Assembly (NCBI RefSeq): GCF_041053055.1
Contig: NZ_CP163443.1
Location: 5,687,001-5,751,000, forward strand
Length of the DNA: 64,000 nucleotides
Source: Streptomyces sp. R41
Lineage (GTDB): Bacteria; Actinomycetota; Actinomycetes; Streptomycetales; Streptomycetaceae
Direction: 5' to 3'
Made by a program: the position numbers and the translations under genes. Below, in pieces: positions 1 to 64,000 of this stretch. How positions within the stretch are numbered: the stretch's first letter is position 1; each line of letters starts with the position of its first letter. The notes beneath the pieces were generated by a model. That model worked only from the letters and a program-made list of their open reading frames with translations. It did no database searches and was not told the origin of the DNA.

Positions 1-1880
1 TTCGGCGTGTAGCCGACGAACCAGGCGTTCCTGCGCTCGTCCGTCGTACCGGTCTTACCGGCGTTGGCGCGGTCGGTGAGACCGGCCTGCTGGCCCGTAC
101 CGGAGTCGATCACGCCGCTCAGAAGGGTGTTGATGGTGTCCGCGGTCTTCTCGGACATCGCCCGCGAGCACGTCGACTTCGGCACCTCGAGGGACTTCTG
201 CGTGCCGTCGATCTTCTGCGTGATCGACTCGATGGCGATCGGGGTGCAGTACATGCCGCGGGAGGCGAAGGCGGCGTACGCGGTGGCCATCGTCAGCGGG
301 GAGATGCCCTTGGCACCGAGGGCGATGGAGGGCACCTGGGGGAGCTTGTCGCCGTTGCCCTGGACCACGCCGAGCTTGTCGATCTGGTTCATCACCGGGC
401 AGAGGCCGATGTCCGAGATCATCTGCACGAAGTAGGTGTTGACCGACTTGGCCATCGCCTCCTTCAGCCGGTACGGACCGACCTCGGACAGGCTCTCGTT
501 CGGCACTTGCTCGTTGGCCTGGTTGGTCCAGGGCTTGCTGCCGCACGTCTGTACGGGGCTCGGGTAGGGCATCTTGTTCGGCGACGAGTACTCCTTCGTC
601 GCCGGCACGCCCTGCTCCAGCGCGGCCGCGGCCACGAACGGCTTGAAGGTGGAGCCGGTCGGGAAGCCGTAGTTCGAGCCGCCCATGTCGTAGTTGACCG
701 AGAAGTTGTACTCGGTCTCGTTCTTCCCGTAGCCGTAGGGCTTCGACTGGCCCATACCGAGGATCTTGCCGGTGCCGGGCTCGACCAGGGTGGCCGCCGC
801 GGCGACCTTGTCCGACTTGTAGACGTGATCCTTTATCGATGTCTGCACCGACTCCTGGGACTGCGGGTCGAGCGTCGTACGGATCGTCAGGCCGCCCTGG
901 TTCCAGATCTTCGCCCGGGCCTCCTTGGTCTTGCCGAAGACCGGGTCGCTCAGGAAGACGTGCTCCACGTACTTGCAGAAGAAGCTGGCGCCCTTGGCGG
1001 CCGTGATGCAGCCGTTCTTGGGCTGGCTCACGTGCAGGCCGAGCTTCTTCTCCTTGGCCGCGTCCGCTTCCTGCTGGGAGATGTCGTGCACCTCGGCCAT
1101 GCGCTGCAGCACGGTGTTGCGGCGCTTGGTGGCTTCCGCCTCGTCGTTGACCGGGTCGTACCGGCTGGGCGACTGGACGATGCCCGCGAGCAGCGCCGAC
1201 TCCTGGAGGTTCAGGTCCTTGGCGGGCTTGGAGAAGTAGCGCTGGGCGGCGGCCTCGATGCCGTAGGCCTGCTCGCCGAAGAACGTGATGTTCAGGTAGT
1301 TCTCGAGGATCTTCTTCTTGCCGAGCTTCTCTTCCAGCTGGATCGCGTACTTGAGCTCGCGGATCTTGCGGCCGAGGGTCTGCTGGGTGGCCTGGGCGAC
1401 CTTCGTCGGGTCGTCACCGGCCTCCTCGACGAAGTAGTTCTTCACCAGCTGCTGGGTGAGCGTGGAGGCGCCCTGGGCCACTCCGCCGTTCTGCGCGTTC
1501 TGGTTCAGGGCGCGCAGGACGCCCTTCATGTCGACCGCGCCGTGCTGGTAGAAGCGCGAGTCCTCGATCGCGACGATCGCCTTCTGCATGTACGGCGAGA
1601 TGTCCTTGAGGTCGACCACCGTGCGGTCGCGCGAGTAGACCGTCGCGATCTGACCGCCCTGGCTGTCCAGGATCGTGGTCCGCTGACTCAGCGACGGACT
1701 CTTCAGGTTGTCGGGAATCTCGTCGAACCCCTGCACGGATCCCTTGGCCGCCAGACCGAGCGCGCCCGCGGCGGGCAGCGCGATTCCGGCCATGACGGCG
1801 CCTGCGAGCACGCTGACACCGAGGAACTTGGCGGCCTGCTGCGTTGCCGACAGACCGCCGCCCGAGCGCTTCTTTGGCAT
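1..1880 (-). CDS. Class A penicillin-binding protein (transglycosylase/transpeptidase), partial
   Basis: Polymerises lipid II into glycan strands and cross-links stem peptides on the outer face of the membrane. The ATG is at 1880; about 626 residues are visible and the C-terminus runs off the left edge. One N-terminal membrane segment (about residues 17-45) precedes a GT51 glycosyltransferase domain with EDSRFYQHGAVD (Glu about 104) and GASTLTQQLVKN. The transpeptidase domain follows with STFK (about 410), SVN (about 479) and KTGT (about 608), so both activities look intact. It is divergent from wblA, a pairing I remember as conserved in Streptomyces. TAGGCT lies 6 nt before the ATG with no clear ribosome-binding site, so a leaderless message is possible. 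Confidence 0.95.
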   Translation of the reverse strand, partial: MPKKRSGGGLSATQQAAKFLGVSVLAGAVMAGIALPAAGALGLAAKGSVQGFDEIPDNLKSPSLSQRTTILDSQGGQIATVYSRDRTVVDLKDISPYMQKAIVAIEDSRFYQHGAVDMKGVLRALNQNAQNGGVAQGASTLTQQLVKNYFVEEAGDDPTKVAQATQQTLGRKIRELKYAIQLEEKLGKKKILENYLNITFFGEQAYGIEAAAQRYFSKPAKDLNLQESALLAGIVQSPSRYDPVNDEAEATKRRNTVLQRMAEVHDISQQEADAAKEKKLGLHVSQPKNGCITAAKGASFFCKYVEHVFLSDPVFGKTKEARAKIWNQGGLTIRTTLDPQSQESVQTSIKDHVYKSDKVAAAATLVEPGTGKILGMGQSKPYGYGKNETEYNFSVNYDMGGSNYGFPTGSTFKPFVAAAALEQGVPATKEYSSPNKMPYPSPVQTCGSKPWTNQANEQVPNESLSEVGPYRLKEAMAKSVNTYFVQMISDIGLCPVMNQIDKLGVVQGNGDKLPQVPSIALGAKGISPLTMATAYAAFASRGMYCTPIAIESITQKIDGTQKSLEVPKSTCSRAMSEKTADTINTLLSGVIDSGTGQQAGLTDRANAGKTGTTDERRNAWFVGYTP

Positions 1881-2298
1881 GGGGGCAGCCTACGTTCTCA
1901 TTCGCCGGACACGCGTATATGCCTTGGCCTAAGCTGCTCTCAACTGTCACAGCAGTGCGGCCACGTATCAATACGTCCGGCGACCCCGAATCGTTCCGGA
2001 GGATCCCCAACTTTTTGTCGGGGGTTCGTTGAGGGCGTGTCCGAATCAGCCTCATGCGTCACCAGGCGTCCGTTGTGACTCAACTGAACTGTCCCGGTTT
2101 GCCGGGATACTCACGCATGTCCTCAGCTCACTCCCCCGGGTGATCTGCCGCTTACGCATAGTCCGTTCGGGCCATTCAAGATTGGGCCCGAAGGGGGTGT
2201 TGCGCTGTGCCCACCTTCCGTAACGTCCTCAACTGGCGGCGGTGAATATGCCGCTGCCGCCGTGGGGGAGCCTCGATTCGGGAGAGGACGGCGCCGGT
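1881..2298. promoter_or_regulatory. Divergent PBP/wblA regulatory region
   Basis: This 418 bp gap has no convincing gene. It holds the PBP promoter candidates on the left and the wblA leader on the right. Short AT-richer stretches near 1915-1945 and 2080-2190 suggest promoters. An in-frame ATG at 2248 and upstream codons could lengthen WblA by up to 19 residues. Confidence 0.4.
1914..1943 (-). promoter_or_regulatory. Candidate sigma-70-type promoter for the PBP gene
   Basis: On the minus strand TTGAGA (1943-1938) is separated by 18 bp from TATACG (1919-1914), about 35 bp before the PBP start. The match is by eye. A second -10-like TAGGCT (1892-1887) directly before the ATG is an alternative. 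Confidence 0.35.
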
Positions 2299-2637
2299 AT
2301 GGGCTGGGTAACCGACTGGAGTGCGCAGGCGGCCTGCCGCACTACCGATCCGGATGAACTGTTCGTTCAAGGAGCAGCGCAGAACAGGGCGAAGGCAGTG
2401 TGCACCGGATGTCCGGTACGCACGGAGTGCCTCGCCGATGCGCTCGACAACCGCGTCGAATTCGGCGTGTGGGGTGGCATGACGGAGCGGGAGCGCCGCG
2501 CACTGCTGCGCCGCCGGCCGACCGTCACCTCGTGGCGTCGCCTGCTGGAGACCGCGCGTACGGAGTACGAGCGCGGCGCGGGCCTGCTGCCCCTCGACGA
2601 GGAAGAGGTGTACGAGCGCTACGCGGCGGTGGGCTGA
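2299..2637 (+). CDS. wblA: WhiB-family regulator WblA
   Basis: A small iron-sulfur regulator; wblA is known in Streptomyces as a pleiotropic repressor of antibiotic production that is needed for sporulation. The 112 residues contain the four cluster cysteines (C13, C35, C38, C44, spaced C-x21-C-x2-C-x5-C) and the GVWGG turn (56-60), followed by a basic RRALLRRR segment that contacts DNA or sigma factor. I chose ATG 2299 because GGGAGAGG lies about 11 nt upstream and the length fits the family; a start near 2242 would give 131 residues. The neighbours (PBP, then two ArsA-like ATPases) match the wblA locus of S. coelicolor as I recall it. Confidence 0.93.
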   Translation: MGWVTDWSAQAACRTTDPDELFVQGAAQNRAKAVCTGCPVRTECLADALDNRVEFGVWGGMTERERRALLRRRPTVTSWRRLLETARTEYERGAGLLPLDEEEVYERYAAVG

Positions 2638-2648
2638 GGGCGTTCCCC

Positions 2649-4061
2649 TCAGGCCCCCGGTTCGAGGGTTTCGGGCAGCTCCGGCCGATTGGCCGCGAGC
2701 CGGTCCCCGATGTCCCGCAGCCCCGCGAGGTCGTGTACGTCGCCCGGCAGGGCGGCCACTTCGGCCACCGCCACCTCGGGGTGGAGCGCGGCGAAGCGGT
2801 CACGCGTGCGCTGCTCGCGGGAGAGCAGCTGCATGCGCTCGGCATGCAGCCTCAACAGGCCTGCGGTGAGTTGTTCAACGGTCCGGTCGGTGTCCGTGGC
2901 GGCGGTCCGGGTCTCGTCCGTGGTGGCGGTCTGGTGCTCGTCCGTGACGGCGGTCCTGTCCGTGGCGGCGGGGGAGCCTTCGTCGGAACCGTCCGGAGCT
3001 GGTGTTTCGGAAGCGGGAGATTCTGAACTGTCGTACGTGTCGGGAGAGTTACGAAGTCCAGCTTTCCCGTCCCCCTGATCGACAATGCGGGCGTCGTCAA
3101 GATTTTCTGCGGCCGCGGAATCCGCCGCGGAATCAAGATCTTCCGCGGCGGCGAGCGCCCGCTCGGCGGACAGCTGAGCGGCGCCGCTGCCGTGCACCCG
3201 GTTGAGCACCAGACCCGCGAACGGCATGTCCTCCGCGGCCAGCCGCTCCACGAAGTACGCGGCCTCGCGCAGCGCGTCCCGCTCCGGGGCCGCCACCACC
3301 AGGAACGCTGTGCCGGGCGCCTGGAGCAGCTTGTACGTGGCGTCCGCGCGGGTACGGAATCCCCCGAAGGTCGTGTCCATAGCGGCCACGAACGTCTGGA
3401 CGTCCTTGAGGAGCTGGCCCCCCAGGAGCTTGCCCAGGGTGCCGGTCATCATCGACATCCCCACGTTCAGGAACTTCATCCCCGCCCGGCCGCCCAGCTT
3501 CGCCGGCGCCGTCAGCAGCCGGATCAGCCTCCCGTCCAGGAACGAGCCCAGCCGCTTCGGGGCGTCCAGGAAGTCCAGCGCCGAGCGCGAGGGCGGCGTG
3601 TCGACGACGATGAGGTCCCACTCGTCCCGCGCCCGCAGCTGCCCCAGCTTCTCCATCGCCATGTACTCCTGTGTGCCCGCGAAGCCCGCCGAAAGCGACT
3701 GGTAGAAGGGGTTGTTGAGGATCGCGGCCGCTTGCTTGCCGTTTGCGTGCGCCTCGACGATCTCGTCGAAGGTGCGCTTCATGTCGAGCATCATGGCGTG
3801 CAGCTCGCCGTCCCCCTCGACGCCCTTCACGCGCCTCGGGGTGTTGTCCAGCGAGTCGATGCCCATGGACTGGGCGAGCCTGCGCGCCGGGTCGATGGTG
3901 AGCACGACCACCTTGCGGCCGCGCTCGGCGGCGCGCAGCCCCAGGGCCGCCGCCGTGGTCGTCTTGCCGACGCCGCCCGAGCCGCAGCACACCACGATGC
4001 GGGTCTTCGGGTCGTCGAGCAGCGGGTCGACGTCGAGTACGCGGGCCGGGTTCAGACTCAT
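2649..4061 (-). CDS. ArsA/GET3-like P-loop ATPase, downstream copy
   Basis: A deviant-Walker NTPase of the SIMIBI class, usually annotated as an ion-transporting ATPase; its cargo in actinomycetes is not known. The 470 residues have GSGGVGKTTTAAA (about 28-40) and the switch segment TIDPARRLAQSMG typical of ArsA/GET3. Residues about 310-400 form an unusual acidic, Thr/Asp-rich low-complexity insert (repeated TDRT/TDET/TDTD words) before a conserved basic C-terminal helix. Its start overlaps the stop of the upstream ATPase by 4 nt (ATGA), so the two are translationally coupled and may act as a pair. It converges on wblA with only 11 bp between them. Confidence 0.9.
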   Translation of the reverse strand: MSLNPARVLDVDPLLDDPKTRIVVCCGSGGVGKTTTAAALGLRAAERGRKVVVLTIDPARRLAQSMGIDSLDNTPRRVKGVEGDGELHAMMLDMKRTFDEIVEAHANGKQAAAILNNPFYQSLSAGFAGTQEYMAMEKLGQLRARDEWDLIVVDTPPSRSALDFLDAPKRLGSFLDGRLIRLLTAPAKLGGRAGMKFLNVGMSMMTGTLGKLLGGQLLKDVQTFVAAMDTTFGGFRTRADATYKLLQAPGTAFLVVAAPERDALREAAYFVERLAAEDMPFAGLVLNRVHGSGAAQLSAERALAAAEDLDSAADSAAAENLDDARIVDQGDGKAGLRNSPDTYDSSESPASETPAPDGSDEGSPAATDRTAVTDEHQTATTDETRTAATDTDRTVEQLTAGLLRLHAERMQLLSREQRTRDRFAALHPEVAVAEVAALPGDVHDLAGLRDIGDRLAANRPELPETLEPGA

Positions 4062-5035
4062 GAGATCCCTTGCGTGCGCAGTTCCGCGGCGAGCTCGTAC
4101 AGGCCCGCCAAATCCATTCCGTCGGCGAGCAGCGGGAGTTCGTGCAGCGGCAGGTCCTGCTCGGTGAGCACGGCCCGCTGCTCGCGCTCCAGGGTGTGGC
4201 GCTCGGCGTACTCCTCCGCCTGCTGGAGCAGCGGGTCCACGAGCCGCTCGGCGAGTCCGCCGCGGCGGGCACCGCCGAGTCCGGCCGCGGAGAGCGACTT
4301 GGCGATGGCCGTACGGGGAACGGCGGCCGTGAGCTCCAGGTCGGTGTCGTCCAGGAGCGCGGGCCGCACCATGTTCACGATGATCCGCCCCACCGGCAGC
4401 TTCGCGGCCCGCAGCTCGGCGATGCCGTCCGCGGTCTCCTGGACGGGCATCTCCTCAAGGAGCGTCACCAAATGCACCGCGGTCTCCGGGGACTTGAGGA
4501 CGCGCATGACGGCCTGTGCCTGATTGTGTATCGGCCCGATCTTCGCGAGGCCGGCCACCTCGTCGTTGACGTTCAGGAAACGCGTGATGCGCCCGGTGGG
4601 CGGCGCGTCCATCACCACGTAGTCGTACGCGAATCGCCCGCTCTTGTCCTTGCGGCGTACGGCCTCACAGGCCTTGCCGGTCAGGAGTACGTCCCTGACG
4701 CCGGGCGCGATGGTGGTGGCGAAGTCGATGGCGCCGAGCTTCTTCAGGGCACGGCCCGCGCTGCCCAGTTTGTAGAACATCTGGAGGTAGTCCAGAAGGG
4801 CCAGTTCGGGGTCGATGGCGAGCGCGTACACCTCCCCGCCCCCAGGAGCGACGGCGATCTTCCGCTCCTCATAAGGCAGCGCTTCTGTCTCGAAGAGCTG
4901 CGCGATGCCCTGTCTGCCCTCGACCTCGACGAGGAGGACGCGCTTGCCCTCGGTCGCGAGGGCGAGCGCGAGGGCCGCGGCCACCGTGGTCTTGCCGGTA
5001 CCGCCCTTGCCGCTGACGACCTGGAGCCTGCTCAC
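4058..5035 (-). CDS. ArsA/GET3-like P-loop ATPase, upstream copy
   Basis: A 325-residue ArsA/GET3-family ATPase and first gene of a two-gene operon with the downstream copy. The N-terminus carries GKGGTGKTTVAAALALAL (about 9-26), with the signature lysine of deviant Walker A proteins. The switch region reads VVMDAPPTGRITRFLNV. It is shorter than its partner and lacks the acidic insert. The pair resembles the two halves of eukaryote-type or arsenite ArsA split into separate genes, but no arsenic genes are nearby, so arsenite transport is not supported. It is divergent from the DUF4177 gene, with 95 bp between starts. Confidence 0.9.
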   Translation of the reverse strand: MSRLQVVSGKGGTGKTTVAAALALALATEGKRVLLVEVEGRQGIAQLFETEALPYEERKIAVAPGGGEVYALAIDPELALLDYLQMFYKLGSAGRALKKLGAIDFATTIAPGVRDVLLTGKACEAVRRKDKSGRFAYDYVVMDAPPTGRITRFLNVNDEVAGLAKIGPIHNQAQAVMRVLKSPETAVHLVTLLEEMPVQETADGIAELRAAKLPVGRIIVNMVRPALLDDTDLELTAAVPRTAIAKSLSAAGLGGARRGGLAERLVDPLLQQAEEYAERHTLEREQRAVLTEQDLPLHELPLLADGMDLAGLYELAAELRTQGIS

Positions 5036-5078
5036 GTATTCGAGCCTAACCAGTCCGCCGCCGTACTACGCAGGAGGC

Positions 5079-5087
5079 TGTGGACAA
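5079..5087 (-). promoter_or_regulatory. DnaA box (TTGTCCACA)
   Basis: TGTGGACAA on the plus strand is the complement of TTGTCCACA, the preferred Streptomyces DnaA box. It sits in the short divergent promoter between the ArsA-like ATPase and the DUF4177 gene, where it could control either. A single site can occur by chance. Confidence 0.45.
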
Positions 5088-5130
5088 CGTGTGCGCGAGG
5101 CCCCGGACGGCAACGGCTAAAGTCGGCCGC

Positions 5131-5292
5131 ATGACCAAGTGGGAATACGCAACTGTGCCGCTGCTCGTCCATGCCACGAAGCAGATTCTGGACACCTGGG
5201 GCGAGGACGGCTGGGAGCTCGTCCAGGTCGTGCCCGGGCCGAACAACCCCGAGCAGCTGGTGGCCTACCTGAAGCGGGAGAAGTCGGCATGA
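5131..5292 (+). CDS. DUF4177 family small protein
   Basis: A 53-residue protein with the DUF4177 pattern: KWEYATVPL at the start, then WGEDGWELVQVV. The family is small, cytosolic and of unknown function. I chose ATG 5131 because the family begins with this strand and because TAAAGT (5118-5123) lies 7 nt upstream without a ribosome-binding site, a leaderless arrangement. The stop overlaps the next start (ATGA at 5289), so it is coupled to the RidA gene. It is too short for most automatic gene callers. Confidence 0.85.
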   Translation: MTKWEYATVPLLVHATKQILDTWGEDGWELVQVVPGPNNPEQLVAYLKREKSA

Positions 5293-5759
5293 GCGGCGCC
5301 GTCGAGTCGAAGCTGGCGGAACTCGGGCTGAGTCTGCCGGACGTCGTCCCGCCGCTCGCCGCGTACCAGCCCGCCGTGCAGTCCGGTGTGTACGTCTACA
5401 CCGCGGGCCAGTTGCCGATGGTGGACGGCAAGCTTCCGGTCACCGGCAAGGTGGGCGCCGAGGTCACCGCCGAGGAGGCCAAGGAGCTGGCCCGCACCTG
5501 CGCGCTGAACGCCCTTGCCGCGGTCAAATCCGTAGCGGGCGACCTCGACCGCATCGCTCGTGTCGTGAAGGTCGTCGGCTTCGTCGCTTCCGCCTCGGAC
5601 TTCACGGGTCAGCCGGGCGTCCTGAACGGCGCGAGCGAACTCCTGGGCGCGGTCCTCGGCGACAAGGGTGTCCACGCCCGCAGCGCGGTCGGCGTGGCGG
5701 TCCTCCCGCTGGACGCCCCGGTGGAGGTCGAAATCCAGGTGGAGCTGACGGAGGCGTAG
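5289..5759 (+). CDS. RidA/YjgF/UK114 family protein
   Basis: A 156-residue protein of the RidA superfamily, whose members hydrolyse reactive enamine/imine intermediates made by PLP enzymes, or act in related deamination steps. The YTAGQLPMVDG segment and the later ARSAVGVAVLPLDAPVEVEI stretch mark the trimeric fold; the Arg of ARSAVG corresponds to the substrate-binding arginine of active RidA. It is longer than archetypal RidA (about 130), which fits the YjgH/Rid4-7-type group common in actinomycetes. It starts within the stop of the DUF4177 gene (ATGA), so the two are an operon. Confidence 0.9.
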   Translation: MSGAVESKLAELGLSLPDVVPPLAAYQPAVQSGVYVYTAGQLPMVDGKLPVTGKVGAEVTAEEAKELARTCALNALAAVKSVAGDLDRIARVVKVVGFVASASDFTGQPGVLNGASELLGAVLGDKGVHARSAVGVAVLPLDAPVEVEIQVELTEA

Positions 5760-5787
5760 GCGGGGCCGCGGGCAAGGGTTGTCTCGA

Positions 5788-5925
5788 CCCCTCCGGCTCT
5801 ACCCGTCCCGTACCGGGGGGCTGCCGCCCGCTGCCGTGCCCCGTCAGGGGCGCGGGGAACTGCGTGACAACCCCCCACCGGCCCGCAGTCGAAAGACCGG
5901 TACGGGACGGGCAGGGGCGGAGGGG
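5788..5925. repeat. Dispersed Streptomyces intergenic repeat with terminal inverted repeats
   Basis: The region between ridA and the NUDIX gene is bounded by imperfect inverted repeats of about 27 bp (5788-5814 and 5899-5925), including 13 perfect base pairs (5802-5814 with 5899-5911). The interior holds a GGGGCGCGGGGAACTGCG-type word that I recognise as common in Streptomyces intergenic DNA. The right end shares its sequence with repeats near 8670-8697 and 16797-16824. It looks like a small non-coding mobile or REP-like element. Confidence 0.6.
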
Positions 5926-6016
5926 GCGAAAAAGCCTCACCCGCACCCCCGGCACCGGACGCCGTGATCGTCGACGGCCTCTCGAACATCCGCCCGGCAC
6001 GGGATAGCCTCCGCCC

Positions 6017-6886
6017 ATGGCGAATGGGCAGTGGTACCCCCCGGAGTGGCCCGAGAGGATCCGCGCGCTCGCGGAGGGCTCCCTGACACCGGTGGCCCCC
6101 AAGCGGGCGGCCACGGTCATGCTGCTCAAGGACACCTCTGCCACCCCTGTGGTGCACATGCTGCGCAGACGCACCTCCATGGCCTTCGCCGGAGGCGCGT
6201 ACGCGTATCCGGGCGGCGGCGTGGACCCCCGCGACGACGAGCACCAGATCCGCTGGGCGGGCCCCACGCGCGCGTGGTGGGCGAAAAGACTCGGAGTGGA
6301 CGAGACCTCGGCCCAGGCCATCGTGTGCGCGGCGGTCCGCGAGACGTACGAGGAGGCGGGCGTCCTGCTCGCCGGGCCCACCCCGGACACCGTGGTCGGC
6401 GACACCACGGGCGAGGAGTGGGAGGCGGACCGCGCGGCCCTGGTCGCCCGCGATCTCTCCTTCGCCGAGTTCCTCGACCGCAGAGGGCTCGTGCTCAGAT
6501 CCGACCTCCTGGGCGTCTGGACCCGCTGGATCACCCCGGAATTCGAGACCCGCCGCTACGACACGTGGTTCTTCGTGGCCGCCCTCCCGGAGGGCCAGCG
6601 CACCCGCAACGCCTCCACGGAGGCCGACCGCACCGTGTGGATCCGCCCCGCGGACGCGGCCGACGGATACGACAAGGGCGAGCTCCTGATGATGCCGCCC
6701 ACCATCGCCACCCTGCGCCAGCTCATCCCGTACGACAGCGCCGCCGACGCCCTGGCCGCCGCTCCCGCCCGCGACCTGACCCCCGTCCTGGCCAAGGCCC
6801 GCCTGGAGAACGGTGAAGTGATCCTCGCCTGGCCCGGCCACGACGAGTTCACCAAGCACATCCCGACCGGTGGAGCCTCCGCATGA
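6017..6886 (+). CDS. NUDIX hydrolase with split NUDIX box
   Basis: A 289-residue NUDIX pyrophosphohydrolase. The glycine part of the box (YPGGGVDPRD) is separated by an insert of about 35 residues from the catalytic RETYEEAG helix, as in the NUDT19 (RP2) subgroup acting on acyl-CoA or related nucleotides; the real substrate is unknown. TAGCCT (6005-6010) is exactly 6 nt before the ATG, suggesting leaderless translation. The stop overlaps the next start by 4 nt (ATGA), so it is coupled to the metallo-beta-lactamase-fold hydrolase. Confidence 0.88.
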   Translation: MANGQWYPPEWPERIRALAEGSLTPVAPKRAATVMLLKDTSATPVVHMLRRRTSMAFAGGAYAYPGGGVDPRDDEHQIRWAGPTRAWWAKRLGVDETSAQAIVCAAVRETYEEAGVLLAGPTPDTVVGDTTGEEWEADRAALVARDLSFAEFLDRRGLVLRSDLLGVWTRWITPEFETRRYDTWFFVAALPEGQRTRNASTEADRTVWIRPADAADGYDKGELLMMPPTIATLRQLIPYDSAADALAAAPARDLTPVLAKARLENGEVILAWPGHDEFTKHIPTGGASA

Positions 6887-7713
6887 CCGACGCCACCGCC
6901 CTCCCGGGCCAGCCACGCGGCGGAGTCCTCTCCGGCCCCGCCACTTCGCGCGCGGTCAACGTGCTCGCTCCCAACGCCTCCGCGATGACCCTGGACGGCA
7001 CCAACACCTGGATCGTCTCCGAGCCGGACTCCGAGCTCGCGGTGGTGATCGACCCGGGGCCCCTGGACGACGTACATCTGCGGAATGTCGTGGATACGGC
7101 GGAGAAGGCGGGGAAACGGGTCGCGCTGACGCTGCTCACGCACGGGCACCCCGATCACGCCGAGGGGGCGGCCCGGTTCGGCGAGCTGACGGGTACGAAG
7201 GTGCGGGCCCTGGACCCGGCGCTGCGGCTCGGGGACGAAGGGCTGGCCGCGGGGGACGTGATCGCCGTCGGCGGGCTCGAGCTGCGCGTCGTACCGACGC
7301 CCGGGCATACCGCCGACTCGCTGTGCTTCCATCTCCCGGCCGACCGGGCCGTCCTGACCGGGGACACCATCCTGGGCCGCGGTACGACCGTGGTGGCCCA
7401 TCCGGACGGCCGTCTGGGCGACTATCTCGACTCCCTGCGCCGGCTCCGCTCACTGACGGTCGACGACGGCGTCCACACCGTCCTGCCCGGCCACGGGCCC
7501 GTCCTCGAGGACGCCCAGGGCGCCGTCGAGTTCTACCTCGCCCATCGCGCGCACCGCCTCGCCCAGGTCGAGACGGCGGTCGAGAACGGCTACCGGTCGC
7601 CGGACGAGGTCGTCGCGCACGTGTACGCGGACGTGGACCGTTCGCTGTGGCCCGCGGCGGAGCTGTCCGTGCGCGCACAGATGGACTACCTGCGCGAGCA
7701 CGGCCTCATCTAG
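6883..7713 (+). CDS. MBL-fold metallo-hydrolase (LACTB2-like)
   Basis: A 276-residue metallo-beta-lactamase-fold hydrolase. The metal ligands are visible as THGHPDH (HxHxDH), later GHTADS, GDTILG and a C-terminal PGHGP. The overall pattern, including a C-terminal winged-helix-like tail (residues about 225-276), fits the LACTB2/glyoxalase-II-like group, whose members are thioesterases or endoribonucleases. Translational coupling to a NUDIX enzyme suggests a shared nucleotide or CoA-ester clean-up role, which is inference. Confidence 0.88.
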   Translation: MTDATALPGQPRGGVLSGPATSRAVNVLAPNASAMTLDGTNTWIVSEPDSELAVVIDPGPLDDVHLRNVVDTAEKAGKRVALTLLTHGHPDHAEGAARFGELTGTKVRALDPALRLGDEGLAAGDVIAVGGLELRVVPTPGHTADSLCFHLPADRAVLTGDTILGRGTTVVAHPDGRLGDYLDSLRRLRSLTVDDGVHTVLPGHGPVLEDAQGAVEFYLAHRAHRLAQVETAVENGYRSPDEVVAHVYADVDRSLWPAAELSVRAQMDYLREHGLI

Positions 7714-7766
7714 GGCAGCTGGGCAACTGGGGCCTCCAGGCGTTTTTGCGGCCCCTGGGGAGGCAC

Positions 7767-8573
7767 TCAGGGACGCGGGGCCTTGATGCCGTGCACGCGC
7801 GCGTACTCCGCGGCCAGCCACGGCCCGAGGTCGTCGACGTACGAGCGCAGGACGGCGAGATCGCCCGTCGGCTCGTATCCGAGGACGGCCGCTTCGCGCA
7901 GCTGCGCGGCCCGCTCCGGGTAGTACGCGCCGAACGTCTCGGCCATCTCTTTCAGGTCGCTGGTCCAGCCGTTCCAGCGGGGCATGACGAGCGTGAAGCC
8001 GGTGCGGACGAGATGGCGTGACATGAAGCGGACCAGCGGGCGCCGGGCCTCGTCCGTGTCGGCGGCACCGGCGATCCGCTCCCGCCAGCGCGGCAGGAAC
8101 AGCGCGAGGTCGCCGTTGGTCTCCCGGGCGAGTCGGGAGTCGGGACGATAGCGCGGCAGGAACTCGGCCAGATCCTCGCCCAGGAGAGGCGTACAGAGGC
8201 AGGCGACGAACCACCCGAGGTCGTACGTCTCCAGGTCGCTCAGCAGCCGCGCACGGCTGGCCAGCAGCGTCCCGACGCCGTCGATCTGCGGGAACTCCTT
8301 GTCGAGCGCCTCGTCCAGCGCCCGAGCGTCCGCCCGGTCCGCGTCGGTGGGCTCCTCGCGCAGCACCAGCAGCAGATCCAGGTCGCTGCGCCCCACGCGC
8401 GCGGTGCCACGCGGAATCGACCCGTAGAGGTACGCGCTGGTCACCCGCGCCCCGAAGGCGTCCAGCAACCGATCGCGGGCCGCGGCGACGACGGGCCGGA
8501 ACGCGTGCGGAATCCGCCCGAGGGATCCTTCGGGCTCGATGTACCCCTGGGCGTCGAGCCCTCTGCCGCTCAT
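7767..8573 (-). CDS. Nucleotidyltransferase-domain protein (aminoglycoside adenylyltransferase-like)
   Basis: A 268-residue protein with the polymerase-beta-like motif YGSIPRGTARVGRSDLDLLL, giving GS and DxD metal-binding residues near 49-62, followed by a helical C-terminal domain. The architecture resembles AadA/ANT-type transferases, but it is a conserved chromosomal gene and nothing shows antibiotic inactivation. The start at 8573 gives the full motif. It is convergent with the MBL-fold gene. A dispersed repeat at 8599-8697 separates it from crp. Confidence 0.82.
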   Translation of the reverse strand: MSGRGLDAQGYIEPEGSLGRIPHAFRPVVAAARDRLLDAFGARVTSAYLYGSIPRGTARVGRSDLDLLLVLREEPTDADRADARALDEALDKEFPQIDGVGTLLASRARLLSDLETYDLGWFVACLCTPLLGEDLAEFLPRYRPDSRLARETNGDLALFLPRWRERIAGAADTDEARRPLVRFMSRHLVRTGFTLVMPRWNGWTSDLKEMAETFGAYYPERAAQLREAAVLGYEPTGDLAVLRSYVDDLGPWLAAEYARVHGIKAPRP

Positions 8574-8598
8574 GCGCCCACTGTGCCCTGGATCTTTT

Positions 8599-8697
8599 GG
8601 CCCGTCCGGCGTTTGAGGACGATGCCGTTCAGGCCGATACGGGGGTCTGGGGGGCGGAGCCTCCAGGCACGGGACGGGCAGGGGCGGAGGGGGCGAG
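8599..8697. repeat. Dispersed Streptomyces intergenic repeat (GTCCGGCGTTTGAGGAC type)
   Basis: About 99 bp, near-identical to 16726-16824. It begins CCCGTCCGGCGTTTGAGGAC and ends GGGACGGGCAGGGGCGGAGG, with 7 bp inverted ends (8601-8607 with 8672-8678). I recognise this as one of the commonest intergenic repeats in Streptomyces genomes. It is non-coding and of unknown function. Confidence 0.75.
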
Positions 8698-8720
8698 AAC
8701 CATCCCCCGGCAACCACAGC

Positions 8721-8751
8721 GGGGCCCCGCCTCTCAAGAAGGCGGAACCCC
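8721..8751 (-). terminator. Hairpin terminator after crp
   Basis: An 11 bp stem with two G-U type pairs (8721-8731 with 8741-8751) and a 9 nt loop lies 20 bp downstream of the crp stop on the minus strand. There is no U-tract, which is usual for Streptomyces terminators. Confidence 0.6.
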
Positions 8752-8770
8752 GTCGACGTACGGCCAAAAC

Positions 8771-9445
8771 TCAGCGCGACCGCTTGGCCAGCCGCTCCAC
8801 GTCCAGCAGAATCACGGCCCGCGCCTCCAGGCGGAGCCACCCGCGGCCCGCGAAGTCCGCGAGCGCCTTGTTGACCGTCTCGCGAGACGCGCCGACCAGC
8901 TGGGCCAGCTCCTCCTGCGTGAGGTCGTGCACGACGTGGATGCCCTCTTCGGACTGCACACCGAAGCGGCGCGAGAGGTCCAGGAGCGCGCGGGCCACGC
9001 GGCCGGGCACGTCCGAGAACACCAGGTCGGACATCTGGTCGTTGGTCTTGCGCAGGCGCCGGGCGACGGCGCGCAGCAGCGCGGCGGCCACCTCGGGCCG
9101 TGCGTTCAGCCACGGCTGGAGGTCGCCGTGGCCGAGGCCCAGCAGCTTGACCTCGGTCAGCGCGGTGGCGGTCGCCGTGCGCGGGCCCGGGTCGAACAGC
9201 GACAGCTCGCCGATCAGCTCACCGGGGCCGAGGACGGCGAGCATGTTCTCGCGGCCGTCGGGGGAGGTGCGGTGGAGCTTCACCTTGCCCTCGGTGACCA
9301 CGTAGAGGCGGTCCCCGGGGTCGCCCTCATGGAAGAGAGCGTCACCGCGTGCCAGGGTCACCTCACTCATGGAGGCGCGGAGCTCCGCGGCCTGCTCGTC
9401 ATCGAGCGCCGCGAAGAGCGGGGCGCGCCGCAGAACGTCGTCCAC
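8771..9445 (-). CDS. crp: Crp/Fnr-family transcriptional regulator Crp
   Basis: The cAMP-receptor-type regulator of Streptomyces, needed for germination and a broad activator of secondary metabolism. The 224 residues comprise a cyclic-nucleotide domain (about 1-125; GELIGELSLFDPGPRTATATA is the phosphate-binding cassette) and a helix-turn-helix (about 165-200; LTQEELAQLVGASRETVNKA). I chose GTG 9445: AAGGAGAG lies 7 nt upstream and 224 residues is the family length, whereas an ATG at 9514 would add 23 unlikely residues. A Crp-like palindrome at 9535-9548 suggests autoregulation. It is divergent from nth. Confidence 0.95.
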   Translation of the reverse strand: MDDVLRRAPLFAALDDEQAAELRASMSEVTLARGDALFHEGDPGDRLYVVTEGKVKLHRTSPDGRENMLAVLGPGELIGELSLFDPGPRTATATALTEVKLLGLGHGDLQPWLNARPEVAAALLRAVARRLRKTNDQMSDLVFSDVPGRVARALLDLSRRFGVQSEEGIHVVHDLTQEELAQLVGASRETVNKALADFAGRGWLRLEARAVILLDVERLAKRSR

Positions 9446-9534
9446 GAGTTCTCTCCTTGTCGACCTGCTCAGGGGATCTTGCCCCCCGGTGTACCAGGGG
9501 ACCGTGTTCCCCATTTTGCCGGACGGTCCAAACA

Positions 9535-9549
9535 GTGTGATCAGTCACA
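9535..9549. promoter_or_regulatory. Candidate Crp-binding site between crp and nth
   Basis: GTG, six bases, then GTCAC fits the Streptomyces Crp motif GTG-N6-GNCAC as I recall it, and the inner TGTGA/TCACA arms (9536-9540, 9545-9549) are a perfect inverted repeat. It lies 90 bp upstream of the crp start and about 100 bp upstream of nth, placed to regulate one or both. Confidence 0.6.
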
Positions 9550-9651
9550 AGTCTGCCGCACTGGCGTCCCGGGCAGTGCGGCAGGGGGCCAATTGGGGGC
9601 CGATCTCTTGGGTCCGGGGCGGATGTCGGTGCCGGGCTTTAGGCTGGCCGG

Positions 9652-10893
9652 GTGTCCAAATCGCCGGTGAGAGCACAGGCCAAGGGGGCTGGGCGGGTGG
9701 TTGTACGTCGCGATTCCGCTGTGGGCGAACAAGTCCCCGACGGAACCAAGAAACCGACAAAAGAGACAAATTCGACGGCCGCGAAGGCGGCGGGCGCCAA
9801 AAATACGAAGGCGGCGGCCGCCGAAAAAGGGACGGCGACGGAAGTGACGGCTGCGAAGAAGACGTCGGCCACGAAGTCGACAGTCGCCAAGAAGGCCACG
9901 GCTGCCAGGAAGACGACGGCCGCCGAGAAGGCCACGGCAGCCAAGAAGACGACGACCGCCAAGAAGGCCACTGCCGCCAGGACAACCGTCGCCAAAGCCG
10001 CCGCAGGCAAGACCCCCACCCCCGCCAAGAAGTCGCCCCCGGCGAAGAAAGCGCCCCCGGCCAAGAAGTCGCCGTCGGCCAAGAAGTCGCCCCCGGCCAA
10101 GAAGTCCCCGCAAAAGGCGGCCCCGCCAGACACCGCCCTGGTGCGCCGAGCCCGCCGCATCAACCGCGAGCTCGCCGAGGTGTACCCGTACGCCCACCCG
10201 GAGCTGGACTTCGAGAACCCCTTCCAGCTGCTCCTTGCCACGGTCCTGTCCGCCCAGACCACCGACCTGCGGGTGAACCAGACGACTCCGGCGCTCTTCG
10301 CCAAATACCCGACCCCCGAGGACCTGGCCGAGGCCAACCCGGAGGAGGTCGAGGAGATCCTCCGCCCAACTGGATTCTTCCGGGCCAAGACCAAGTCGGT
10401 GATAGGGCTCTCCAAGGCGTTGCGGGACGACTTCGGGGGCGAGGTCCCCGGCCGCCTCGAAGACCTCGTCAAGCTCCCCGGCGTAGGCCGCAAGACCGCC
10501 TTCGTCGTCCTCGGGAACGCCTTCGGGCGGCCCGGAATCACCGTGGACACCCACTTCCAGCGGCTCGTCCGCCGCTGGAAGTGGACCGACGAGACCGAGC
10601 CGGACAAGATCGAGGCGGCCGTCGGCGCGCTCTTCCCGAAGAGCGAGTGGACGATGCTCTCCCACCACGTGATCTTCCACGGCCGCCGTATCTGCCACGC
10701 CCGCAAGCCCGCCTGCGGCGCCTGCCCCATCGCCCCGCTCTGCCCGGCGTACGGGGAGGGCGAGACCGACCCCGAGAAGGCGAAGAAGCTCCTGAAGTAC
10801 GAGAAGGGCGGCTTCCCCGGCCAGCGCCTCAAGCCCCCGCAGGCGTACCTGGACGCCGGCGGTATCCCCGCACCCCCACTGGGCGCCGGATGA
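9652..10893 (+). CDS. nth: Endonuclease III with a long histone-H1-like N-terminal tail
   Basis: A DNA glycosylase/AP lyase that removes oxidised pyrimidines. The enzyme domain occupies about residues 160-405: helix-hairpin-helix [10 protein letters not shown] (274-283, with the catalytic Lys), VDTHFQRL with the catalytic Asp, and an iron-sulfur loop C-x6-C-x2-C-x5-C (about 350-366). Residues about 30-158 are almost only Ala, Lys, Thr and Pro (AAKK/PAKK words), like mycobacterial HupB or H1 tails; family members are normally about 210-260 residues. GTG 9652 lies 6 nt after TAGGCT (9640-9645), so it is probably leaderless. Divergent from crp. Confidence 0.93.
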
Positions 10894-10939
10894 CGGAACG
10901 AACACGGCACCGGCAGGCGTTGGGAACAGCAGAACGGGG

Positions 10940-11641
10940 GTGGCGATGACGCACGCGAGCAACACACAGGGCGGGCCGGTGGCACTCAGCAAGGACGGCC
11001 TGCCCGACTGGCTGGCCCCGGTGGTGCACGCCGCCGAGACGGTCGAGCCGCTCCAGCTGAGCCGTTTCCTGCCCCCGGAGAACGGCGCGGGGCGCCAGTC
11101 CGCCGTCCTCATCCTGTTCGGCGAGGGCGACCGCGGCCCCGAGCTGCTGCTCATGGAGCGCGCCGGATCCCTCAGGTCGCACGCCGGGCAGCCCTCCTTC
11201 CCCGGCGGCGCCCTCGACCCCGAGGACGGCGACCCGAAGGCCGACGGTCCGCTGCGGGCCGCGCTGCGCGAGGCCGAGGAGGAGACCGGGCTCGATCCGA
11301 GCGGCGTCCAGCTCTTCGGCGTGCTGCCCAAGCTGTACATCCCGGTGAGCAGCTTCGTGGTCACCCCGGTCCTGGGCTGGTGGCGCCGCCCGACCCCGGT
11401 CGGCGTCGTCGATCCCGCGGAGACGGCCCGGGTCTTCACGGTCCCCGTGGCGGATCTCACGGACCCCGCCAACCGCGCCACCACCGTGCACCCCAGCGGC
11501 CACCGAGGCCCGGCATTTCTGGTCGAATCGGCCCTGGTCTGGGGCTTCACGGCCGGCGTGATCGACAAGATCCTGCATTACGCGGGCTGGGAGCGCCCGT
11601 GGGACCGGGACAAGCAGGTCCCGCTGGACTGGCGCGCATGA
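10940..11641 (+). CDS. NUDIX hydrolase, CoA pyrophosphatase-like
   Basis: A NUDIX enzyme of about 233 residues. The segment LRSHAGQPSFPGGALDPED followed by LRAALREAEEETGL matches the CoA diphosphatase (NudL/YeaB) subgroup, which cleaves CoA into phosphopantetheine and 3',5'-ADP. The start is either GTG 10940 or ATG 10946 (two residues shorter, with a G-rich run just upstream); both keep the domain. It follows nth by 46 bp on the same strand and probably shares its transcript. Confidence 0.88.
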   Translation: MAMTHASNTQGGPVALSKDGLPDWLAPVVHAAETVEPLQLSRFLPPENGAGRQSAVLILFGEGDRGPELLLMERAGSLRSHAGQPSFPGGALDPEDGDPKADGPLRAALREAEEETGLDPSGVQLFGVLPKLYIPVSSFVVTPVLGWWRRPTPVGVVDPAETARVFTVPVADLTDPANRATTVHPSGHRGPAFLVESALVWGFTAGVIDKILHYAGWERPWDRDKQVPLDWRA

Positions 11642-11736
11642 CAAGGTGACCTCGGTGAGTGTCTGCCTGGGGGACAACCCCCAGACCCCCGGCCGGGCGA
11701 TCGCGACCGGAAAGTGATGAGGCGAGGCTTGAAGCG

Positions 11737-12936
11737 GTGAACGTGCTGGACATCCTGTTGCTGGTCGCCGCCGTGTGGTTCGCGATCGTGGGCTACCGCC
11801 AGGGCTTCGTCGTCGGCATCCTGTCGGTGATCGGCTTCCTGGGCGGTGGCCTCGTCGCCGTATACCTGCTTCCGATCATCTGGGGCTGGGCGACCGACGA
11901 CACCAAGGTGAGTACCACCGCCGCCGTCGTCGCGGTGGTCGTCGTGATCGTCTGCGCATCCGTGGGCCAGGCCCTCACCACCCACCTCGGCAACAAGTTG
12001 CGCCGGTACATCACCTGGTCCCCGGCCCGCGCCCTGGACGCGACGGGCGGCGCCCTGGTCAACGTCGTGGCGATGCTGCTCGTGGCCTGGCTGATCGGCT
12101 CGGCCCTCGCCGGTACGACGCTGCCGACGCTCGGCAAGGAGGTCCGTAACTCCAAGGTGCTGCTCGGCGTGTCCCGCGCCCTGCCCTCCCAGGCCAACAC
12201 CTGGTTCGCCGACTTCTCCTCGGTCCTCGCGCAGAACGGCTTCCCACAGGTCTTCAGCCCGTTCGCCAACGAGCCCATCACCGAGGTCCAGCCCCCCGAC
12301 CCGGCGCTCGCCAACAGCGCCGTGGCGACGCGCGCCCAGAAGTCCATCGTCAAGATCATGGGCACCGCGCAGGGCTGCGGCAAGGTCCTCGAAGGCACGG
12401 GCTTCGTCTTCGGCAACCGCCGCGTGATGACCAACGCGCACGTGGTCGGCGGAGTCGACGAGCCCACCGTCCAGATAGGCGGCGAGGGCAGGAAGTACGA
12501 CGCCACGGTCGTCCTGTACGACTGGGAGCGCGACATCGCCGTACTCGACGTACCGAACCTGAACGCGCCCGCGCTCAAGTTCTCGACCCAGGACGCCACC
12601 AGCGGCAACAGCGCGATCGTCGCCGGCTTCCCGCAGAACGGGTCGTACAACGTCCAACCCGCGCGCGTGCGCGGCCGCATCACGGCCAACGGACCGGACA
12701 TCTACCACCGCGAGACGGTGCGCCGCGATGTCTACTCGCTCTACGCGACCGTCCGCCAGGGCAACTCCGGCGGCCCGCTGCTCACGCCCGAAGGCAAGGT
12801 GTACGGCGTGGTCTTCGCGAAGTCGCTCGACAGCGCCAACACCGGGTACGCGCTCACCGCGGACGAGGTCCAGGAGGACGTCACCAAGGGGCGTACCGCC
12901 AACCAGCAGGTGGACAGCGACAGCTGCGCGCTGTAG
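11737..12936 (+). CDS. MarP-like membrane serine protease (CvpA-type N-terminus)
   Basis: A trypsin-like periplasmic-side protease anchored by about four N-terminal membrane helices (residues 1-150) of the colicin V production type. This is the architecture of mycobacterial MarP, which protects against acid and oxidative stress. The triad is visible as NAHVVGG (His about 235), ERDIAVLD (Asp about 267) and RQGNSGGPLL (Ser about 344). I chose GTG 11737 because the hydrophobic N-terminus begins there; an open frame extends to 11659 without a better start. Two Cys (GTAQGCGK and near the C-terminus) may form the disulfide seen in MarP. Same strand as the NUDIX gene. Confidence 0.88.
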   Translation: MNVLDILLLVAAVWFAIVGYRQGFVVGILSVIGFLGGGLVAVYLLPIIWGWATDDTKVSTTAAVVAVVVVIVCASVGQALTTHLGNKLRRYITWSPARALDATGGALVNVVAMLLVAWLIGSALAGTTLPTLGKEVRNSKVLLGVSRALPSQANTWFADFSSVLAQNGFPQVFSPFANEPITEVQPPDPALANSAVATRAQKSIVKIMGTAQGCGKVLEGTGFVFGNRRVMTNAHVVGGVDEPTVQIGGEGRKYDATVVLYDWERDIAVLDVPNLNAPALKFSTQDATSGNSAIVAGFPQNGSYNVQPARVRGRITANGPDIYHRETVRRDVYSLYATVRQGNSGGPLLTPEGKVYGVVFAKSLDSANTGYALTADEVQEDVTKGRTANQQVDSDSCAL

Positions 12937-13501
12937 TTCCGGCGGGTGAAACGGGTGAAAGGCGCCGCGGGCTCAGCCGCGTGGGTGGCGCAGCCGCACC
13001 GAGACCCAGCGGGCCCGGCGGCGCAGAATGTGCGGAATCCCCACTCGGGGGTCCGCGCCCGCCAACTGCGGGGTGCCCCTTTGATGGGAGCTCAGGCCCG
13101 TGGCCGAGCGGCGGTTTCGTGCTGCGTCACTGTAGTCGTGCGTCCAGCCCATACCCCGACGTCTGCCCCTGCCCCAAGGTCGATAACCGCGCCCCGGCCG
13201 CCCAATTGGCCTATGCGCCAGGCAATTGGCCGTTCGTAGGACAGGTGTTCTCGTTCGGCTGTCGGGCGGGACACCGGGCGCGTTCAGACGGTCACCGTCG
13301 GCTCACCGACGGCTCGCCAACGGGTCATCGATGGGGTGTCGATGACCCGTCGATGAGGTGCCCACCGGTCACCGATCGGGTTCGGGATCCTTCAGCCAGT
13401 TGACGAGCTCCGAGGAGAAAGCCACCGGATCCTCCTCGTGCGGGCTGTGCTGTCCCGGGGGGCAACCCCCGGACCCCCGGCCGAGTACGGCGCAGGCGGC
13501 T
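12937..13501. other. Convergent intergenic region with hairpin and duplicated gene end
   Basis: 565 bp between the MarP-like and hydrolase genes. I see no supported gene. It contains a perfect 12 bp stem (13320-13350) and a copy of the last part of the hydrolase gene (about 13378-13446). A GGCAACCCCCGGACCCCCGG block (about 13461) resembles one at 11670-11697. The short open frames here have poor composition. Confidence 0.5.
13320..13350. terminator. Bidirectional hairpin between convergent genes
   Basis: Perfect 12 bp arms (13320-13331 and 13339-13350) around a 7 nt loop, without a U-tract. Its position between two convergent genes suits a two-way terminator. Confidence 0.5.
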
Positions 13502-13569
13502 TCAGCGGTCGGGTTCGGGATCCTTCAGCCAGTTGACGAGCTCCGAGGAGAAAGCCACCGGATCCTCCT
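13379..13569. repeat. Direct duplication of the 3' end of the hydrolase gene
   Basis: About 66 bp starting TCGGGTTCGGGATCCTTCAG occurs at about 13378-13444 and again, apparently identical, at about 13506-13572, where it encodes the C-terminus of the alpha/beta hydrolase. The first copy lies past the stop and is non-functional. The offset is about 126 bp, and the intervening sequence carries the CCCCCGGACCCCCGG-type repeat. Confidence 0.75.
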
Positions 13570-14440
13570 CGTGCGGGAAGTGCCCGAGGCCGTCGAACAG
13601 CCGCCAGCGGTACGGCGCTTCGACGTACTCCCCGGATCCGGCCGCGCTCCGCGTCCGCATCACCGGGTCGAGTGATCCGTGCAGATGCAGCGTCGGCACC
13701 CGAACCGGCCTCTTCATCCGCCGGTTGAACTGGATGCCGTCCGGGCGGGCAATGGACCGCACCATCCACCGGTACGGCTCGATCGAGCAGTGCGCCGTCG
13801 ACGGGATGCACATGGCGCGGCGGTACGTCTCCACGGCCTCGTCGTCCGGCAGCCGCGGCCCCGACCAGTCCCGTACCAGACGACCCACCAGGGCACCGTC
13901 GTCCGCGACGAGTTGACGCTCCGGGATCCAGGGCCTCTGGAACCCCCAGATGTAGGAGCCCGCGGCCGTCTGCTTGACGTCGGACAGCATGGCGGAACGC
14001 CAGCGCCGGGGATGGGGCATGGACGACACCGCGAGCCGGCGGACGAGCTTGGGCCGCATCACGGCCGCCGTCCACGCCAGGTACCCGCCCAGGTCGTGCC
14101 CGACCAGCGCGGCGTCGGGCTCGCCGAGAGACCGTACGACCCCGGTGATGTCGAGCGCGAGGTTCGCGGGGTCGTAACCGCGCGGGGTGCGGTCGCTGCC
14201 GCCGACGCCGCGCAGGTCCATGGCCACGGCCCGGAACCCGGCGTCCGCGAGAGCGACCAGCTGATGCCGCCACGCCCACCAGAACTGCGGAAAGCCGTGG
14301 AGCAGCAGGACGAGCGGCCCGTCCCCCATCTCGGCGATGTGGAAGCGCGCGCCGTTGGCGGCGACGTCCCTGTGCGTCCAGGGTCCGTCGAGCCGTACAG
14401 CTGAGGCAGGTTGCGCCGAAGGTGTGGCGGGGTCCGTCAT
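13502..14440 (-). CDS. Alpha/beta hydrolase, epoxide hydrolase-like
   Basis: A 312-residue alpha/beta-fold hydrolase. HGFPQFWWAWRHQL gives the oxyanion HGFP motif. The nucleophile elbow is GHDLGGY (Asp about 115), which indicates an epoxide hydrolase or haloalkane dehalogenase mechanism rather than a serine esterase. The catalytic His lies in GLGHFPHEEDP near the end. The WGF and cap-region aromatics fit epoxide hydrolases. Its start overlaps the stop of the holin-like gene (ATGA), so it is the second gene of a two-gene operon. Confidence 0.88.
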   Translation of the reverse strand: MTDPATPSAQPASAVRLDGPWTHRDVAANGARFHIAEMGDGPLVLLLHGFPQFWWAWRHQLVALADAGFRAVAMDLRGVGGSDRTPRGYDPANLALDITGVVRSLGEPDAALVGHDLGGYLAWTAAVMRPKLVRRLAVSSMPHPRRWRSAMLSDVKQTAAGSYIWGFQRPWIPERQLVADDGALVGRLVRDWSGPRLPDDEAVETYRRAMCIPSTAHCSIEPYRWMVRSIARPDGIQFNRRMKRPVRVPTLHLHGSLDPVMRTRSAAGSGEYVEAPYRWRLFDGLGHFPHEEDPVAFSSELVNWLKDPEPDR

Positions 14441-14913
14441 GAGGACGAGCGTGCCACAGCCTTGACGGTGTCCTCGACCCGCTCCGGGCGGGGATGCGGC
14501 TTGGCGTTCTGCAGAACGCCCGCCGTCTCCTTCATCGAGGCGGCGACCTTCTGCGGGCCCTGCCCCTTCTTGGCCTTCTTCGCGAAGACCACGCCGATGA
14601 GCGCGAGGACGAGGGCGACCAGCACGTTCGCCGCGAAGGACAGCACGAAGCAGATCGCGAGATTCCAGTCGCTCCAGGTCCGGATGCCGTAGGCCAGGGC
14701 GAAGTTCAGCATCGGCAGGGAGAAGAGCAGCACCGCACCGGCCGCCGCGAACGCTCCGCCGCCGACCGCGCCGCGCTTGACGTCCTGCTTGAGCTGCGCC
14801 TTCGCCAGCGCGATCTCGTCGTGCACCAGCGCGGACATCTCGGTCGTCGCCGAGGCGAACAGCTGGCCGATGCTGCGTTCGGCGCCGACCGGGCTGCCGT
14901 CGGGTGCGCTCAT
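14437..14913 (-). CDS. Phage-holin-family (DUF1469) membrane protein
   Basis: A 158-residue protein of the actinobacterial phage holin / DUF1469 group. An amphipathic N-terminal part (SIGQLFASATTEMSALVHDE) is followed by two long hydrophobic segments (about 52-77 and 84-110) and a basic, Pro-rich C-terminus. The family is core chromosomal in Streptomyces, and nothing here points to a prophage. ATG 14913 has AGAGGGAGA 8 nt upstream. It is coupled by ATGA to the epoxide hydrolase-like gene. Confidence 0.85.
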   Translation of the reverse strand: MSAPDGSPVGAERSIGQLFASATTEMSALVHDEIALAKAQLKQDVKRGAVGGGAFAAAGAVLLFSLPMLNFALAYGIRTWSDWNLAICFVLSFAANVLVALVLALIGVVFAKKAKKGQGPQKVAASMKETAGVLQNAKPHPRPERVEDTVKAVARSSS

Positions 14914-14937
14914 CGCGATCTCCCTCTTCTGCATATG

Positions 14938-15082
14938 TGTGTGCGGTCCGGCTGCTGCCGGTGTCGGTACGGTCCGGCTACCGCGTCCGCTGGTTCCGTG
15001 TCGGCACGGTCCGGCATCTGCGGCGGTCTTTCCCGTTTGCACGGTCTGGCATCTGCTTCTGTTTGTACTGTCTGGTCAGATC
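14938..15082. repeat. Degenerate tandem repeat upstream of the holin-like gene
   Basis: About five degenerate copies of a GTACGGTCCGGC(TA/AT)CYG word spaced 25-40 bp fill the gap between the nhaA stop and the holin-like gene. Copies diverge steadily from left to right. There is no open frame of note. It may be a decayed minisatellite. Confidence 0.5.
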
Positions 15083-16478
15083 ATGCCGGACCGTCGTCCC
15101 CCTCGCTTGCCCCGCCCGCCACTTCGGCAAGCCTCCGGTGTTCGGCGGCCTTCCGTTCGTAGATCTCGGCCATGCGCAGGTGGTACGCCGGGTTGTCCTG
15201 CTCGTAGATGTCGGGGATGCCGTCGCGGTCCTCGTCGCGCTCCTCCGCCTCACAGAGCGCGCGGTACTTGGCATTGCGTATCTTCAGCAGCGTCGTGGCG
15301 AGAATGGCCGCGATCAGCGAGCCGATCAGGACGGCGGCCTTGACCTCGTCGGTCAGCACCGCGTTGTCCTCGAAGGCGAGCTCGCCGATGAGCAGGGAGA
15401 CGGTGAAGCCGATCCCGGAGAGGCTGGCGACGGCGAAGACGTCCGGCCAGGCCAGATCCTCGCTGAGCGAGGCTCTCGTGAACCGTGCGGTCAACCAGGT
15501 GCCGCCGAAGATACCCACCGCCTTGCCGACGACGAGTCCGAGCACGACACCGAGGGTCTCGGGCCGGGTGAACACATCCCCGATGGCCCCGCCGGAGACC
15601 GTGACCCCCGCGCTGAACAGCGCGAACAGTGGCACGGCCAGCCCGGCGGACAGTGGCCGCACCAGATGCTCGATGTGCTCACCGGGGGAGTGCGCCTCGC
15701 CCTCGTGCCGGTGGCAGCGCAGCATCAGGCCCATCGCGACACCGGCGATGGTGGCGTGGATGCCGCTGTTGTACATCAGCCCCCAGATGACGAGGGCGAG
15801 CGGGACGTAGACGTACCACCCGCGTACGCCCTTGCGCAGCAGCAGCCAGAAGACGGCGAGTCCGACGACGGCCCCACCGAGCGCCGCGAAGTCGATGGTG
15901 TCGGTGAAGAACACCGCGATGATCAGAATCGCGAACAGATCGTCGACGACGGCGAGCGTCAGCAGGAAGGCGCGCAGAGCGGACGGCAGCGACGTCCCGA
16001 TCACGGCCAGCACGGCGAGTGCGAAGGCGATGTCGGTGGCGGTGGGCACGGCCCAACCCTCGAGCTCGCCCCCGCCGGTGATGTTGGTGAGGGCGTAGAC
16101 GAGCGCGGGCACTGCCATACCGCACACCGCGGCGACCACGGGAAGCAGCGCGGCCTTCGGATCCTTGAGGTCCCCGGCCACCAGCTCGCGCTTGAGCTCG
16201 ATCCCGGCGACGAAGAAGAACACGGCGAGCAGCCCGTCGGCCGCCCAGTGCTGCACGGACAGATCGAGCCCGAGGGCAGCGGGCCCGATGTGGAAGTGGC
16301 TGACGCTCTCGTAGCTGTCCCGCAGCGGGGTGTTCGCCCAAATCAGCGCGGCGACCGCGGCAACCAGCAGCAGCACGCCACCCACGGTCTCGGTACGGAG
16401 CGCGTCCGCGACGAAGTTCCGCTCGGGCAGGGACAGCCGTCCGAGGAACTTGCGGGTGGGGGTGCGGGGCGCGGCCAC
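15081..16478 (-). CDS. nhaA: Na+/H+ antiporter NhaA
   Basis: An electrogenic Na+/H+ exchanger of the cytoplasmic membrane. The 465 residues hold about 11-12 membrane helices, including VAGIELKRELVAGDL, the PTATDIAFALAVL unwound helix and LAVVDDLFAI with the Asp pair that binds Na+/H+. The cytosolic tail (about 405-465) is longer than in E. coli NhaA and carries DEDRDGIPDIYE, which resembles a calcium-binding EF-hand/TSP3 loop. GTG 16478 has GGAGG 8 nt upstream; an upstream ATG at 16559 would add 27 unlikely residues. Confidence 0.93.
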   Translation of the reverse strand: MAAPRTPTRKFLGRLSLPERNFVADALRTETVGGVLLLVAAVAALIWANTPLRDSYESVSHFHIGPAALGLDLSVQHWAADGLLAVFFFVAGIELKRELVAGDLKDPKAALLPVVAAVCGMAVPALVYALTNITGGGELEGWAVPTATDIAFALAVLAVIGTSLPSALRAFLLTLAVVDDLFAILIIAVFFTDTIDFAALGGAVVGLAVFWLLLRKGVRGWYVYVPLALVIWGLMYNSGIHATIAGVAMGLMLRCHRHEGEAHSPGEHIEHLVRPLSAGLAVPLFALFSAGVTVSGGAIGDVFTRPETLGVVLGLVVGKAVGIFGGTWLTARFTRASLSEDLAWPDVFAVASLSGIGFTVSLLIGELAFEDNAVLTDEVKAAVLIGSLIAAILATTLLKIRNAKYRALCEAEERDEDRDGIPDIYEQDNPAYHLRMAEIYERKAAEHRRLAEVAGGASEGDDGPA

Positions 16479-16725
16479 GAGTGAGACCTCCGGTCGGGTA
16501 GGCAGGACTGAGCACTTGCCGACCAGACTTCCCGGCACACCTTGGGTTCTTCTTGTCACGCTGTTGATGCGTTCCTTAGCTTACCTAAGATGTAGCCGGG
16601 TTTTTGCGGCGATCTTCACATTAGGTGCAAAAGGGGGCTTCGGGCGCGCTGTGGAGACCTGATTTGGGGGGTGGGGAAGCGGGGAAGGGGGGGCGGGGCG
16701 CTCCTGGCCTGGGCGACAGGTCTTC

Positions 16726-16824
16726 AGCCCGTCCGGCGTTTGAGGACGAGGCCGTTCAGGCCGATGCGGGGGTCTGGGGCGGCAGCTCCCAGGTGCGGGA
16801 CGGGTAGGGGCGGAGGGAGCGAAA
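16726..16824. repeat. Dispersed Streptomyces intergenic repeat (second copy)
   Basis: A close copy of 8599-8697: GCCCGTCCGGCGTTTGAGGA at the left, GGGTCTGGGGCGG in the middle and GGGACGGGTAGGGGCGGAGG at the right. It is non-coding and the right end is shared with 5899-5925. Confidence 0.75.
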
Positions 16825-16971
16825 TCAGCGGCGTTTGCGCAGCGCCTTGGGCAGGGCGACCGCTGAGGCTAGGGCGCCGGGGCCGCGGCGGGGGCCGCCC
16901 AGCGGAGGTCGCGCGCGACGTGGCCTTGGGGTTCAGGGCGGAGCCCCGTTCCCGCTGGGGTGTGGGGCACG

Positions 16972-17040
16972 CAGGGCCCCCACGCCTGAAAGAGCAGGGC
17001 CCCCACGCCTGAAAGAGCAGGGCCCCCACGCCTGAAAGGA
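16972..17040. repeat. 23 bp tandem repeat, three copies
   Basis: Three consecutive copies of CAGGGCCCCCACGCCTGAAA-GAG at 16972, 16995 and 17018, the last truncated. They are essentially identical, which points to recent slippage. They directly abut the acsA terminator. Confidence 0.85.
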
Positions 17041-17072
17041 GCGGGTGGGAGGAGGAACCCTTCCCACCCGCT
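17040..17072 (-). terminator. Hairpin terminator after acsA
   Basis: A perfect 11 bp stem (17040-17050 with 17062-17072) and 11 nt loop lie 13 bp past the acsA stop on the minus strand. Confidence 0.7.
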
Positions 17073-17085
17073 CCTCGCTCGGTCC

Positions 17086-19044
17086 TCAGTCCTCGCTCGG
17101 CGCCGCCGGCAGCTTCGCCTGGATCAGATCCATCACCGTGGAGTCCGTGAGCGTGGTGACGTCACCGAGCTCCCGATTCTCAGCGACGTCCCGCAACAGC
17201 CGCCGCATGATCTTCCCGGACCGGGTCTTCGGCAGCTCCGCCACCGGCAGCACCCGCTTCGGCTTGGCGATCGGCCCGAGCGTGGCCCCCACGTGATTGC
17301 GCAGCTCGGCCACCAGCCCGTCATCCTCGGCGGAAGCCGACCCCCGCAGGATCACGAACGCCACGATCGCCTGCCCGGTCGTCTCGTCGGCCGCGCCCAC
17401 AACCGCCGCCTCGGCGACCGAAGGATGCGAGACGAGCGCCGACTCGACCTCGGTCGTCGAGATGTTGTGCCCGGAGACCAGCATCACGTCATCCACGCGC
17501 CCGAGGAGCCAGATGTCCCCGTCCTCGTCCTTCTTGGCACCGTCCCCGGCGAAGTACTTCCCCTCGAACCGCGACCAGTACGTGTCGATGAACCGCTGGT
17601 CGTCCCCCCAAATGGTCCGCAGCATCGAAGGCCACGGCTCGGTGAGCACCAGATACCCGCCACCACCATTCGGCACTTCCCGAGCCTCGTCGTCGACGAC
17701 CGTCGCCGAGATCCCGGGCAGCGGCCGCTGCGCGGACCCCGGCTTCGTCTCGGTGACCCCCGGCAGCGGCGAGATCATCATCGCGCCGGTCTCGGTCTGC
17801 CACCAGGTGTCCACGATCGGCGTACGGTCGCCGCCGATGTGCTTGCGGTACCAGATCCACGCCTCGGGGTTGATCGGCTCGCCGACCGACCCGAGCACCC
17901 GCAGCGACGACAGATCGAACTTCGCGGGGATGTCGTCGCCCCACTTCATGAACGTACGAATGGCCGTGGGCGCCGTGTACAGGATCGTCACCCCGTACTT
18001 CTGCACGATCTCCCAGAATCGCCCCTGGTGCGGCGTGTCCGGCGTGCCCTCGTACATCACCTGCGTCGCACCGTTCGAAAGCGGCCCGTACGTGATGTAC
18101 GAGTGCCCGGTGACCCAGCCGATGTCGGCGGTGCACCAGTACACGTCGGTCTCCGGCTTGAGGTCGAAGACGGCGTGATGGGTGTACGAGGCCTGCGTGA
18201 GGTAGCCGCCCGAGGTGTGCAGGATGCCCTTCGGCTTCCCCGTCGTCCCGGAGGTGTAGAGGATGAACAGCGGCTGCTCGGCGTCGAACGCCTCCGGCGT
18301 GTGCTGGGCGGACTGCCGCTCGACGATCTCGTGCCACCACACGTCGCGGCCCTCGGTCCAGGCGACCTCCTGCCCCGTACGCCGTACGACGAGGACGTGC
18401 TCGACCTGATCCACCCGGTCGATGGCGTCGTCGACGGCCGGCTTGAGCGCGGACGGCTTGCCGCGCCGGTAACCGCCGTCGGAGGTGATGACCAGCTTGG
18501 CGTCGGCGTCCTGGATACGCGTGGCGATCGCGTCCGCGGAGAACCCTCCGAAGACCACCGAGTGCGCGGCACCGATCCGCGCACAGGCCAGCATGGCGAC
18601 GACGGCCTCGGGAATCATCGGCAGATAGACGGCGACCCGGTCGCCCTTCCCAACCCCCAGCTCGATCAGGGCGTTGGCGGCTTTGGACACCTCGTCCTTG
18701 AGCTCGGCGTAGGTGACGGCCCGGCTGTCGCCCGGCTCGCCCTCGAAGTGGATGGCGACGCGGTCACCGTTTCCGGCCTCGACATGGCGGTCCACGCAGT
18801 TGTACGCGACATTCAGCTTCCCGTCGGCGAACCACTTCGCGAACGGCGGGTTCGACCAGTCCAGCGTCTCGGTCGGCTCGGTGGCCCAGGTCAGCCGGCG
18901 GGCCTGCTCGGCCCAGAAGCCGAGCCTGTCAGCCTTGGCCTGCTCATACGCCTCCGCGGTGACGTTGGCGTTCGCGGCCAGGTCGGCGGGCGGCGCGAAC
19001 CTGCGCTCTTCCTTCAGCAGGTTGGCCAGGCTTTCGTTGCTCAC
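17086..19044 (-). CDS. acsA: Acetyl-CoA synthetase
   Basis: Makes acetyl-CoA from acetate, ATP and CoA through acetyl-AMP. The 652 residues match the family length. The AMP-binding P-loop [15 protein letters not shown] is near 263, and the adenylation-domain GEPINPEAW and [10 protein letters not shown] segments follow. The C-terminal [12 protein letters not shown] near 610 holds the Lys that is reversibly acetylated in this family. GTG 19044 has GGGAGA 6 nt upstream; the ATG at 19086 gives an unlikely extension. It is monocistronic, with its own terminator and a DasR-like site upstream at 19130. Confidence 0.96.
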
Positions 19045-19352
19045 GACATCTCCCTTTCCCAGGGTGTCCGTTGTGTCCCAGGCCACAGCTCATCAGACCG
19101 GGGGGCCCGGTGACAAGGGCCGACCCGAAATTGGTTTAGACCTATTGATGTGCGGTGGCACCCCTCAGGGGCACGTACCGTCCGGCCGTCGGGTTCACTC
19201 GGTGCTCTGCGCCCCCCAAACGCGCCCCAACCCATCCTTGCAAGGGCGGAAACACGGAACCCCTCCATCCGCCGAACGGTCGTCCGCCCGTGCGCCGGTG
19301 ACCGATCCATGGTGCGCGACCCCGCCGACTGGGGCCGCGCACCACGCCCAGG
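19045..19352. promoter_or_regulatory. acsA upstream region
   Basis: 308 bp between acsA and the 3' end of the SulP fusion, both on the minus strand. It contains the dre-like site, and otherwise I see no gene or strong hairpin. Confidence 0.4.
19130..19145. promoter_or_regulatory. DasR-like (dre) site upstream of acsA
   Basis: ATTGGTTTAGACCTAT agrees with the DasR consensus ACTGGTCTAGACCACT at 12 of 16 positions and keeps the GGT-T-AGACC core. It lies 86 bp upstream of the acsA GTG. Other GntR regulators bind similar sites. Confidence 0.35.
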
Positions 19353-21713
19353 TCACGCGGGACGGCGCAGATCCTCCGTCGCCCCCACGTGATCGAACAG
19401 CTCGCCCCCGTCGCCGTCGGCCAGCAGATACGCCTGAGCCTCTCCGACGTGGAAGTACATGCCGTGCAGCTCGAGCACACCCTCCCGCAGGGCCCGCGCC
19501 ACGGACTCATGCGCCCGCAGATGCTCCAACTGCTGCACCACATTGGTCAGACAGAGCTGCTCCACAGCGTCGGCCGGTGCCCGCCGGGCAAGCCGCGCCC
19601 GCGGCCGGTCCTTGGCGGCCATGCGCTCCAGGCTCGGCGCCCCGTGCCGCAGCCACCGCTTGAGCGGCGTGATCGCCCCATCGGGCTCCGACGTCATCAG
19701 AGCCTGCATCGCCCCGCACCCGGAGTGCCCGCACACCGTGATGGACCGCACCTTCAGCACGTCCACCGCGTACTCGATCGCCGCGGCCACTGAGTCGTCC
19801 CCGCTCTCCTCCCCGGGCAACGGCACGAGGTTGCCCACATTCCGTACGACGAAGAGGTCACCCGGACCACTGGAGGTGATCATCGACGTGACGAGCCGCG
19901 AGTCGGCACAGGTCAGGAACAACTGGGACGGCCGCTGCCCCTCCCGCGCCAGCCGCGCCAGCTCACCCCGCACCAGGGGCGCGGTGTTGCGCTGGAACGC
20001 GCTGATGCCGCGCGCCAGTTGATGCCCACTCTGCCCATCGGTCCCGACCGACCCGCCCGGATGGCCACCGGGAGGTACGGGCTGCGCGCCCGCGGAGGTC
20101 TCGCATTGGTGGTTGCGCCAGGGCGTCCAGGGCCGGCACCGGCAGTGGGCGGAGCTCGCGGGCTCGGCGATCCGGGTCCCGGCCCGCCCGGTGAGCTCGA
20201 CCGCGCCGCCTCCCGCGAAGTGCGCGCTCTGCCAGTCCTGCAGTGACTCGTACGCCGCGTGGTCCATGAACGACCCGTCCAACTCCACGACGACATCGGC
20301 CCCTTGGGGTACCAGATGCAGAGCACGGCTGAGCCGTGGCACCGCGAGGAACGTCAACTGCCCTCGTACATGTACGTAATGGACTCCCCCCTTCTCTTCG
20401 TGCGTGATACGGGTGCGGGCGAGGCGGTGCAGGGCGACGCCGACGGCCACGCAGACCCCCAGCGCCACGCCCTCGAGAACTCCGAGGCATACGACGCCGA
20501 GCGTGGTGACGGCATACACCAGAACTTCGCGGTGGCGGGTGACCGTGCGGATGTGGTGCAGGGACACCATCTGGATGCCGACGGCCATCACCAGGGCGGC
20601 GAGCGATGCGAGGGGGATCAGATCCAGGATCGGAGCCATCAGCAGCGCGGCAACTATGACGAAAACGCCGTGCACCATCGTGGAGTTCCGGCTCACGGCA
20701 CCGGCTTGCACATTCGCGGAACTTCTTACGGCGACCCCGGCGACCGGCAGTCCGCCGAGCGCGCCGGAGACGATATTGGCGGCGCCCTGCCCGAGCAGCT
20801 CCCGGTCGAGGTCGGAGCGGTTCACCCGGGACTGCAGCTCGGGCCGGCCGGCCACCATCTTGTCCACCGCGACGGCGCCGAGCAGCGACTGCACACTGCA
20901 CACCAGCGTCACGGTGAGGACGGCGGCTGCGATTCCGAGCACCGGCCCTTCGGGCAGCCCGGCCAGCGCATGGCTGCTCCAGGACGGCAGGTCGACCTTG
21001 GGCAGGCTCAGCCCGGCGAGCGAGGCGGTCGTGGTGGCTCCGGCGACGGCGATGAGCGCGGCGGGGGCCTTGCGCAATACGTGCCCGACCCGCCCGGGAA
21101 TCCGCGGCCAGGCGAGCAGGAGCGCCAGCGTCAGCGCGCTCATCGACACCGCGGCGGGGTGGACGTGCACCAACTGGTTCGGCAGCGCACGGAGGTTGTC
21201 GAGGACGGAACTCTGCGGGGTGCCGCCCAGCACGATGTGCAGCTGGGCGACGGCGATGGTCACGCCGATGCCGGCGAGCATGCCGTGCACGACCGCGGGG
21301 CTGACGGCGAGGGCCGTGCGGGCCACGTGCAAGCAGCCCAGACCCAGTTGGGCGATTCCGGCGAGGACGGTGATGGCGCAGGTCGCACGCCATCCGTAGT
21401 GGTGGATGAGCTCGGCGGTGACGACGGTGAGCCCGGCGGCGGGCCCGCTCACCTGGAACGGTGAGCCGCCGAGCCGTCCGGCGACGAGTCCGCCCACGGC
21501 GGCGGCGACGAGGCCGGCCTGGAGCGGCGCGCCGGTGGCGAGGGCGATGCCGAGGGACAGAGGCAGGGCGATCAGGAAGACCGCGATCGAAGCCGACAGA
21601 TCGGCGCCCGCGATACGGAATCGGCGGGGCGGCGTCGGCGGGGGGCTGTGGGGCTGGTGGATGGGCTTCGGCCGAGTCGAGTCGGCGGCGCGGGTGGGGA
21701 CGCAGGCGGACAT
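19353..21713 (-). CDS. SulP anion transporter fused to STAS and beta-carbonic anhydrase
   Basis: A 786-residue fusion predicted to move bicarbonate or sulfate across the membrane and interconvert CO2 and bicarbonate at the inner face. SulP membrane domain about 35-430 (SGPAAGLTVVTAE near the start), STAS domain about 445-545 (VVVELDGSFMDHAAYESL), then beta-carbonic anhydrase about 580-770 with zinc ligands in TCADSRL (Cys and Asp near 606) and CGHSGCG (His and Cys near 662). Residues 545-580 are a linker. ATG 21713 has GGAGGAG 8 nt upstream. It is separate from acsA (308 bp gap). Confidence 0.92.
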   Translation of the reverse strand: MSACVPTRAADSTRPKPIHQPHSPPPTPPRRFRIAGADLSASIAVFLIALPLSLGIALATGAPLQAGLVAAAVGGLVAGRLGGSPFQVSGPAAGLTVVTAELIHHYGWRATCAITVLAGIAQLGLGCLHVARTALAVSPAVVHGMLAGIGVTIAVAQLHIVLGGTPQSSVLDNLRALPNQLVHVHPAAVSMSALTLALLLAWPRIPGRVGHVLRKAPAALIAVAGATTTASLAGLSLPKVDLPSWSSHALAGLPEGPVLGIAAAVLTVTLVCSVQSLLGAVAVDKMVAGRPELQSRVNRSDLDRELLGQGAANIVSGALGGLPVAGVAVRSSANVQAGAVSRNSTMVHGVFVIVAALLMAPILDLIPLASLAALVMAVGIQMVSLHHIRTVTRHREVLVYAVTTLGVVCLGVLEGVALGVCVAVGVALHRLARTRITHEEKGGVHYVHVRGQLTFLAVPRLSRALHLVPQGADVVVELDGSFMDHAAYESLQDWQSAHFAGGGAVELTGRAGTRIAEPASSAHCRCRPWTPWRNHQCETSAGAQPVPPGGHPGGSVGTDGQSGHQLARGISAFQRNTAPLVRGELARLAREGQRPSQLFLTCADSRLVTSMITSSGPGDLFVVRNVGNLVPLPGEESGDDSVAAAIEYAVDVLKVRSITVCGHSGCGAMQALMTSEPDGAITPLKRWLRHGAPSLERMAAKDRPRARLARRAPADAVEQLCLTNVVQQLEHLRAHESVARALREGVLELHGMYFHVGEAQAYLLADGDGGELFDHVGATEDLRRPA

Positions 21714-22051
21714 GGTTCCCGTCTCCTCCGGGGCAGCGCGGTCGCGGAACAGGTGGTCCCCCGTCCAGGACGGCGGGGGGCGGATCGCGGCCGTGGGTCA
21801 CGGCGTGCAGCGGCGGGATTTTCAACACTCAGTAAACGGATCGTAATGCAGAGTAAAGGCATCGTGCGAAATTTCGGATCAAATGGGGCAGTAAATCACT
21901 CTCCAGGGTGAACCGAGCGTTTTATCGGCTTGTCGTATTTATTCCTCCTCGGTCCCGTGCGACGTTGGCCGCGCTGTCGGCAAATCACTGCACATCAGCA
22001 CAGAACGCCCTAATCAGCGTTGCCCGACCGAAGGAAGAAGGAGGGCGGAAG
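21714..22051. promoter_or_regulatory. AT-rich divergent promoter region
   Basis: 338 bp between the SulP fusion and the lipoprotein gene. The stretch 21830-21990 is clearly AT-richer than the surroundings and holds a repeated AAATCACT word (about 21892 and 21980). It presumably contains both promoters. No small gene is supported. Confidence 0.4.
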
Positions 22052-23323
22052 ATGGCCGCCACCCAGAGGATCGCCGCGGGCGCAGCGCTCGCTGCGGCCT
22101 GCGCCACGGCGCTCGCCGGTTGCTCGAGCGATACGACCGGTTCCAAGGAAGGCGCGCACGGCGCGAAGGAGGCGGCCGGGGCCCCAGCGCCCAAGAGTGC
22201 GGTCCGCCTGATCGGTGACGGCTCCACCGCGTTCACCGGTGCGCAGCCGCATCTGCCCAGGCCCGTACGGCTGAAGCCCGGTCAGAAGCCCCCGCAGTTC
22301 GTGGTCTTCTCCTGGGACGGCGCCGGCGAGGACAGCCAGAAGCTCTTCTCGCACTTCCGGAAGATCGCCAAGGCCAACAAGGCGACGATGACGTACTTCC
22401 TGAGCGGCGTGTACCTGCTGCCGGAGGACAAGCGCGACCTGTACAGACCGCCGCAGCACTCACCCGGAAGCTCCGAGATCGGCTTCAACGACGAGCAGGG
22501 CATCACGGACACCGTGAAGCAGCTGCGCGGCGCGTGGCTGGAGGGAAATGAGATCGGCACGCACTTCAACGGCCACTTCTGCGGCAGCGGAGGCGGGGTC
22601 GGCGAGTGGTCGGTCGCGGACTGGAAGAGCGAGATCGCCCAGGCGAGGTCGTTCGTGAAGTCCTGGAAGACCAACACGGGCATGAAGAAGGCGTCTCCGC
22701 TGCCCTTCGACTACGACAAGGAGCTCATCGGCGCCCGCACGCCGTGCCTGGAGGGCCAGAAGAACTTCATGAAGGCGGCCCGCCAGCTGGGCTTCCGCTA
22801 CGACACCAGTGGTGTCAACAACCAGGTCTGGCCCAAGAAGAAGCAGGGCCTGTGGGACCTGTCGATGCAGCTCGTGCCCTTCCCCGGGCACTCCTACGAA
22901 CAGCTCACCATGGACTACAACTTCATGGTCAACCAGTCGGGCACCAAGACCCAGGGGGACCCGGACAAGCAGGAGTACTGGGGCGACCAGATGCGTGACG
23001 GCCTGCTCAAAGGCTTCGACCGCGCCTACAACGGCAACCGCGCGCCGCTGATCATCGGCAACCACTTCGAGTCCTGGAACGGCGGCAATTACATGCGTGC
23101 CGTCGACGAGGTCGTCGAGAGTGTCTGTACCAAGCCAGAGGTGCGCTGCGTCTCCTTCCGGCAACTCGCCGACTGGCTCGACGCCCAGGACCCGGCCACC
23201 CTCGACAGGCTCCGCGGCCTCAAGGTCGGCGAGGCCCCGAAGCAGGGCTGGGCGTCCTTCCTCTCGGGTCGCCCCGCCCCTGCCCCCAAGGGCGTCCCCG
23301 GGGCACCGGCGGTCAAGCCGTAG
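22052..23323 (+). CDS. Secreted lipoprotein, polysaccharide deacetylase-like
   Basis: A 423-residue lipoprotein: a lipobox LAGC at about residues 20-24 after an Ala-rich signal peptide, then a Lys/Ala-rich linker. The core has a NodB-like beginning (FVVFSWDGAGEDSQKLFSHF), the Asp of the first motif, and a later EIGTHFNGHFCG with candidate metal-binding His. This suggests a cell-wall or polysaccharide deacetylase fold, with activity unproven because the motifs are divergent. ATG 22052 follows AAGGAGGG; the open frame upstream to 21908 is not needed. It ends 54 bp from the convergent ATPase gene. Confidence 0.82.
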   Translation: MAATQRIAAGAALAAACATALAGCSSDTTGSKEGAHGAKEAAGAPAPKSAVRLIGDGSTAFTGAQPHLPRPVRLKPGQKPPQFVVFSWDGAGEDSQKLFSHFRKIAKANKATMTYFLSGVYLLPEDKRDLYRPPQHSPGSSEIGFNDEQGITDTVKQLRGAWLEGNEIGTHFNGHFCGSGGGVGEWSVADWKSEIAQARSFVKSWKTNTGMKKASPLPFDYDKELIGARTPCLEGQKNFMKAARQLGFRYDTSGVNNQVWPKKKQGLWDLSMQLVPFPGHSYEQLTMDYNFMVNQSGTKTQGDPDKQEYWGDQMRDGLLKGFDRAYNGNRAPLIIGNHFESWNGGNYMRAVDEVVESVCTKPEVRCVSFRQLADWLDAQDPATLDRLRGLKVGEAPKQGWASFLSGRPAPAPKGVPGAPAVKP

Positions 23324-23377
23324 CGGCGGCCCGAGGCCTCCGGCTCGAGCCGCAGCGGTCCCCCGTGGGCCGGCGGC

Positions 23378-24358
23378 TCAAGCCGTGGCCACCAGGCCCT
23401 CGCCGAGTACGAATCCGGGGTCGACCTGCGCCGCCAGGTCCGCCCCGGCTTTCGCGTTGCCCCAACTGCTGGCGTTCTTCAAGTGGAAGTGCACCATCTG
23501 GCGCGTGTAACGCTCCCAGTCGCGCAGTTCGTACGTGGCGTCTGCTGCGGTCTGCAAGGCGCGCAGGGAGCGGCGGTTGGCCTCCTCCAGGCGCTCGAAT
23601 CTGGGCGGGCGGCCTTTCTCCATGGCGCGCACCCAGTTCGAGTGCCCGACGGTGACCAGGAGGTCGTCACCGACTTCGGTGCGGAGGAAGTCGATGTCGT
23701 CCTGGCCCTGCACCTTGTTGCCGACGACCTTCAGGATGACGCCGAAGTCGCGGGCGTATTCCTTGTACTGGCGATAGACGGAGACCCCCTTCCGCGTCGG
23801 CTCGGCGACGAGGAACGTGATGTCGAAGCGTGTGAACAAGCCGGACGCGAAGGAGTCGGAGCCCGCCGTCATGTCGACGACGACGTACTCGCTCTGGCCG
23901 TCGACGAGATGGTTCAGGCAGAGCTCCACTGCACCGGTCTTGGAGTGGTAGCACGCCACTCCCAAATCGGCCTCGGTGAACGGGCCGGTGACCATCAAAC
24001 GGACGGCGCCGCCGTCGAGTTCCAGCGAACGCGCGCAGGCGTCGTACACCGGATTGTTCTCGCGCACCCGCAGCAGCCGTGATCCCTCGCCGGGCGGGGT
24101 CGTCTTGATCATCGTCTCGACGGACGCGATGCGCGGGTTGGAGCCGCGCAGGTAGTCCTTGATCAGTGGCAGCCGCTCGCCCATCGCGGGCAGCGCGGCG
24201 GCATCCGTCTCGTCGAGGCCGAGCGCGGCACCCAGGTGCTGGTTGATGTCGGCGTCCACCGCGACGACCGGCGATCCGCAGGACGCGAGGTGGCGGACGA
24301 AGAGCGAGGACAGGGTGGTCTTGCCGCTGCCGCCCTTCCCTACGAAAGCAATTTTCAT
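23378..24358 (-). CDS. CooC/MinD-like P-loop ATPase
   Basis: A 326-residue SIMIBI ATPase. The N-terminus has a deviant Walker A, FVGKGGSGKTTLSSLF (about 4-20), then VVAVDADINQHLGAALG. The later FLVAEPTRKGVSVYRQY is typical of CooC-type nickel or maturation ATPases and plasmid-partition relatives. The target is unknown, since no CO dehydrogenase or hydrogenase is nearby. ATG 24358 is preceded by TACGCT 8 nt upstream and no ribosome-binding site; GTG 24364 is an alternative. It is divergent from the Fic-like gene across about 100 bp. Confidence 0.85.
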   Translation of the reverse strand: MKIAFVGKGGSGKTTLSSLFVRHLASCGSPVVAVDADINQHLGAALGLDETDAAALPAMGERLPLIKDYLRGSNPRIASVETMIKTTPPGEGSRLLRVRENNPVYDACARSLELDGGAVRLMVTGPFTEADLGVACYHSKTGAVELCLNHLVDGQSEYVVVDMTAGSDSFASGLFTRFDITFLVAEPTRKGVSVYRQYKEYARDFGVILKVVGNKVQGQDDIDFLRTEVGDDLLVTVGHSNWVRAMEKGRPPRFERLEEANRRSLRALQTAADATYELRDWERYTRQMVHFHLKNASSWGNAKAGADLAAQVDPGFVLGEGLVATA

Positions 24359-24450
24359 GTTCACAAAGCGTAGTGGGATGATTGCCCAGGGTGCCTGCTG
24401 TGCGTGAAGAAGACCACTCCTTCGTGGGGCAGGCCGCCGGGGTGCGTAAT

Positions 24451-24470
24451 GTCGTACTCATGAGTACGAC
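24451..24470. promoter_or_regulatory. Perfect 20 bp palindrome over a start codon
   Basis: GTCGTACTCA followed by its exact reverse complement. The ATG of the Fic-like gene (24460-24462) is the centre and a -10-like TAATGT overlaps the left edge (24447-24452). This is an excellent operator position. Confidence 0.6.
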
Positions 24471-25284
24471 AGGCGCGACCGCCGATCCGCTCGCGGCCCT
24501 GGGTTCGCTTCCCGGAGTGGCCGAATCCGTGGAGTCCGTCCGCAAGGCCGTGGACCGGGTCTACGGCCACCGGATCATGCGGCGCCGCAGCAACGAGATC
24601 ACGTCCGAAGCGGCGCTGCGCGGCGCACGCGGTTCAGCGGCGCTGGCCGGTGCCGACTGGGCCCTCGAAGAGGTGCGCCGCCGCACCGACTTCAGCGCGG
24701 AGGACGAGGCCCGGACGGTCGGCGCGGCCCTCAGGCTGACCGCCGAGGCGGGCCAACTCCTTTCCATCTGGCGGCAGTCGCCCCTTCGGGTGCTGGCCCG
24801 GCTGCATCTGGTGGCGGCAGCGGACAAGGGCGACGAGGTCGGCCGGCCGCGGCAGAACGGCGAACCGGTCGACGAGCCCCTCGTCGAGCTGCCGCTGCCG
24901 GACGCGCATGAGGTGGCCGGGCGTCTCGAAGGACTCTCGCAGCTGATCATCGCGGGAGGTTCCGCCCCCGCGCTGGTGACTGCGGCCGTCGTTCACGGCG
25001 AACTGCTCGCCCTGCGCCCCTTCACCTCCCACAACGGCCTTGTCGCGCGCGCGGCCGAACGCATCGTCCTGGTCGGCAGCGGCCTCGACCCGAAGTCGAT
25101 CTGTCCGGCAGAGGTCGGTCACGCCGAACTCGGCCGCGCGGCCTATGTGGCTGCCCTGGACGGCTACGCCTCCGGCACCCCGGAGGGCATGGCGGCCTGG
25201 ATCGCCCACTGCGGCAAGGCGGTTGAGCTGGGCGTGAGGGAGTCGACGGCGGTCTGCGAGGCGCTGCAGCGCGGGGCGGCGTGA
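24460..25284 (+). CDS. Fic-domain-like protein with degenerate catalytic motif
   Basis: A 274-residue helical protein whose C-terminal half follows the Fic fold (HGELLALRPFTSHNGLVARA). The canonical HPFx(D/E)GNGRxxR is altered to RPFTSHNGLVAR (about 184-195): the catalytic His is Arg, the acidic residue is Ser and the phosphate-binding Arg is Leu, so AMP transfer is unlikely. The N-terminus has a possible inhibitory-like helix region. The start at 24460 lies 7 nt after TAATGT with no ribosome-binding site, so it is probably leaderless. Streptomyces databases often call it an oxidoreductase, which the sequence does not support. Confidence 0.75.
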   Translation: MSTTGATADPLAALGSLPGVAESVESVRKAVDRVYGHRIMRRRSNEITSEAALRGARGSAALAGADWALEEVRRRTDFSAEDEARTVGAALRLTAEAGQLLSIWRQSPLRVLARLHLVAAADKGDEVGRPRQNGEPVDEPLVELPLPDAHEVAGRLEGLSQLIIAGGSAPALVTAAVVHGELLALRPFTSHNGLVARAAERIVLVGSGLDPKSICPAEVGHAELGRAAYVAALDGYASGTPEGMAAWIAHCGKAVELGVRESTAVCEALQRGAA

Positions 25285-25310
25285 GGAGCTCAAAAATCGC
25301 CCTCCACAAG

Positions 25311-25336
25311 AAAATCGCCCTCTACCAGGAGGGCGA
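25311..25336 (-). terminator. Rho-independent terminator, minus strand
   Basis: An 8 bp stem (25315-25322 with 25329-25336) followed on the minus strand by TTTT. A second GGGCGATTTTT word follows. It fits the end of a minus-strand transcript coming from the region of the candidate 6S-like RNA. Confidence 0.65.
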
Positions 25337-25377
25337 AAACTCTCTCTGAGAGGGGCGAAAACTCCCCGAACAGGGTT

Positions 25378-25405
25378 GCGGCGGTACGAGTTCTCGTACC
25401 GCCGC
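25378..25405 (-). terminator. Strong 13 bp hairpin
   Basis: A perfect 13 bp inverted repeat (25378-25390 with 25393-25405) with a 2 nt centre, the strongest palindrome in this gap. It may end or be part of the minus-strand RNA. Confidence 0.6.
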
Positions 25406-25603
25406 TGGCATGCTCACCGGGTTACCAAGCGTCCTCGATATTTGCCCATCAGGTCGGGAACTGTGGCCCGTGGCCTGGTGCGGCTGGCCCGTAATCGACG
25501 GGTCGACGTCGCGTGGGTGCTCGGCGTTCATGCTCGGTCCGTGGGGCCTTGGTTGCGTTTAAAGGTGATCCTCTCGGATGTCCTTGGTCTCGCGGGCCGT
25601 TAC
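25405..25603 (-). ncRNA. Candidate 6S-like RNA (scr3559 homologue)
   Basis: The gap between the Fic-like and HAD genes corresponds to where I remember the abundant 6S-like RNA scr3559 in S. coelicolor. A rod-like fold can be drawn: ACCAAG/CTTGGT (25424-25429 with 25583-25588) outside, GGCCC/GGGCC (25464-25468 with 25544-25548) inside, and two facing unpaired arms of 34 nt, like the 6S central bubble. A weak promoter (TACAAA at 25613-25608) and strong hairpins downstream favour the minus strand. Ends and strand are estimates. Confidence 0.45.
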
Positions 25604-25718
25604 CTTCTTTGTACTCCAGGTTCCGAGGAAGCGGAAGCCCTGACTGCACTTCTTTACTTTTAGGTTCAAACGGGTGTGAACCGGACGTGAATGTGCTGTC
25701 CGCACAACTGTGACGTGA

Positions 25719-26552
25719 TCACATCGCTGTCGCGCGCCGTCGACTGGCGTACCAGACGAGCCCCGCCGTGGCCGCCGCCGCGCCTATGGCGGCCGCCGCG
25801 ACGAGCGCCGGGCGGGGCGGTACGGACAATGTGGGTAGTCGCTGCTTGAGCCGGACCGGGCGGTGGAAGTCCAGAATCGGCCATGAGCGGGCGAGTGCCT
25901 CGCGGCGCAGCGCACGGTCCGGATTCACCGCATGCGGGTGGCCGACGGACTCCAGCATCGGCAGGTCCGTCGCCGAGTCGCTGTAGGCGTAGCAGCCCGC
26001 CAGGTCGTATCCCTCGGACGCGGCCAGCTCCTTGATCGCCTCGGCCTTCGTCGGCCCGTACGCGTAGTACTCCACCTCGCCGGTGAAGCAGCCGTCCTCG
26101 CCCACGATCATGCGGGTCGCCACCACCCGGTCCGCGCCGAGCAGTTCGCCGATGGGCTCGACCACTTCCGTTCCGGACGTGGACACGATCACGACGTCGC
26201 GCCCGGCCGTGTGGTGTTCCTCGATGAGGGACGCGGCCTCGTCGTAGATGATCGGGTCGATCAGGTCGTGCAGCGTCTCGGCGACGATCTCCTTGACCTG
26301 CTGGACGTTCCAGCCGCGGCACATCGCGGACAGGTACTTGCGCATCCGCTCCATCTGGTCGTGGTCGGCGCCGCCCGCCAGGAACACGAACTGGGCATAT
26401 GCGGTACGCAACGCGGCCCTGCGGTTGATCAGCCCGCCTTGGTAGAACGACTTGCTGAACGTGAGCGTGCTCGACTTCGCAATGACCGTCTTGTCCAGGT
26501 CAAAGAAGGCTGCTGTGCGAGGCAAGGAGTGGTTTTCCACGAGCCCGAGCAT
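25719..26552 (-). CDS. HAD-IB phosphatase with C-terminal membrane anchor
   Basis: A 277-residue HAD-superfamily subfamily IB hydrolase of the SerB-like kind. Motif I FFDLDKTVI (about 16-24), motif II VIVSTSGTE, motif III Lys in GPTKAEAI and motif IV SDSATDLPML are all present, so it should be an active phosphatase. The C-terminus (about 250-272) is a single hydrophobic segment followed by basic residues, so it is membrane-tethered. Orthologues in Streptomyces are labelled morphological-differentiation-associated. It is flanked on both sides by intergenic regions with RNA-like structure. Confidence 0.88.
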   Translation of the reverse strand: MLGLVENHSLPRTAAFFDLDKTVIAKSSTLTFSKSFYQGGLINRRAALRTAYAQFVFLAGGADHDQMERMRKYLSAMCRGWNVQQVKEIVAETLHDLIDPIIYDEAASLIEEHHTAGRDVVIVSTSGTEVVEPIGELLGADRVVATRMIVGEDGCFTGEVEYYAYGPTKAEAIKELAASEGYDLAGCYAYSDSATDLPMLESVGHPHAVNPDRALRREALARSWPILDFHRPVRLKQRLPTLSVPPRPALVAAAAIGAAAATAGLVWYASRRRATAM

Positions 26553-26656
26553 AGGCGCCCACCATTCGGCGTAAGGTGAGGCGCGTGGGTTTGCCTGAGA
26601 GGGCTCTCGGGTACACCATGGAAGTCACGGATCGTTCGCGACCGTGCTAACCCGGT

Positions 26657-26722
26657 CCGACTCCTCCCCCCCCGAGTCGGCCGTGGGGACGACCCCCGCT
26701 CTCCCCCCCGGCGGGGGTCGTC
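26657..26722 (+). terminator. Twin hairpins of a possible small RNA
   Basis: Hairpin 1: 7 bp (26657-26663 with 26674-26680). Hairpin 2: perfect 12 bp (26688-26699 with 26711-26722). The loops are C-rich. Both could terminate a plus-strand RNA starting near 26584. Confidence 0.5.
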
Positions 26723-26898
26723 GCATGTCCGGATGGGTTTTTCCCCTCTCTTGCGCGGCCTCGGGGCCTTGCTGTCACCACTCTGGCCGCCCTCTTCGCA
26801 TGCGCATGATCCGTCACTGTGCGTAGCCGTTGGGCTGCTCTAAGGAAGTCGTACACGAGTCACCGGTATGGGTGAAGGCGATATTCACAACCACTGAG

Positions 26899-26907
26899 TT
26901 GTCCACA
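26899..26907 (+). promoter_or_regulatory. DnaA box (TTGTCCACA)
   Basis: An exact match to the preferred Streptomyces DnaA box, with a weaker AGATCCACA at 26920-26928. Located 240 bp upstream of the tad operon. Confidence 0.5.
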
Positions 26908-27148
26908 GTTATCGACCAAGATCCACACGATTTCCGGGATCGCTGCACCGTGATTCAAGCGCGCTCCGCTCGCGGCAAGTTCCTCGTGGCGAGTTCATGG
27001 CCGGATCCGTTTGTCGGGCGCGTTTGGCCGGTTCGTATCGGCCGTTCATATGGAGGCCGGTTGCCGGTTCTTCACACGAGCGGGAATCGCGAGTCCGCAG
27101 AGGACCCTGCGGGCCCCGCGCAAGAAGCAGCGAAGGGGGCTGGAGATC

Positions 27149-28243
27149 GTGGCGGGAGCCATCACACATGACCGGCCGCCCGCCGCCGACGGGCGGCAGG
27201 GCGGACCGTTGATCGTCACGGAGGACGCCGAACTGCTGGACGACCTGCTGCGCCTGTGCGCTGCGGCGGGCGCCAGGCCGGAGGTCCACCACGGGGTGCC
27301 GGAGCGCAGGGGCAGCTGGGAGGCGGCACCTCTCGTGCTGGTCGGCGACGATGCCGCCCGGCGCTTGCGCGGGGCAGCACGCAGAAGGGGAGTGGTGCTG
27401 GTTGGGCGGGATCAGGACGATTCCGGCGTCTGGCGGCGGGCCGTCGAGATCGGTGCCGACCATGTCCTGATGCTGCCCGATGGCGAGCAATGGCTGGTCG
27501 ACCGCATCGCCGACGTGGCCGAAGGAGTCGGCAGGCCCGCCCTCACCGTCGGCGTGCTAGGCGGCCGAGGCGGGGCCGGAGCCTCCACGCTGGCGTGCGC
27601 GCTCGCCGTCACCTCGGCGCGCGAGGGTCGGCGCACCCTGCTCGTGGACGCGGATCCGCTGGGCGGCGGACTCGACGTACTCCTGGGCGGAGAGGCGGCC
27701 GAAGGTCTGCGCTGGCCGGCCTTCGCCGCGTCCCGCGGCCGGGTGGGCGGTGGCGCCTTGGAGGAGTCCCTGCCCGAACTGCACGCGCTGCGGGTCCTGA
27801 GCTGGGACCGCGGTGACTCCGTCACCATTCCCCCGCAAGCCGTACGAGCGGTCCTGGCCGCCGCCAGACGGCGCGGCGGCGCGGTGGTCGTCGACCTGCC
27901 CCGTCGCATCGACGAAGGCGTTACCGAGGCCCTCGCCCAGCTCGACCTGGGACTTCTGGTGGTCCCCGCCGACCTGCGCTCGATCGCGGCGGCGGGCCGG
28001 GTGGCGTCCGCGGTCGGCATGGTCCTGCGCGATCTGAGGGTCGCGGTACGCGGCCCGTACGCGCCGGGCCTGGACGACCGAGAGGTGGCGCGGCTGCTCG
28101 GGCTGCCCCTAGTGGGCGAAGTGCCCGCCGAGCCCCCGCCGTTGGACGGTGGACAGCCACCCGGAGGAGCGGCGCGGGGGCCGCTCGCCCGGTTCTGTGC
28201 CGCCTTCTGGGAGCGGCTTCCGGTGGAAGGCGGGGGCGTATGA
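27149..28243 (+). CDS. cpaE: CpaE/TadZ-like protein (helicase/secretion neighbourhood)
   Basis: A 364-residue localisation factor for the Tad (Flp) pilus machinery. The N-terminal third is a receiver-like domain without the phospho-Asp pattern (LIVTEDAELLDDLLRLCAAAG). The C-terminal ATPase-like domain has GGRGGAGASTLACALA, where the Walker A lysine is replaced, as is usual in CpaE proteins of actinomycetes. VVDLPRR and LGLLVVPADLRS are the later switch segments. GTG 27149 follows GGAG. It heads a seven-gene operon, coupled to tadA by ATGA. Automatic annotation usually calls it a septum-site protein, which I think is misleading. Confidence 0.9.
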   Translation: MAGAITHDRPPAADGRQGGPLIVTEDAELLDDLLRLCAAAGARPEVHHGVPERRGSWEAAPLVLVGDDAARRLRGAARRRGVVLVGRDQDDSGVWRRAVEIGADHVLMLPDGEQWLVDRIADVAEGVGRPALTVGVLGGRGGAGASTLACALAVTSAREGRRTLLVDADPLGGGLDVLLGGEAAEGLRWPAFAASRGRVGGGALEESLPELHALRVLSWDRGDSVTIPPQAVRAVLAAARRRGGAVVVDLPRRIDEGVTEALAQLDLGLLVVPADLRSIAAAGRVASAVGMVLRDLRVAVRGPYAPGLDDREVARLLGLPLVGEVPAEPPPLDGGQPPGGAARGPLARFCAAFWERLPVEGGGV

Positions 28244-29550
28244 GCTGGGACGCCGCCACGGGGATGGACTGCGGCGCGGGCCTGGACGGGCGTGCCGGCC
28301 CGCGGGACGGGCACGCGGGCTTGTCGGACGGTCCTGCGGGCCAGTGGGACGGGTATGCAGGCCCGCTCGAGGGGCGTACGGGCCTGTTGGACGGCGTACG
28401 GCAGTGGCTCGCCGAGAGCGGCTCCGAGCCGACCCCCGCGCGCGTGGCACAGGCGCTGCGCGAGCAGGGGCGCGTGCTCGGAGACGCCGAAGTCCTCGGC
28501 GCGGCCGAGCGGTTGCGCTCCGAACTGGTCGGCAGCGGACCACTGGAACCACTGCTCGCCGATCCGTCGGTGACCGATGTCCTGGTGTCCGCACCGGACC
28601 GGGTGTGGGTCGACCGGGGCGCGGGCCTGGAGCTGACGGCCGTCTCCTTCCCGGACGCGGCGGCGGTACGACGCCTCGCGCAGCGCCTCGCGGCCGTGGC
28701 CGGACGGCGGCTCGACGACGCACGCCCCTGGGTGGACGCGCGGCTTCCGGACGGCACCCGCCTGCACGCGGTGCTGCCGCCGGTCGCCGTCGGCTCCACC
28801 TGCCTGTCCCTACGGGTCGTACGGCCGCGCGCGTTCACCCTCGACGAGTTGGTGGTGGCGGGGACGGTGCCGCCCGGCGGGGACCGGGTGCTGAGAGCGC
28901 TGCTGGACGCCCGGCTGTCCTTCCTGATCAGCGGAGGCACGGGCTCCGGCAAGACGACGCTGCTGAGTGCGTTGCTGGGGCTGGTCGGTCCCGGGGAGCG
29001 GATCGTGCTCGCCGAGGACTCGGCGGAGCTGCGACCGGACCACCCTCATGTGGTGCGCCTGGAGGGGCGGCCCGCGAACCAGGAGGGCGTCGGGCTCGTC
29101 GCGCTCCAGGACCTCGTCCGTCAGGCCCTGCGGATGAGACCGGACCGGTTGGTCGTCGGCGAGGTGCGCGGGCCGGAGGTGGTCTCCCTGCTGGCCGCGC
29201 TGAACACCGGCCATGAGGGCGGCTGCGGCACGGTGCACGCGAACGCCGCGGCACAGGTGCCGGCCCGCCTGGAGGCACTGGGCACCGCGGCCGGGCTCGA
29301 CCGGGCCGCCCTGCACAGCCAGTTGGCGGCGGCGTTGTCCGTGGTCCTGCATCTCGTACGCGACCGGGCCGGGCGGCGGCGGATCGCCGAGGTGGATGTG
29401 CTGGAGCGCGCTCCGTCCGGGCTGGTGGTGACGGTGCCGGCGTTGCGGTGGGGCACGGAGGCCTTCGCGTACGAGCGGGGCTGGGAGCGGCTGCGGGGGC
29501 TGCTCAGGGACGGGAGCGAGGGGAGTGGCTGTTGTGACGGAGGTCGGTGA
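28240..29550 (+). CDS. tadA: TadA/CpaF secretion ATPase
   Basis: The motor ATPase for Flp-pilus assembly, a cytosolic hexamer of the GspE superfamily. It has 436 residues: Walker [17 protein letters not shown] (about 228-243), ASP-box-like [17 protein letters not shown], Walker [11 protein letters not shown] and the His box [12 protein letters not shown]. Before the conserved domain, residues about 8-50 are six heptad-like units AGxxDGx (21 bp each), absent from typical TadA. The C-terminus ends in CC-DGGR. Its start overlaps the cpaE stop (ATGA). The 3' end lies in a duplicated junction with tadB. Confidence 0.92.
28262..28395. repeat. 21 bp in-frame repeats in tadA
   Basis: Six degenerate 21 bp units (the first 18 bp) encode AGxxDGx, for example [28 protein letters not shown]. 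They stay in frame and precede the conserved ATPase. Confidence 0.7.
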
Positions 29551-29590
29551 CGGGCGTGAGGGGAGTGGCTGTTGTGACGGGAGTTGGTGA
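29518..29590. repeat. 40 bp tandem duplication at the tadA/tadB junction
   Basis: GAGGGGAGTGGCTGTTGTGA-CGG occurs at 29518-29540 and 29558-29580. The duplication supplies two GTGs (29534 and 29574) in the same context, so the tadA tail and the tadB start have both been altered. Confidence 0.8.
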
Positions 29591-30443
29591 GATGTCGGCG
29601 GGGGCGGCCATGGCGTGCGCCGGGGCGGCGACCTGGTTGATGGGCGGCTCGGATTCCGGGGCGCGAAGGGCGCGATTGCTGTGCGCGGGCGGCGGGGTGG
29701 TGGCGACCGGTCCGCCGTCGTGGGAGCGGGCGGTCGTCGGATGGCGGCGGGTGCGCGGGCGGCTGCGGGACGAAGGGTGGTCGGTGGCCGCCGGGTTGGT
29801 GATCGCGCTGCTGGGCGCGTCCGTGCTGCCGCTGCTCCTCGGGGCAGCAGGAGTGCCGCTGCTCCGGCGGGTGCGGCGGGTCGCGGAGGCACGGCGCGAG
29901 CGGGAGCGCCGGGGCGATGCGGTGATCGCCCTGTGCGGGGCCCTCGCCGGGGAAGTGCGGGCCGGGCGGCAGCCGGGCGAGGCGCTGCTCAGGGCCGCGC
30001 GCGATTCAGGCGGGCTGGGCGAGGCGCAGGCGGTGGTGCTGGCGGCGGCGAAGTTCGGCGGGGATGTGCCGGGCGCGCTCACCGATGCGGCGCGGCAGCC
30101 CGGGGCCGACGGTCTTGTGGGACTCGCCGCGTGCTGGCGCGTGGCGGTGGACCGGGGCGCGGGCCTGGCGGCGGGTCTCGACCGCTTGGAGGGTGCGTTG
30201 CGCGCGGAGCGGGACCAACGAGCCGATCTGCGTGCTCAGTTGGCGGGGTCGCGGTCGACGGCAGTGATGCTCGCGGGGCTGCCGGTCCTGGGACTCCTGC
30301 TCGGCACCGCGCTGGGCGCCGATCCGCTGCACGTGCTGCTGCACACCGGCCTCGGCCTCGGCTGCCTGCTGGTCGGCGGGGTGCTGGAAGGCATGGGGCT
30401 GTGGTGGGCGCTGCGGATCGTGAGGGGAGCGGAGGCGGCATGA
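29547..30443 (+). CDS. tadB: TadB-like membrane protein
   Basis: A polytopic inner-membrane platform protein of the Tad pilus, with a type II secretion F domain (about residues 110-240). Membrane segments lie near 20-45, 85-105, 230-255 and 260-285. Starts at 29547 (GTG overlapping the tadA stop), 29574 (GTG) and 29592 (ATG) are all in frame; 29574 sits in the original half of a 40 bp duplication and 29547 may be created by it. Length is 298, 289 or 283 residues respectively. It is coupled to tadC by ATGA. Confidence 0.85.
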
Positions 30444-31225
30444 GCGCGGAGGTTGTCCACAGGCTGGGGGCGGTTGTGTGCGGGGTGCTCGCGCTCGGGT
30501 GGCTGGTCCAGTGGCTCGGGGTGGCGCGGCGTGAGCGGCGGGCGCGCAGAAGGCTGGCCCAGTTGCTGGCCTCGGGGAAGGCGCGTTCGGAGCGGCCGCG
30601 CTTCGAGGTCCGGGAGGTGGCGCGACGTCGGCTGCCGGTCGCGGGTGCGGTGTGCGCCGGCTGGTTGCTGGTCGGCGGTCTTGCCGGGGTTCTGGTGGGG
30701 TTGGCGGCCGGGTTCGGGGTCTGGCGATGGCGCAGTCGGCAGCGCCTTGTGCCCGTGGAGGAGTACGACGTGGCGCGGGCCGCCCGGCAACTCCCGCTCG
30801 CAGCCGACCTGGTGGCGGCGTGCATCGCGGCCGGAGCAGGACCCGTAGTGGCGGCCCAGGCCGTCGGGGAGGCCCTGGGCGGGCCCGTCGGGGAGCGGCT
30901 GGCCCGGGGCGCGGTCGAGGTGCGGCTCGGCGGTGAACCGGCCGAGGCCTGGCGGAGGTTGGCGTCGATACCGGGTGCCCGGGCATTGGCGCGGCTGCTG
31001 GAGCGGGCGGGCGAGTCGGGCGTACCGGCGGCCGTGCCGGTCGGGCGGCTCGCCGCGGAGGCCCGCGCCGAGTGGGGGCGTACCGCGACGGCGCGGGCAC
31101 GTCGTGCCGCCGTGATGGTCACCGCGCCCGTGGGGCTGTGCTTTCTGCCCGCCTTCATCGCGATCGGCGTACTGCCCGTGGTGATCGGGCTGGCCGACGG
31201 GCTGCTGGGAAGAGGTGGTGGGTGA
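30440..31225 (+). CDS. tadC: TadC-like membrane protein
   Basis: The second platform protein of the Tad machinery, 261 residues, with type II secretion F-type sequence (ARQLPLAADLVAACIAAGAG) and hydrophobic segments near 8-26, 68-95, 215-240 and close to the C-terminus. It starts in the tadB stop (ATGA). An exact DnaA box, TTGTCCACA, lies inside its first codons (30453-30461), which may be chance. A 67 bp gap follows before the pilin gene. Confidence 0.88.
   Translation: MSAEVVHRLGAVVCGVLALGWLVQWLGVARRERRARRRLAQLLASGKARSERPRFEVREVARRRLPVAGAVCAGWLLVGGLAGVLVGLAAGFGVWRWRSRQRLVPVEEYDVARAARQLPLAADLVAACIAAGAGPVVAAQAVGEALGGPVGERLARGAVEVRLGGEPAEAWRRLASIPGARALARLLERAGESGVPAAVPVGRLAAEARAEWGRTATARARRAAVMVTAPVGLCFLPAFIAIGVLPVVIGLADGLLGRGGG
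30453..30461 (+). promoter_or_regulatory. DnaA box inside tadC
   Basis: Exact TTGTCCACA, codons 5-8 of tadC (VVHR). Its coding position makes function uncertain. Confidence 0.3.
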
Positions 31226-31292
31226 CGGGCGACGGCGACGGCATGCGGTGAACGACAAGTGATCAACGGGGTTGAACCTTACGGGGGTTGAA

Positions 31293-31517
31293 ATGCGCAG
31301 GATGGTACGAGGGCTCGTTCGGGGACGTGCGTGGGCGCGGGCATGGATGCGCGGTCCGGTGGCACGCAGGGACGCGGGAATGGTCACCTCCGAGTACGCG
31401 GTGGGGATCATCGCGGCGGTGGCTTTCGCAGCCGTGCTCTACAAGGTGGTGACGAGCGGGCAGGTCAGCGAGGAACTGCAGGGCATCGTGGGGCGGGCGC
31501 TCAATGTCCAGATGTGA
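31293..31517 (+). CDS. Flp-type pilin (DUF4244)
   Basis: A 74-residue prepilin, the likely major subunit. A basic leader ends in AG, followed by MVTSEYAVGIIAAVAFAAV: Gly at -1, Glu at +5 and a long hydrophobic helix, the class III prepilin signature. The mature part is about 46 residues, as in Flp pilins. ATG 31293 has a GGGGG-type site 5 nt upstream; an earlier TTG at 31272 would add 7 residues. The peptidase that would cleave it is not in this window. Confidence 0.85.
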   Translation: MRRMVRGLVRGRAWARAWMRGPVARRDAGMVTSEYAVGIIAAVAFAAVLYKVVTSGQVSEELQGIVGRALNVQM

Positions 31518-32010
31518 GCGGGTGCCCTGGGGCCCGGCCGCTATGTCGCTGGGCGAACGGTGGGCGCGTAACCCGGCCGCTACGTCCGAGCGTGAACGGT
31601 GGGCGCCTGGCCCGGCCGCATCGTCGGGGCGCGAACGGTGTGCGAGTGGCCAGGCCCGGTCTCGGGACCGTGGATTCGTGACCGCAGAGGCCGCCGTGGT
31701 GCTGCCTTCGTTGGTGCTCGTCGGAATGGCGCTGGTCTGGGCCCTGCTCGCCGCGTCCGCGCAGATCCAGTGCGTGGACGCGGCGAGGGCGGGCGCCCGG
31801 GCGGCGGCGCGCCAGGACCCGCCCGACACGGTCATGGCGACGACCCTCCGGGCGGCACCGCGCGGCGCGAAGGTGACCGTGAGTCGGGAGGACGACCTGG
31901 TACGGGTGACGGTCACCGCGAGTGCGCCGGGTCCCGACGCGCTGTCTGTGGAGCTGAGCGACGAGGCCGTGGCTCTGGCGGAGGAGACGGTGGGGGTGGT
32001 TGGCGGATGA
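31504..32010 (+). CDS. tadE: TadE-like minor pilin with repeat N-terminus
   Basis: A 168-residue TadE-family pseudopilin. The conserved part begins at RGFVTAEAAVVLPSLVLVG (about 57-75): Gly at -1, Glu at +5, then the membrane helix and an extracellular domain. The first 55 residues are not typical of TadE: they contain about three 13-residue units (ERWAxxPAAxSxR type; 39 bp). ATG 31504 overlaps the pilin stop by 14 bp; ATG 31543 is a shorter alternative. It is coupled to the next gene by ATGA. Confidence 0.8.
   Translation: MSRCERVPWGPAAMSLGERWARNPAATSERERWAPGPAASSGRERCASGQARSRDRGFVTAEAAVVLPSLVLVGMALVWALLAASAQIQCVDAARAGARAAARQDPPDTVMATTLRAAPRGAKVTVSREDDLVRVTVTASAPGPDALSVELSDEAVALAEETVGVVGG
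31549..31665. repeat. 39 bp in-frame repeats in tadE
   Basis: Three degenerate 39 bp copies (GAACGGTGGGCGC at the start of each), encoding ERWARNPAATSER, ERWAPGPAASSGR and ERCASGQARSRD-like units. Confidence 0.7.
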
Positions 32011-32723
32011 GGGGAGCTGGTTGGGACACGCGGACTCCCTGGGACATGCGAATCCTCCCGGGCAAGCGGACCCCCTGGGCGGTGCGGACTCCCGGGCGCG
32101 CGCGGACTCTCCGGGATGCGTGGACTCTCCGGGACATGCGGCCCCCGTGGGACGTGCGGACCCCCCACGAAACGCGGACCCTCCGGGACATACGGCCTCC
32201 TGGGGACTCGCGGAGCTCCCTGGACAAGCGGAACCCCTGGGGCAAGCGGACCCTTTCCTCGGACAGAGGGTCGGCGACCGTCTGGACCGTCGGGGCGATC
32301 GCCGTGCTGTGTGTCGTGTTCGGGGCGGTCCTGGCCATGGGGCAGGTCGTCGTGGTCCGCCACCGCGCGGCGGGGGCGGCCGACTTGGCGGCACTCGCCG
32401 CGGCGGACCACTGGATGGACGGTGGCACGGCGGCCTGCGCCCGTGCGGAGCGGGTGGCACGGGCGCAGCGCGCACGACTCGTCCGGTGCGCGGTCGAGGG
32501 GGAGATCTCGGACGTGACGGCGGCGTCGGGCAGGGGACCGTTCGCCGCGGAGGTCAGGTCGCGGGCGGGACCCGCGGGACCGGTTGAACCCGGCCCGGCG
32601 GGACCTTCAGGGCCCGTCGCCCCTGGCCCGCCCGCCGGCCCACCGCTTGCGGCCCCGGAGCCGCCGGCAGCGCTCGATCGCCGGGCGCTCAGCCCTCCGG
32701 TGCCGCCCGCAGCAACTCCGTGA
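32007..32723 (+). CDS. TadG/Rv3654c-like protein with hexapeptide repeat
   Basis: A 238-residue member of the TadE-like family found next to DECH helicases in actinomycetes. The conserved part starts at RGSATVWTVGAIAVLCVVFG (about 90-110), a membrane segment followed by HRAAGAADLAALAAADHW and a Cys pair. Residues about 9-86 are 13 six-residue units, R-[TP]-[PL]-x-D-x, exactly 18 bp each (RTPWDM, RTLRDI and so on). The C-terminus is Pro/Gly-rich. The last 35 bp overlap the end of the convergent helicase gene. It starts in the tadE stop (ATGA). Confidence 0.8.
   Translation: MRGAGWDTRTPWDMRILPGKRTPWAVRTPGRARTLRDAWTLRDMRPPWDVRTPHETRTLRDIRPPGDSRSSLDKRNPWGKRTLSSDRGSATVWTVGAIAVLCVVFGAVLAMGQVVVVRHRAAGAADLAALAAADHWMDGGTAACARAERVARAQRARLVRCAVEGEISDVTAASGRGPFAAEVRSRAGPAGPVEPGPAGPSGPVAPGPPAGPPLAAPEPPAALDRRALSPPVPPAATP
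32031..32264. repeat. 18 bp in-frame repeat, 13 copies
   Basis: Thirteen consecutive 18 bp units (CGGACTCCCTGGGACATG-type) encode hexapeptides starting with R. The repeat also keeps a second plus-strand frame open, and units differ at 4-8 positions, so it is old rather than fresh slippage. Confidence 0.75.
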
Positions 32724-35142
32724 GCAGCCGTACGGCCCCTCGCTTGTGCAACGGATCGTTCCCGTTGCCGCACTTGGGGGACTGGATGCAGGACGGGCAG
32801 CCGGCGTCGCACTCGCAGGAGGCGATGGCCTGGCGGGTGGCGGTGAGCCAGGTGCGGGCGGTGTGGAAGGCGCGCTCCGCGAAGCCCGCGCCGCCGGGGT
32901 GACCGTCGTACACGAAGACGGTGGGCAGCAGGGTGTCCGGGTGCAGCGGGATGGACACGCCGCCGATGTCCCAGCGATCGCAGGTGGCGAAGAGCGGAAG
33001 CATGCCGATCGACGCGTGCTCGGCGGCGTGCAGGGCGCCGCCGAGGATCTCCGGGTTGATCCGGGCCGCGTCGAGCTGGTCCTCCGTGACCGTCCACCAG
33101 ACGGCGCGGGTGCGGAGCGTACGAGGAGGGAGGTCGAGTTTCGTCTCACCCAGCACTTCACCGGTGATGACACGTCGGCGCAGGAAGGAGACGACTTGGT
33201 TGGTGACCTCGACGGAGCCGTAGCACAACCGGCCGTCGCCCCAGGGGACCTCGACGTCGGTCTCCAGGACGGAGATGGACGTCGTGTCGCGGGCGACCGT
33301 CGAATACGGCGGGTTGGCCTCCTCGACGAGTGCGACGGAGTCCTCCAGGTCCAGCTTGCGCACCAGGTACGTACGGCCCTGGTGCAGATGGACCGCGCCC
33401 TCGTGGACCGTCGTGTGCGCGGCGCCGGCGTCGACCGTGCCGAGCAGCCGTCCGGTTCCGGCCTCGACGACCTGCACCGGGCTGCCGCCCTCGCCGCGGA
33501 TGTCGGTCAGATCGGCGGCCCGCTCCCGGCGCGTCCAGTGCCAGGCCTTCGTCCGGCGGCGCAGCAGCTTCGCGGCCTCCAGCTGCGGGAGCAGGCCGGC
33601 GGTGGCTGGGCCGAAGAGCTCCAAGTCGTCGTCCGTGAGCGGGATCTCGGCGGCGGCGGCGCACAGGTGCGGGGCGAGGACGTACGGGTTGTCGGGATCG
33701 AGGACGGTGGATTCCACGGGCTGGTCGAAGAGAGCCTCGGGGTGGTGGACGAGGAAGGTGTCCAGTGGGTCGTCGCGGGCGACCAGGATCGCCAGCGCGC
33801 CCTGCCCTGAGCGTCCCGCGCGGCCCGCCTGCTGCCACAGGGACGCGCGGGTGCCCGGGTAACCGGCGATGACGACGACGTCCAGGCCGGAGACGTCGAC
33901 GCCGAGTTCGAGGGCGGTGGTGGCGGCGAGGCCGAGGAGTTCGCCGGAGTGCAGGGCGCGTTCGAGGGCGCGGCGTTCCTCGGGGAGGTAGCCGCCGCGG
34001 TAGGCGGCGACGCGCCGGGCCAGCGAGCGGTCGACCTCGGCGAGGCGTTCCTGGGCGATCACCGAGATCAGCTCGGCGCCACGCCGGGACCGTACGAAGG
34101 CGATCGAGCGCATGCCCTGGACGGTGAGATCGGTCAGCAGGTCGGCCGTCTCGGCGGTTGCGGTACGCCGAACGGGTGCGCCCTTCTCGCCGTGCAGCTC
34201 GGTGAGCGGGGGCTCCCAGAGGGCGAACACCAGTTCACCTCGTGGGGAGGCGTCGTCCGCGACCTCGACGACGGGAAGGCCGGTCAGCCGGCGCGCGGCC
34301 ACCGACGGCTCGGCGGCGGTCGCGGAGGCCAGCAGGAAGACGGGAGAGGCGCCGTAGCGGGCGCACAGGCGGCGCAGACGGCGCAGCACCTGGGCGACGT
34401 GGGAGCCGAAGACGCCGCGGTAGGTGTGGCACTCGTCGATGACGACGTAGCGCAGCGAGCGGAGGAAGGAGGACCAGCGGGGGTGGGAGGGCAATATCCC
34501 GCGGTGCAGCATGTCGGGGTTGGTCAGGACGTAGTTGGCGTACTGACGTACCCATTCGCGTTCCTCGAAGGGCGTGTCGCCGTCGTACACGGCTGGGCGT
34601 ACGGCACTGCCCAAAGGTTGTGAAAGTTCCTTCACGGAGCGGCACTGGTCGGCCGCGAGGGCCTTCGTCGGGGCCAGGTACAGCGCGGTGGCGCCACGGC
34701 CGTTCGGCGCCTCCGAGCCGTCCAGCAGGGCTGTCAGGACCGGGACGAGGTACGCCAGGGACTTGCCGGAGGCCGTGCCCGTGGCGACGATCACCGACTC
34801 GCCGTCCAGGGCGTGCTCGGCGGCCCGTGCCTGGTGGGCCCAGGGATGCTCGATACCCGCGGCCTGCACCGCGGCGATGACCTCCGAGCGGATCCGGTCG
34901 GGCCAGACGGCATGGCGGCCCTCGCGCGGGGGCAAGTGCTCCGTATGAGTGATGCGCGAAGCCCGGCTCGGTCCAGAGGCGAGCCGGTCCAGGATCGTGC
35001 CCGGCGAGGGGCGGGAAGCGGTGTCCGACGAGGGTCGATCGGATCGGAGATTCTTGGCCATCGGCATCGAGTGTGTCACTGGCGTGACGGACAATGGGGC
35101 CAAGGCGTCGTGCACGCCTGCCGGTAAGTGATTGAATGCCAT
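32689..35142 (-). CDS. DECH-box SF2 helicase, MrfA/Hrq1-like (DUF1998 type)
   Basis: An 817-residue superfamily 2 helicase. Motif I ATGTASGKSLAY (about 117), motif II IDECHTYRG (about 234), motif III LLASAT and motif VI QQAGRAGRSGQG are present. The C-terminus has a four-Cys cluster (CECDAGCPSCIQSPKCG, about 775-792), the zinc/DUF1998-type end found in the B. subtilis mitomycin-repair helicase MrfA. In actinomycetes this gene neighbours tad operons. It converges on the tad cluster with a 35 bp tail overlap and is divergent from bldG. The start at 35142 has no clear ribosome-binding site. Confidence 0.92.
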   Translation of the reverse strand: MAFNHLPAGVHDALAPLSVTPVTHSMPMAKNLRSDRPSSDTASRPSPGTILDRLASGPSRASRITHTEHLPPREGRHAVWPDRIRSEVIAAVQAAGIEHPWAHQARAAEHALDGESVIVATGTASGKSLAYLVPVLTALLDGSEAPNGRGATALYLAPTKALAADQCRSVKELSQPLGSAVRPAVYDGDTPFEEREWVRQYANYVLTNPDMLHRGILPSHPRWSSFLRSLRYVVIDECHTYRGVFGSHVAQVLRRLRRLCARYGASPVFLLASATAAEPSVAARRLTGLPVVEVADDASPRGELVFALWEPPLTELHGEKGAPVRRTATAETADLLTDLTVQGMRSIAFVRSRRGAELISVIAQERLAEVDRSLARRVAAYRGGYLPEERRALERALHSGELLGLAATTALELGVDVSGLDVVVIAGYPGTRASLWQQAGRAGRSGQGALAILVARDDPLDTFLVHHPEALFDQPVESTVLDPDNPYVLAPHLCAAAAEIPLTDDDLELFGPATAGLLPQLEAAKLLRRRTKAWHWTRRERAADLTDIRGEGGSPVQVVEAGTGRLLGTVDAGAAHTTVHEGAVHLHQGRTYLVRKLDLEDSVALVEEANPPYSTVARDTTSISVLETDVEVPWGDGRLCYGSVEVTNQVVSFLRRRVITGEVLGETKLDLPPRTLRTRAVWWTVTEDQLDAARINPEILGGALHAAEHASIGMLPLFATCDRWDIGGVSIPLHPDTLLPTVFVYDGHPGGAGFAERAFHTARTWLTATRQAIASCECDAGCPSCIQSPKCGNGNDPLHKRGAVRLLTELLRAAPEG

Positions 35143-35222
35143 CGCGGCTGGCGAACCGTCCCGGGGGCTCTGCCGAGGTGTCCCATGGGGCGACCGCTCG
35201 ATAGCAAGGTGCTGGAGGATCC

Positions 35223-35576
35223 GTGGACCTGTCCCTGTCGACTCGCAATGTGCCCGGCCCTAACGGCGACCGTACGGTCGTCGAGGTCGGCGGCGAAATC
35301 GATGTATATACCGCGCCCAAGCTGCGCGAGCAGCTGGTCGAGCTGGTGAACGACGGCAGTTTCCACCTTGTCGTCGACATGGAGGGCGTGGACTTCCTCG
35401 ACTCCACCGGGCTCGGCGTGTTGGTGGGCGGCCTGAAGCGCGTAAGGGCCCATGAGGGCTCACTGCGACTGGTCTGCAACCAGGAGCGCATTCTCAAGAT
35501 CTTCCGTATTACCGGTCTCACCAAGGTGTTCCCGATTCACACCTCGGTGGAGGAGGCGGTCAACGCCACCGACTGA
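35223..35576 (+). CDS. bldG: Anti-anti-sigma factor BldG
   Basis: A 117-residue STAS-domain antagonist that binds anti-sigma factors when unphosphorylated; in Streptomyces it is essential for aerial growth and antibiotics. The phosphorylation site is the Ser of DFLDSTGLG, Ser61 here. S. coelicolor BldG has it at 57, the difference being a four-residue insertion (PGPN region) near residues 10-14. GTG 35223 has GGAGG 5 nt upstream. It is followed after 102 bp by its anti-sigma partner on the same strand, as in S. coelicolor. Confidence 0.96.
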
Positions 35577-35678
35577 CCACCAGTCTTCCCGGGCTGTGGG
35601 CCCGGGCTCGCCAGTAGTGGGGGGACTGGGCCACAGCCCCGTCCCCCTGACAGCACGCCCGTAGTCTGAGGGGGATGC

Positions 35679-36116
35679 ATGGCCACCGTTGAACTCCGCT
35701 TCAGCGCGCTGCCCGAGCACGTCAGGACCGCCCGTCTGGTGGCGGCAGCGGTGGCGCGCAGGGCCGGAGTGGACGAGGCCGTACTCGACGAGGTCAGGCT
35801 CGCTGTCGGCGAGGCCTGCAGTCGTGCCGTCGGACTTCACCAGAGCGGCGGCATCTCGGCGCCGGTGCGGGTGAGCCTGATCGAGGACGAGAAGCAGTTC
35901 TCCATCGAGGTCGGCGACGAGGCGCCGCGGACGGCTCCCGGTGAGACCGTGCCCGGCGCCGCCCCCGGTGACTCGGACGCGGACGCCGAGGAGGACGAGA
36001 TGGGCCTCGCGGTCATCAGCGGCCTCGTCGACGACGTCGAAGTCACCGCCGGGGAGAACGGCGGACTGATCAGGATGAGCTGGCCGACCACGCCGCCGGC
36101 CTCGCTCGCTTCCTGA
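35679..36116 (+). CDS. Anti-sigma factor-like GHKL ATPase partner of BldG
   Basis: A 145-residue HATPase_c (RsbW/SpoIIAB-like) protein. S. coelicolor has the same gene downstream of bldG (I recall the name ApgA), shown to bind BldG. The N box reads VGEACSRAVGLHQ where active kinases have EAxxNA, so the metal-binding Asn is replaced by Arg. The G1 region is also weak (DEMGLAVISGLVDD). Kinase activity is therefore doubtful, while binding remains likely. ATG 35679 was chosen from the domain start. An acidic, Pro-rich loop lies at about 88-108. Confidence 0.85.
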   Translation: MATVELRFSALPEHVRTARLVAAAVARRAGVDEAVLDEVRLAVGEACSRAVGLHQSGGISAPVRVSLIEDEKQFSIEVGDEAPRTAPGETVPGAAPGDSDADAEEDEMGLAVISGLVDDVEVTAGENGGLIRMSWPTTPPASLAS

Positions 36117-36183
36117 CCACACACCGACCGCGGCTGGATCGGATCCCGATCGCAGCCCCGGCTGCATCCTCGTAGCAAACCCG

Positions 36184-36211
36184 AAGGGCCCTGCTCAGCA
36201 GGGTCCTTTTT
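36184..36211 (+). terminator. Rho-independent terminator after the bldG operon
   Basis: An 11-12 bp stem (36184-36194 with 36198-36208, one G-T pair) ending in TTTTT, 68 bp past the stop. Confidence 0.8.
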
Positions 36212-36239
36212 GCATGCCCCGCCTGGGCGCCCGCCTTTT

Positions 36240-36255
36240 CGTGAATTAATTCACG
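36240..36255. promoter_or_regulatory. AT-rich 16 bp palindrome upstream of hppA
   Basis: CGTGAATTAATTCACG is a perfect palindrome, 195 bp before the hppA start. It is a good operator candidate in a 70% GC genome. Confidence 0.5.
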
Positions 36256-36450
36256 ATCAATCACGCGATTATTTGATCAAGCGTCAACGCTTTTGGGGCA
36301 TTACCTCTTTCGGGTTCCGTGGGCACGGGTCGATCATTTGCTGAAGAGCATGTGAAGGCTAATTCCGCTTACCGCGCACTGTTTTGATCAGGTTCCGGTA
36401 CCTACAATCCGTCCACATCTTGAGCTCAGCACAGGCGTCAAGGAGGACGA

Positions 36451-38856
36451 ATGGCGGGGCTTTCTACCCCTCATCAGTTTGACCAACCCACAACCTTCGC
36501 AGCCGCAGTACTGACCGACGACAACCGTCTCATCGTGATGGTCATCGGGGCCGTCGCGCTGGCGGCGCTCGTGGTCGCCGGGATCCTGGTGCGCCAGGTC
36601 CTCGCGGCGGGCGAGGGCACCGACAGTATGAAGAAGATCGCGACGGCGATCCAGGAAGGCGCGAATGCCTACCTGGGCCGGCAGATGCGCACGCTCGGCG
36701 TTTTCGCCGTCGTGGTGTTCTTCCTGCTCATGCTGCTGCCCGCGGACGACTGGAATCAGCGTGCGGGCCGATCGATCTTCTTCTTGATCGGCGCGGCGTT
36801 CTCGGCGACCACCGGTTACACCGGTATGTGGCTCGCCGTACGGAGCAATGTCCGCGTGGCCGCCGCGGCACGGGAAGCGACCCCGGCGGAGGGTGAGCCC
36901 GAAAAGGATCTCACCGCCGTCTCGCACAAAGCCATGAAGATCGCTTTCCGCACGGGCGGCGTCGTCGGCATGTTCACGGTGGGGCTCGGTCTGCTGGGCG
37001 CCTCTTGTGTGGTGCTGGTGTACGCGGCCGACGCGCCGAAGGTCCTGGAGGGCTTCGGTCTCGGCGCCGCGCTGATCGCCATGTTCATGCGTGTCGGCGG
37101 TGGCATCTTCACCAAGGCCGCCGACGTCGGCGCCGACCTGGTCGGCAAGGTCGAGCAGGGCATTCCGGAGGACGATCCGCGCAATGCCGCGACCATCGCC
37201 GACAACGTGGGCGACAACGTCGGCGACTGCGCGGGCATGGCTGCCGACCTCTTCGAGTCGTACGCCGTCACGCTCGTCGCCGCACTCATCCTGGGCAAGG
37301 CGGCGTTCGGCGACTCCGGGCTCGCGTTCCCGCTGATCGTGCCCGCGATCGGCGTAATCACCGCGATGGTCGGCATCTTCGCGGTGGCGCCCCGGCGCTC
37401 CGACCGCAGTGGCATGTCCGCGATCAACCGCGGCTTCTTCATCTCCGCGGTGATCTCGCTGGCCCTGGTGGCCACGGCCGTCTACGTCTACCTCCCGGCG
37501 AAGTACGCCGATCTTGACGGAGTCACGGACGCGGCGATCAAGGCCAAGGCGGGCGACCCGCGGATCCTCGCGCTCGTCGCCGTCGCGATCGGCATCGTGC
37601 TGGCGGCACTGATCCAGCAGCTGACCGGCTACTTCACCGAGACCACCCGCCGTCCCGTCCGGGACATCGGCAAGACCTCGCTCACCGGCGCGGCCACCGT
37701 CGTCCTCGCCGGTATCTCCGTGGGTCTCGAATCGGCCGTCTACACAGCCTTGTTGATCGGCCTCGGCGTGTACGGGGCGTTCCTGCTCGGCGGTACGTCG
37801 ATCATGCTGGCGCTCTTCGCGGTGGCGCTGGCCGGTACCGGTCTGCTCACCACGGTCGGCGTCATCGTGGCCATGGACACCTTCGGTCCGGTCTCCGACA
37901 ACGCGCAGGGCATCGCCGAGATGTCCGGCGACGTGACGGGCGCGGGCGCCCAGGTGCTCACCGACCTGGACGCCGTGGGCAACACCACCAAGGCCATCAC
38001 CAAGGGCATCGCCATCGCCACGGCCGTCCTCGCGGCCTCCGCGCTGTTCGGCTCGTACCGGGACGCGATCACCACGGCCGCGAGCGAGGTGGGCGAGAAG
38101 GTCTCGGGCGCGGGTGCGCCGATGAACCTGATGATGGACATCTCGCAGCCCAACAACCTGGTGGGTCTCATCGCAGGCGCCGCGGTCGTCTTCCTCTTCT
38201 CGGGGCTGGCGATCAACGCGGTCTCGCGGTCCGCCGGGGCCGTGGTCTACGAGGTGCGGCGGCAGTTCCGCGACCACCCCGGGATCATGGACTACACCGA
38301 GAAGCCCGAGTACGGGCGCGTCGTCGACATCTGCACCAAGGACGCGCTGCGCGAACTCGCCACGCCCGGGCTGCTCGCCGTCCTCACCCCGATCGCGATC
38401 GGGTTCACGCTCGGGGTCGGCGCGCTCGGCTCGTTCCTCGCGGGCGCGATCGGGACCGGCACGCTGATGGCGGTCTTCCTCGCCAACTCCGGTGGTGCGT
38501 GGGACAACGCGAAGAAGCTCGTCGAGGACGGTCACCACGGCGGCAAGGGCAGCGAGGCCCACGCCGCGACGGTGATCGGCGACACGGTCGGTGACCCCTT
38601 CAAGGACACCGCGGGACCCGCGATCAACCCGCTGCTCAAGGTGATGAACCTGGTGTCGCTGTTGATCGCCCCGGCGGTCGTCAAGTTCTCGTACGGTGAC
38701 GACAAGAACGTCGGTGTGCGGGTACTCATCGCCGTTCTCGCGATCCTCGTGATCGTGGGCGCGGTGTACATCTCCAAGCGGCGTGGGATCGCCGTGGGTG
38801 ACGAAGGCAACGCCGAGCGGGTTTCGAAGCCGGCCGATCCTGCGGTGGTTTCGTAG
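36451..38856 (+). CDS. hppA: Proton-translocating membrane pyrophosphatase
   Basis: Hydrolyses pyrophosphate and pumps protons out of the cytoplasm. The 801 residues have about 16-17 membrane helices. The substrate loop DVGADLVGKVE (about 223-233) and the DNVGDNVGDCAGMAAD repeat that binds Mg-pyrophosphate are intact. GNTTKAITKG (about 510-519) carries Lys where K+-dependent enzymes have Ala, so this is the K+-independent class. ATG 36451 follows AAGGAGG. Monocistronic, with terminators on both sides. Confidence 0.96.
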   Translation: MAGLSTPHQFDQPTTFAAAVLTDDNRLIVMVIGAVALAALVVAGILVRQVLAAGEGTDSMKKIATAIQEGANAYLGRQMRTLGVFAVVVFFLLMLLPADDWNQRAGRSIFFLIGAAFSATTGYTGMWLAVRSNVRVAAAAREATPAEGEPEKDLTAVSHKAMKIAFRTGGVVGMFTVGLGLLGASCVVLVYAADAPKVLEGFGLGAALIAMFMRVGGGIFTKAADVGADLVGKVEQGIPEDDPRNAATIADNVGDNVGDCAGMAADLFESYAVTLVAALILGKAAFGDSGLAFPLIVPAIGVITAMVGIFAVAPRRSDRSGMSAINRGFFISAVISLALVATAVYVYLPAKYADLDGVTDAAIKAKAGDPRILALVAVAIGIVLAALIQQLTGYFTETTRRPVRDIGKTSLTGAATVVLAGISVGLESAVYTALLIGLGVYGAFLLGGTSIMLALFAVALAGTGLLTTVGVIVAMDTFGPVSDNAQGIAEMSGDVTGAGAQVLTDLDAVGNTTKAITKGIAIATAVLAASALFGSYRDAITTAASEVGEKVSGAGAPMNLMMDISQPNNLVGLIAGAAVVFLFSGLAINAVSRSAGAVVYEVRRQFRDHPGIMDYTEKPEYGRVVDICTKDALRELATPGLLAVLTPIAIGFTLGVGALGSFLAGAIGTGTLMAVFLANSGGAWDNAKKLVEDGHHGGKGSEAHAATVIGDTVGDPFKDTAGPAINPLLKVMNLVSLLIAPAVVKFSYGDDKNVGVRVLIAVLAILVIVGAVYISKRRGIAVGDEGNAERVSKPADPAVVS

Positions 38857-38905
38857 GCAACCGGACGGTTCCTGGCCTTGCACCTGGTCAGGGTTCCGCG
38901 CACGG

Positions 38906-38944
38906 GGCGGGCGGACGGCGCGTACTCACGCGCCTCCGCCCGCC
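38906..38944 (+). terminator. Hairpin terminator after hppA
   Basis: A stem of 17 bp (38906-38923 with 38928-38944) with one bulged C and a 4 nt loop. Very stable, without a U-tract, 50 bp past the stop. Confidence 0.75.
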
Positions 38945-39090
38945 TTGTGTGTGTTCACACCTTCTCCGTGAGCCTTCTCTCGCTTGGTGCAAATGGCTGC
39001 AAAAGCTGTTCAGGCGGACATTCGGCACGCGAATGTCGCCCGCTTGCCGTGTATGTTCCGGGGCCGAGAGCCATGGAAGGGACCAATCCG

Positions 39091-39666
39091 GTGAACAAGA
39101 AGCTCGCGGCCGCACTGTCCGGCGGTGCGGTACTGGTACTGGCGCTGTCGGGATGCAGTAACAGCAACGGCAACAACGACAAGCTGAACTCCTGGGCCAA
39201 GCAGGTCTGTGACGCGGTGCAGCCGCAGATCAAGAAGATCGCGACCGCCAACGTCGCGATCCAGAAGGAGGCCTCGGACGACAGCGCGCCGGAGGACGTC
39301 CAGAAGGCCGACACCAAGGGCTTCCAGGACATCTCGGATGCCTACAAGGTGATGGCGGCCGCCATTGAGAAGGCCGGCCCGCCGGACGTCGACAACGGCA
39401 AGAAGAAGCAGCAGGACGCGGTCAAGGAGCTCAACGACCTCTCCGCCTCCTACGCCGACCTGGGGAAGCAGTCGGACGCCCTGAACACGAAGGACCAGGC
39501 GAAGTTCGCCGACGGACTCAGCGGGGTTGCCGAGCAGCTCGGCAAGCTGAGCCAGAGCGGGACCGACGCCCTGAAGAAGCTCGAAGAGGGGGACGTCGGC
39601 AAGGCGATGGCCACGCAGGCCAGCTGCAAGGCCGCGTCCGCCTCGCCTTCGACGACCAAGGGCTGA
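39091..39666 (+). CDS. Small secreted lipoprotein
   Basis: A 191-residue lipoprotein: signal peptide with lipobox LSGC (about 19-22), then a Ser/Asn linker and a helical, Lys/Asp-rich domain (residues 40-185) with one pair of Cys (QVCDAV and QASCKA). It has no recognised enzymatic motif and is conserved in Streptomyces at this place. GTG 39091 has GAAGGGA 8 nt upstream; the ATG at 39073 would lengthen the signal by six residues. It is followed by a strong terminator at 39700. Confidence 0.82.
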   Translation: MNKKLAAALSGGAVLVLALSGCSNSNGNNDKLNSWAKQVCDAVQPQIKKIATANVAIQKEASDDSAPEDVQKADTKGFQDISDAYKVMAAAIEKAGPPDVDNGKKKQQDAVKELNDLSASYADLGKQSDALNTKDQAKFADGLSGVAEQLGKLSQSGTDALKKLEEGDVGKAMATQASCKAASASPSTTKG

Positions 39667-39699
39667 TCCCCGGGAGAGCGATCGTTCGGCCAACCGAAA

Positions 39700-39731
39700 G
39701 AGGGCCCGGTACGCGCGCGTACCGGGCCCTC
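39700..39731 (+). terminator. Perfect 32 bp palindromic terminator
   Basis: Perfect 16 bp arms (39700-39715 with 39716-39731), preceded by a small TTCGG/CCGAA hairpin (39685-39698). It terminates the lipoprotein gene. Confidence 0.8.
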
Positions 39732-39740
39732 GGCATGGGG

Positions 39741-39815
39741 TGCGCGCGTGTCGGGCCTTCGATATCGGATGCGCGCGTCAGGCCTTCGGTATCGGGTGCG
39801 CGCGTGTCCGGCCCG
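39741..39815. repeat. 27-29 bp tandem repeat, about three copies
   Basis: Units beginning TGCGCGCGT at 39741, 39770 and 39797; the first two continue GGCCTTCG-TATCGG. The third diverges after 16 bp. Intergenic, though in frame with the methyltransferase. Confidence 0.7.
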
Positions 39816-39844
39816 CGGTGTGGCTGTGCGGCCCGTGGCGCGGG

Positions 39845-40000
39845 CTGTCCGCGGCGGGCGCCACGGGCTGTCCCCGGAAGGCGTCACGCGGCCGTCCGCC
39901 GGCGTCGGCGCGGGGCCGTCCACAGGCGTCGGCGCGGGGCCGTCCACAGGCGTCGGCACGCGGCTGTCCACGGGAGTCGGGCGGGGCTGTCCACAGGAGT
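39845..40000. repeat. 24 bp tandem array with DnaA-box-like cores, seven copies
   Basis: A core word YYGTCC recurs at 39845, 39868, 39892, 39916, 39940, 39964 and 39987 (period 23-24 bp). The copies at 39916 and 39940 are CCGTCCACA and that at 39987 is CTGTCCACA, which fit the loose Streptomyces DnaA box (Y-Y-V-TCCACA). It lies just upstream of the methyltransferase start. Confidence 0.7.
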
Positions 40001-40035
40001 ACGTCCCTTTCGTCGGGAGCGGACACAATGGGAGC

Positions 40036-41556
40036 GTGAGCCATACCAGCCTGTCACCGTTGCCCTCGTCCGATCGCGTCGACGTCGCCGCTCGGCTGCG
40101 GGACGCCCTGCTCGGCGCCTCCTTCACCGCCGACGGACTGCTCGATCTGCTCGGCGCCCCCGCGTACGCGGCGCTGGCGCGCAGTGAGACCGTGCCCGCG
40201 CTCCGGGCGACCCGGGGGGACACGCCGCTCGAGACGCTCGTACGGCTCTTCCTGCTGCAGCAGCCGGTGCCGCAGGCGCGCGTGGCGGACGTGCTGCCGG
40301 TCGAGGACTGTCTGGACAGCGGCTGGCTGACCCGGGTGGGTGGGGACGAGGTCGCCGCGACCGTGGACATCCGGCCGTACGGCGGGTCCGACGGCGACGA
40401 CTGGTTCATCGTGTCCGACCTCGGGTGCGCCGTCGGCGGCGCGGGCGGTATCGGCAGCCGGGAGGAAGGCGTCGTCCTCGGGGTGGGCGGAGCCTCTACG
40501 ACCCTCGCCGGTATCACCGTCCGTACGCCCGTCGCCGCCGCACTCGACCTCGGCACCGGCTCCGGGATCCAGGCCCTGCACGCCGCGCAGCACGCCACGC
40601 GCGTGACCGCGACCGACCTCAACCCCCGCGCGCTGCACATCACCGCGCTCACCCTCGCGCTCTCCGGAGCCCCTGCCTCCGACCTGCGCGAGGGCTCGCT
40701 CTTCGAACCGATCGCGGACGACGAGACGTACGACCTGATCGTCTCGAACCCGCCCTTCGTGATCTCGCCCGGCGCCCGGCTGACCTACCGTGACGGCGGA
40801 ATGGGCGGGGACGACCTGTGCCGCACGCTCGTTCAGCAGGCGGGCGATCGCCTGAACGAAGGGGGGTACGCGCAGTTCTTGGCCAACTGGCAGCACGTGG
40901 AGGGCGAGGACTGGCAGGACCGGCTGCGCTCCTGGGTGCCCCGCGGCTGTGACGCGTGGATCGTGCAGCGCGAGGTTCAGGACGTCACGCAGTACGCCGA
41001 GTTGTGGCTGCGGGACGCGGGCGACCACCGCGACGACCCGGCCGAGTACCAGGCGCGGTACGACGCGTGGCTGGACGAGTTCGAGGCGCGCAAGGTGAAG
41101 GCCGTCGGCTTCGGATGGATCACGCTGCGCAAGCTGACTGCCGTCGAGCCCTCGATCACGGTGGAGGAGTGGCCGCACCCCGTGGAGCAGCCGCTCGGCG
41201 AGACCGTGCGCGCGCACTTCGATCGCGTCGACTATCTGCGGGCGCACGACGACGCGGCCCTGCTCGCCGGGCACTTCAAGCTCGTCAAGGAGGTTGTCCA
41301 GGAGCAGGTGGGGCTGCCCGGCGCCGAGGACCCGGAGCACGTGGTGCTGCGCCAGCACCGCGGGATGCGCCGGGCCACCAAGGTCGACACGGTCGGCGCG
41401 GGCTTCGCGGGCGTGTGCGACGGCACGCTCAGCGCGGGCCGGATTCTCGACGCCATCGCCCAATTGGTCGGCGAGGACCCGGTGTTGCTGCGCGACCGGA
41501 CGCCCGCGCAGATTCGGCTGCTGGTGGAGCAGGGGTTCCTCGAACCTGCCGCGTGA
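40036..41556 (+). CDS. Class I methyltransferase (HemK/N6-adenine type NPPF)
   Basis: A 506-residue SAM-dependent methyltransferase. The SAM loop DLGTGSGIQALHAAQ (about 172-186) and catalytic VSNPPFVISPG (about 236-246) place it with PrmC/HemK or N6-adenine enzymes, which methylate Gln in release factors or adenine in nucleic acid; the target here is unknown. N- and C-terminal extensions of about 150 and 200 residues (winged-helix-like) are typical of this Streptomyces family. GTG 40036 is 6 nt after CACAAT (40024-40029) with no ribosome-binding site. Confidence 0.87.
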   Translation: MSHTSLSPLPSSDRVDVAARLRDALLGASFTADGLLDLLGAPAYAALARSETVPALRATRGDTPLETLVRLFLLQQPVPQARVADVLPVEDCLDSGWLTRVGGDEVAATVDIRPYGGSDGDDWFIVSDLGCAVGGAGGIGSREEGVVLGVGGASTTLAGITVRTPVAAALDLGTGSGIQALHAAQHATRVTATDLNPRALHITALTLALSGAPASDLREGSLFEPIADDETYDLIVSNPPFVISPGARLTYRDGGMGGDDLCRTLVQQAGDRLNEGGYAQFLANWQHVEGEDWQDRLRSWVPRGCDAWIVQREVQDVTQYAELWLRDAGDHRDDPAEYQARYDAWLDEFEARKVKAVGFGWITLRKLTAVEPSITVEEWPHPVEQPLGETVRAHFDRVDYLRAHDDAALLAGHFKLVKEVVQEQVGLPGAEDPEHVVLRQHRGMRRATKVDTVGAGFAGVCDGTLSAGRILDAIAQLVGEDPVLLRDRTPAQIRLLVEQGFLEPAA

Positions 41557-41748
41557 AGGGGGCGCGGACCTTCTGGCTGCGTAGCCCCTGAGGCGTACTC
41601 GCACCGCTGAGTCGCATGCGCCCGTTCTGGCGGGATTGGATGTGATTGGCCCGCAAAAGGGCTCCTGTCAGTGGTGCGTGCGAAGCTACCTTCAAGAGAC
41701 AAGTTCCACGCGTCCTCGGGGGAGGCGCGCTGTCTCGGGGGAGGCGTG

Positions 41749-44151
41749 ATGGCGGGGGAGACGCCGGATCAGGGTGAGGGAAGGGTCATCAGTGGCCGGT
41801 ATCGGCTGCTGCGGACGCTCGGCGCGGGCGGCATGGGTCGCGTATGGCTCGCGTACGACGAGGAGTTGGCCTGCGAGGTCTCCATGAAGGAGGTCGCGCT
41901 GCCGGACGTGCCGATGGACGCGAGCGAGCCCGCGCAGCGCATCGCGCGGGCGCGCAGCGAGGCTCGGCACGCGGCGCGGTTGCGCGGGCATCCCCATGTG
42001 GCCACCGTGCACGACGTGGTGGTGCACGAGGGGCTGCCGTGGATCGTCATGGAGTACGTGCCGGACGCGGTCGATCTCCAGGCGGTCGTACGGCAGTCGG
42101 GGCCGTTGTCGCCCGCGGGGACCGCCAGGATCGGGCTCGCGGTCCTCGACGCGCTCACCGCGGGACATCGGATCGGCATCCTCCACAGGGATGTGAAACC
42201 GGCCAACATCCTTCTGGCACCGGACGCTTCGGGCGACCCGTACGCGCGCGTGCTGCTCACCGACTACGGGATCGCGCTCCAGCCGGAGTCCCGCGAGCCG
42301 CGGCTCACCGCCACCGCCGGCATTCTCGGCACGCCCGGTTACCTCGCTCCCGAGCGCGCCCGCGGCGAGCCGCCCACGCCCGCCGCCGACCTCTTCTCCC
42401 TGGGTGCCACGTTGTACGCGGCCGTCGAAGGCCGCGGCCCCTTCGACCGTCGCGGCGACTACGCGACATTGACGGCCCTGCTCGGCGAGGAGCCCACGCC
42501 GCCGACCCGCGCCGGTGAACTGACGCCCGTGCTGCACGGGTTGCTCGCCAAGGACCCGGTACGGAGGTCGTCACCGGAGGCGGTCGCGCGGGGGCTGGAG
42601 CGAGTGGTGCGGGGCGCGCCGGGCGCGGGGTTCGGGCCCCCGCCCGGGTGGGGAGCGACACCCCTGCCGGGTCCTGCGCCCGGCGGATTCGGGCCGCCGC
42701 CGGGCGGATTCGGAGCGGTGCCGGGCAGCCCGTCCGCGAGCGTGCCCTCGGACGAGGTCGCGGGCGCGCCTCCCGGGTATGTCGCGGGCTTGCCCCCGAG
42801 GCAGGCGGGAGCTTCGGCGCAGGGGCCGTACGGCGACCCGTACGCGGACCGGGCAGGGGGATCGACGCCGGGTACCCCGCCGAGCTCGGGTACACCGCAG
42901 ACGCCGGGCGCGCCCCCCACGCCGAACACCCCGCAGACGCCCGGTGGTCCGGCCGGCCCGGGCGCGGGCGACACCCCCGCTGCCGGCGGCCCCGCCACAC
43001 CGGGTGGCCCGGCCGTGCCGGCCTCCGGCACCCCGTCGCCGTACGCCCCTTGGAGTTCGGCGGCCCCGCAGGGTGCGTACGACGTCCGCAACAACCCCTA
43101 CGCGAGCGGCCCGGACGTGGGGACCGGCGCCGCGCCCCAGCCCCACGAGGGCAGCCCGCCCCTGCCGACCCACCCGTACGGGGGCAGCCCCTCCGTGTCG
43201 GAGCCCTACCTGGGCGGTCCGCCCGGACCGCCTCCGCCGCCCGTGGGGCGCAAGAAGCCCGTCGCCGCCGTCATCGCCCTCGTCGTGGCCGTCGTCCTCG
43301 TGCTCGCCGGCGGCGCCTGGGCCGCCGTCTCGCTGACCGGCGGTGACGGCGACAAGAAGGACAGCGCGGCGAAGAAGGCCCCTTCGGCCTCGGCGAGCAC
43401 GTCGGCGCCGGAGCCGACGGGGCCGGTCTACCCGTACGGCGAACAGGCGGGACTCACCGACCCGTTGCAGGCCGGCGACTGTGTGAAGGCGGTCTGGTCG
43501 GGCACGCCCTTCAAGTCGGTGCCGAACCTCGGCGTCGTCGACTGCGCCGACGACTGGCCGGACGGTCAGGTCGTGACCGTCGACACGGCGACCGACTACG
43601 CCGACGCCCGCGCCCAGGGCGCGACACGCTGTGCGGGGCAGGCCGAGCCGGTGGCCACCGCCCTGCCCGACGCCGGCGCCTATGCCCTCGTCCCGACGAA
43701 GGCGGGGTTCACGGCGGCCGACGGCGGTACGGCATGTCTCGTACTCGGACGGCATGTCCCCATCGGGGGCGAAGTGGCACGGTTCCGCGACAAGAACATG
43801 GACCTGTACGCCGCGCAAATGGCCATCGGGGACTGCTGGACGTACGTCGACAAGGGGGGTGACTCGTTCCAGTCCCTGCTGACCGACTGCGCCAAGCCGC
43901 ACACCGACCAGGTCGTCGGGTTCGTCGCCGCGCCCAAGAACATGGACTACAAGAAGGGGATCGACAACGGAGGAAAACTCTGCAGCAACAAATTCGAGTC
44001 GAGTTGGGCGCCCGGATCGGAGCTGAAGACCTACGGCTGGCTGGGCGACAAGGAAGACTGGAACGACGGATTCACCACAGTCGTGTGCACAGTGGGCCAC
44101 GCCGACAACACAAAGACGACCGGGAAGATACCCACGCCCGGCACGGTCTGA
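41749..44151 (+). CDS. Membrane Ser/Thr protein kinase with septum-formation-type ectodomain
   Basis: An 800-residue Hanks-type kinase. Gly loop TLGAGGMGRVWLAYD (about 26-40), Lys in SMKEV (about 47), HRDVKPANILL (about 146) and DYGIAL in place of DFG (about 172). A 200-residue Pro/Gly/Thr-rich linker follows (GTPQTPG words), one membrane helix (about 502-522), and an extracellular region with two DC-V-type Cys repeats (GDCVKAV, GDCWTYV) resembling the septum-formation domain. There are no PASTA repeats. ATG 41749 follows GGGGGAGG. It may sense envelope conditions. Confidence 0.9.
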   Translation: MAGETPDQGEGRVISGRYRLLRTLGAGGMGRVWLAYDEELACEVSMKEVALPDVPMDASEPAQRIARARSEARHAARLRGHPHVATVHDVVVHEGLPWIVMEYVPDAVDLQAVVRQSGPLSPAGTARIGLAVLDALTAGHRIGILHRDVKPANILLAPDASGDPYARVLLTDYGIALQPESREPRLTATAGILGTPGYLAPERARGEPPTPAADLFSLGATLYAAVEGRGPFDRRGDYATLTALLGEEPTPPTRAGELTPVLHGLLAKDPVRRSSPEAVARGLERVVRGAPGAGFGPPPGWGATPLPGPAPGGFGPPPGGFGAVPGSPSASVPSDEVAGAPPGYVAGLPPRQAGASAQGPYGDPYADRAGGSTPGTPPSSGTPQTPGAPPTPNTPQTPGGPAGPGAGDTPAAGGPATPGGPAVPASGTPSPYAPWSSAAPQGAYDVRNNPYASGPDVGTGAAPQPHEGSPPLPTHPYGGSPSVSEPYLGGPPGPPPPPVGRKKPVAAVIALVVAVVLVLAGGAWAAVSLTGGDGDKKDSAAKKAPSASASTSAPEPTGPVYPYGEQAGLTDPLQAGDCVKAVWSGTPFKSVPNLGVVDCADDWPDGQVVTVDTATDYADARAQGATRCAGQAEPVATALPDAGAYALVPTKAGFTAADGGTACLVLGRHVPIGGEVARFRDKNMDLYAAQMAIGDCWTYVDKGGDSFQSLLTDCAKPHTDQVVGFVAAPKNMDYKKGIDNGGKLCSNKFESSWAPGSELKTYGWLGDKEDWNDGFTTVVCTVGHADNTKTTGKIPTPGTV

Positions 44152-44259
44152 GCCTCCCCTGGGGTTCTGGTCGCCCGGCGTTCACCTCAGGTTCGCACGT
44201 CCGCTTCCGGGGCGTGTCAGCCTCCCGAGGCTGAGGACTCGGGGCGGAAGGACACACCC

Positions 44260-44457
44260 ATGGAAAGCGGACCGGCGATCTTCGCGGGGACGGTGTTCGC
44301 CCTGTTCGGAGGCGGACTGCTGGCCTGGACCGCGATCCGGCTGCGACAGGGCGAGCCGGTCGCCCACGGTGTGAACCGCGTCGCATCGGCGACCCTCGCG
44401 AGCGTCGCCGGAACCGGTGCGCTGGTACTCGGGATGTGGTGCTTTACGCGCGCGTGA
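44260..44457 (+). CDS. Small two-helix membrane protein
   Basis: A 65-residue hypothetical protein: two hydrophobic helices (about 6-25 and 43-60) linked by a basic IRLRQGEPVAHGVNR loop. ATG 44260 has GGAAGGA 8 nt upstream. I do not recognise a family. It lies between the kinase and topA on the same strand, 108 bp after the former. Confidence 0.7.
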   Translation: MESGPAIFAGTVFALFGGGLLAWTAIRLRQGEPVAHGVNRVASATLASVAGTGALVLGMWCFTRA

Positions 44458-44695
44458 GGACCGGCACTCCGGTAACTGGGAGGTCACGCTCCGGATAGGC
44501 CCGAAAAGAGCTGGTGGACACTCCGGGCGGCAGGAATGGCGGGAGTCGGGTTACCGTTCGAGTGGCCGTTGCGGGCTTTTCCCGTTTGACACGGGGGCGG
44601 GATGTACCGTCACACTCCGCAGCGTCAGCACGACCCGACCCCCGGGAGCAAGACCTGGGGAGGACCCCCCGCGTCGACCGGAGAGAAGAGCGAAG

Positions 44696-47509
44696 TTGTC
44701 CCCGACCAGCGACACCGCACACGGCGGCCGCCGACTCGTCATCGTCGAGTCGCCTGCCAAGGCGAAGACGATCAAGGGCTATCTCGGCCCCGGCTATGTC
44801 GTCGAAGCGAGCGTCGGGCACATCCGCGACCTCCCGAACGGCGCCGCGGAAGTGCCGGAGAAGTACACCGGCGAGGTGCGCCGCCTCGGCGTGGACGTCG
44901 AGAACGACTTCCAGCCGATCTATGTGGTCAACGCTGACAAGAGGGCCCAGGTCAAGAAGCTCAAGGACCTGCTGAAGGACTCCGACGAACTCTTCCTCGC
45001 CACCGATGAGGACCGCGAGGGCGAAGCCATCGCGTGGCACCTCCTGGAGGTCCTGAAGCCCAAGGTCCCGGTCAAGCGGATGGTCTTCCACGAGATCACC
45101 AAGGAGGCGATCCGCGAGGCCGTCGCCAACCCGCGCGACCTCAACCAGCGCATGGTCGACGCCCAGGAGACCCGCCGCATCCTCGACCGCCTCTATGGCT
45201 ACGAGGTCTCGCCGGTCCTGTGGAAGAAGGTCATGCCGCGTCTGTCGGCGGGCCGTGTCCAGTCCGTGGCGACCCGCCTCGTCGTCGAGCGGGAGCGCGA
45301 GCGCATCGCCTTCCGCTCCGCCGAGTACTGGGACCTGACCGGCACCTTCGGAACCGGCCGCGCAGGCGACCTCAGCGACCCGTCCTCCCTGGTCGCGCGC
45401 CTCACCACGGTCGACGGAAAGCGCGTCGCCCAGGGCCGCGACTTCGACTCCCTCGGGCAGCTGAAGAGCGCGAACACGCTCCACCTGGACGAGGCGAACG
45501 CCCGTGCGCTCGCCGCCGCCCTGGAGAACACGAACTTCTCGGTCCGCTCGGTCGAGTCCAAGCCGTACCGCCGCTCGCCGTACGCGCCGTTCCGTACGAC
45601 GACGCTCCAGCAGGAGGCCTCGCGCAAGCTCGGCTTCGGCGCGAAGGCGACCATGCAGGTGGCGCAGAAGCTGTACGAGAACGGCTTCATCACCTACATG
45701 CGTACGGACTCCACGACCCTGTCGGACACCGCGATCGCCGCGGCCCGCGCCCAGGTCACGCAGCTGTACGGCGCCGACTACCTGCCGGCACAGCCGCGGA
45801 CGTACGCCGGGAAGGTCAAGAACGCGCAGGAGGCGCACGAGGCGATCCGGCCCTCGGGTGATCGTTTCCGCACCCCGGCCGAGACGGGTCTGACCGGTGA
45901 CCAGTTCAAGCTGTACGAGCTGATCTGGAAGCGGACCGTCGCCTCCCAGATGAAGGACGCGGTCGGAAACTCCGTCACCGTGAAGATCGCGGGCACGGCT
46001 TCCGACGGCCGCGACGCCGAGTTCAGCGCGTCCGGCAAGACGATCACCTTCCACGGCTTCCTGAAGGCGTACGTCGAGGGCGCGGACGACCCGAACGCGG
46101 AGCTCGACGACCGTGAGCGCCGCCTCCCGCAGGTCAGCCAGGGCGACCCGTTGTCCGCCGACGAGATCACGGTCGACGGGCACGCCACCAAGCCGCCCGC
46201 CCGCTACACCGAGGCCAGCCTGGTCAAGGAGCTCGAAGAGCGCGAGATCGGCCGCCCGTCGACGTACGCGTCGATCATCGGGACCATCCTCGACCGCGGA
46301 TACGTCTTCAAGAAGGGCACGGCACTCGTGCCGTCCTTCCTGTCCTTCGCCGTGGTCAACCTCCTGGAGAAGCACTTCGGGCGGCTCGTCGACTACGACT
46401 TCACGGCCAAGATGGAGGACGACCTCGACCGCATCGCACGCGGCGAGGCGCAGGCCGTGCCGTGGCTGAGGCGGTTCTACTTCGGTGAGGGCGAGGCGAC
46501 CGGTGCCGCCGAGGCCGGCAACGGCGACGGGGACCACCTCGGCGGCCTCAAGGAGCTCGTCACCGACCTGGGCGCCATCGACGCCCGTGAGGTGTCGTCC
46601 TTCCCGGTCGGCGACGACATCGTGCTGCGCGTCGGGCGCTACGGCCCGTACATCGAGCGCGGCGAGAAGGACTCCGAGAACCACCAGCGCGCCGATGTGC
46701 CCGAGGACCTGGCCCCCGACGAGCTGACGGTCGAGCTCTCGGAGGAGCTGCTCGCCAAGCCGAGCGGTGACTTCGAGCTGGGCGCCGACCCGGAGACCGG
46801 CCGCCAGATCATCGCCAGGGACGGCCGCTACGGCCCGTACGTCACCGAGGTGCTCCCCGAGGGCACCCCGAAGACGGGCAAGAATGCCGTCAAGCCGCGC
46901 ACGGCCTCGCTGTTCAAGTCGATGTCGCTCGACACGGTGACGCTGGACGACGCGTTGAAGCTGATGTCGCTGCCGCGCGTCGTCGGCAAGGACGCCGAGG
47001 GCGTGGAGATCACCGCGCAGAACGGGCGCTACGGGCCGTACCTGAAGAAGGGCACGGACTCGCGCTCCTTGCAGTCCGAGGACCAGCTCTTCACCATCAC
47101 GCTCGAAGAGGCGCTGGAGATCTACTCGCAGCCCAAGCAGCGTGGCCGTGCGGCCGCCAAGCCGCCGCTGAAGGAGCTGGGCGAGGATCCGGTCAGCGGG
47201 AAGCCCGTCGTCGTCAAGGACGGCCGTTTCGGGCCGTACGTGACCGACGGCGAGACCAACGCGACCCTGCGGTCCGGCGACAGCGTCGAGGACATCACCC
47301 CGGAGCGCGGCTACGAGCTGCTCGCCGAGAAGCGTGCCAAGAGCCCGGCCAAGAAGACCGCGAAGAAGGCGGTCGCGAAGAAGGCACCCGCCAAGAAGGC
47401 CCCTGCCAAGAAAACGGCCGCAAAGAAGACGACGACTTCGAAGACGGCTGCCAAGAAGGCACCTGCCAAGAAGGCCGCCGCGAAGAAGACGGCGGCTTCG
47501 GAAGGCTGA
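44696..47509 (+). CDS. topA: DNA topoisomerase I with Lys-rich C-terminal tail
   Basis: A type IA topoisomerase that relaxes negative supercoils; essential in Streptomyces. The 937 residues include the TOPRIM domain (VIVESPAKAKTI, DEDREGEAIAWH), the active-site Tyr in GFITYMRTDS (about 332), and repeated C-terminal DNA-binding modules marked by DGRYGPYV/NGRYGPYL-type words. Residues about 880-937 are a KKTAKKA/KKAPAKK tail that in Streptomyces TopA increases processivity. TTG 44696 is the expected start. The upstream region has TTGACA (44586-44591) but no well-spaced -10. A terminator follows. Confidence 0.95.
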   Translation: MSPTSDTAHGGRRLVIVESPAKAKTIKGYLGPGYVVEASVGHIRDLPNGAAEVPEKYTGEVRRLGVDVENDFQPIYVVNADKRAQVKKLKDLLKDSDELFLATDEDREGEAIAWHLLEVLKPKVPVKRMVFHEITKEAIREAVANPRDLNQRMVDAQETRRILDRLYGYEVSPVLWKKVMPRLSAGRVQSVATRLVVERERERIAFRSAEYWDLTGTFGTGRAGDLSDPSSLVARLTTVDGKRVAQGRDFDSLGQLKSANTLHLDEANARALAAALENTNFSVRSVESKPYRRSPYAPFRTTTLQQEASRKLGFGAKATMQVAQKLYENGFITYMRTDSTTLSDTAIAAARAQVTQLYGADYLPAQPRTYAGKVKNAQEAHEAIRPSGDRFRTPAETGLTGDQFKLYELIWKRTVASQMKDAVGNSVTVKIAGTASDGRDAEFSASGKTITFHGFLKAYVEGADDPNAELDDRERRLPQVSQGDPLSADEITVDGHATKPPARYTEASLVKELEEREIGRPSTYASIIGTILDRGYVFKKGTALVPSFLSFAVVNLLEKHFGRLVDYDFTAKMEDDLDRIARGEAQAVPWLRRFYFGEGEATGAAEAGNGDGDHLGGLKELVTDLGAIDAREVSSFPVGDDIVLRVGRYGPYIERGEKDSENHQRADVPEDLAPDELTVELSEELLAKPSGDFELGADPETGRQIIARDGRYGPYVTEVLPEGTPKTGKNAVKPRTASLFKSMSLDTVTLDDALKLMSLPRVVGKDAEGVEITAQNGRYGPYLKKGTDSRSLQSEDQLFTITLEEALEIYSQPKQRGRAAAKPPLKELGEDPVSGKPVVVKDGRFGPYVTDGETNATLRSGDSVEDITPERGYELLAEKRAKSPAKKTAKKAVAKKAPAKKAPAKKTAAKKTTTSKTAAKKAPAKKAAAKKTAASEG

Positions 47510-47658
47510 GGCCTTCTCACGGAGGCGGCGGCTTCGGAGGGCTGAGGCCGCCGGGATGACGGTGGCCTGTGGGCGTCGTGATCCGTGCGCCTTCCGAGGC
47601 CCGGTTTCGGTGCCCTCGGAGCGTCGGTTTCCGTGTGCGTGAGGTGCCCGGCACGTGT

Positions 47659-47688
47659 ACGCCCCTACACCTTCTGGTGTGGGGGCGT
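47659..47688 (+). terminator. Hairpin terminator after topA
   Basis: A 13 bp stem with one G-T pair (47659-47671 with 47676-47688) and a 4 nt loop, 150 bp past topA and 54 bp before tmk. Confidence 0.75.
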
Positions 47689-47742
47689 CCGTATGTTCGG
47701 CCACCCCTTCGGGGAGTCAGTGGGTCCGGATAGGCTTGCAGG

Positions 47743-50700
47743 ATGACGCGAGCCGAGCAGCCAACGGCCCACAATCCGGCCCCCGACGACGCCCTGGTCG
47801 CAGATTCCCGCGAGCGCGCCGTCCGCGCGCTGCTGCGCCAGCCGCAGTTGAAGCGACTGTGGAGCGCACAGCTCGTAGGAGGTGTCGCCGACGCCCTGGC
47901 CCTCCTCGTGCTGGTCGTCCTGGCCCTCCAGGCGGCGATCTTCGAGGGTTCCTTCGGCGGTGGCTACCGGGGAGTGGCCTTCGCCGTGGCGGCCGTCTTC
48001 GGGGCACGCGTGCTCGCGACGCTGCTCTTCGGAGCCGTGCTCCTCGGGCCGCTCACCTCTCTGACCTCCCCGGAGGGGCCCCTCGACCGGCGCTGGACCA
48101 TGGTCGCAGCCGACGGTCTGCGGGCCGCGCTCCTCATCGTCGCGCCCCTGTGGATCGACTGGACCCCGGACGACGCGCTCGCCGTCCTCCTGGTCATCGC
48201 GTTCGTGACCGGTGTCGCCGAGCGGTTCTGGACGGTGTGCCGGGAGAGCGCGGCGCCCGCCCTGCTGCCCGTGCCGCCGCTGGAGGGCGCCACGGTGCGC
48301 CCGCTGCCGGACCACATGGACGCGCTGCGGCGCCTGTCGCTTCGTACGGCCTTCATGGCGGTGCCGCTCGCGGCCGCCACGCTCGTTGTGGTGTCGCTCG
48401 TCAACAATCTGCTGGGCGCCGGGATCGACTGGTTCGACCAGCACCAGGTGGCGCTCGCTTCGTACGTCGCGGCCGGACTGTTCGCCGCCTCGCTCTCGGT
48501 GCTCACGTTCCTCGAACTGCCCGACGCACGCACCCCCCGCGCGCGGTCGCCCCTCGAGGGGCTGCGCCGTCCCAAGACGGGCACCGGCGTCGACAAGGGC
48601 CGTACCGGCGCGATTCCGCTGCTGGTCCTGGCCTGCGCGGCGGTCGCCGGGGCCATCTCGGCCGCCGTCGCCGTCTCCGTGCTGCACGCCAAGGACCTGG
48701 GCGGCGGACCGGTGACGTACGGGCTGCTGGTGCTGGCCCTGACCGGGGGTGTCGTCATCGGCATCCGTACGGCCCCTTCGGTGCTGCCGTCGCTGTCGCG
48801 GCGCAGGCTGCTCGCACTGGCGATCGCCTTCACCGGGGTCGCGCTGCTGGCCGCAGGGCTGGTCCCGGACGTCACCACCGTGCTGCTGATCGTGGCCTTC
48901 GCGGGCATCGGCGCGGGCGTCGCCGCGAACACCGGGCACGCGCTGCTCGACCAGGAGGCCGAGGAGTACCGGCGGGCGCGGACGACCGAACATCTGCACG
49001 CGGTCGTACGGGTCTCCGTGGCGCTCGGCGCGCTGGCGGCGCCCCTGGTGGCCGCCGCGATCGGTCCGCACCGCCTGGAGAACGGCAAGTTCGTGTTCGC
49101 GCACGGGGGCGCCGCCTTCACGCTCATGCTGGTGGGCGCGCTGCTGCTGCCCGTCGCCGCGCTGGTGCTCGCCAAGGTCGACGACCGCTCCGGGGTGCCA
49201 CTGCGGCACGACCTGCTGGACGCGCTGCGCGGCGGCGACGACCCGGCGCAGGTGCCCGCCACGAACGGTTTCTTCATCGCCCTGGAGGGCGGCGACGGGG
49301 CCGGCAAGTCCACCCAGGCGACGGCGCTCGCCGAGTGGATCCGCGCCAAGGGCCACGAGGTCGTGGTGACCCGGGAGCCGGGCGCCACACCGGTCGGCAA
49401 GCGGCTGCGGTCGATCCTGCTGGACGTGTCCTCGGCGGGGCTTTCGCACCGCGCGGAGGCGCTGCTGTACGCCGCCGACCGCGCGGAGCACGTCGACACG
49501 GTGGTGCGGCCCGCGCTGGAGCGGGGCGCCATAGTCATCTCCGACCGGTACATCGACTCGTCCGTGGCCTACCAGGGCGCGGGACGCGACCTGTCTCCGA
49601 CGGAGATCGCCCGCATCAACCGGTGGGCGACGAACGGGCTCGTACCGCATCTGACGGTTCTGCTGGACGTGTCTCCTGAGGCGGCCCGCGAGCGGTTCAC
49701 GGAGGCGCCGGACCGGCTGGAGTCGGAGCCCGTCGAGTTCCACACGCGCGTGCGGTCCGGTTTCCTGACGCTCGCCGCCGCCGACCCGGGCCGGTACCTG
49801 GTCGTCGACGCGGCCCAGGAGCCCGAGGCGGTCACCACGGTCATCCGGCACCGGCTCGATGTGATGCTGCCCCTCTCCGAGGCCGAGGTGAAGGCCCAGG
49901 AGGAGGCCCGCAAGGCGGCCGAGGAGGAAGCCCGGCGCAAGGCGGAGGAAGAGGCCGCGCGCAAGGCGGAGGAGGAGCGGCTGGAGCGCGACCGTCAGGA
50001 GCAGCTCGCCAAGCTCCGTGCCGAGGAGGAGGAGCGCAAGCAGCGCGAGCTGGAGGAGGCCCAGCGGCGCGAGGCCGAGCGCCAGGCGGAGGAGGCCCGG
50101 CAGCGCGCCGAGGAGGCCCGCCGCCGTGCCGAGGAGGAGCGGGTCAGGCGTCTCGCCGAGGAGCAGGCGCGGGCCGCCGAGGAGGAGCGTCGGCGCAAGC
50201 AGGCCGAGGAGGAGGCGCGGCTGCGTGCCGAGGCCGAGGCGCGCCGCCTGGAGAAGCAGCGGAAGGCCGAGGAGGCCCTGCTGCGGGCCGAGGAGGCTCG
50301 GCGGGTGGCGACGGAGGCCGCGTCGGCGGCTGCGGCGGCTTCCGCCGAGGCCGCGGCGTCGACCGCGGTGGCGAACGCTACTGGGGCTCCGGCTGCTCCG
50401 GCCACCCCGGCTGCTCCGGCCGCCGCTCCCGCGCCGGACAACGAGACGACGGTGCCCACGCCCGTTGTGACGCCGTCGCACGCCTCGGGTGGGCCCGTGG
50501 ACGAGACGGCGGTGCTGCGGCCGGTGCGGGCGGGTGAGGGCCCTGGCGGTTCTCGGTCCGGCACGGGTGAAGTGCCTGCCGGTTCTCGGTCCGGCTCCCG
50601 GTCCGACGGGGAGGAGACGGCGAAGCTGCCGAAGCCGCCTGTGCCCGAGGGCGCGGCGGACGAGACGGCAGTGCTGCCGCCGGTGCCTTCCGGTGCGGCG

Positions 50701-51114
50701 GACGAGACGACGGTGCTTCCGCCCGTTGCCCCGGGTGCGGCGGACGAGACCGCCGTGCTGCCGCCCGTGGCTCAGGGCGCGGCCGATGAGACGGCGGTGC
50801 TTCCTCCGGTACGGGACGGGCGCGCGGGTGCGTCCACGGGTGCTCCCACGGCCGGTGCTCCCGCCGGTGATCCGGCGGACCGGGTACCGCCCGGCTTCTT
50901 CCGGGACGAGCGGGCGGCGCCGCGGCCGGACGGTCCCGGCGACCGTACGCGCGAGCTGCCCCAGGTCGACGACGCGGGCGCCCCGCGTCGCCGTCCCCGC
51001 TCCGACTGGGCCGAGGAGACTCCGCTGGACGACCTCCCGACCCTGGCCGACGAACTGCTGGGCCCGCGCGAGGACGACGACCGGGACGAGGGACGGGGCG
51101 GCCGCCGCCCCTGA
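47743..51114 (+). CDS. tmk: MFS-like membrane domain fused to thymidylate kinase
   Basis: A 1,123-residue fusion. Residues about 20-490 are an MFS-like membrane domain (10-12 helices) of unknown transport role. Residues 507-715 are thymidylate kinase (dTMP to dTDP): IALEGGDGAGKSTQ, the TREPG motif, DRYIDSSVAYQGAGR. Then about 170 residues of Ala/Glu/Arg-rich coiled coil and a Pro/Val tail with four 14-residue repeats (GAADETAVLPPV). Kinase residues look complete. ATG 47743 lies 6 nt after TAGGCT (47731-47736), so it is probably leaderless. It is followed after 124 bp by holB, the usual tmk neighbour. Confidence 0.92.
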   Translation: MTRAEQPTAHNPAPDDALVADSRERAVRALLRQPQLKRLWSAQLVGGVADALALLVLVVLALQAAIFEGSFGGGYRGVAFAVAAVFGARVLATLLFGAVLLGPLTSLTSPEGPLDRRWTMVAADGLRAALLIVAPLWIDWTPDDALAVLLVIAFVTGVAERFWTVCRESAAPALLPVPPLEGATVRPLPDHMDALRRLSLRTAFMAVPLAAATLVVVSLVNNLLGAGIDWFDQHQVALASYVAAGLFAASLSVLTFLELPDARTPRARSPLEGLRRPKTGTGVDKGRTGAIPLLVLACAAVAGAISAAVAVSVLHAKDLGGGPVTYGLLVLALTGGVVIGIRTAPSVLPSLSRRRLLALAIAFTGVALLAAGLVPDVTTVLLIVAFAGIGAGVAANTGHALLDQEAEEYRRARTTEHLHAVVRVSVALGALAAPLVAAAIGPHRLENGKFVFAHGGAAFTLMLVGALLLPVAALVLAKVDDRSGVPLRHDLLDALRGGDDPAQVPATNGFFIALEGGDGAGKSTQATALAEWIRAKGHEVVVTREPGATPVGKRLRSILLDVSSAGLSHRAEALLYAADRAEHVDTVVRPALERGAIVISDRYIDSSVAYQGAGRDLSPTEIARINRWATNGLVPHLTVLLDVSPEAARERFTEAPDRLESEPVEFHTRVRSGFLTLAAADPGRYLVVDAAQEPEAVTTVIRHRLDVMLPLSEAEVKAQEEARKAAEEEARRKAEEEAARKAEEERLERDRQEQLAKLRAEEEERKQRELEEAQRREAERQAEEARQRAEEARRRAEEERVRRLAEEQARAAEEERRRKQAEEEARLRAEAEARRLEKQRKAEEALLRAEEARRVATEAASAAAAASAEAAASTAVANATGAPAAPATPAAPAAAPAPDNETTVPTPVVTPSHASGGPVDETAVLRPVRAGEGPGGSRSGTGEVPAGSRSGSRSDGEETAKLPKPPVPEGAADETAVLPPVPSGAADETTVLPPVAPGAADETAVLPPVAQGAADETAVLPPVRDGRAGASTGAPTAGAPAGDPADRVPPGFFRDERAAPRPDGPGDRTRELPQVDDAGAPRRRPRSDWAEETPLDDLPTLADELLGPREDDDRDEGRGGRRP
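50651..50818. repeat. 42 bp in-frame repeats in the tmk tail
   Basis: Four 42 bp units encoding GAADETAVLPPVxx. Near-identical at protein level. Confidence 0.7.
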
Positions 51115-51238
51115 GTCCCGGCGGTCGGCGCTGCAGGAGCGCCCGTGAGGCCCCGGTCACCCGGCCGGGGCCGGATTGTCAGTGGCGACCCGCACAATGG
51201 ACGCGGCAAGGCAAAGTGCGACGAAAGGGCGGTGCTCC

Positions 51239-52444
51239 ATGCCCGTGTGGGACGACCTGGTGGGCCAGGAGAAGGTGAGCGAGCAGCTCGCCGCCGCTGC
51301 CCGGGACGCCGACGCCCTCGTCACGGCGGTCGCCGCGGACACCCCGGTCCCGGAGGCGTCCAAGATGACGCACGCATGGCTGTTCACGGGTCCGCCCGGT
51401 TCGGGCCGTTCCACGGCGGCGCGGGCGTTCGCGGCGGCGCTCCAGTGCCTGAGCCCCGACCGCGCACTGGGTGGAGTCCCCGGCTGTGGCTTCTGCGACG
51501 GCTGCCACACCAGCCTCATCGGCACTCACGCCGATGTGCAGATCGTCCGCACCGACCTCCTCTCCATCGGTGTGAAGGAGACCCGCGACCTGGTCCGCCG
51601 CGCCCAGATGTCCCCGGCGAACGGCCGCTGGCAGGTCATCGTCCTGGAGGACGCGGACCGTCTCACGGAGGGCGCGGGCAATGTCCTCCTGAAGGCCGTC
51701 GAGGAGCCCGCCCCCCGCACGGTCTGGCTCCTGTGCGCCCCGTCCATCGAGGACGTCCTGCCCACCATCCGCTCCCGCTGCCGCCTGCTCACCCTCCGCA
51801 CCCCGCCGGTGGACGCCGTCGCCGACATCCTCGTACGCCGTGACGGCATCGAGCCCGACGTCGCGGCGGCCGCCGCGCGCGCGACGCAGGGACACATCGG
51901 GCGGGCCCGTCGCCTCGCCACGGACCCGAGCGCCCGGGCGCGCCGGGCCGCCGTCCTCAAGCTCCCGCTCCGGGTCGACGACATCGGCGGCTGCCTCAAG
52001 GCGGCCCAGGAGCTGATCGACACGGCCGCCGAGGACGCCAAGCAGCTCGCCGAGGAAGTCGACGTGAAGGAGACCGAGGACCTGAAGGCGGCCCTCGGCG
52101 CGTCTCAGGGCGGCCGTATGCCGCGCGGCACCGCGGGCATCATGAAGGAGCTGGAGGACCGGCAGAAGCGCCGAAGAACGCGAACGCAGCGCGACAGCCT
52201 GGACCTGGCCCTGATCGACCTCACCGGGTTCTACCGCGACGTCCTTGCCCTCCAGCTCGGCTCCCGTGTGGCCATCGCCAACACGGAGGCCGAGGACATC
52301 CTGCAGCGCCTGGCGCGCGGCGGCTCGCCGGAGGCGACTCTGCGCCGCATCGACGCGATCGCCGCGTGCCGCGAGGCCCTCGACCGCAACGTGGCCCCGC
52401 TGCTCGCGGTGGAGGCCATGACGATGGCGCTGCGGGCGGGCTGA
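51239..52444 (+). CDS. holB: DNA polymerase III subunit delta'
   Basis: A 401-residue clamp-loader subunit of the AAA+ family. The P-loop reads FTGPPGSGRSTAAR (about 50-62) with Arg in place of the Walker Lys, so it should not hydrolyse ATP, as in other delta' proteins. The zinc module is CLSPDRALGGVPGCGFCDGC. Sensor LKAVEEP and SRC (IRSRCR) are present. ATG 51239 is preferred to the frame beginning at 51176. Same strand as tmk, as in many bacteria. Confidence 0.92.
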   Translation: MPVWDDLVGQEKVSEQLAAAARDADALVTAVAADTPVPEASKMTHAWLFTGPPGSGRSTAARAFAAALQCLSPDRALGGVPGCGFCDGCHTSLIGTHADVQIVRTDLLSIGVKETRDLVRRAQMSPANGRWQVIVLEDADRLTEGAGNVLLKAVEEPAPRTVWLLCAPSIEDVLPTIRSRCRLLTLRTPPVDAVADILVRRDGIEPDVAAAAARATQGHIGRARRLATDPSARARRAAVLKLPLRVDDIGGCLKAAQELIDTAAEDAKQLAEEVDVKETEDLKAALGASQGGRMPRGTAGIMKELEDRQKRRRTRTQRDSLDLALIDLTGFYRDVLALQLGSRVAIANTEAEDILQRLARGGSPEATLRRIDAIAACREALDRNVAPLLAVEAMTMALRAG

Positions 52445-52565
52445 AGGCGCCCAGAGGGCCGGGACTGCCGGCGCATCGGGCGGGACCGGCGGGAGCGTCG
52501 GGCAGAACCGGCGCGTCGGGGTACGCGACGGGTTCGCGAGGTCGCGCACCACGGGCGCGCCAAGA

Positions 52566-52634
52566 GTGCACGACGGGCGCACCATGGGATGCACGACGGA
52601 TGCACTACGGGATGCACGACGGATGCACGACGAG
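52566..52634. repeat. 11-12 bp tandem repeats, about five copies
   Basis: ATGCACGACGG-type units at 52567, 52589, 52600, 52612 and 52623, some with one change. Upstream of, and in frame with, the peptidase gene, though its signal peptide starts later at 52710. Confidence 0.65.
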
Positions 52635-52709
52635 TTGACCAAGTCACTCGTACGAGGCGCATCCGCGACTGAAGGTGATCAATTGATCGCGCAAGGTTAC
52701 GCTCGCGGG

Positions 52710-54293
52710 ATGTACATCAGGCGCACCCTTCGGCCGACCAGGCCCCTCCGTGTGAGTGGCGTGCTGTTGGCCGCCGCAGCGCTGCTCATCTCGGCCTGCT
52801 CCTCCGGGAGTTCGACGACGTCGACGGCGACGGCGGACGCGGTGCTGGCCGCGCTGCCGAGCTCCACGCCCTCCACGCTGTCGCGGTACTACGGGCAGAA
52901 GCTGAACTGGCGCACCTGCGGGGTCCCCGGCTTCGAGTGCGCCACGATGAAGGCGCCGCTGGACTACGCCAAGCCGGCGTCGGGCGACGTCAGGCTGGCG
53001 GTCGCCCGCAAGAAGGCCACGGGGCCGGGCAAGCGCCTCGGTTCGCTGCTGGTCAACCCGGGAGGACCGGGCGGCTCGGCGGTCGGCTATCTCCAGCAGT
53101 ACGCCGGGGTCGGCTACCCGGCGGAGGTCCGCGCCCGCTACGACATGGTGGCGGTCGACCCGCGCGGCGTGGCCCGCAGCGAGCCGGTCGAATGCCTCAC
53201 AGGCCGCCAGATGGACACGTACACGCAGACGGACACGACTCCGGACGACAAGAAGGAGACGGGGCAACTGGTCGACGCGTACAAGAAGTTCGCCGAGGGC
53301 TGCGGCCGACGCTCGCCCGATCTGCTCCGGCATCTCTCCACGGTGGAGGCGGCCCGTGACATGGACATCCTGCGCGCCGTGCTGGGCGACCAGAAGCTGA
53401 CGTATGTCGGGGCGTCGTACGGGACGTTCCTCGGGGCGACGTATGCCGGCCTCTTCCCGGACCGCGTGGGCCGCGTGGTCCTGGACGGCGCGATGGATCC
53501 GCAGCTCACCGCGCGCAAACTCAATCAGGACCAGACGGCGGGCTTCGAGACGGCCTTCCAGTCGTTCGCGAAGGACTGCGTGCGCCAGAGCGACTGCCCG
53601 CTGGGCGGCACGGGCACGAGCCCGGAGCAGGTGGGCAAGAACCTGAAGGCGTTCTTCCAGCAGCTCGACAAGGCGCCCATCCCGGCCGGCGACGCGGACG
53701 GCCGCAAGCTCGGCGAGGCGCTCGCGACGACGGGTGTGATCGCGGCGATGTACGACGAGTCGGCCTGGCCGCAGCTGCGTGAGGCGCTCACCGCGGCGAT
53801 GCAGGAGAAGGACGGCGCGGGTCTGCTCGCCCTGTCCGACAGTTACTACGAGCGCGACGCCGACGGCAGGTACGCGAACCTGATGTTCGCCAACGCGGCG
53901 GTGAACTGCCTCGACCTCCCGGCCGCCTTCGCCACCCCCGACCAGGTGGAGAAGGCCCTCCCCGCCTTCGAGAAGGCGTCCCCCGTCTTCGGTGAGGGCC
54001 TGGCCTGGGCCTCCCTGAACTGCGCGTACTGGCCGGTGAAGCCGACGGGTGAGCCCCACCGCATCGAGGCGAAGGGCGCGGCCCCGATCCTCGTGGTCGG
54101 CACCACCCGCGACCCGGCGACCCCATACCCCTGGGCCCGGTCCCTCGCCTCCCAGCTCTCCTCCGGCACCCTCCTCACCTACGTCGGCGACGGCCACACC
54201 GCCTACGGCCGCGGCAGCGCCTGCATCGACTCCACGATCAACCGTTATCTCCTCCAGGGCACCCCTCCCACCAAGGGAAAGCGCTGCTCATAG
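52710..54293 (+). CDS. Secreted lipoprotein tripeptidyl-peptidase-like hydrolase
   Basis: A 527-residue secreted alpha/beta hydrolase of the tripeptidyl aminopeptidase group (Slp-type, SCO3540-like). Signal peptide with LISAC lipobox near 22-26. Catalytic Ser in GASYGTFLG (about 234), Asp in TTRDPATPY (about 468) and His in GDGHTAY (about 496). VNPGGPGGSAV supplies the oxyanion region. ATG 52710 is 6 nt after TACGCT (52698-52703) with no ribosome-binding site. It ends 107 bp before tRNA-Thr and is the last gene of the conserved segment. Confidence 0.92.
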   Translation: MYIRRTLRPTRPLRVSGVLLAAAALLISACSSGSSTTSTATADAVLAALPSSTPSTLSRYYGQKLNWRTCGVPGFECATMKAPLDYAKPASGDVRLAVARKKATGPGKRLGSLLVNPGGPGGSAVGYLQQYAGVGYPAEVRARYDMVAVDPRGVARSEPVECLTGRQMDTYTQTDTTPDDKKETGQLVDAYKKFAEGCGRRSPDLLRHLSTVEAARDMDILRAVLGDQKLTYVGASYGTFLGATYAGLFPDRVGRVVLDGAMDPQLTARKLNQDQTAGFETAFQSFAKDCVRQSDCPLGGTGTSPEQVGKNLKAFFQQLDKAPIPAGDADGRKLGEALATTGVIAAMYDESAWPQLREALTAAMQEKDGAGLLALSDSYYERDADGRYANLMFANAAVNCLDLPAAFATPDQVEKALPAFEKASPVFGEGLAWASLNCAYWPVKPTGEPHRIEAKGAAPILVVGTTRDPATPYPWARSLASQLSSGTLLTYVGDGHTAYGRGSACIDSTINRYLLQGTPPTKGKRCS

Positions 54294-54400
54294 CCCGCCC
54301 GCACACCCCGGCACCGGAGGCCCCGGGGTGTGTACGGAGCACCCTTGGAAACTGTGTAGACTTACCGACGTTGCTGATCGCACCATAGTGCGGAGAGCGC

Positions 54401-54474
54401 GCCGCCTTAGCTCAGATGGCCAGAGCAACGCACTCGTAATGCGTAGGTCTCGGGTTCGAATCCCGAAGGCGGCT
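54401..54474 (+). tRNA. tRNA-Thr (anticodon CGT)
   Basis: A complete cloverleaf: acceptor GCCGCCT/AGGCGGC, D arm GCTC/GAGC, anticodon stem ACGCA/TGCGT with loop CTCGTAA (anticodon CGT, codon ACG) and T arm TCGGG/CCCGA with TTCGAAT. CCA is not encoded. Its 3' half is a standard phage/ICE attachment site, and an integrase remnant lies just downstream. Confidence 0.97.
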
Positions 54475-54482
54475 CCGAGAAG

Positions 54483-54516
54483 CCCCAGGACTCACTCGCC
54501 GTGACCTGGGGTTTTT
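54483..54516 (+). terminator. Terminator of tRNA-Thr
   Basis: CCCCAGG (54483-54489) pairs with CCTGGGG (54505-54511), the stem extends with a bulge, and TTTTT follows. Confidence 0.8.
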
Positions 54517-54533
54517 CCTTTCCTTGATTGACT

Positions 54534-54549
54534 TTTGGTCTAAACCACT
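54534..54549. promoter_or_regulatory. DasR-like site after tRNA-Thr
   Basis: TTTGGTCTAAACCACT fits the dre consensus at 13 of 16 positions. It is in the island junction, with no obvious gene to control except the decayed integrase. Confidence 0.25.
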
Positions 54550-54620
54550 TACTCATCGGGGCTCCGAGGTGCCCCGATGGGGCCCAATATGGGGCCCGCG
54601 CGGGTCCTGTTTGTCCGCCT

Positions 54621-55188
54621 TCAGTACCTTCTTCTTCGATGCCCGGTATGTGGTGATGGGGTCCAAGGGGGCTGAGAGGCCTTCGCGGCGTGCAACACCG
54701 TCTGGTACGTGGCGGTCGGCGTCCGCATCGAGGTGTGCCCGAGCATCGCCAGCACGGCCTTCAGCGTGACGCTGGCGGCCAGCGCCAGACTCTCGGCCTC
54801 GTGGCGGCCGTCGTTGAGCCGGATCGGTGGGAGGCCGTACAGCTCTACCAGCCGGTCCCAGCAGTCGGAGAAGAACTGCGGGTGGTGCGTCTTGCAGTTC
54901 GCCGACGCGGGCGCGGTGTTCCGGGCGGCGCGCGTTGTCGGAGACGATGCAGCCGGAGATACCTTGGGTGTGGCGGGCGCGAAGGTCGCGCATCTTGAGC
55001 ACGCCGAGGTGGGGGACCGGGTACAGCTCGATCCCGCGGCCGTACTCGTGGGCGGTGGTCCTCTTCGGCTCGGTCTTCTTCTCGTGCCAGTTCAGCAGGA
55101 ATTCCGCCACGGTCTCATCTGACAGGACGTTCACTCCGGCCGTGGAGGACCCGAGATCCACAGACTGCAGAATCGGCAGACCGACCAC
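54621..55188 (-). pseudogene. Decayed tyrosine recombinase (phage/ICE integrase)
   Basis: The minus strand carries pieces of a tyrosine integrase in different frames. The N-terminal SAM-like arm domain reads DETVAEFLLNWHEKK and GIELYPVPHLGVLKMRDL. The C-terminal catalytic piece, in another frame, reads IRLNDGRHEAESLALAA and LGHTSMRTPTATYQTVL with the nucleophile Tyr. The middle, including the first catalytic Arg, is deleted (about 200 residues missing), and the His of the HxxR box is Asn. It ends near the tRNA-Thr 3' end, the usual place for an integrase. It marks an old integration event. Confidence 0.8.
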
Positions 55189-55211
55189 ACCATCCCAGGG
55201 GGACGTACTTG

Positions 55212-55373
55212 ATGCAGGAACTGCGCTTTGATGACGTGCGATTCGCCGTGAGCACCGGCAACGATCAGGTGTGGCTGCACCGGGGGCTCGGTGGCCATGA
55301 GTTGCGTGTCCAGCTCAACGTCGCGGTGACGCCATTCAAGGAGGCTGGTGTCGACGGTCACGTAATTGTTTGA
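55212..55373 (+). CDS. Hypothetical 53-residue protein
   Basis: ATG 55212 has GGGGGA about 8 nt upstream, then 53 codons to TGA 55371. It is too short for a 60-residue ORF cutoff. It starts MQELRFDDVRF, has a GLGGHELRVQLN stretch and looks codon-like (GC-rich third positions). I recognise no family. It may be a truncated remnant of a cargo gene, since it sits between the integrase remnant and the helicase fusion. Confidence 0.4.
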   Translation: MQELRFDDVRFAVSTGNDQVWLHRGLGGHELRVQLNVAVTPFKEAGVDGHVIV

Positions 55374-55508
55374 CCGCTGACAGGCCGCACCGGTCACACT
55401 GGCTGACCCGCTGTGAGCACCCGGCACATGGCCCGGGGACCTCACCCCCTGACGCGCGTAAGATCGCTCCTCTGCATCTGGCTCTGGCCGATGACCGTAC
55501 GGTTCCGT

Positions 55509-58500
55509 TCAGTCGCGAACGTGTCGGATGTGCGCGGTGCGGCGCTTCCCTGAACCGTCCTCGTACTCCACCGGGATGCCGGTCTCGCGCCACAGCAAGG
55601 CAACTGCGAGTGGCGTGAACGGGCTGAGCGCCTGACCCTCCTCCGCGGCCGGGCCCTGAGAAGTGATCTCGTAGTCCTCGACAACTGTGGAGCCATCGAA
55701 GCTCAGGCCGACTAGGCGGCCGGGGGCCACCATCGCTCCCCCGGTTGCGCGAGGGGTGGCAGGGGTTGCCCTGAGGAAGCTCTCCAGGAAGGTGGCGCGC
55801 TCCTCGAGCTGTTCACGCCGCTTTTCCCATTTACGCCGGTTATCGGCGCGCACCCGGTAATCAGTGGCGGTGTCAAGGGGTTCCGGCTGCCGCAGGTACT
55901 CGCGTATCTGAGACAGCTCGTTCTCGACACGTTGCCAGGATGTCCTGGCCAACGCTGTCACCGGGTAGGTGGCGACAGAAGGGGACTCGCTATGCCGTGG
56001 AGTCGGCACGGTTCTGCGCTGCCGCGCGGTGGGACCGGAAGTTGGTGAAGTCCGGGTTCCGCCGCCCTGACCCGCAGAGGGCCGCCGCGCAGGCCCACTC
56101 TGTGGCTCGGCTCGTGACGACGACGCTTCCGGTTTCGCCGCGTCACCTTCAACCGCGCCCGCTGCGCTGGGGCTTGTATCAACGAGGGCTACCGCACGTT
56201 CGACGGCGGATCGCAGCCGGGCTTCGGCACCGGACCGGTCGCGGTACCAGTCGGTGCCCCAGATCCGGTGTAGCTCCCAGCCAAGCCCACGCAGCACTCC
56301 TTCGCGCAGCCGGTCACGGTCACGGGCTGCCTTCGAGGAGTGGTACATGGCGCCATCGCACTCCACCCCCAGCGCGTACAACCCCGGCCGGTGCGGATGC
56401 CGGACGCCCAGGTCGATGCGGTAGCCGGCGACGCCAACCTGAGGCTGCACGTCATAGCCCCAGCTGCGCAGCACCGCCAGCACAGATTCCTCGAACGGGC
56501 TCTCCGGCTGGGCGTCCGGGTCCACCGTCTCCTGGGAGAGCACAGACGGACCGCTCTGTGCGTACTGCAGGTAGCGGTGGAAGTACCGGAAGCTCTTGCT
56601 GCCGGTGTTCCCCGGCACCTCACCCGGGTCGAACGAGGCCACGACCTCCACGCGGTAGCGTGCGCGGGTCACGGCGACGTTCAGACGGCGCCAACCATCC
56701 GCCTTGTTCATGGGGCCGAAGTTCTTCGAAAACTTGCCGTGGGCGTCACGGCCGTACCCGACGGACAGGATCATGACGTCCCGCTCGTCGCCCTGCACAC
56801 TCTCCAGATTTTTGACGAAGAACCCGTTCAGCCGATCCTCGGAGAAGCACTCGTCGAGGTCGGGCCGAGTCCGGCGCGCCGCGTCCACGGCGTCCTGGAT
56901 CGCGACGGCCTGTGACTGGGACAGCGCGACCACGCCCAGCGATCTGCCCTTGCGAGTACTGAAGTGGTGGATCACCCGGCGGGCCACCTCCTCAGCCTCG
57001 CCTGGGTTGTTCCGAGCGGCTGCCCCGGAACGGTAGACGCCTTCCCTGGCGCGGTAGAAGGCGACGCCGACATCCGCACCCTCCGCGTGAGCCCCGGGGA
57101 AGGTGGTCATGGACTCGTCGTAGAACTCCCGGTTGCTGAAGGCAATCAGGTCCTCATGACGGCTGCGGTAGTGCCAGCGCAGCGACAAACTCTCCAGCAG
57201 CCCGCTCGCCTTGCACAGATCCAGCACGGAACGGAACTGATCGGGGGACTCCTCGTCCTCGCTGTCCTCCTCGTCATCGCCTGTGGAGGAGAAGAATTCG
57301 GTGGGCGGGAGCTGCTTCTGGTCACCAGCCACGATCAGTGCCCGACCACGGTAGACACAGTTGATTGCGTCCTGGGGCAGCACCTGCGACGCCTCGTCGA
57401 AGATCACCACATCGAAGACGAGGTCGGGCGGCAGGAATCGGCTGACTGTAAGCGGGCTCATCATGAAGCACGGCTTGATCAGCGGTACCGCCTCCCTGGC
57501 GGCTTCCAGGAGCTCTCTCACCGGCTTGTGCCGAGTCTTCTTCTCGCCCTCTCGTCTGAGCAACGCCGCACCCGGAGCGTCCGTGGTTCGAGGGCGACGA
57601 GCGTCACAGGTCTGGATGACGCGCGCACGAGCGTGGTTGGCCAGTCTCGCGTCCAGTTCCCGGAAGCCGGCCACCAAGTCATCGCGGTCCGCGGATCGTG
57701 GGGTTGCCAGCCGTGAATCACTGGACAGCTGGAGATCAGCCCAGGCGCGGAGAGCCGCACGTTCGACCAGAGCCGGGAAGTCGGCCGGAGCAATCCCGCG
57801 GCGTACCGCCCGGTCCACCAGATCACCCAGGCTCAGGTCGTCGAGGGCCCTGCGACCTTTGTCGTAGGCACGCCACTCGTCAGGGCCGCCCCGATCGCCG
57901 TCCAGGACCGCGAGCGCCTTCAAGGCCGAATCCTGGCCGCGGGAGAACGACTCACGGAGCTGCTCCGCACGTTCCGGACGAAACAGGTCCGCCAATGCCT
58001 CCGTGGCCCGTGCCCATGCACCTGCGGCGGCTTCCAGTTCGGTGTCGGCTTCCGCGCAGTAGAGGATCTCGGCGGCTGAAGCACTCAGTGGCACCCTGCT
58101 CTGAAGCCCGGACGCCTCACGCAGAGTGGTGATCCAATCGAGGGCGGCACTCAGGTCGGACAGGCTGGTGCTTCGGCCCGTGTAGAGGTCCCCGAGCAGT
58201 GCCCGGTCGTCTTCCGCCCTGGACTCGAACTCCACCGTGGCAGCGCGGGCTGCCCGTACGGCATGCACACCGGCGCGTGCTGCGGACAGAGTCCAGGTGC
58301 CCGGTGCCGCGGCCGCTCCTCCGCCCGCGACGGCGGTCTCCTCCACCATCCGCATCAGTTGCTCGGCCCCTCGCAGAGGTGCAACATGCGCGCGGCTCCA
58401 TTGAGCAGCGGCTCTGAGGCTTCCCGGTTCCAATTCGTACGACGGCCCCGCCACAGGTGGAAGGACGAGGGAGTCCCGCCACTCGGTCAGCCGGCCGGCT

Positions 58501-61160
58501 GCCCGTTCCGCGGTGTTCCTCGCGGCAGGGCGCGGTTGCCCTCCGAAAGCCACCTCGCGCGCCAGCGCATCTTGGTTCGTCACTCGGGGAGCGAGCCTGA
58601 GGATCTCATTGGCTCGCTTGATGAGGGAGTCCAGGCCATCGAAGTCGGTGTCTTCGCTCCGCCAGTGTGGACCGAGGACCGAAGCATGGCGACTGGCCTC
58701 GGCATTCAGTGTGCGTGCCGCCTGCTGCCAAGCCACCGCGACCGGAAGCGCGGCCACAACCGCCCTGGTGCATTTACCGCCGTCAGGGAGTAGCGACCTG
58801 ACCAACCGCCGGTCGGCGCGGCACGCTGCAGACAGCCTTCCGGTGATGGACCGATGCATGGTGGCAAACCGGTGCGTGACTTCTTCGAGGGAATCTTCCT
58901 GCAGCACCCGGTCCGTGAAAACCTCTTCGGCCTTCCTCCGAGTCTCGCGCAGCCGTGTCACCGCTTCACGCAGGACTTCTGCGGCGGTCCTGGCGTCGGC
59001 CGCTCCCTCACGGGTGAGCCATGCGGGCAGCGGTTTGGCGTCGTCAGGGTGTCCTGCAAGAACGCCGAGGTGGCCCAAACGGAGGGCGTCGTCGCAGGAC
59101 TCGGGGGCGGGCAAGCCGTACATCGCGGCAACGGCCGCCAGCGACTGGACCGCCTCGTCGAGTGCCGCGGCGTCTGACTCAAGGCGGTCACCGAGCTCAC
59201 GGGCGGCGTCAGCAGTGAGCACACCGATATCGATGGCCGGGGGCAGCACAGCCGACAGAGCGGTCTCCTCCGCACTCGGCGTGGGGTCCGCCTCGGGCGG
59301 CAACCGCTCCCATGCCGCGCCGAGTGTCTGTTCCGCCGAGCGTTCGGCTTCGATGACCTCGTCCAGACGGCGCCGGAAGCCCGCTATCGCTGTGGTCAGG
59401 CCCTGGCTATCGGCGGTCAGCCAGGGGTGCGGCAGTGACGGCCGAGCGCCCGCGACGTGTAGTAGCGCGGTCAGTCGGGCGGTGTCACGCGCTCCCTCCC
59501 AACCGAGTTCAGCGAGGAGAGCCGTGTGCGGCAGCAGCCTCGTATCGAGTTCGCCGAGGGCTTCGGTGGCGAGGTCAAGCGTCTGCAGTGGGTTACCAGC
59601 GTCCGTCAGCCCGTACCAGGAGAATGCCGTGCCTTCCAATGCCGGGCGCCACGACCTGCTGACCTGACGGGCTGCCACAGTCGCCCGGTCAAGTCCCTCG
59701 GCTGTGAGCGTCGCCGCCTCGAAGGTCGGGTCCGCGGGCAGCGGATGAGAACTGTCCAGTAGTGAGATCCTGCCCAGGACGTAGTGCAGGCTCATATCGA
59801 GCCCGCGTCGGCTGTCGTTCATCGCCGCCGCGTACCCGGAGAGTTCCTGGCGCAGTTGGCGAGCACGCTGAAGGTCGGCCCGGGCACCGCCCGACAAGAT
59901 GCGGCGAGGCGCTAGCAATGCCCCGCCGAGTTCCTGCGCCACTTGCTTCCGGCCCGTGTTGTTGCTGTGCAACGCCAAGACGTAGTCATCGAGACCGACA
60001 TCGCCCAGACGGTTGCGGACCACGTCCAAGGCAGCCGCCTTCTCGCTGACGAACAGTACGGTGCGGCCCTGCTCCAGCAGGCCCGCGATCATGTTGGTGA
60101 TCGTCTGGCTCTTGCCAGTGCCGGGCGGCCCGTCCATCACGAAACTGCGGCCCTCGATCGCAGCAGCGACGCACTGCCGCTGGGAAGAGTCCGCGTCGAG
60201 CACAAGCGGGGCTTTTTCGGGCGGCTGGATCTCGTCGATGCGATCGGTGTCGGCCGGTTCGAAGGCAAAGTTCCCTGGCGAGATGCCGGAGTCCGCGCCG
60301 AGCCCAATGGCGCGCACGAGGGCGCTTGCCTGCACCCGGTCGGCGTTGTCGAGGAGGTCCCGATACATGACCTCCTTGCTTGAGTTGAAGGTGTCCAACA
60401 CCACTCGGTTGGTGACTTTCCAGCCGCGCATGCCCGCCACCGCACGCCGGACCTGCGCGATCAGGGCGGGAATGTCACGTTGTTCCACCTGCTCGACGCG
60501 TGGCCAGTCAATGCCCAACTCGCCCATCTTGATGGCGAGGGCAGGGTTGAGAGCCGGCTCCTCATCTGTGTTGGCCTTCAAGACGTACGAGTCCCCGCGT
60601 CGCCGTTCCAGCACGACTGGCACTATCACCAACGGCGAACTGAAGCTCTTCTCGGCAGACGGGGCCGGCGTCCAATCGAGAAAGCCCACACCGAGATGAA
60701 GCACCCACAGGCCGTAGTCGTTGTACTTCTCCCGCGCGACCAGGGCGAGGCGACGCAGATGCCGGTCCTGTTCAGCCTGCGTGGTCTTGGACGTGGTGAG
60801 CGTGACAACGGGGCGGTTGCTGCCGACTCCTGCCCGGGATGCAGGGGTGTCGATTGGCCTGGCGCCAGTGGTGGAACCGGCAGGGACCACTCTCGCGGGC
60901 GGCGCCAACCCGCCCGACGACGCACTCTCATCCTCGGATCCCTCGCCGCGTACAGCAGAGAAGGCACAACCGCGGGAAAGCCCTTCCAGCACGGTGGACA
61001 ACCCGGGCTCGACCAAATCCGTACCTGCGGACGAGGAACGGCGCTGGTAGTTGAGCAGCCGGTTACGGAAGCTCAGATCGATGAGTGAGTCCCGCCATGA
61101 GGCGAGCAGCCTCTCCAGCCGAGCACGGTCCATGGAAGACCGCCTGCCTTGGAGGGTCAT
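55509..61160 (-). CDS. DUF4011/SF1 helicase-Vsr-like nuclease-GreA-like fusion
   Basis: A protein of about 1,883 residues. N-terminal DUF4011 signature WRDSLIDLSFRNRLLN near 25. Helicase domain: GPPGTGKSQT (about 343), a large helical insert to about 1,240, DEAS box VIFDEASQVLP (about 1,253), GDQKQLPPTEFF, QGDERDVMILS (about 1,457), NVAVTRAR (about 1,493). Nuclease of the Vsr/MTES_1575 kind at about 1,570-1,650 (YRIDLGV, GVECDGAMYH). Last 145 residues: a coiled coil then SPFTPLAVALLW and VEYEDGSGKRRTAHI, like GreA/GreB. ATG 61160 has AGGGAG 8 nt upstream; 61178 and 61133 are alternatives. Helicase-nucleases of this group occur in defence islands. Confidence 0.85.
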   Translation of the reverse strand: MTLQGRRSSMDRARLERLLASWRDSLIDLSFRNRLLNYQRRSSSAGTDLVEPGLSTVLEGLSRGCAFSAVRGEGSEDESASSGGLAPPARVVPAGSTTGARPIDTPASRAGVGSNRPVVTLTTSKTTQAEQDRHLRRLALVAREKYNDYGLWVLHLGVGFLDWTPAPSAEKSFSSPLVIVPVVLERRRGDSYVLKANTDEEPALNPALAIKMGELGIDWPRVEQVEQRDIPALIAQVRRAVAGMRGWKVTNRVVLDTFNSSKEVMYRDLLDNADRVQASALVRAIGLGADSGISPGNFAFEPADTDRIDEIQPPEKAPLVLDADSSQRQCVAAAIEGRSFVMDGPPGTGKSQTITNMIAGLLEQGRTVLFVSEKAAALDVVRNRLGDVGLDDYVLALHSNNTGRKQVAQELGGALLAPRRILSGGARADLQRARQLRQELSGYAAAMNDSRRGLDMSLHYVLGRISLLDSSHPLPADPTFEAATLTAEGLDRATVAARQVSRSWRPALEGTAFSWYGLTDAGNPLQTLDLATEALGELDTRLLPHTALLAELGWEGARDTARLTALLHVAGARPSLPHPWLTADSQGLTTAIAGFRRRLDEVIEAERSAEQTLGAAWERLPPEADPTPSAEETALSAVLPPAIDIGVLTADAARELGDRLESDAAALDEAVQSLAAVAAMYGLPAPESCDDALRLGHLGVLAGHPDDAKPLPAWLTREGAADARTAAEVLREAVTRLRETRRKAEEVFTDRVLQEDSLEEVTHRFATMHRSITGRLSAACRADRRLVRSLLPDGGKCTRAVVAALPVAVAWQQAARTLNAEASRHASVLGPHWRSEDTDFDGLDSLIKRANEILRLAPRVTNQDALAREVAFGGQPRPAARNTAERAAGRLTEWRDSLVLPPVAGPSYELEPGSLRAAAQWSRAHVAPLRGAEQLMRMVEETAVAGGGAAAAPGTWTLSAARAGVHAVRAARAATVEFESRAEDDRALLGDLYTGRSTSLSDLSAALDWITTLREASGLQSRVPLSASAAEILYCAEADTELEAAAGAWARATEALADLFRPERAEQLRESFSRGQDSALKALAVLDGDRGGPDEWRAYDKGRRALDDLSLGDLVDRAVRRGIAPADFPALVERAALRAWADLQLSSDSRLATPRSADRDDLVAGFRELDARLANHARARVIQTCDARRPRTTDAPGAALLRREGEKKTRHKPVRELLEAAREAVPLIKPCFMMSPLTVSRFLPPDLVFDVVIFDEASQVLPQDAINCVYRGRALIVAGDQKQLPPTEFFSSTGDDEEDSEDEESPDQFRSVLDLCKASGLLESLSLRWHYRSRHEDLIAFSNREFYDESMTTFPGAHAEGADVGVAFYRAREGVYRSGAAARNNPGEAEEVARRVIHHFSTRKGRSLGVVALSQSQAVAIQDAVDAARRTRPDLDECFSEDRLNGFFVKNLESVQGDERDVMILSVGYGRDAHGKFSKNFGPMNKADGWRRLNVAVTRARYRVEVVASFDPGEVPGNTGSKSFRYFHRYLQYAQSGPSVLSQETVDPDAQPESPFEESVLAVLRSWGYDVQPQVGVAGYRIDLGVRHPHRPGLYALGVECDGAMYHSSKAARDRDRLREGVLRGLGWELHRIWGTDWYRDRSGAEARLRSAVERAVALVDTSPSAAGAVEGDAAKPEASSSRAEPQSGPARRPSAGQGGGTRTSPTSGPTARQRRTVPTPRHSESPSVATYPVTALARTSWQRVENELSQIREYLRQPEPLDTATDYRVRADNRRKWEKRREQLEERATFLESFLRATPATPRATGGAMVAPGRLVGLSFDGSTVVEDYEITSQGPAAEEGQALSPFTPLAVALLWRETGIPVEYEDGSGKRRTAHIRHVRD

Positions 61161-61588
61161 AAAGCGCAACTCCCTCATTGATGAAGAGGTCGTGAAGGCA
61201 TTAGACGAAATGGGTGAAGCATAGCGGCGCGTCGCAACGACGTCTGGAGGGACGGCACAGGACGACTCTCCCCATGCCAGGGCTCTGGAGGATGGAGAAG
61301 AGGCTTGCCTACCAACATGAGTGAGGAGGCCATGGAAGGACGGCCCTTCCGCACAACGTCATGCCACTCCGGAGCCGTAGACCTCGCACCCGCCCAACGA
61401 GGCAATTCCGCCCCCACCTTCTGCCACAGCGCGTGAAGCGGTCGCCGACACCATCGACAGGGGTGGAGTTGGCCTCGATTGGCAGGCGGCGTACCACTGC
61501 TGTTCTGGGCTGCGTGGTGTTGGTCTCGAGGCCGGGTGAAATCCGACCGGTGAACGGCGGGCCAAAGGTGACCTCGATGACCAAACAG
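61161..61588. other. Gap between the helicase fusion and the small partner gene
   Basis: 428 bp. Several short frames on both strands, none convincing. It presumably contains the promoter of the helicase fusion on the minus strand. Base composition is lower in GC than the tad region. Confidence 0.4.
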
Positions 61589-62002
61589 TCAGGGAACGTC
61601 AAGCGTCCGGACGAGCTCGCCGACCTCCGTGCGCCAGGCGCGGACTTGCTCGTAGGTGGGGCCGATCTCGTACTGGTGGTAGTGGCACCCCAGGCACAGG
61701 TGCGACCAGACGGCGCGGGTCCGTCGGGCAGTCTCCTCAGGGGTGTAGCAACGCAAGCAGAGCATCTTGGCCCGCATGGTGGTGCGGGCGAGTCCCGGTA
61801 CCGCTGCGTCGAGCACCCGGTCCACGCAGATCTCCAGGGCAGTCCGTAGAGCCAGTGAAGCTCCGCGGTGACGGCCGGCAGCCGTGGCACCGCGGAGGTC
61901 GCCGTCGAGCATCCGGTCCGCCGTCAGCAGGAGGTCTTCGACGGAGGCGGGGGAAGCAGGTGCTGCGGATACGGAGGGTGAGGATGCAGCGGAGGCACTC
62001 AT
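61589..62002 (-). CDS. Small Cys-rich partner of the SMC-like ATPase (HEPN-like?)
   Basis: 137 residues, mostly helical. After a low-complexity N-terminus (SASAASSPSVSAAPASPASV), the body has ALEICVDRVLDAAV, CLRCYTPEE and HLCLGCHYHQYEIGPTYEQ. The Cys and His could bind metal. RAVWSH (about 97-102) fits the R-x4-H pattern of HEPN RNases, but by itself this is weak evidence. The ATG overlaps the stop of the upstream ATPase by 4 nt (ATGA), so the two are made together. I recognise no named family. Confidence 0.7.
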   Translation of the reverse strand: MSASAASSPSVSAAPASPASVEDLLLTADRMLDGDLRGATAAGRHRGASLALRTALEICVDRVLDAAVPGLARTTMRAKMLCLRCYTPEETARRTRAVWSHLCLGCHYHQYEIGPTYEQVRAWRTEVGELVRTLDVP

Positions 62003-64000
62003 CGGGCGCTCCCCTCCGGCTTGCGCACCTTCTGCGCCAGAGCCTCGACGTCCTGGACGAAACGGCGCGCGTCGGTGATCTGCGCTCCTGCGGCGTGGGC
62101 TCCTCTCTGGCACTGCTTGATGAGGTAGGCCGCCTGCGCTCCGTAGCGGTTTCTCACTTCCTCGTCGACGTCGCGGATCCGTGTGATGTCGCCGAACAGG
62201 GCGAGCGCCGCGACCTTCGTGAACTTCTCGGCGTCGTCAACGGCGGCGTGCAATTCCTGCTCAGGTCCGCCGGAGAGGTGGTGCTTGATCCACGCGGCTT
62301 CCAAGAAGGCATTCTCCAAGGCGATACGGCACAGGCTGGGCAGCACATGGGTCCGGGCCGCCAGCGGCAAGTCCGGGGTGCGGACGATGGCCATCGCGTC
62401 GGCGATCGCCTGCGCGACCGGGTCGGTCACTCGCTCGACCTTCACCCTCGAGGCCTTGCTCCGCTCGACCTGGAACACCGTCACCGGCAACTCCTGGCTC
62501 GTGAACGCCCGCTGGAGCCGGGTGTCGTGGGTGAACACGACGACCTGTCGGTGCTTGCCGAGCTCGTGCAGGACCTGAGCGAGCCCGTTGACCTTGGCGG
62601 GATCCATGGACTGCACCGGGTCGTCGACGACTATGAAACCGAACGGGCTGTCGGCCGTAACGGCGCGGGGCAGGAACAGTGACAGCGCGAGGGAGTGCAG
62701 CTCGCCCTGGCTCATGACGCCCAGCGCCGAGGCGTCCTGGCCGTCGACGGAGACGTCCATGACGAGCTTGCGTACGGTGGCCTTCTCGCTGCCGCGCAGG
62801 CTCACACCGTTGAGGTCGATGTTGCTCTCCTGGCGGAGCTTCTCCCAGATGCGCTGCGACTGGTCGGCGAAGCCCTCCATGCGCCGCTCCCGCAGCTCGG
62901 TGCTCAGTGCCTTGATCCAGGCACGGGCCCGCCGGATGTCTCTCAGCCGGGGATCGCTCTCCTTCGCGGCACGGGCCCGCTCCGCCCAGCCGGCCAGGCG
63001 GGTGACGAGCCGGCGCCAGCGTTCGTCCCGCTTCTCCAGCTCCCTCGTGGCGTTCTCTCTCACCGCGGCGCAAGCGTCAGCCAGCGTCCCGGCCGCCTCG
63101 TGGGCGCGCCGGACGAGCTCGCCCGGATCGCTGACCGTGCGGCAGGCGGCCCAGGCGTCCCACGGGTCGGTCAACGCGGCCGGGATCCGCTGGGGCCTGT
63201 GCACGAGGTCCTGCAGGACACGCACCGCCGACCGCAGTGCGCTGCGCGCGTCGTCGGCGGCCCTGGCTTCCTGCCGCAGTACGGCGATCTGCGCGGCGGC
63301 ACGCGCGGCCCACTCCCCGTCCAGGACGCGGTCCGTTCCGCAGACCGGGCAGGACCTCTCGTCGGGGTGCCGGTCGATGTGGGCCAGAGCCCTGGCGAGG
63401 AGGTCGGCGCGCTGGTGAGCGTCCTCGGCGCTCGTGCCGCGGACGTCCTCGGCATCGGCGAGGGCCTTGCGCAGCCCGACCACTGCGGCGGCGACCTGCT
63501 CCATGTCGGGGCCCTGCACGGCGACCGCGACCCGCAGCTCGGCGAGAAGGCCCTCGTCGGTGTCGGCGGGCAGTCCCGCCACCAGTGCCTCGACGGTGTC
63601 GAAGTCCGGGCTGCCCGGGGTGTCGATGGCCAGGAGGGCCTGCACTGCCCGCTCGTCGTCCTCCAGCGTGTACAGGGCGTCCACGAGTTCCGGGACTTCC
63701 GCCTTCGCCGCCTTCGCCGCGTCGTCGAGTACTTTCTCCTCCGCGCGAAGCCGGCTGTCCGCCGCGCTGAGATGCCGCAGGCCGAGGATAGTGGCGATGG
63801 CGTCGTACATCTCGGAGGGCTTGCCGCTGATCATGCGGTCGAGATCGACGTACGACAGAAAGGGCCGGTAGTCCTCCATGGCCTGCTTCCAGGCCACCTG
63901 GTCGAGAGGGACTCGTCCGTGTCCGGGCCGCTTGAACTCTGCCTGGGAGCCGCCGAAGTCCTCGCTCTCCCACGTGCGGGTGAGCGTGCTGCGGCCGGTG
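61999..64000 (-). CDS. SMC/Rad50/RloC-like ATPase with CxxC hook, partial
   Basis: 667 residues visible; the 5' end, with Walker A, is beyond the right edge and the frame is open to 64000. CPVCGTDRV (about residue 215 of the visible part) is a zinc-hook-like CxxC at a coiled-coil tip. The ABC signature SQGELHSLALSLF, Walker B FIVVDDPVQSMDP and H-loop VVVFTHDTRLQ are intact. Helical segments of about 100-150 residues flank the hook. The C-terminal 170 residues after the ATPase have no recognised domain; RIALE and IKHHLSG are candidates for an effector. It most resembles RloC/AAA_13 defence ATPases. Confidence 0.85.
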   Translation of the reverse strand, partial: TGRSTLTRTWESEDFGGSQAEFKRPGHGRVPLDQVAWKQAMEDYRPFLSYVDLDRMISGKPSEMYDAIATILGLRHLSAADSRLRAEEKVLDDAAKAAKAEVPELVDALYTLEDDERAVQALLAIDTPGSPDFDTVEALVAGLPADTDEGLLAELRVAVAVQGPDMEQVAAAVVGLRKALADAEDVRGTSAEDAHQRADLLARALAHIDRHPDERSCPVCGTDRVLDGEWAARAAAQIAVLRQEARAADDARSALRSAVRVLQDLVHRPQRIPAALTDPWDAWAACRTVSDPGELVRRAHEAAGTLADACAAVRENATRELEKRDERWRRLVTRLAGWAERARAAKESDPRLRDIRRARAWIKALSTELRERRMEGFADQSQRIWEKLRQESNIDLNGVSLRGSEKATVRKLVMDVSVDGQDASALGVMSQGELHSLALSLFLPRAVTADSPFGFIVVDDPVQSMDPAKVNGLAQVLHELGKHRQVVVFTHDTRLQRAFTSQELPVTVFQVERSKASRVKVERVTDPVAQAIADAMAIVRTPDLPLAARTHVLPSLCRIALENAFLEAAWIKHHLSGGPEQELHAAVDDAEKFTKVAALALFGDITRIRDVDEEVRNRYGAQAAYLIKQCQRGAHAAGAQITDARRFVQDVEALAQKVRKPEGSAR

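Follow-up and report, generated by a model that had tools for sequence, protein, structure and literature searches.

A Gre-family tail, possibly for docking on RNA polymerase, on a ProA/PDC-S37-type helicase-nuclease of Streptomyces

Why would a large bacterial helicase-nuclease end in a domain resembling a transcription factor of the Gre family, and what could that domain do for the enzyme? The question is raised by a gene of Streptomyces sp. R41 in a 64,000-nucleotide stretch of contig NZ_CP163443.1 (positions 5,687,001 to 5,751,000; the whole stretch is referred to here as the window). An earlier note, made from the sequence alone, had read the product as an SF1 helicase and a Vsr-like nuclease followed by a GreA/GreB-like domain. 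The first two parts are borne out by Pfam matches to AAA_11/AAA_12 and MTES_1575, and the third by profile searches and Foldseek. As discussed below, the function that such a tail suggests differs from that of a classical Gre factor.

The open reading frame at 55509-61178 on the reverse strand is uninterrupted and has 1889 codons counted from its first ATG. The ATG at 61160, which the earlier note had taken as the start, is likely to be used in preference to the one at 61178, because homologues (P0002, P0013 and P0021 among others) have their N-terminus at window residue 7 and a GGGAG lies 9 bases 5′ of this ATG. The features of the gene and its surroundings are collected in Table 1. In addition to the motifs given there, a DEASQ is present at residue 1261, N-terminal of the second SF1 helicase stretch. 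We take GPPGTGKS, DEASQ, QGDERD and NVAVTRAR to serve in the helicase and RIDL and VECDG in the nuclease. The nuclease match and the tail are separated by approximately 85 residues, 60 of which are 65% Pro, Gly, Ser, Ala or Thr, and this composition suggests that the linker is probably flexible.

Table 1. Features of the helicase-nuclease gene and its surroundings, in window coordinates unless a locus is given. Residue numbers refer to the 1889-aa version; subtract 6 for the 1883-aa numbering.
Feature	Coordinates	Strand	Details and evidence
tRNA-Thr (CGT), adjoins the gene	54401..54476	+	
Integrase remnant, phage integrase SAM-like N-terminal domain	54553..55188	-	PF14659, E 3.8e-4, 21.1 bits vs cut-off 22.6
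Whole gene	55509..61160	-	1883 aa from ATG at 61160; 1889 aa from ATG at 61178
Gre-family tail (helical hairpin followed by an FKBP-like lobe), residues 1744-1889	55512..55949	-	Profiles, predicted structure, Foldseek
Thr1855 within LSPFTPL, at the MtbGre Ser127 position	55614..55616	-	Alignment and accessible text of PMC3132773
Hairpin tip DTATD (Asp1769, Asp1773), where GreA has DLxEN	55860..55874	-	
Pro/Gly/Ser/Ala/Thr-rich linker, residues 1676-1735	55974..56153	-	Composition
MTES_1575 Vsr-type REase, residues 1562-1658; RIDL 1587, VECDG 1605	56205..56495	-	PF18741, E 2.9e-36
SF1 helicase part 2, residues 1329-1515; QGDERD 1462, NVAVTRAR 1500	56634..57194	-	PF13087, AAA_12
SF1 helicase part 1, residues 330-393; Walker A GPPGTGKS at 350	60000..60191	-	PF13086, AAA_11
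DUF4011 N-terminal domain, residues 32-217	60528..61085	-	PF13195, E 1.4e-24
SMC/LmuB-like ATPase (882 aa), DndB-like protein, type I methyltransferase, upstream	61999-64000, then L002:8000-14365 and L002:14744-16897		

On its domains and profile matches, the core is a predicted defence helicase-nuclease of the ProA/PDC-S37/Hhe type. The full ProA domain set (DUF4011, SF1 helicase and MTES_1575 nuclease) is present in a single polypeptide, as in ProA and PDC-S37. The protein scores 1059.1 bits with NCBIfam ProA (NF058533), beneath the cut-off of 1500, 1144 bits with PADLOC PDC-S37, and 773.7 bits with NCBIfam Hhe (NF042953), far under the cut-off of 2000; the best Hhe match ends before the tail. 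Hhe has the same core type, and hhe-annotated genes on Klebsiella plasmids are relatives. The ProA profile match ends at 1763 in the window protein and at 1734 in P0047, a Gre-tailed protein of the same lineage, whereas in the DUF3320-tailed P0061 and P0082, which likewise stay below the ProA cut-off (1136 and 1160 bits), it reaches the last position (1903/1903). Since the match extends to the end only in DUF3320-tailed proteins, the C-terminal slot differs between the two types, with a winged helix in one and a Gre domain in the other. DUF3320 overlaps a winged helix (accessible text of PMC3710099), and PF11784 had no match in the window protein in the Pfam scan. Among the best 120 of 7979 relatives the closest are Gre-tailed, DUF3320 appears from P0061 onward, and identity to the window protein reaches 95% in proteins from named Streptomyces.

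Is the tail a true Gre homologue? Searched as a single sequence, the last 155 residues match PRK05892 (5.2e-5) and GreA TIGR01462 (9.6e-4) only weakly. In the Pfam check proposed earlier, PF01272 stayed below the gathering cut-off on the window tail (E 0.043, 14.2 bits vs 26.9), although it is present in several fused relatives and the match became strong once profiles were used. A profile built from 25 fused tails (A1) finds matches in 275/293 genomes of Streptomycetales. Those listed beneath the fused copies are frames of ~155-350 aa (E 3e-13 to 3e-11), which mostly cover profile positions 40-145, and therefore helix 1 is often unaligned. When the profile was restricted to fused tails, it aligned, mostly over the full length, 38 standalone frames as long as GreA, from 42 loci and at E <=1e-5; the tail profiles pick up standalone GreA throughout the order Streptomycetales and the phylum Actinomycetota. 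Profile A2 includes one standalone row (P0042), and the GreA match was repeated without it; the A2 matches listed include a 1062-aa frame (G592) and several frames of 400-800 aa.

The predicted structure leads to the same assignment. With the tail model, Foldseek ranks 1-14 are all Gre-family structures, so that the structural comparison finds the similarity that the earlier note expected, and HelD follows at ranks 15-16 with weak E-values. The best solved relative is Gfh1, by sequence profile (E 3.2e-4) as well as by superposition of the lobe, and FKBP-type proteins also superpose on the C-terminal lobe. The model has the Gre fold, a hairpin and an FKBP-like lobe, with an unsure angle between the two parts. 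Hairpin helix 1 is short (19 residues) and is followed by a loop of 10 and then 31 residues; hairpin length derived from pattern spacing was unreliable, as different arginines were caught and two rows were unparsed. Because the matches are strong once profiles are used, the resemblance goes beyond chance and the tail is a Gre-family homologue.

The tip of the hairpin and the RNA polymerase-binding residue have had different fates. DLxEN occurs in 36/36 distinct standalone GreA and in none of 68 distinct fused tails, and on this ground a catalytic Gre factor that cleaves RNA was rejected. The acidic residues near the turn, which had been taken as a Gre feature, are thus not the catalytic motif. 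A looser pattern matches 2/68 fused tails, and another one 1/60. A tip pattern of the D-x-x-x-D type is found in 22/68, the window included. In contrast to the tip, 66 of the 68 tails have a Ser or Thr where MtbGre has Ser127, and the window has Thr. The two remaining tails are P0055, with Ala, and L094, which the pattern missed but which reads SPSSPLG and so has Ser by eye. With another pattern, 58 of 60 tails have Ser or Thr at this position, one has Lys and one Ala; among the 36 GreA, 33 have Ser, one has Ala and two were unread by the pattern. In MtbGre, D43N abolishes the cleavage activity while S127E abolishes both activity and RNA polymerase binding (accessible text of PMC3132773). Moreover, Rnk has a short coiled coil and still binds RNA polymerase, competing with Gre factors, and Gfh1 and Rv3788 inhibit catalysis, Rv3788 in dependence on its two acidic residues (accessible text of PMC4598747). 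Loss of DLxEN together with retention of the Ser/Thr fits a putative docking module better than a factor that cleaves RNA.

How widely is the tail distributed, and has it one origin? The fusion recurs in many homologues, and neither of the outcomes that would have refuted the earlier note, a C-terminal region absent in all homologues or without structural similarity to Gre factors, is borne out. Of 143 long proteins compared, 62 carry a Gre tail (60 distinct tails, many named species), a count that gives no frequency, as the set was chosen partly by searching with the tail. By their cores, the tailed proteins belong to two lineages, I (of the DUF4011 type) and II. The Gre-tailed lineage I rows listed are 56-93% identical to the window protein, and lineage II is 28-31% identical to it over ~450-480 residues of helicase and nuclease. 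For the lineage II core, 8 of 80 loci in named genomes have the tail, all in Streptomyces; the 80 loci are the best of 393 relatives, and at least two loci (L096, L130) end at contig ends, where a tail could be unseen. Weak Gre-profile matches within the helicase at L106 and L116 (E ~0.001) were taken as chance. The nearest tailless lineage II relatives, from Thermobifida and Nocardiopsis, share 68-70% identity with the query core and end directly after the nuclease. In the 293 Streptomycetales genomes, a ProA-type core (E <=1e-50) is present in 44 and the fused tail in at least 17, all among these 44 and with tail and core adjacent. One of the 17 genomes, G139, was left out of the 68 tails; here (L050) the core ORF has 1862 aa and the Gre tail is encoded in a different frame, which reflects a broken gene or an assembly error.

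A core tree built by a quick method, with 34/72 tailless lineage II loci and 9/80 DUF3320-type proteins included, sets lineages I and II far apart (support 100*, branch length 3.72). The tails group together: in a quick tree, 24/24 fused tails split from 34 GreA and P0042 with support 98, and in a careful tree 19/19 split from 12 GreA with support 100/100. The careful tree comprises 19/24 tails and 12/34 GreA rows of the quick one and omits near copies (P0002, P0050), long branches (L042, L093, L094) and P0042. The L042 tail is the least certain member and lies beside GreA at the midpoint root of the quick tail tree. On the sequences compared, one tail family is common to two distant cores, by transfer or by old ancestry with losses. 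In lineage I, DUF3320-tailed rows nest among Gre-tailed ones; the trees are unrooted, which leaves the direction of the exchange between Gre and DUF3320 unfixed. P0046 (2014 aa) has a lineage I core and a tail grouping with class C (lineage II) tails (93/82), and by eye the extra stretch preceding its tail resembles one in P0034 and P0038. It is possibly a chimera, and as evidence of tail transfer it is suggestive only, as a single lineage I tail clade passes the AU test (p 0.237).

The tRNA-Thr (CGT) site in the window is a probable integration hotspot. In G201, a second genome of the genus (L040:9716-14519), a tailed lineage II protein lies at tRNA-Thr(CGT) with flanking genes as in the window, and therefore one hotspot has been used by both lineages. 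Such a common site would favour tail exchange. The neighbours vary between loci, and the window gene apparently constitutes a single-gene system. The three upstream genes in Table 1 were set aside as operon partners, as lineage I loci have no neighbours in common: with blastp at 1e-8 and a crude gene finder of our own, no neighbour family was common to L037, L038, L039 and L053, all with flanks, and L041, just 4996 bases long, was uninformative. The small ORF at 61589-62113 had no Pfam match, and L037 has as neighbours, by Pfam, a carboxypeptidase-like and an ATP-grasp protein. Defence genes do occur nearby, namely a type I methyltransferase, a SAVED-PDDEXK effector, a type IIG enzyme, GmrSD next to a UvrD-like helicase, and an SNF2/NOV_C helicase with DUF1156; four of ten neighbours scanned had no PADLOC match at 1e-8. 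Ten loci of the genus (L043-L052) form a conserved chromosomal defence locus. Common neighbours there are a UvrD-like helicase family, in 9/17 loci compared, and a GmrSD family, in 8/17; for either family a single member, from L045, was annotated. Elsewhere in the window, 47743-51114 is one ORF in which, by eye, a membrane-transporter-like N-terminus and a thymidylate kinase-like part are seemingly joined. A search for a phage source of the tail, by tblastn with a single tail sequence against 50,697 phage records, gave nothing at E 0.01, though a distant relative could escape it.

The earlier note knew of no named system with this layout. This holds for the tail and not for the core, which has close relatives in ProA, PDC-S37 and Hhe; the core is already known, and what is new is the Gre tail on it. 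In place of the DUF3320-matching end of ProA the window protein has Gre, and our literature search yielded no publication about ProA, a name that comes from NCBIfam only. The window protein shares its Vsr-type REase domain with the MTES_1575 family. For that family, the accessible text of PMC3710099 describes fusions with HEPN, transglutaminase and winged-helix domains, the last overlapping DUF3320, and does not contain the word GreA. JGI automatic names for some members read 'transcription elongation GreA/GreB family factor/very-short-patch-repair endonuclease', and annotation pipelines have therefore already registered the fusion. No description of the Gre-helicase-nuclease fusion, the DUF3320 exchange or the reuse of the tail was found in the titles and abstract starts listed, with subscription journals mostly uncovered. 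The tail is like GreA/GreB, Gfh1, Rnk and Rv3788 in its fold, its C-lobe and its RNA polymerase-binding Ser/Thr, but it is fused to a helicase-nuclease, is without DLxEN and has a short helix 1 in the model. To our knowledge, HelD lacks a nuclease and plays no part in defence, and among the Pfam and NCBIfam matches listed for the window protein there is no HelD family, an absence that leaves room for one. HelD is nevertheless similar in joining a helicase-like NTPase to a Gre-like module, which enters the RNA polymerase secondary channel (accessible text of PMC7749165). It differs in that its Gre-like arm is N-terminal, with a main-channel arm besides, whereas the Gre part of the window protein is C-terminal, and in that HelD recycles RNA polymerase. 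By analogy, HelD is a working precedent for a helicase-like NTPase entering RNA polymerase by a Gre-like arm.

Collectively, these data suggest a model in which a ProA/PDC-S37-type helicase-nuclease uses its Gre tail to dock on RNA polymerase without cleavage and is thereby brought to transcribed DNA, a reading to which we give about an even chance. The Gre-family domain, behind its linker, would occupy the slot of the DUF3320 winged helix and dock on the rim of the secondary channel, stimulating no RNA cleavage. Docking would bring helicase and nuclease to DNA under transcription, and a phage-specific state would then license unwinding and cutting; candidate states are heavy transcription, a polymerase that has stalled or been hijacked, or ends exposed next to it. 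We infer the anti-phage role from the core family and its neighbours, and the targeting of stalled or foreign transcription complexes, suggested in the earlier note, is likewise an inference. The tail might instead sit on the host RNA polymerase as a sensor, with the helicase-nuclease being released or activated when phage factors occupy or remodel the secondary channel. The binding evidence, i.e., the Foldseek ranks and the retained Ser/Thr, is the same for this alternative, and GreA as a host requirement has a precedent in DRT3, whose defence is lost without greA (accessible text of PMC13174585, a preprint). However, the tips differ widely between tails and show no conserved surface for sensing, and we regard a sensor of this kind as unlikely.

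A role apart from RNA polymerase appears quite unlikely. The FKBP-like lobe could bind another protein or have a structural or regulatory role within the enzyme, given that FKBP-type proteins superpose on it and that the Thermobifida and Nocardiopsis relatives manage with a core that stops after the nuclease, but the binding Ser/Thr is kept despite the loss of the tip motif and the same tail is found on two cores. An inhibitor like Gfh1 or Rv3788, which blocks RNA polymerase once activated and leads to growth arrest, is very unlikely, even though Gfh1 is the closest solved relative, these two factors inhibit catalysis, and two Asp are kept in the tip of the window clade: the tip acids are not conserved over the fused family, helix 1 is short, and the nuclease is already there as an effector. 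Finally, chance resemblance or a gene-fusion artefact, to which the sub-threshold single-sequence PF01272 score might point, is scarcely credible in view of the 60 distinct tails on long proteins from many named species (in a set partly selected by tail) and the recovery of GreA with a profile of fused tails only.

If docking on RNA polymerase is indeed what the tail does, there would be nucleases that locate foreign DNA through the RNA polymerase transcribing it, by travelling with that enzyme or by monitoring it. For the discrimination of foreign from own DNA by ProA, PDC-S37 and Hhe, the tail points to a likely partner, RNA polymerase, and to a residue, Thr1855. It is possible, although we put the balance somewhat against it, that the Streptomycetales have a branch of transcription-coupled immunity in which a dedicated Gre-derived, cleavage-free docking tail for RNA polymerase has moved between distant cores. 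Were this true, a HelD-like invasion of RNA polymerase would enter the field of immunity.
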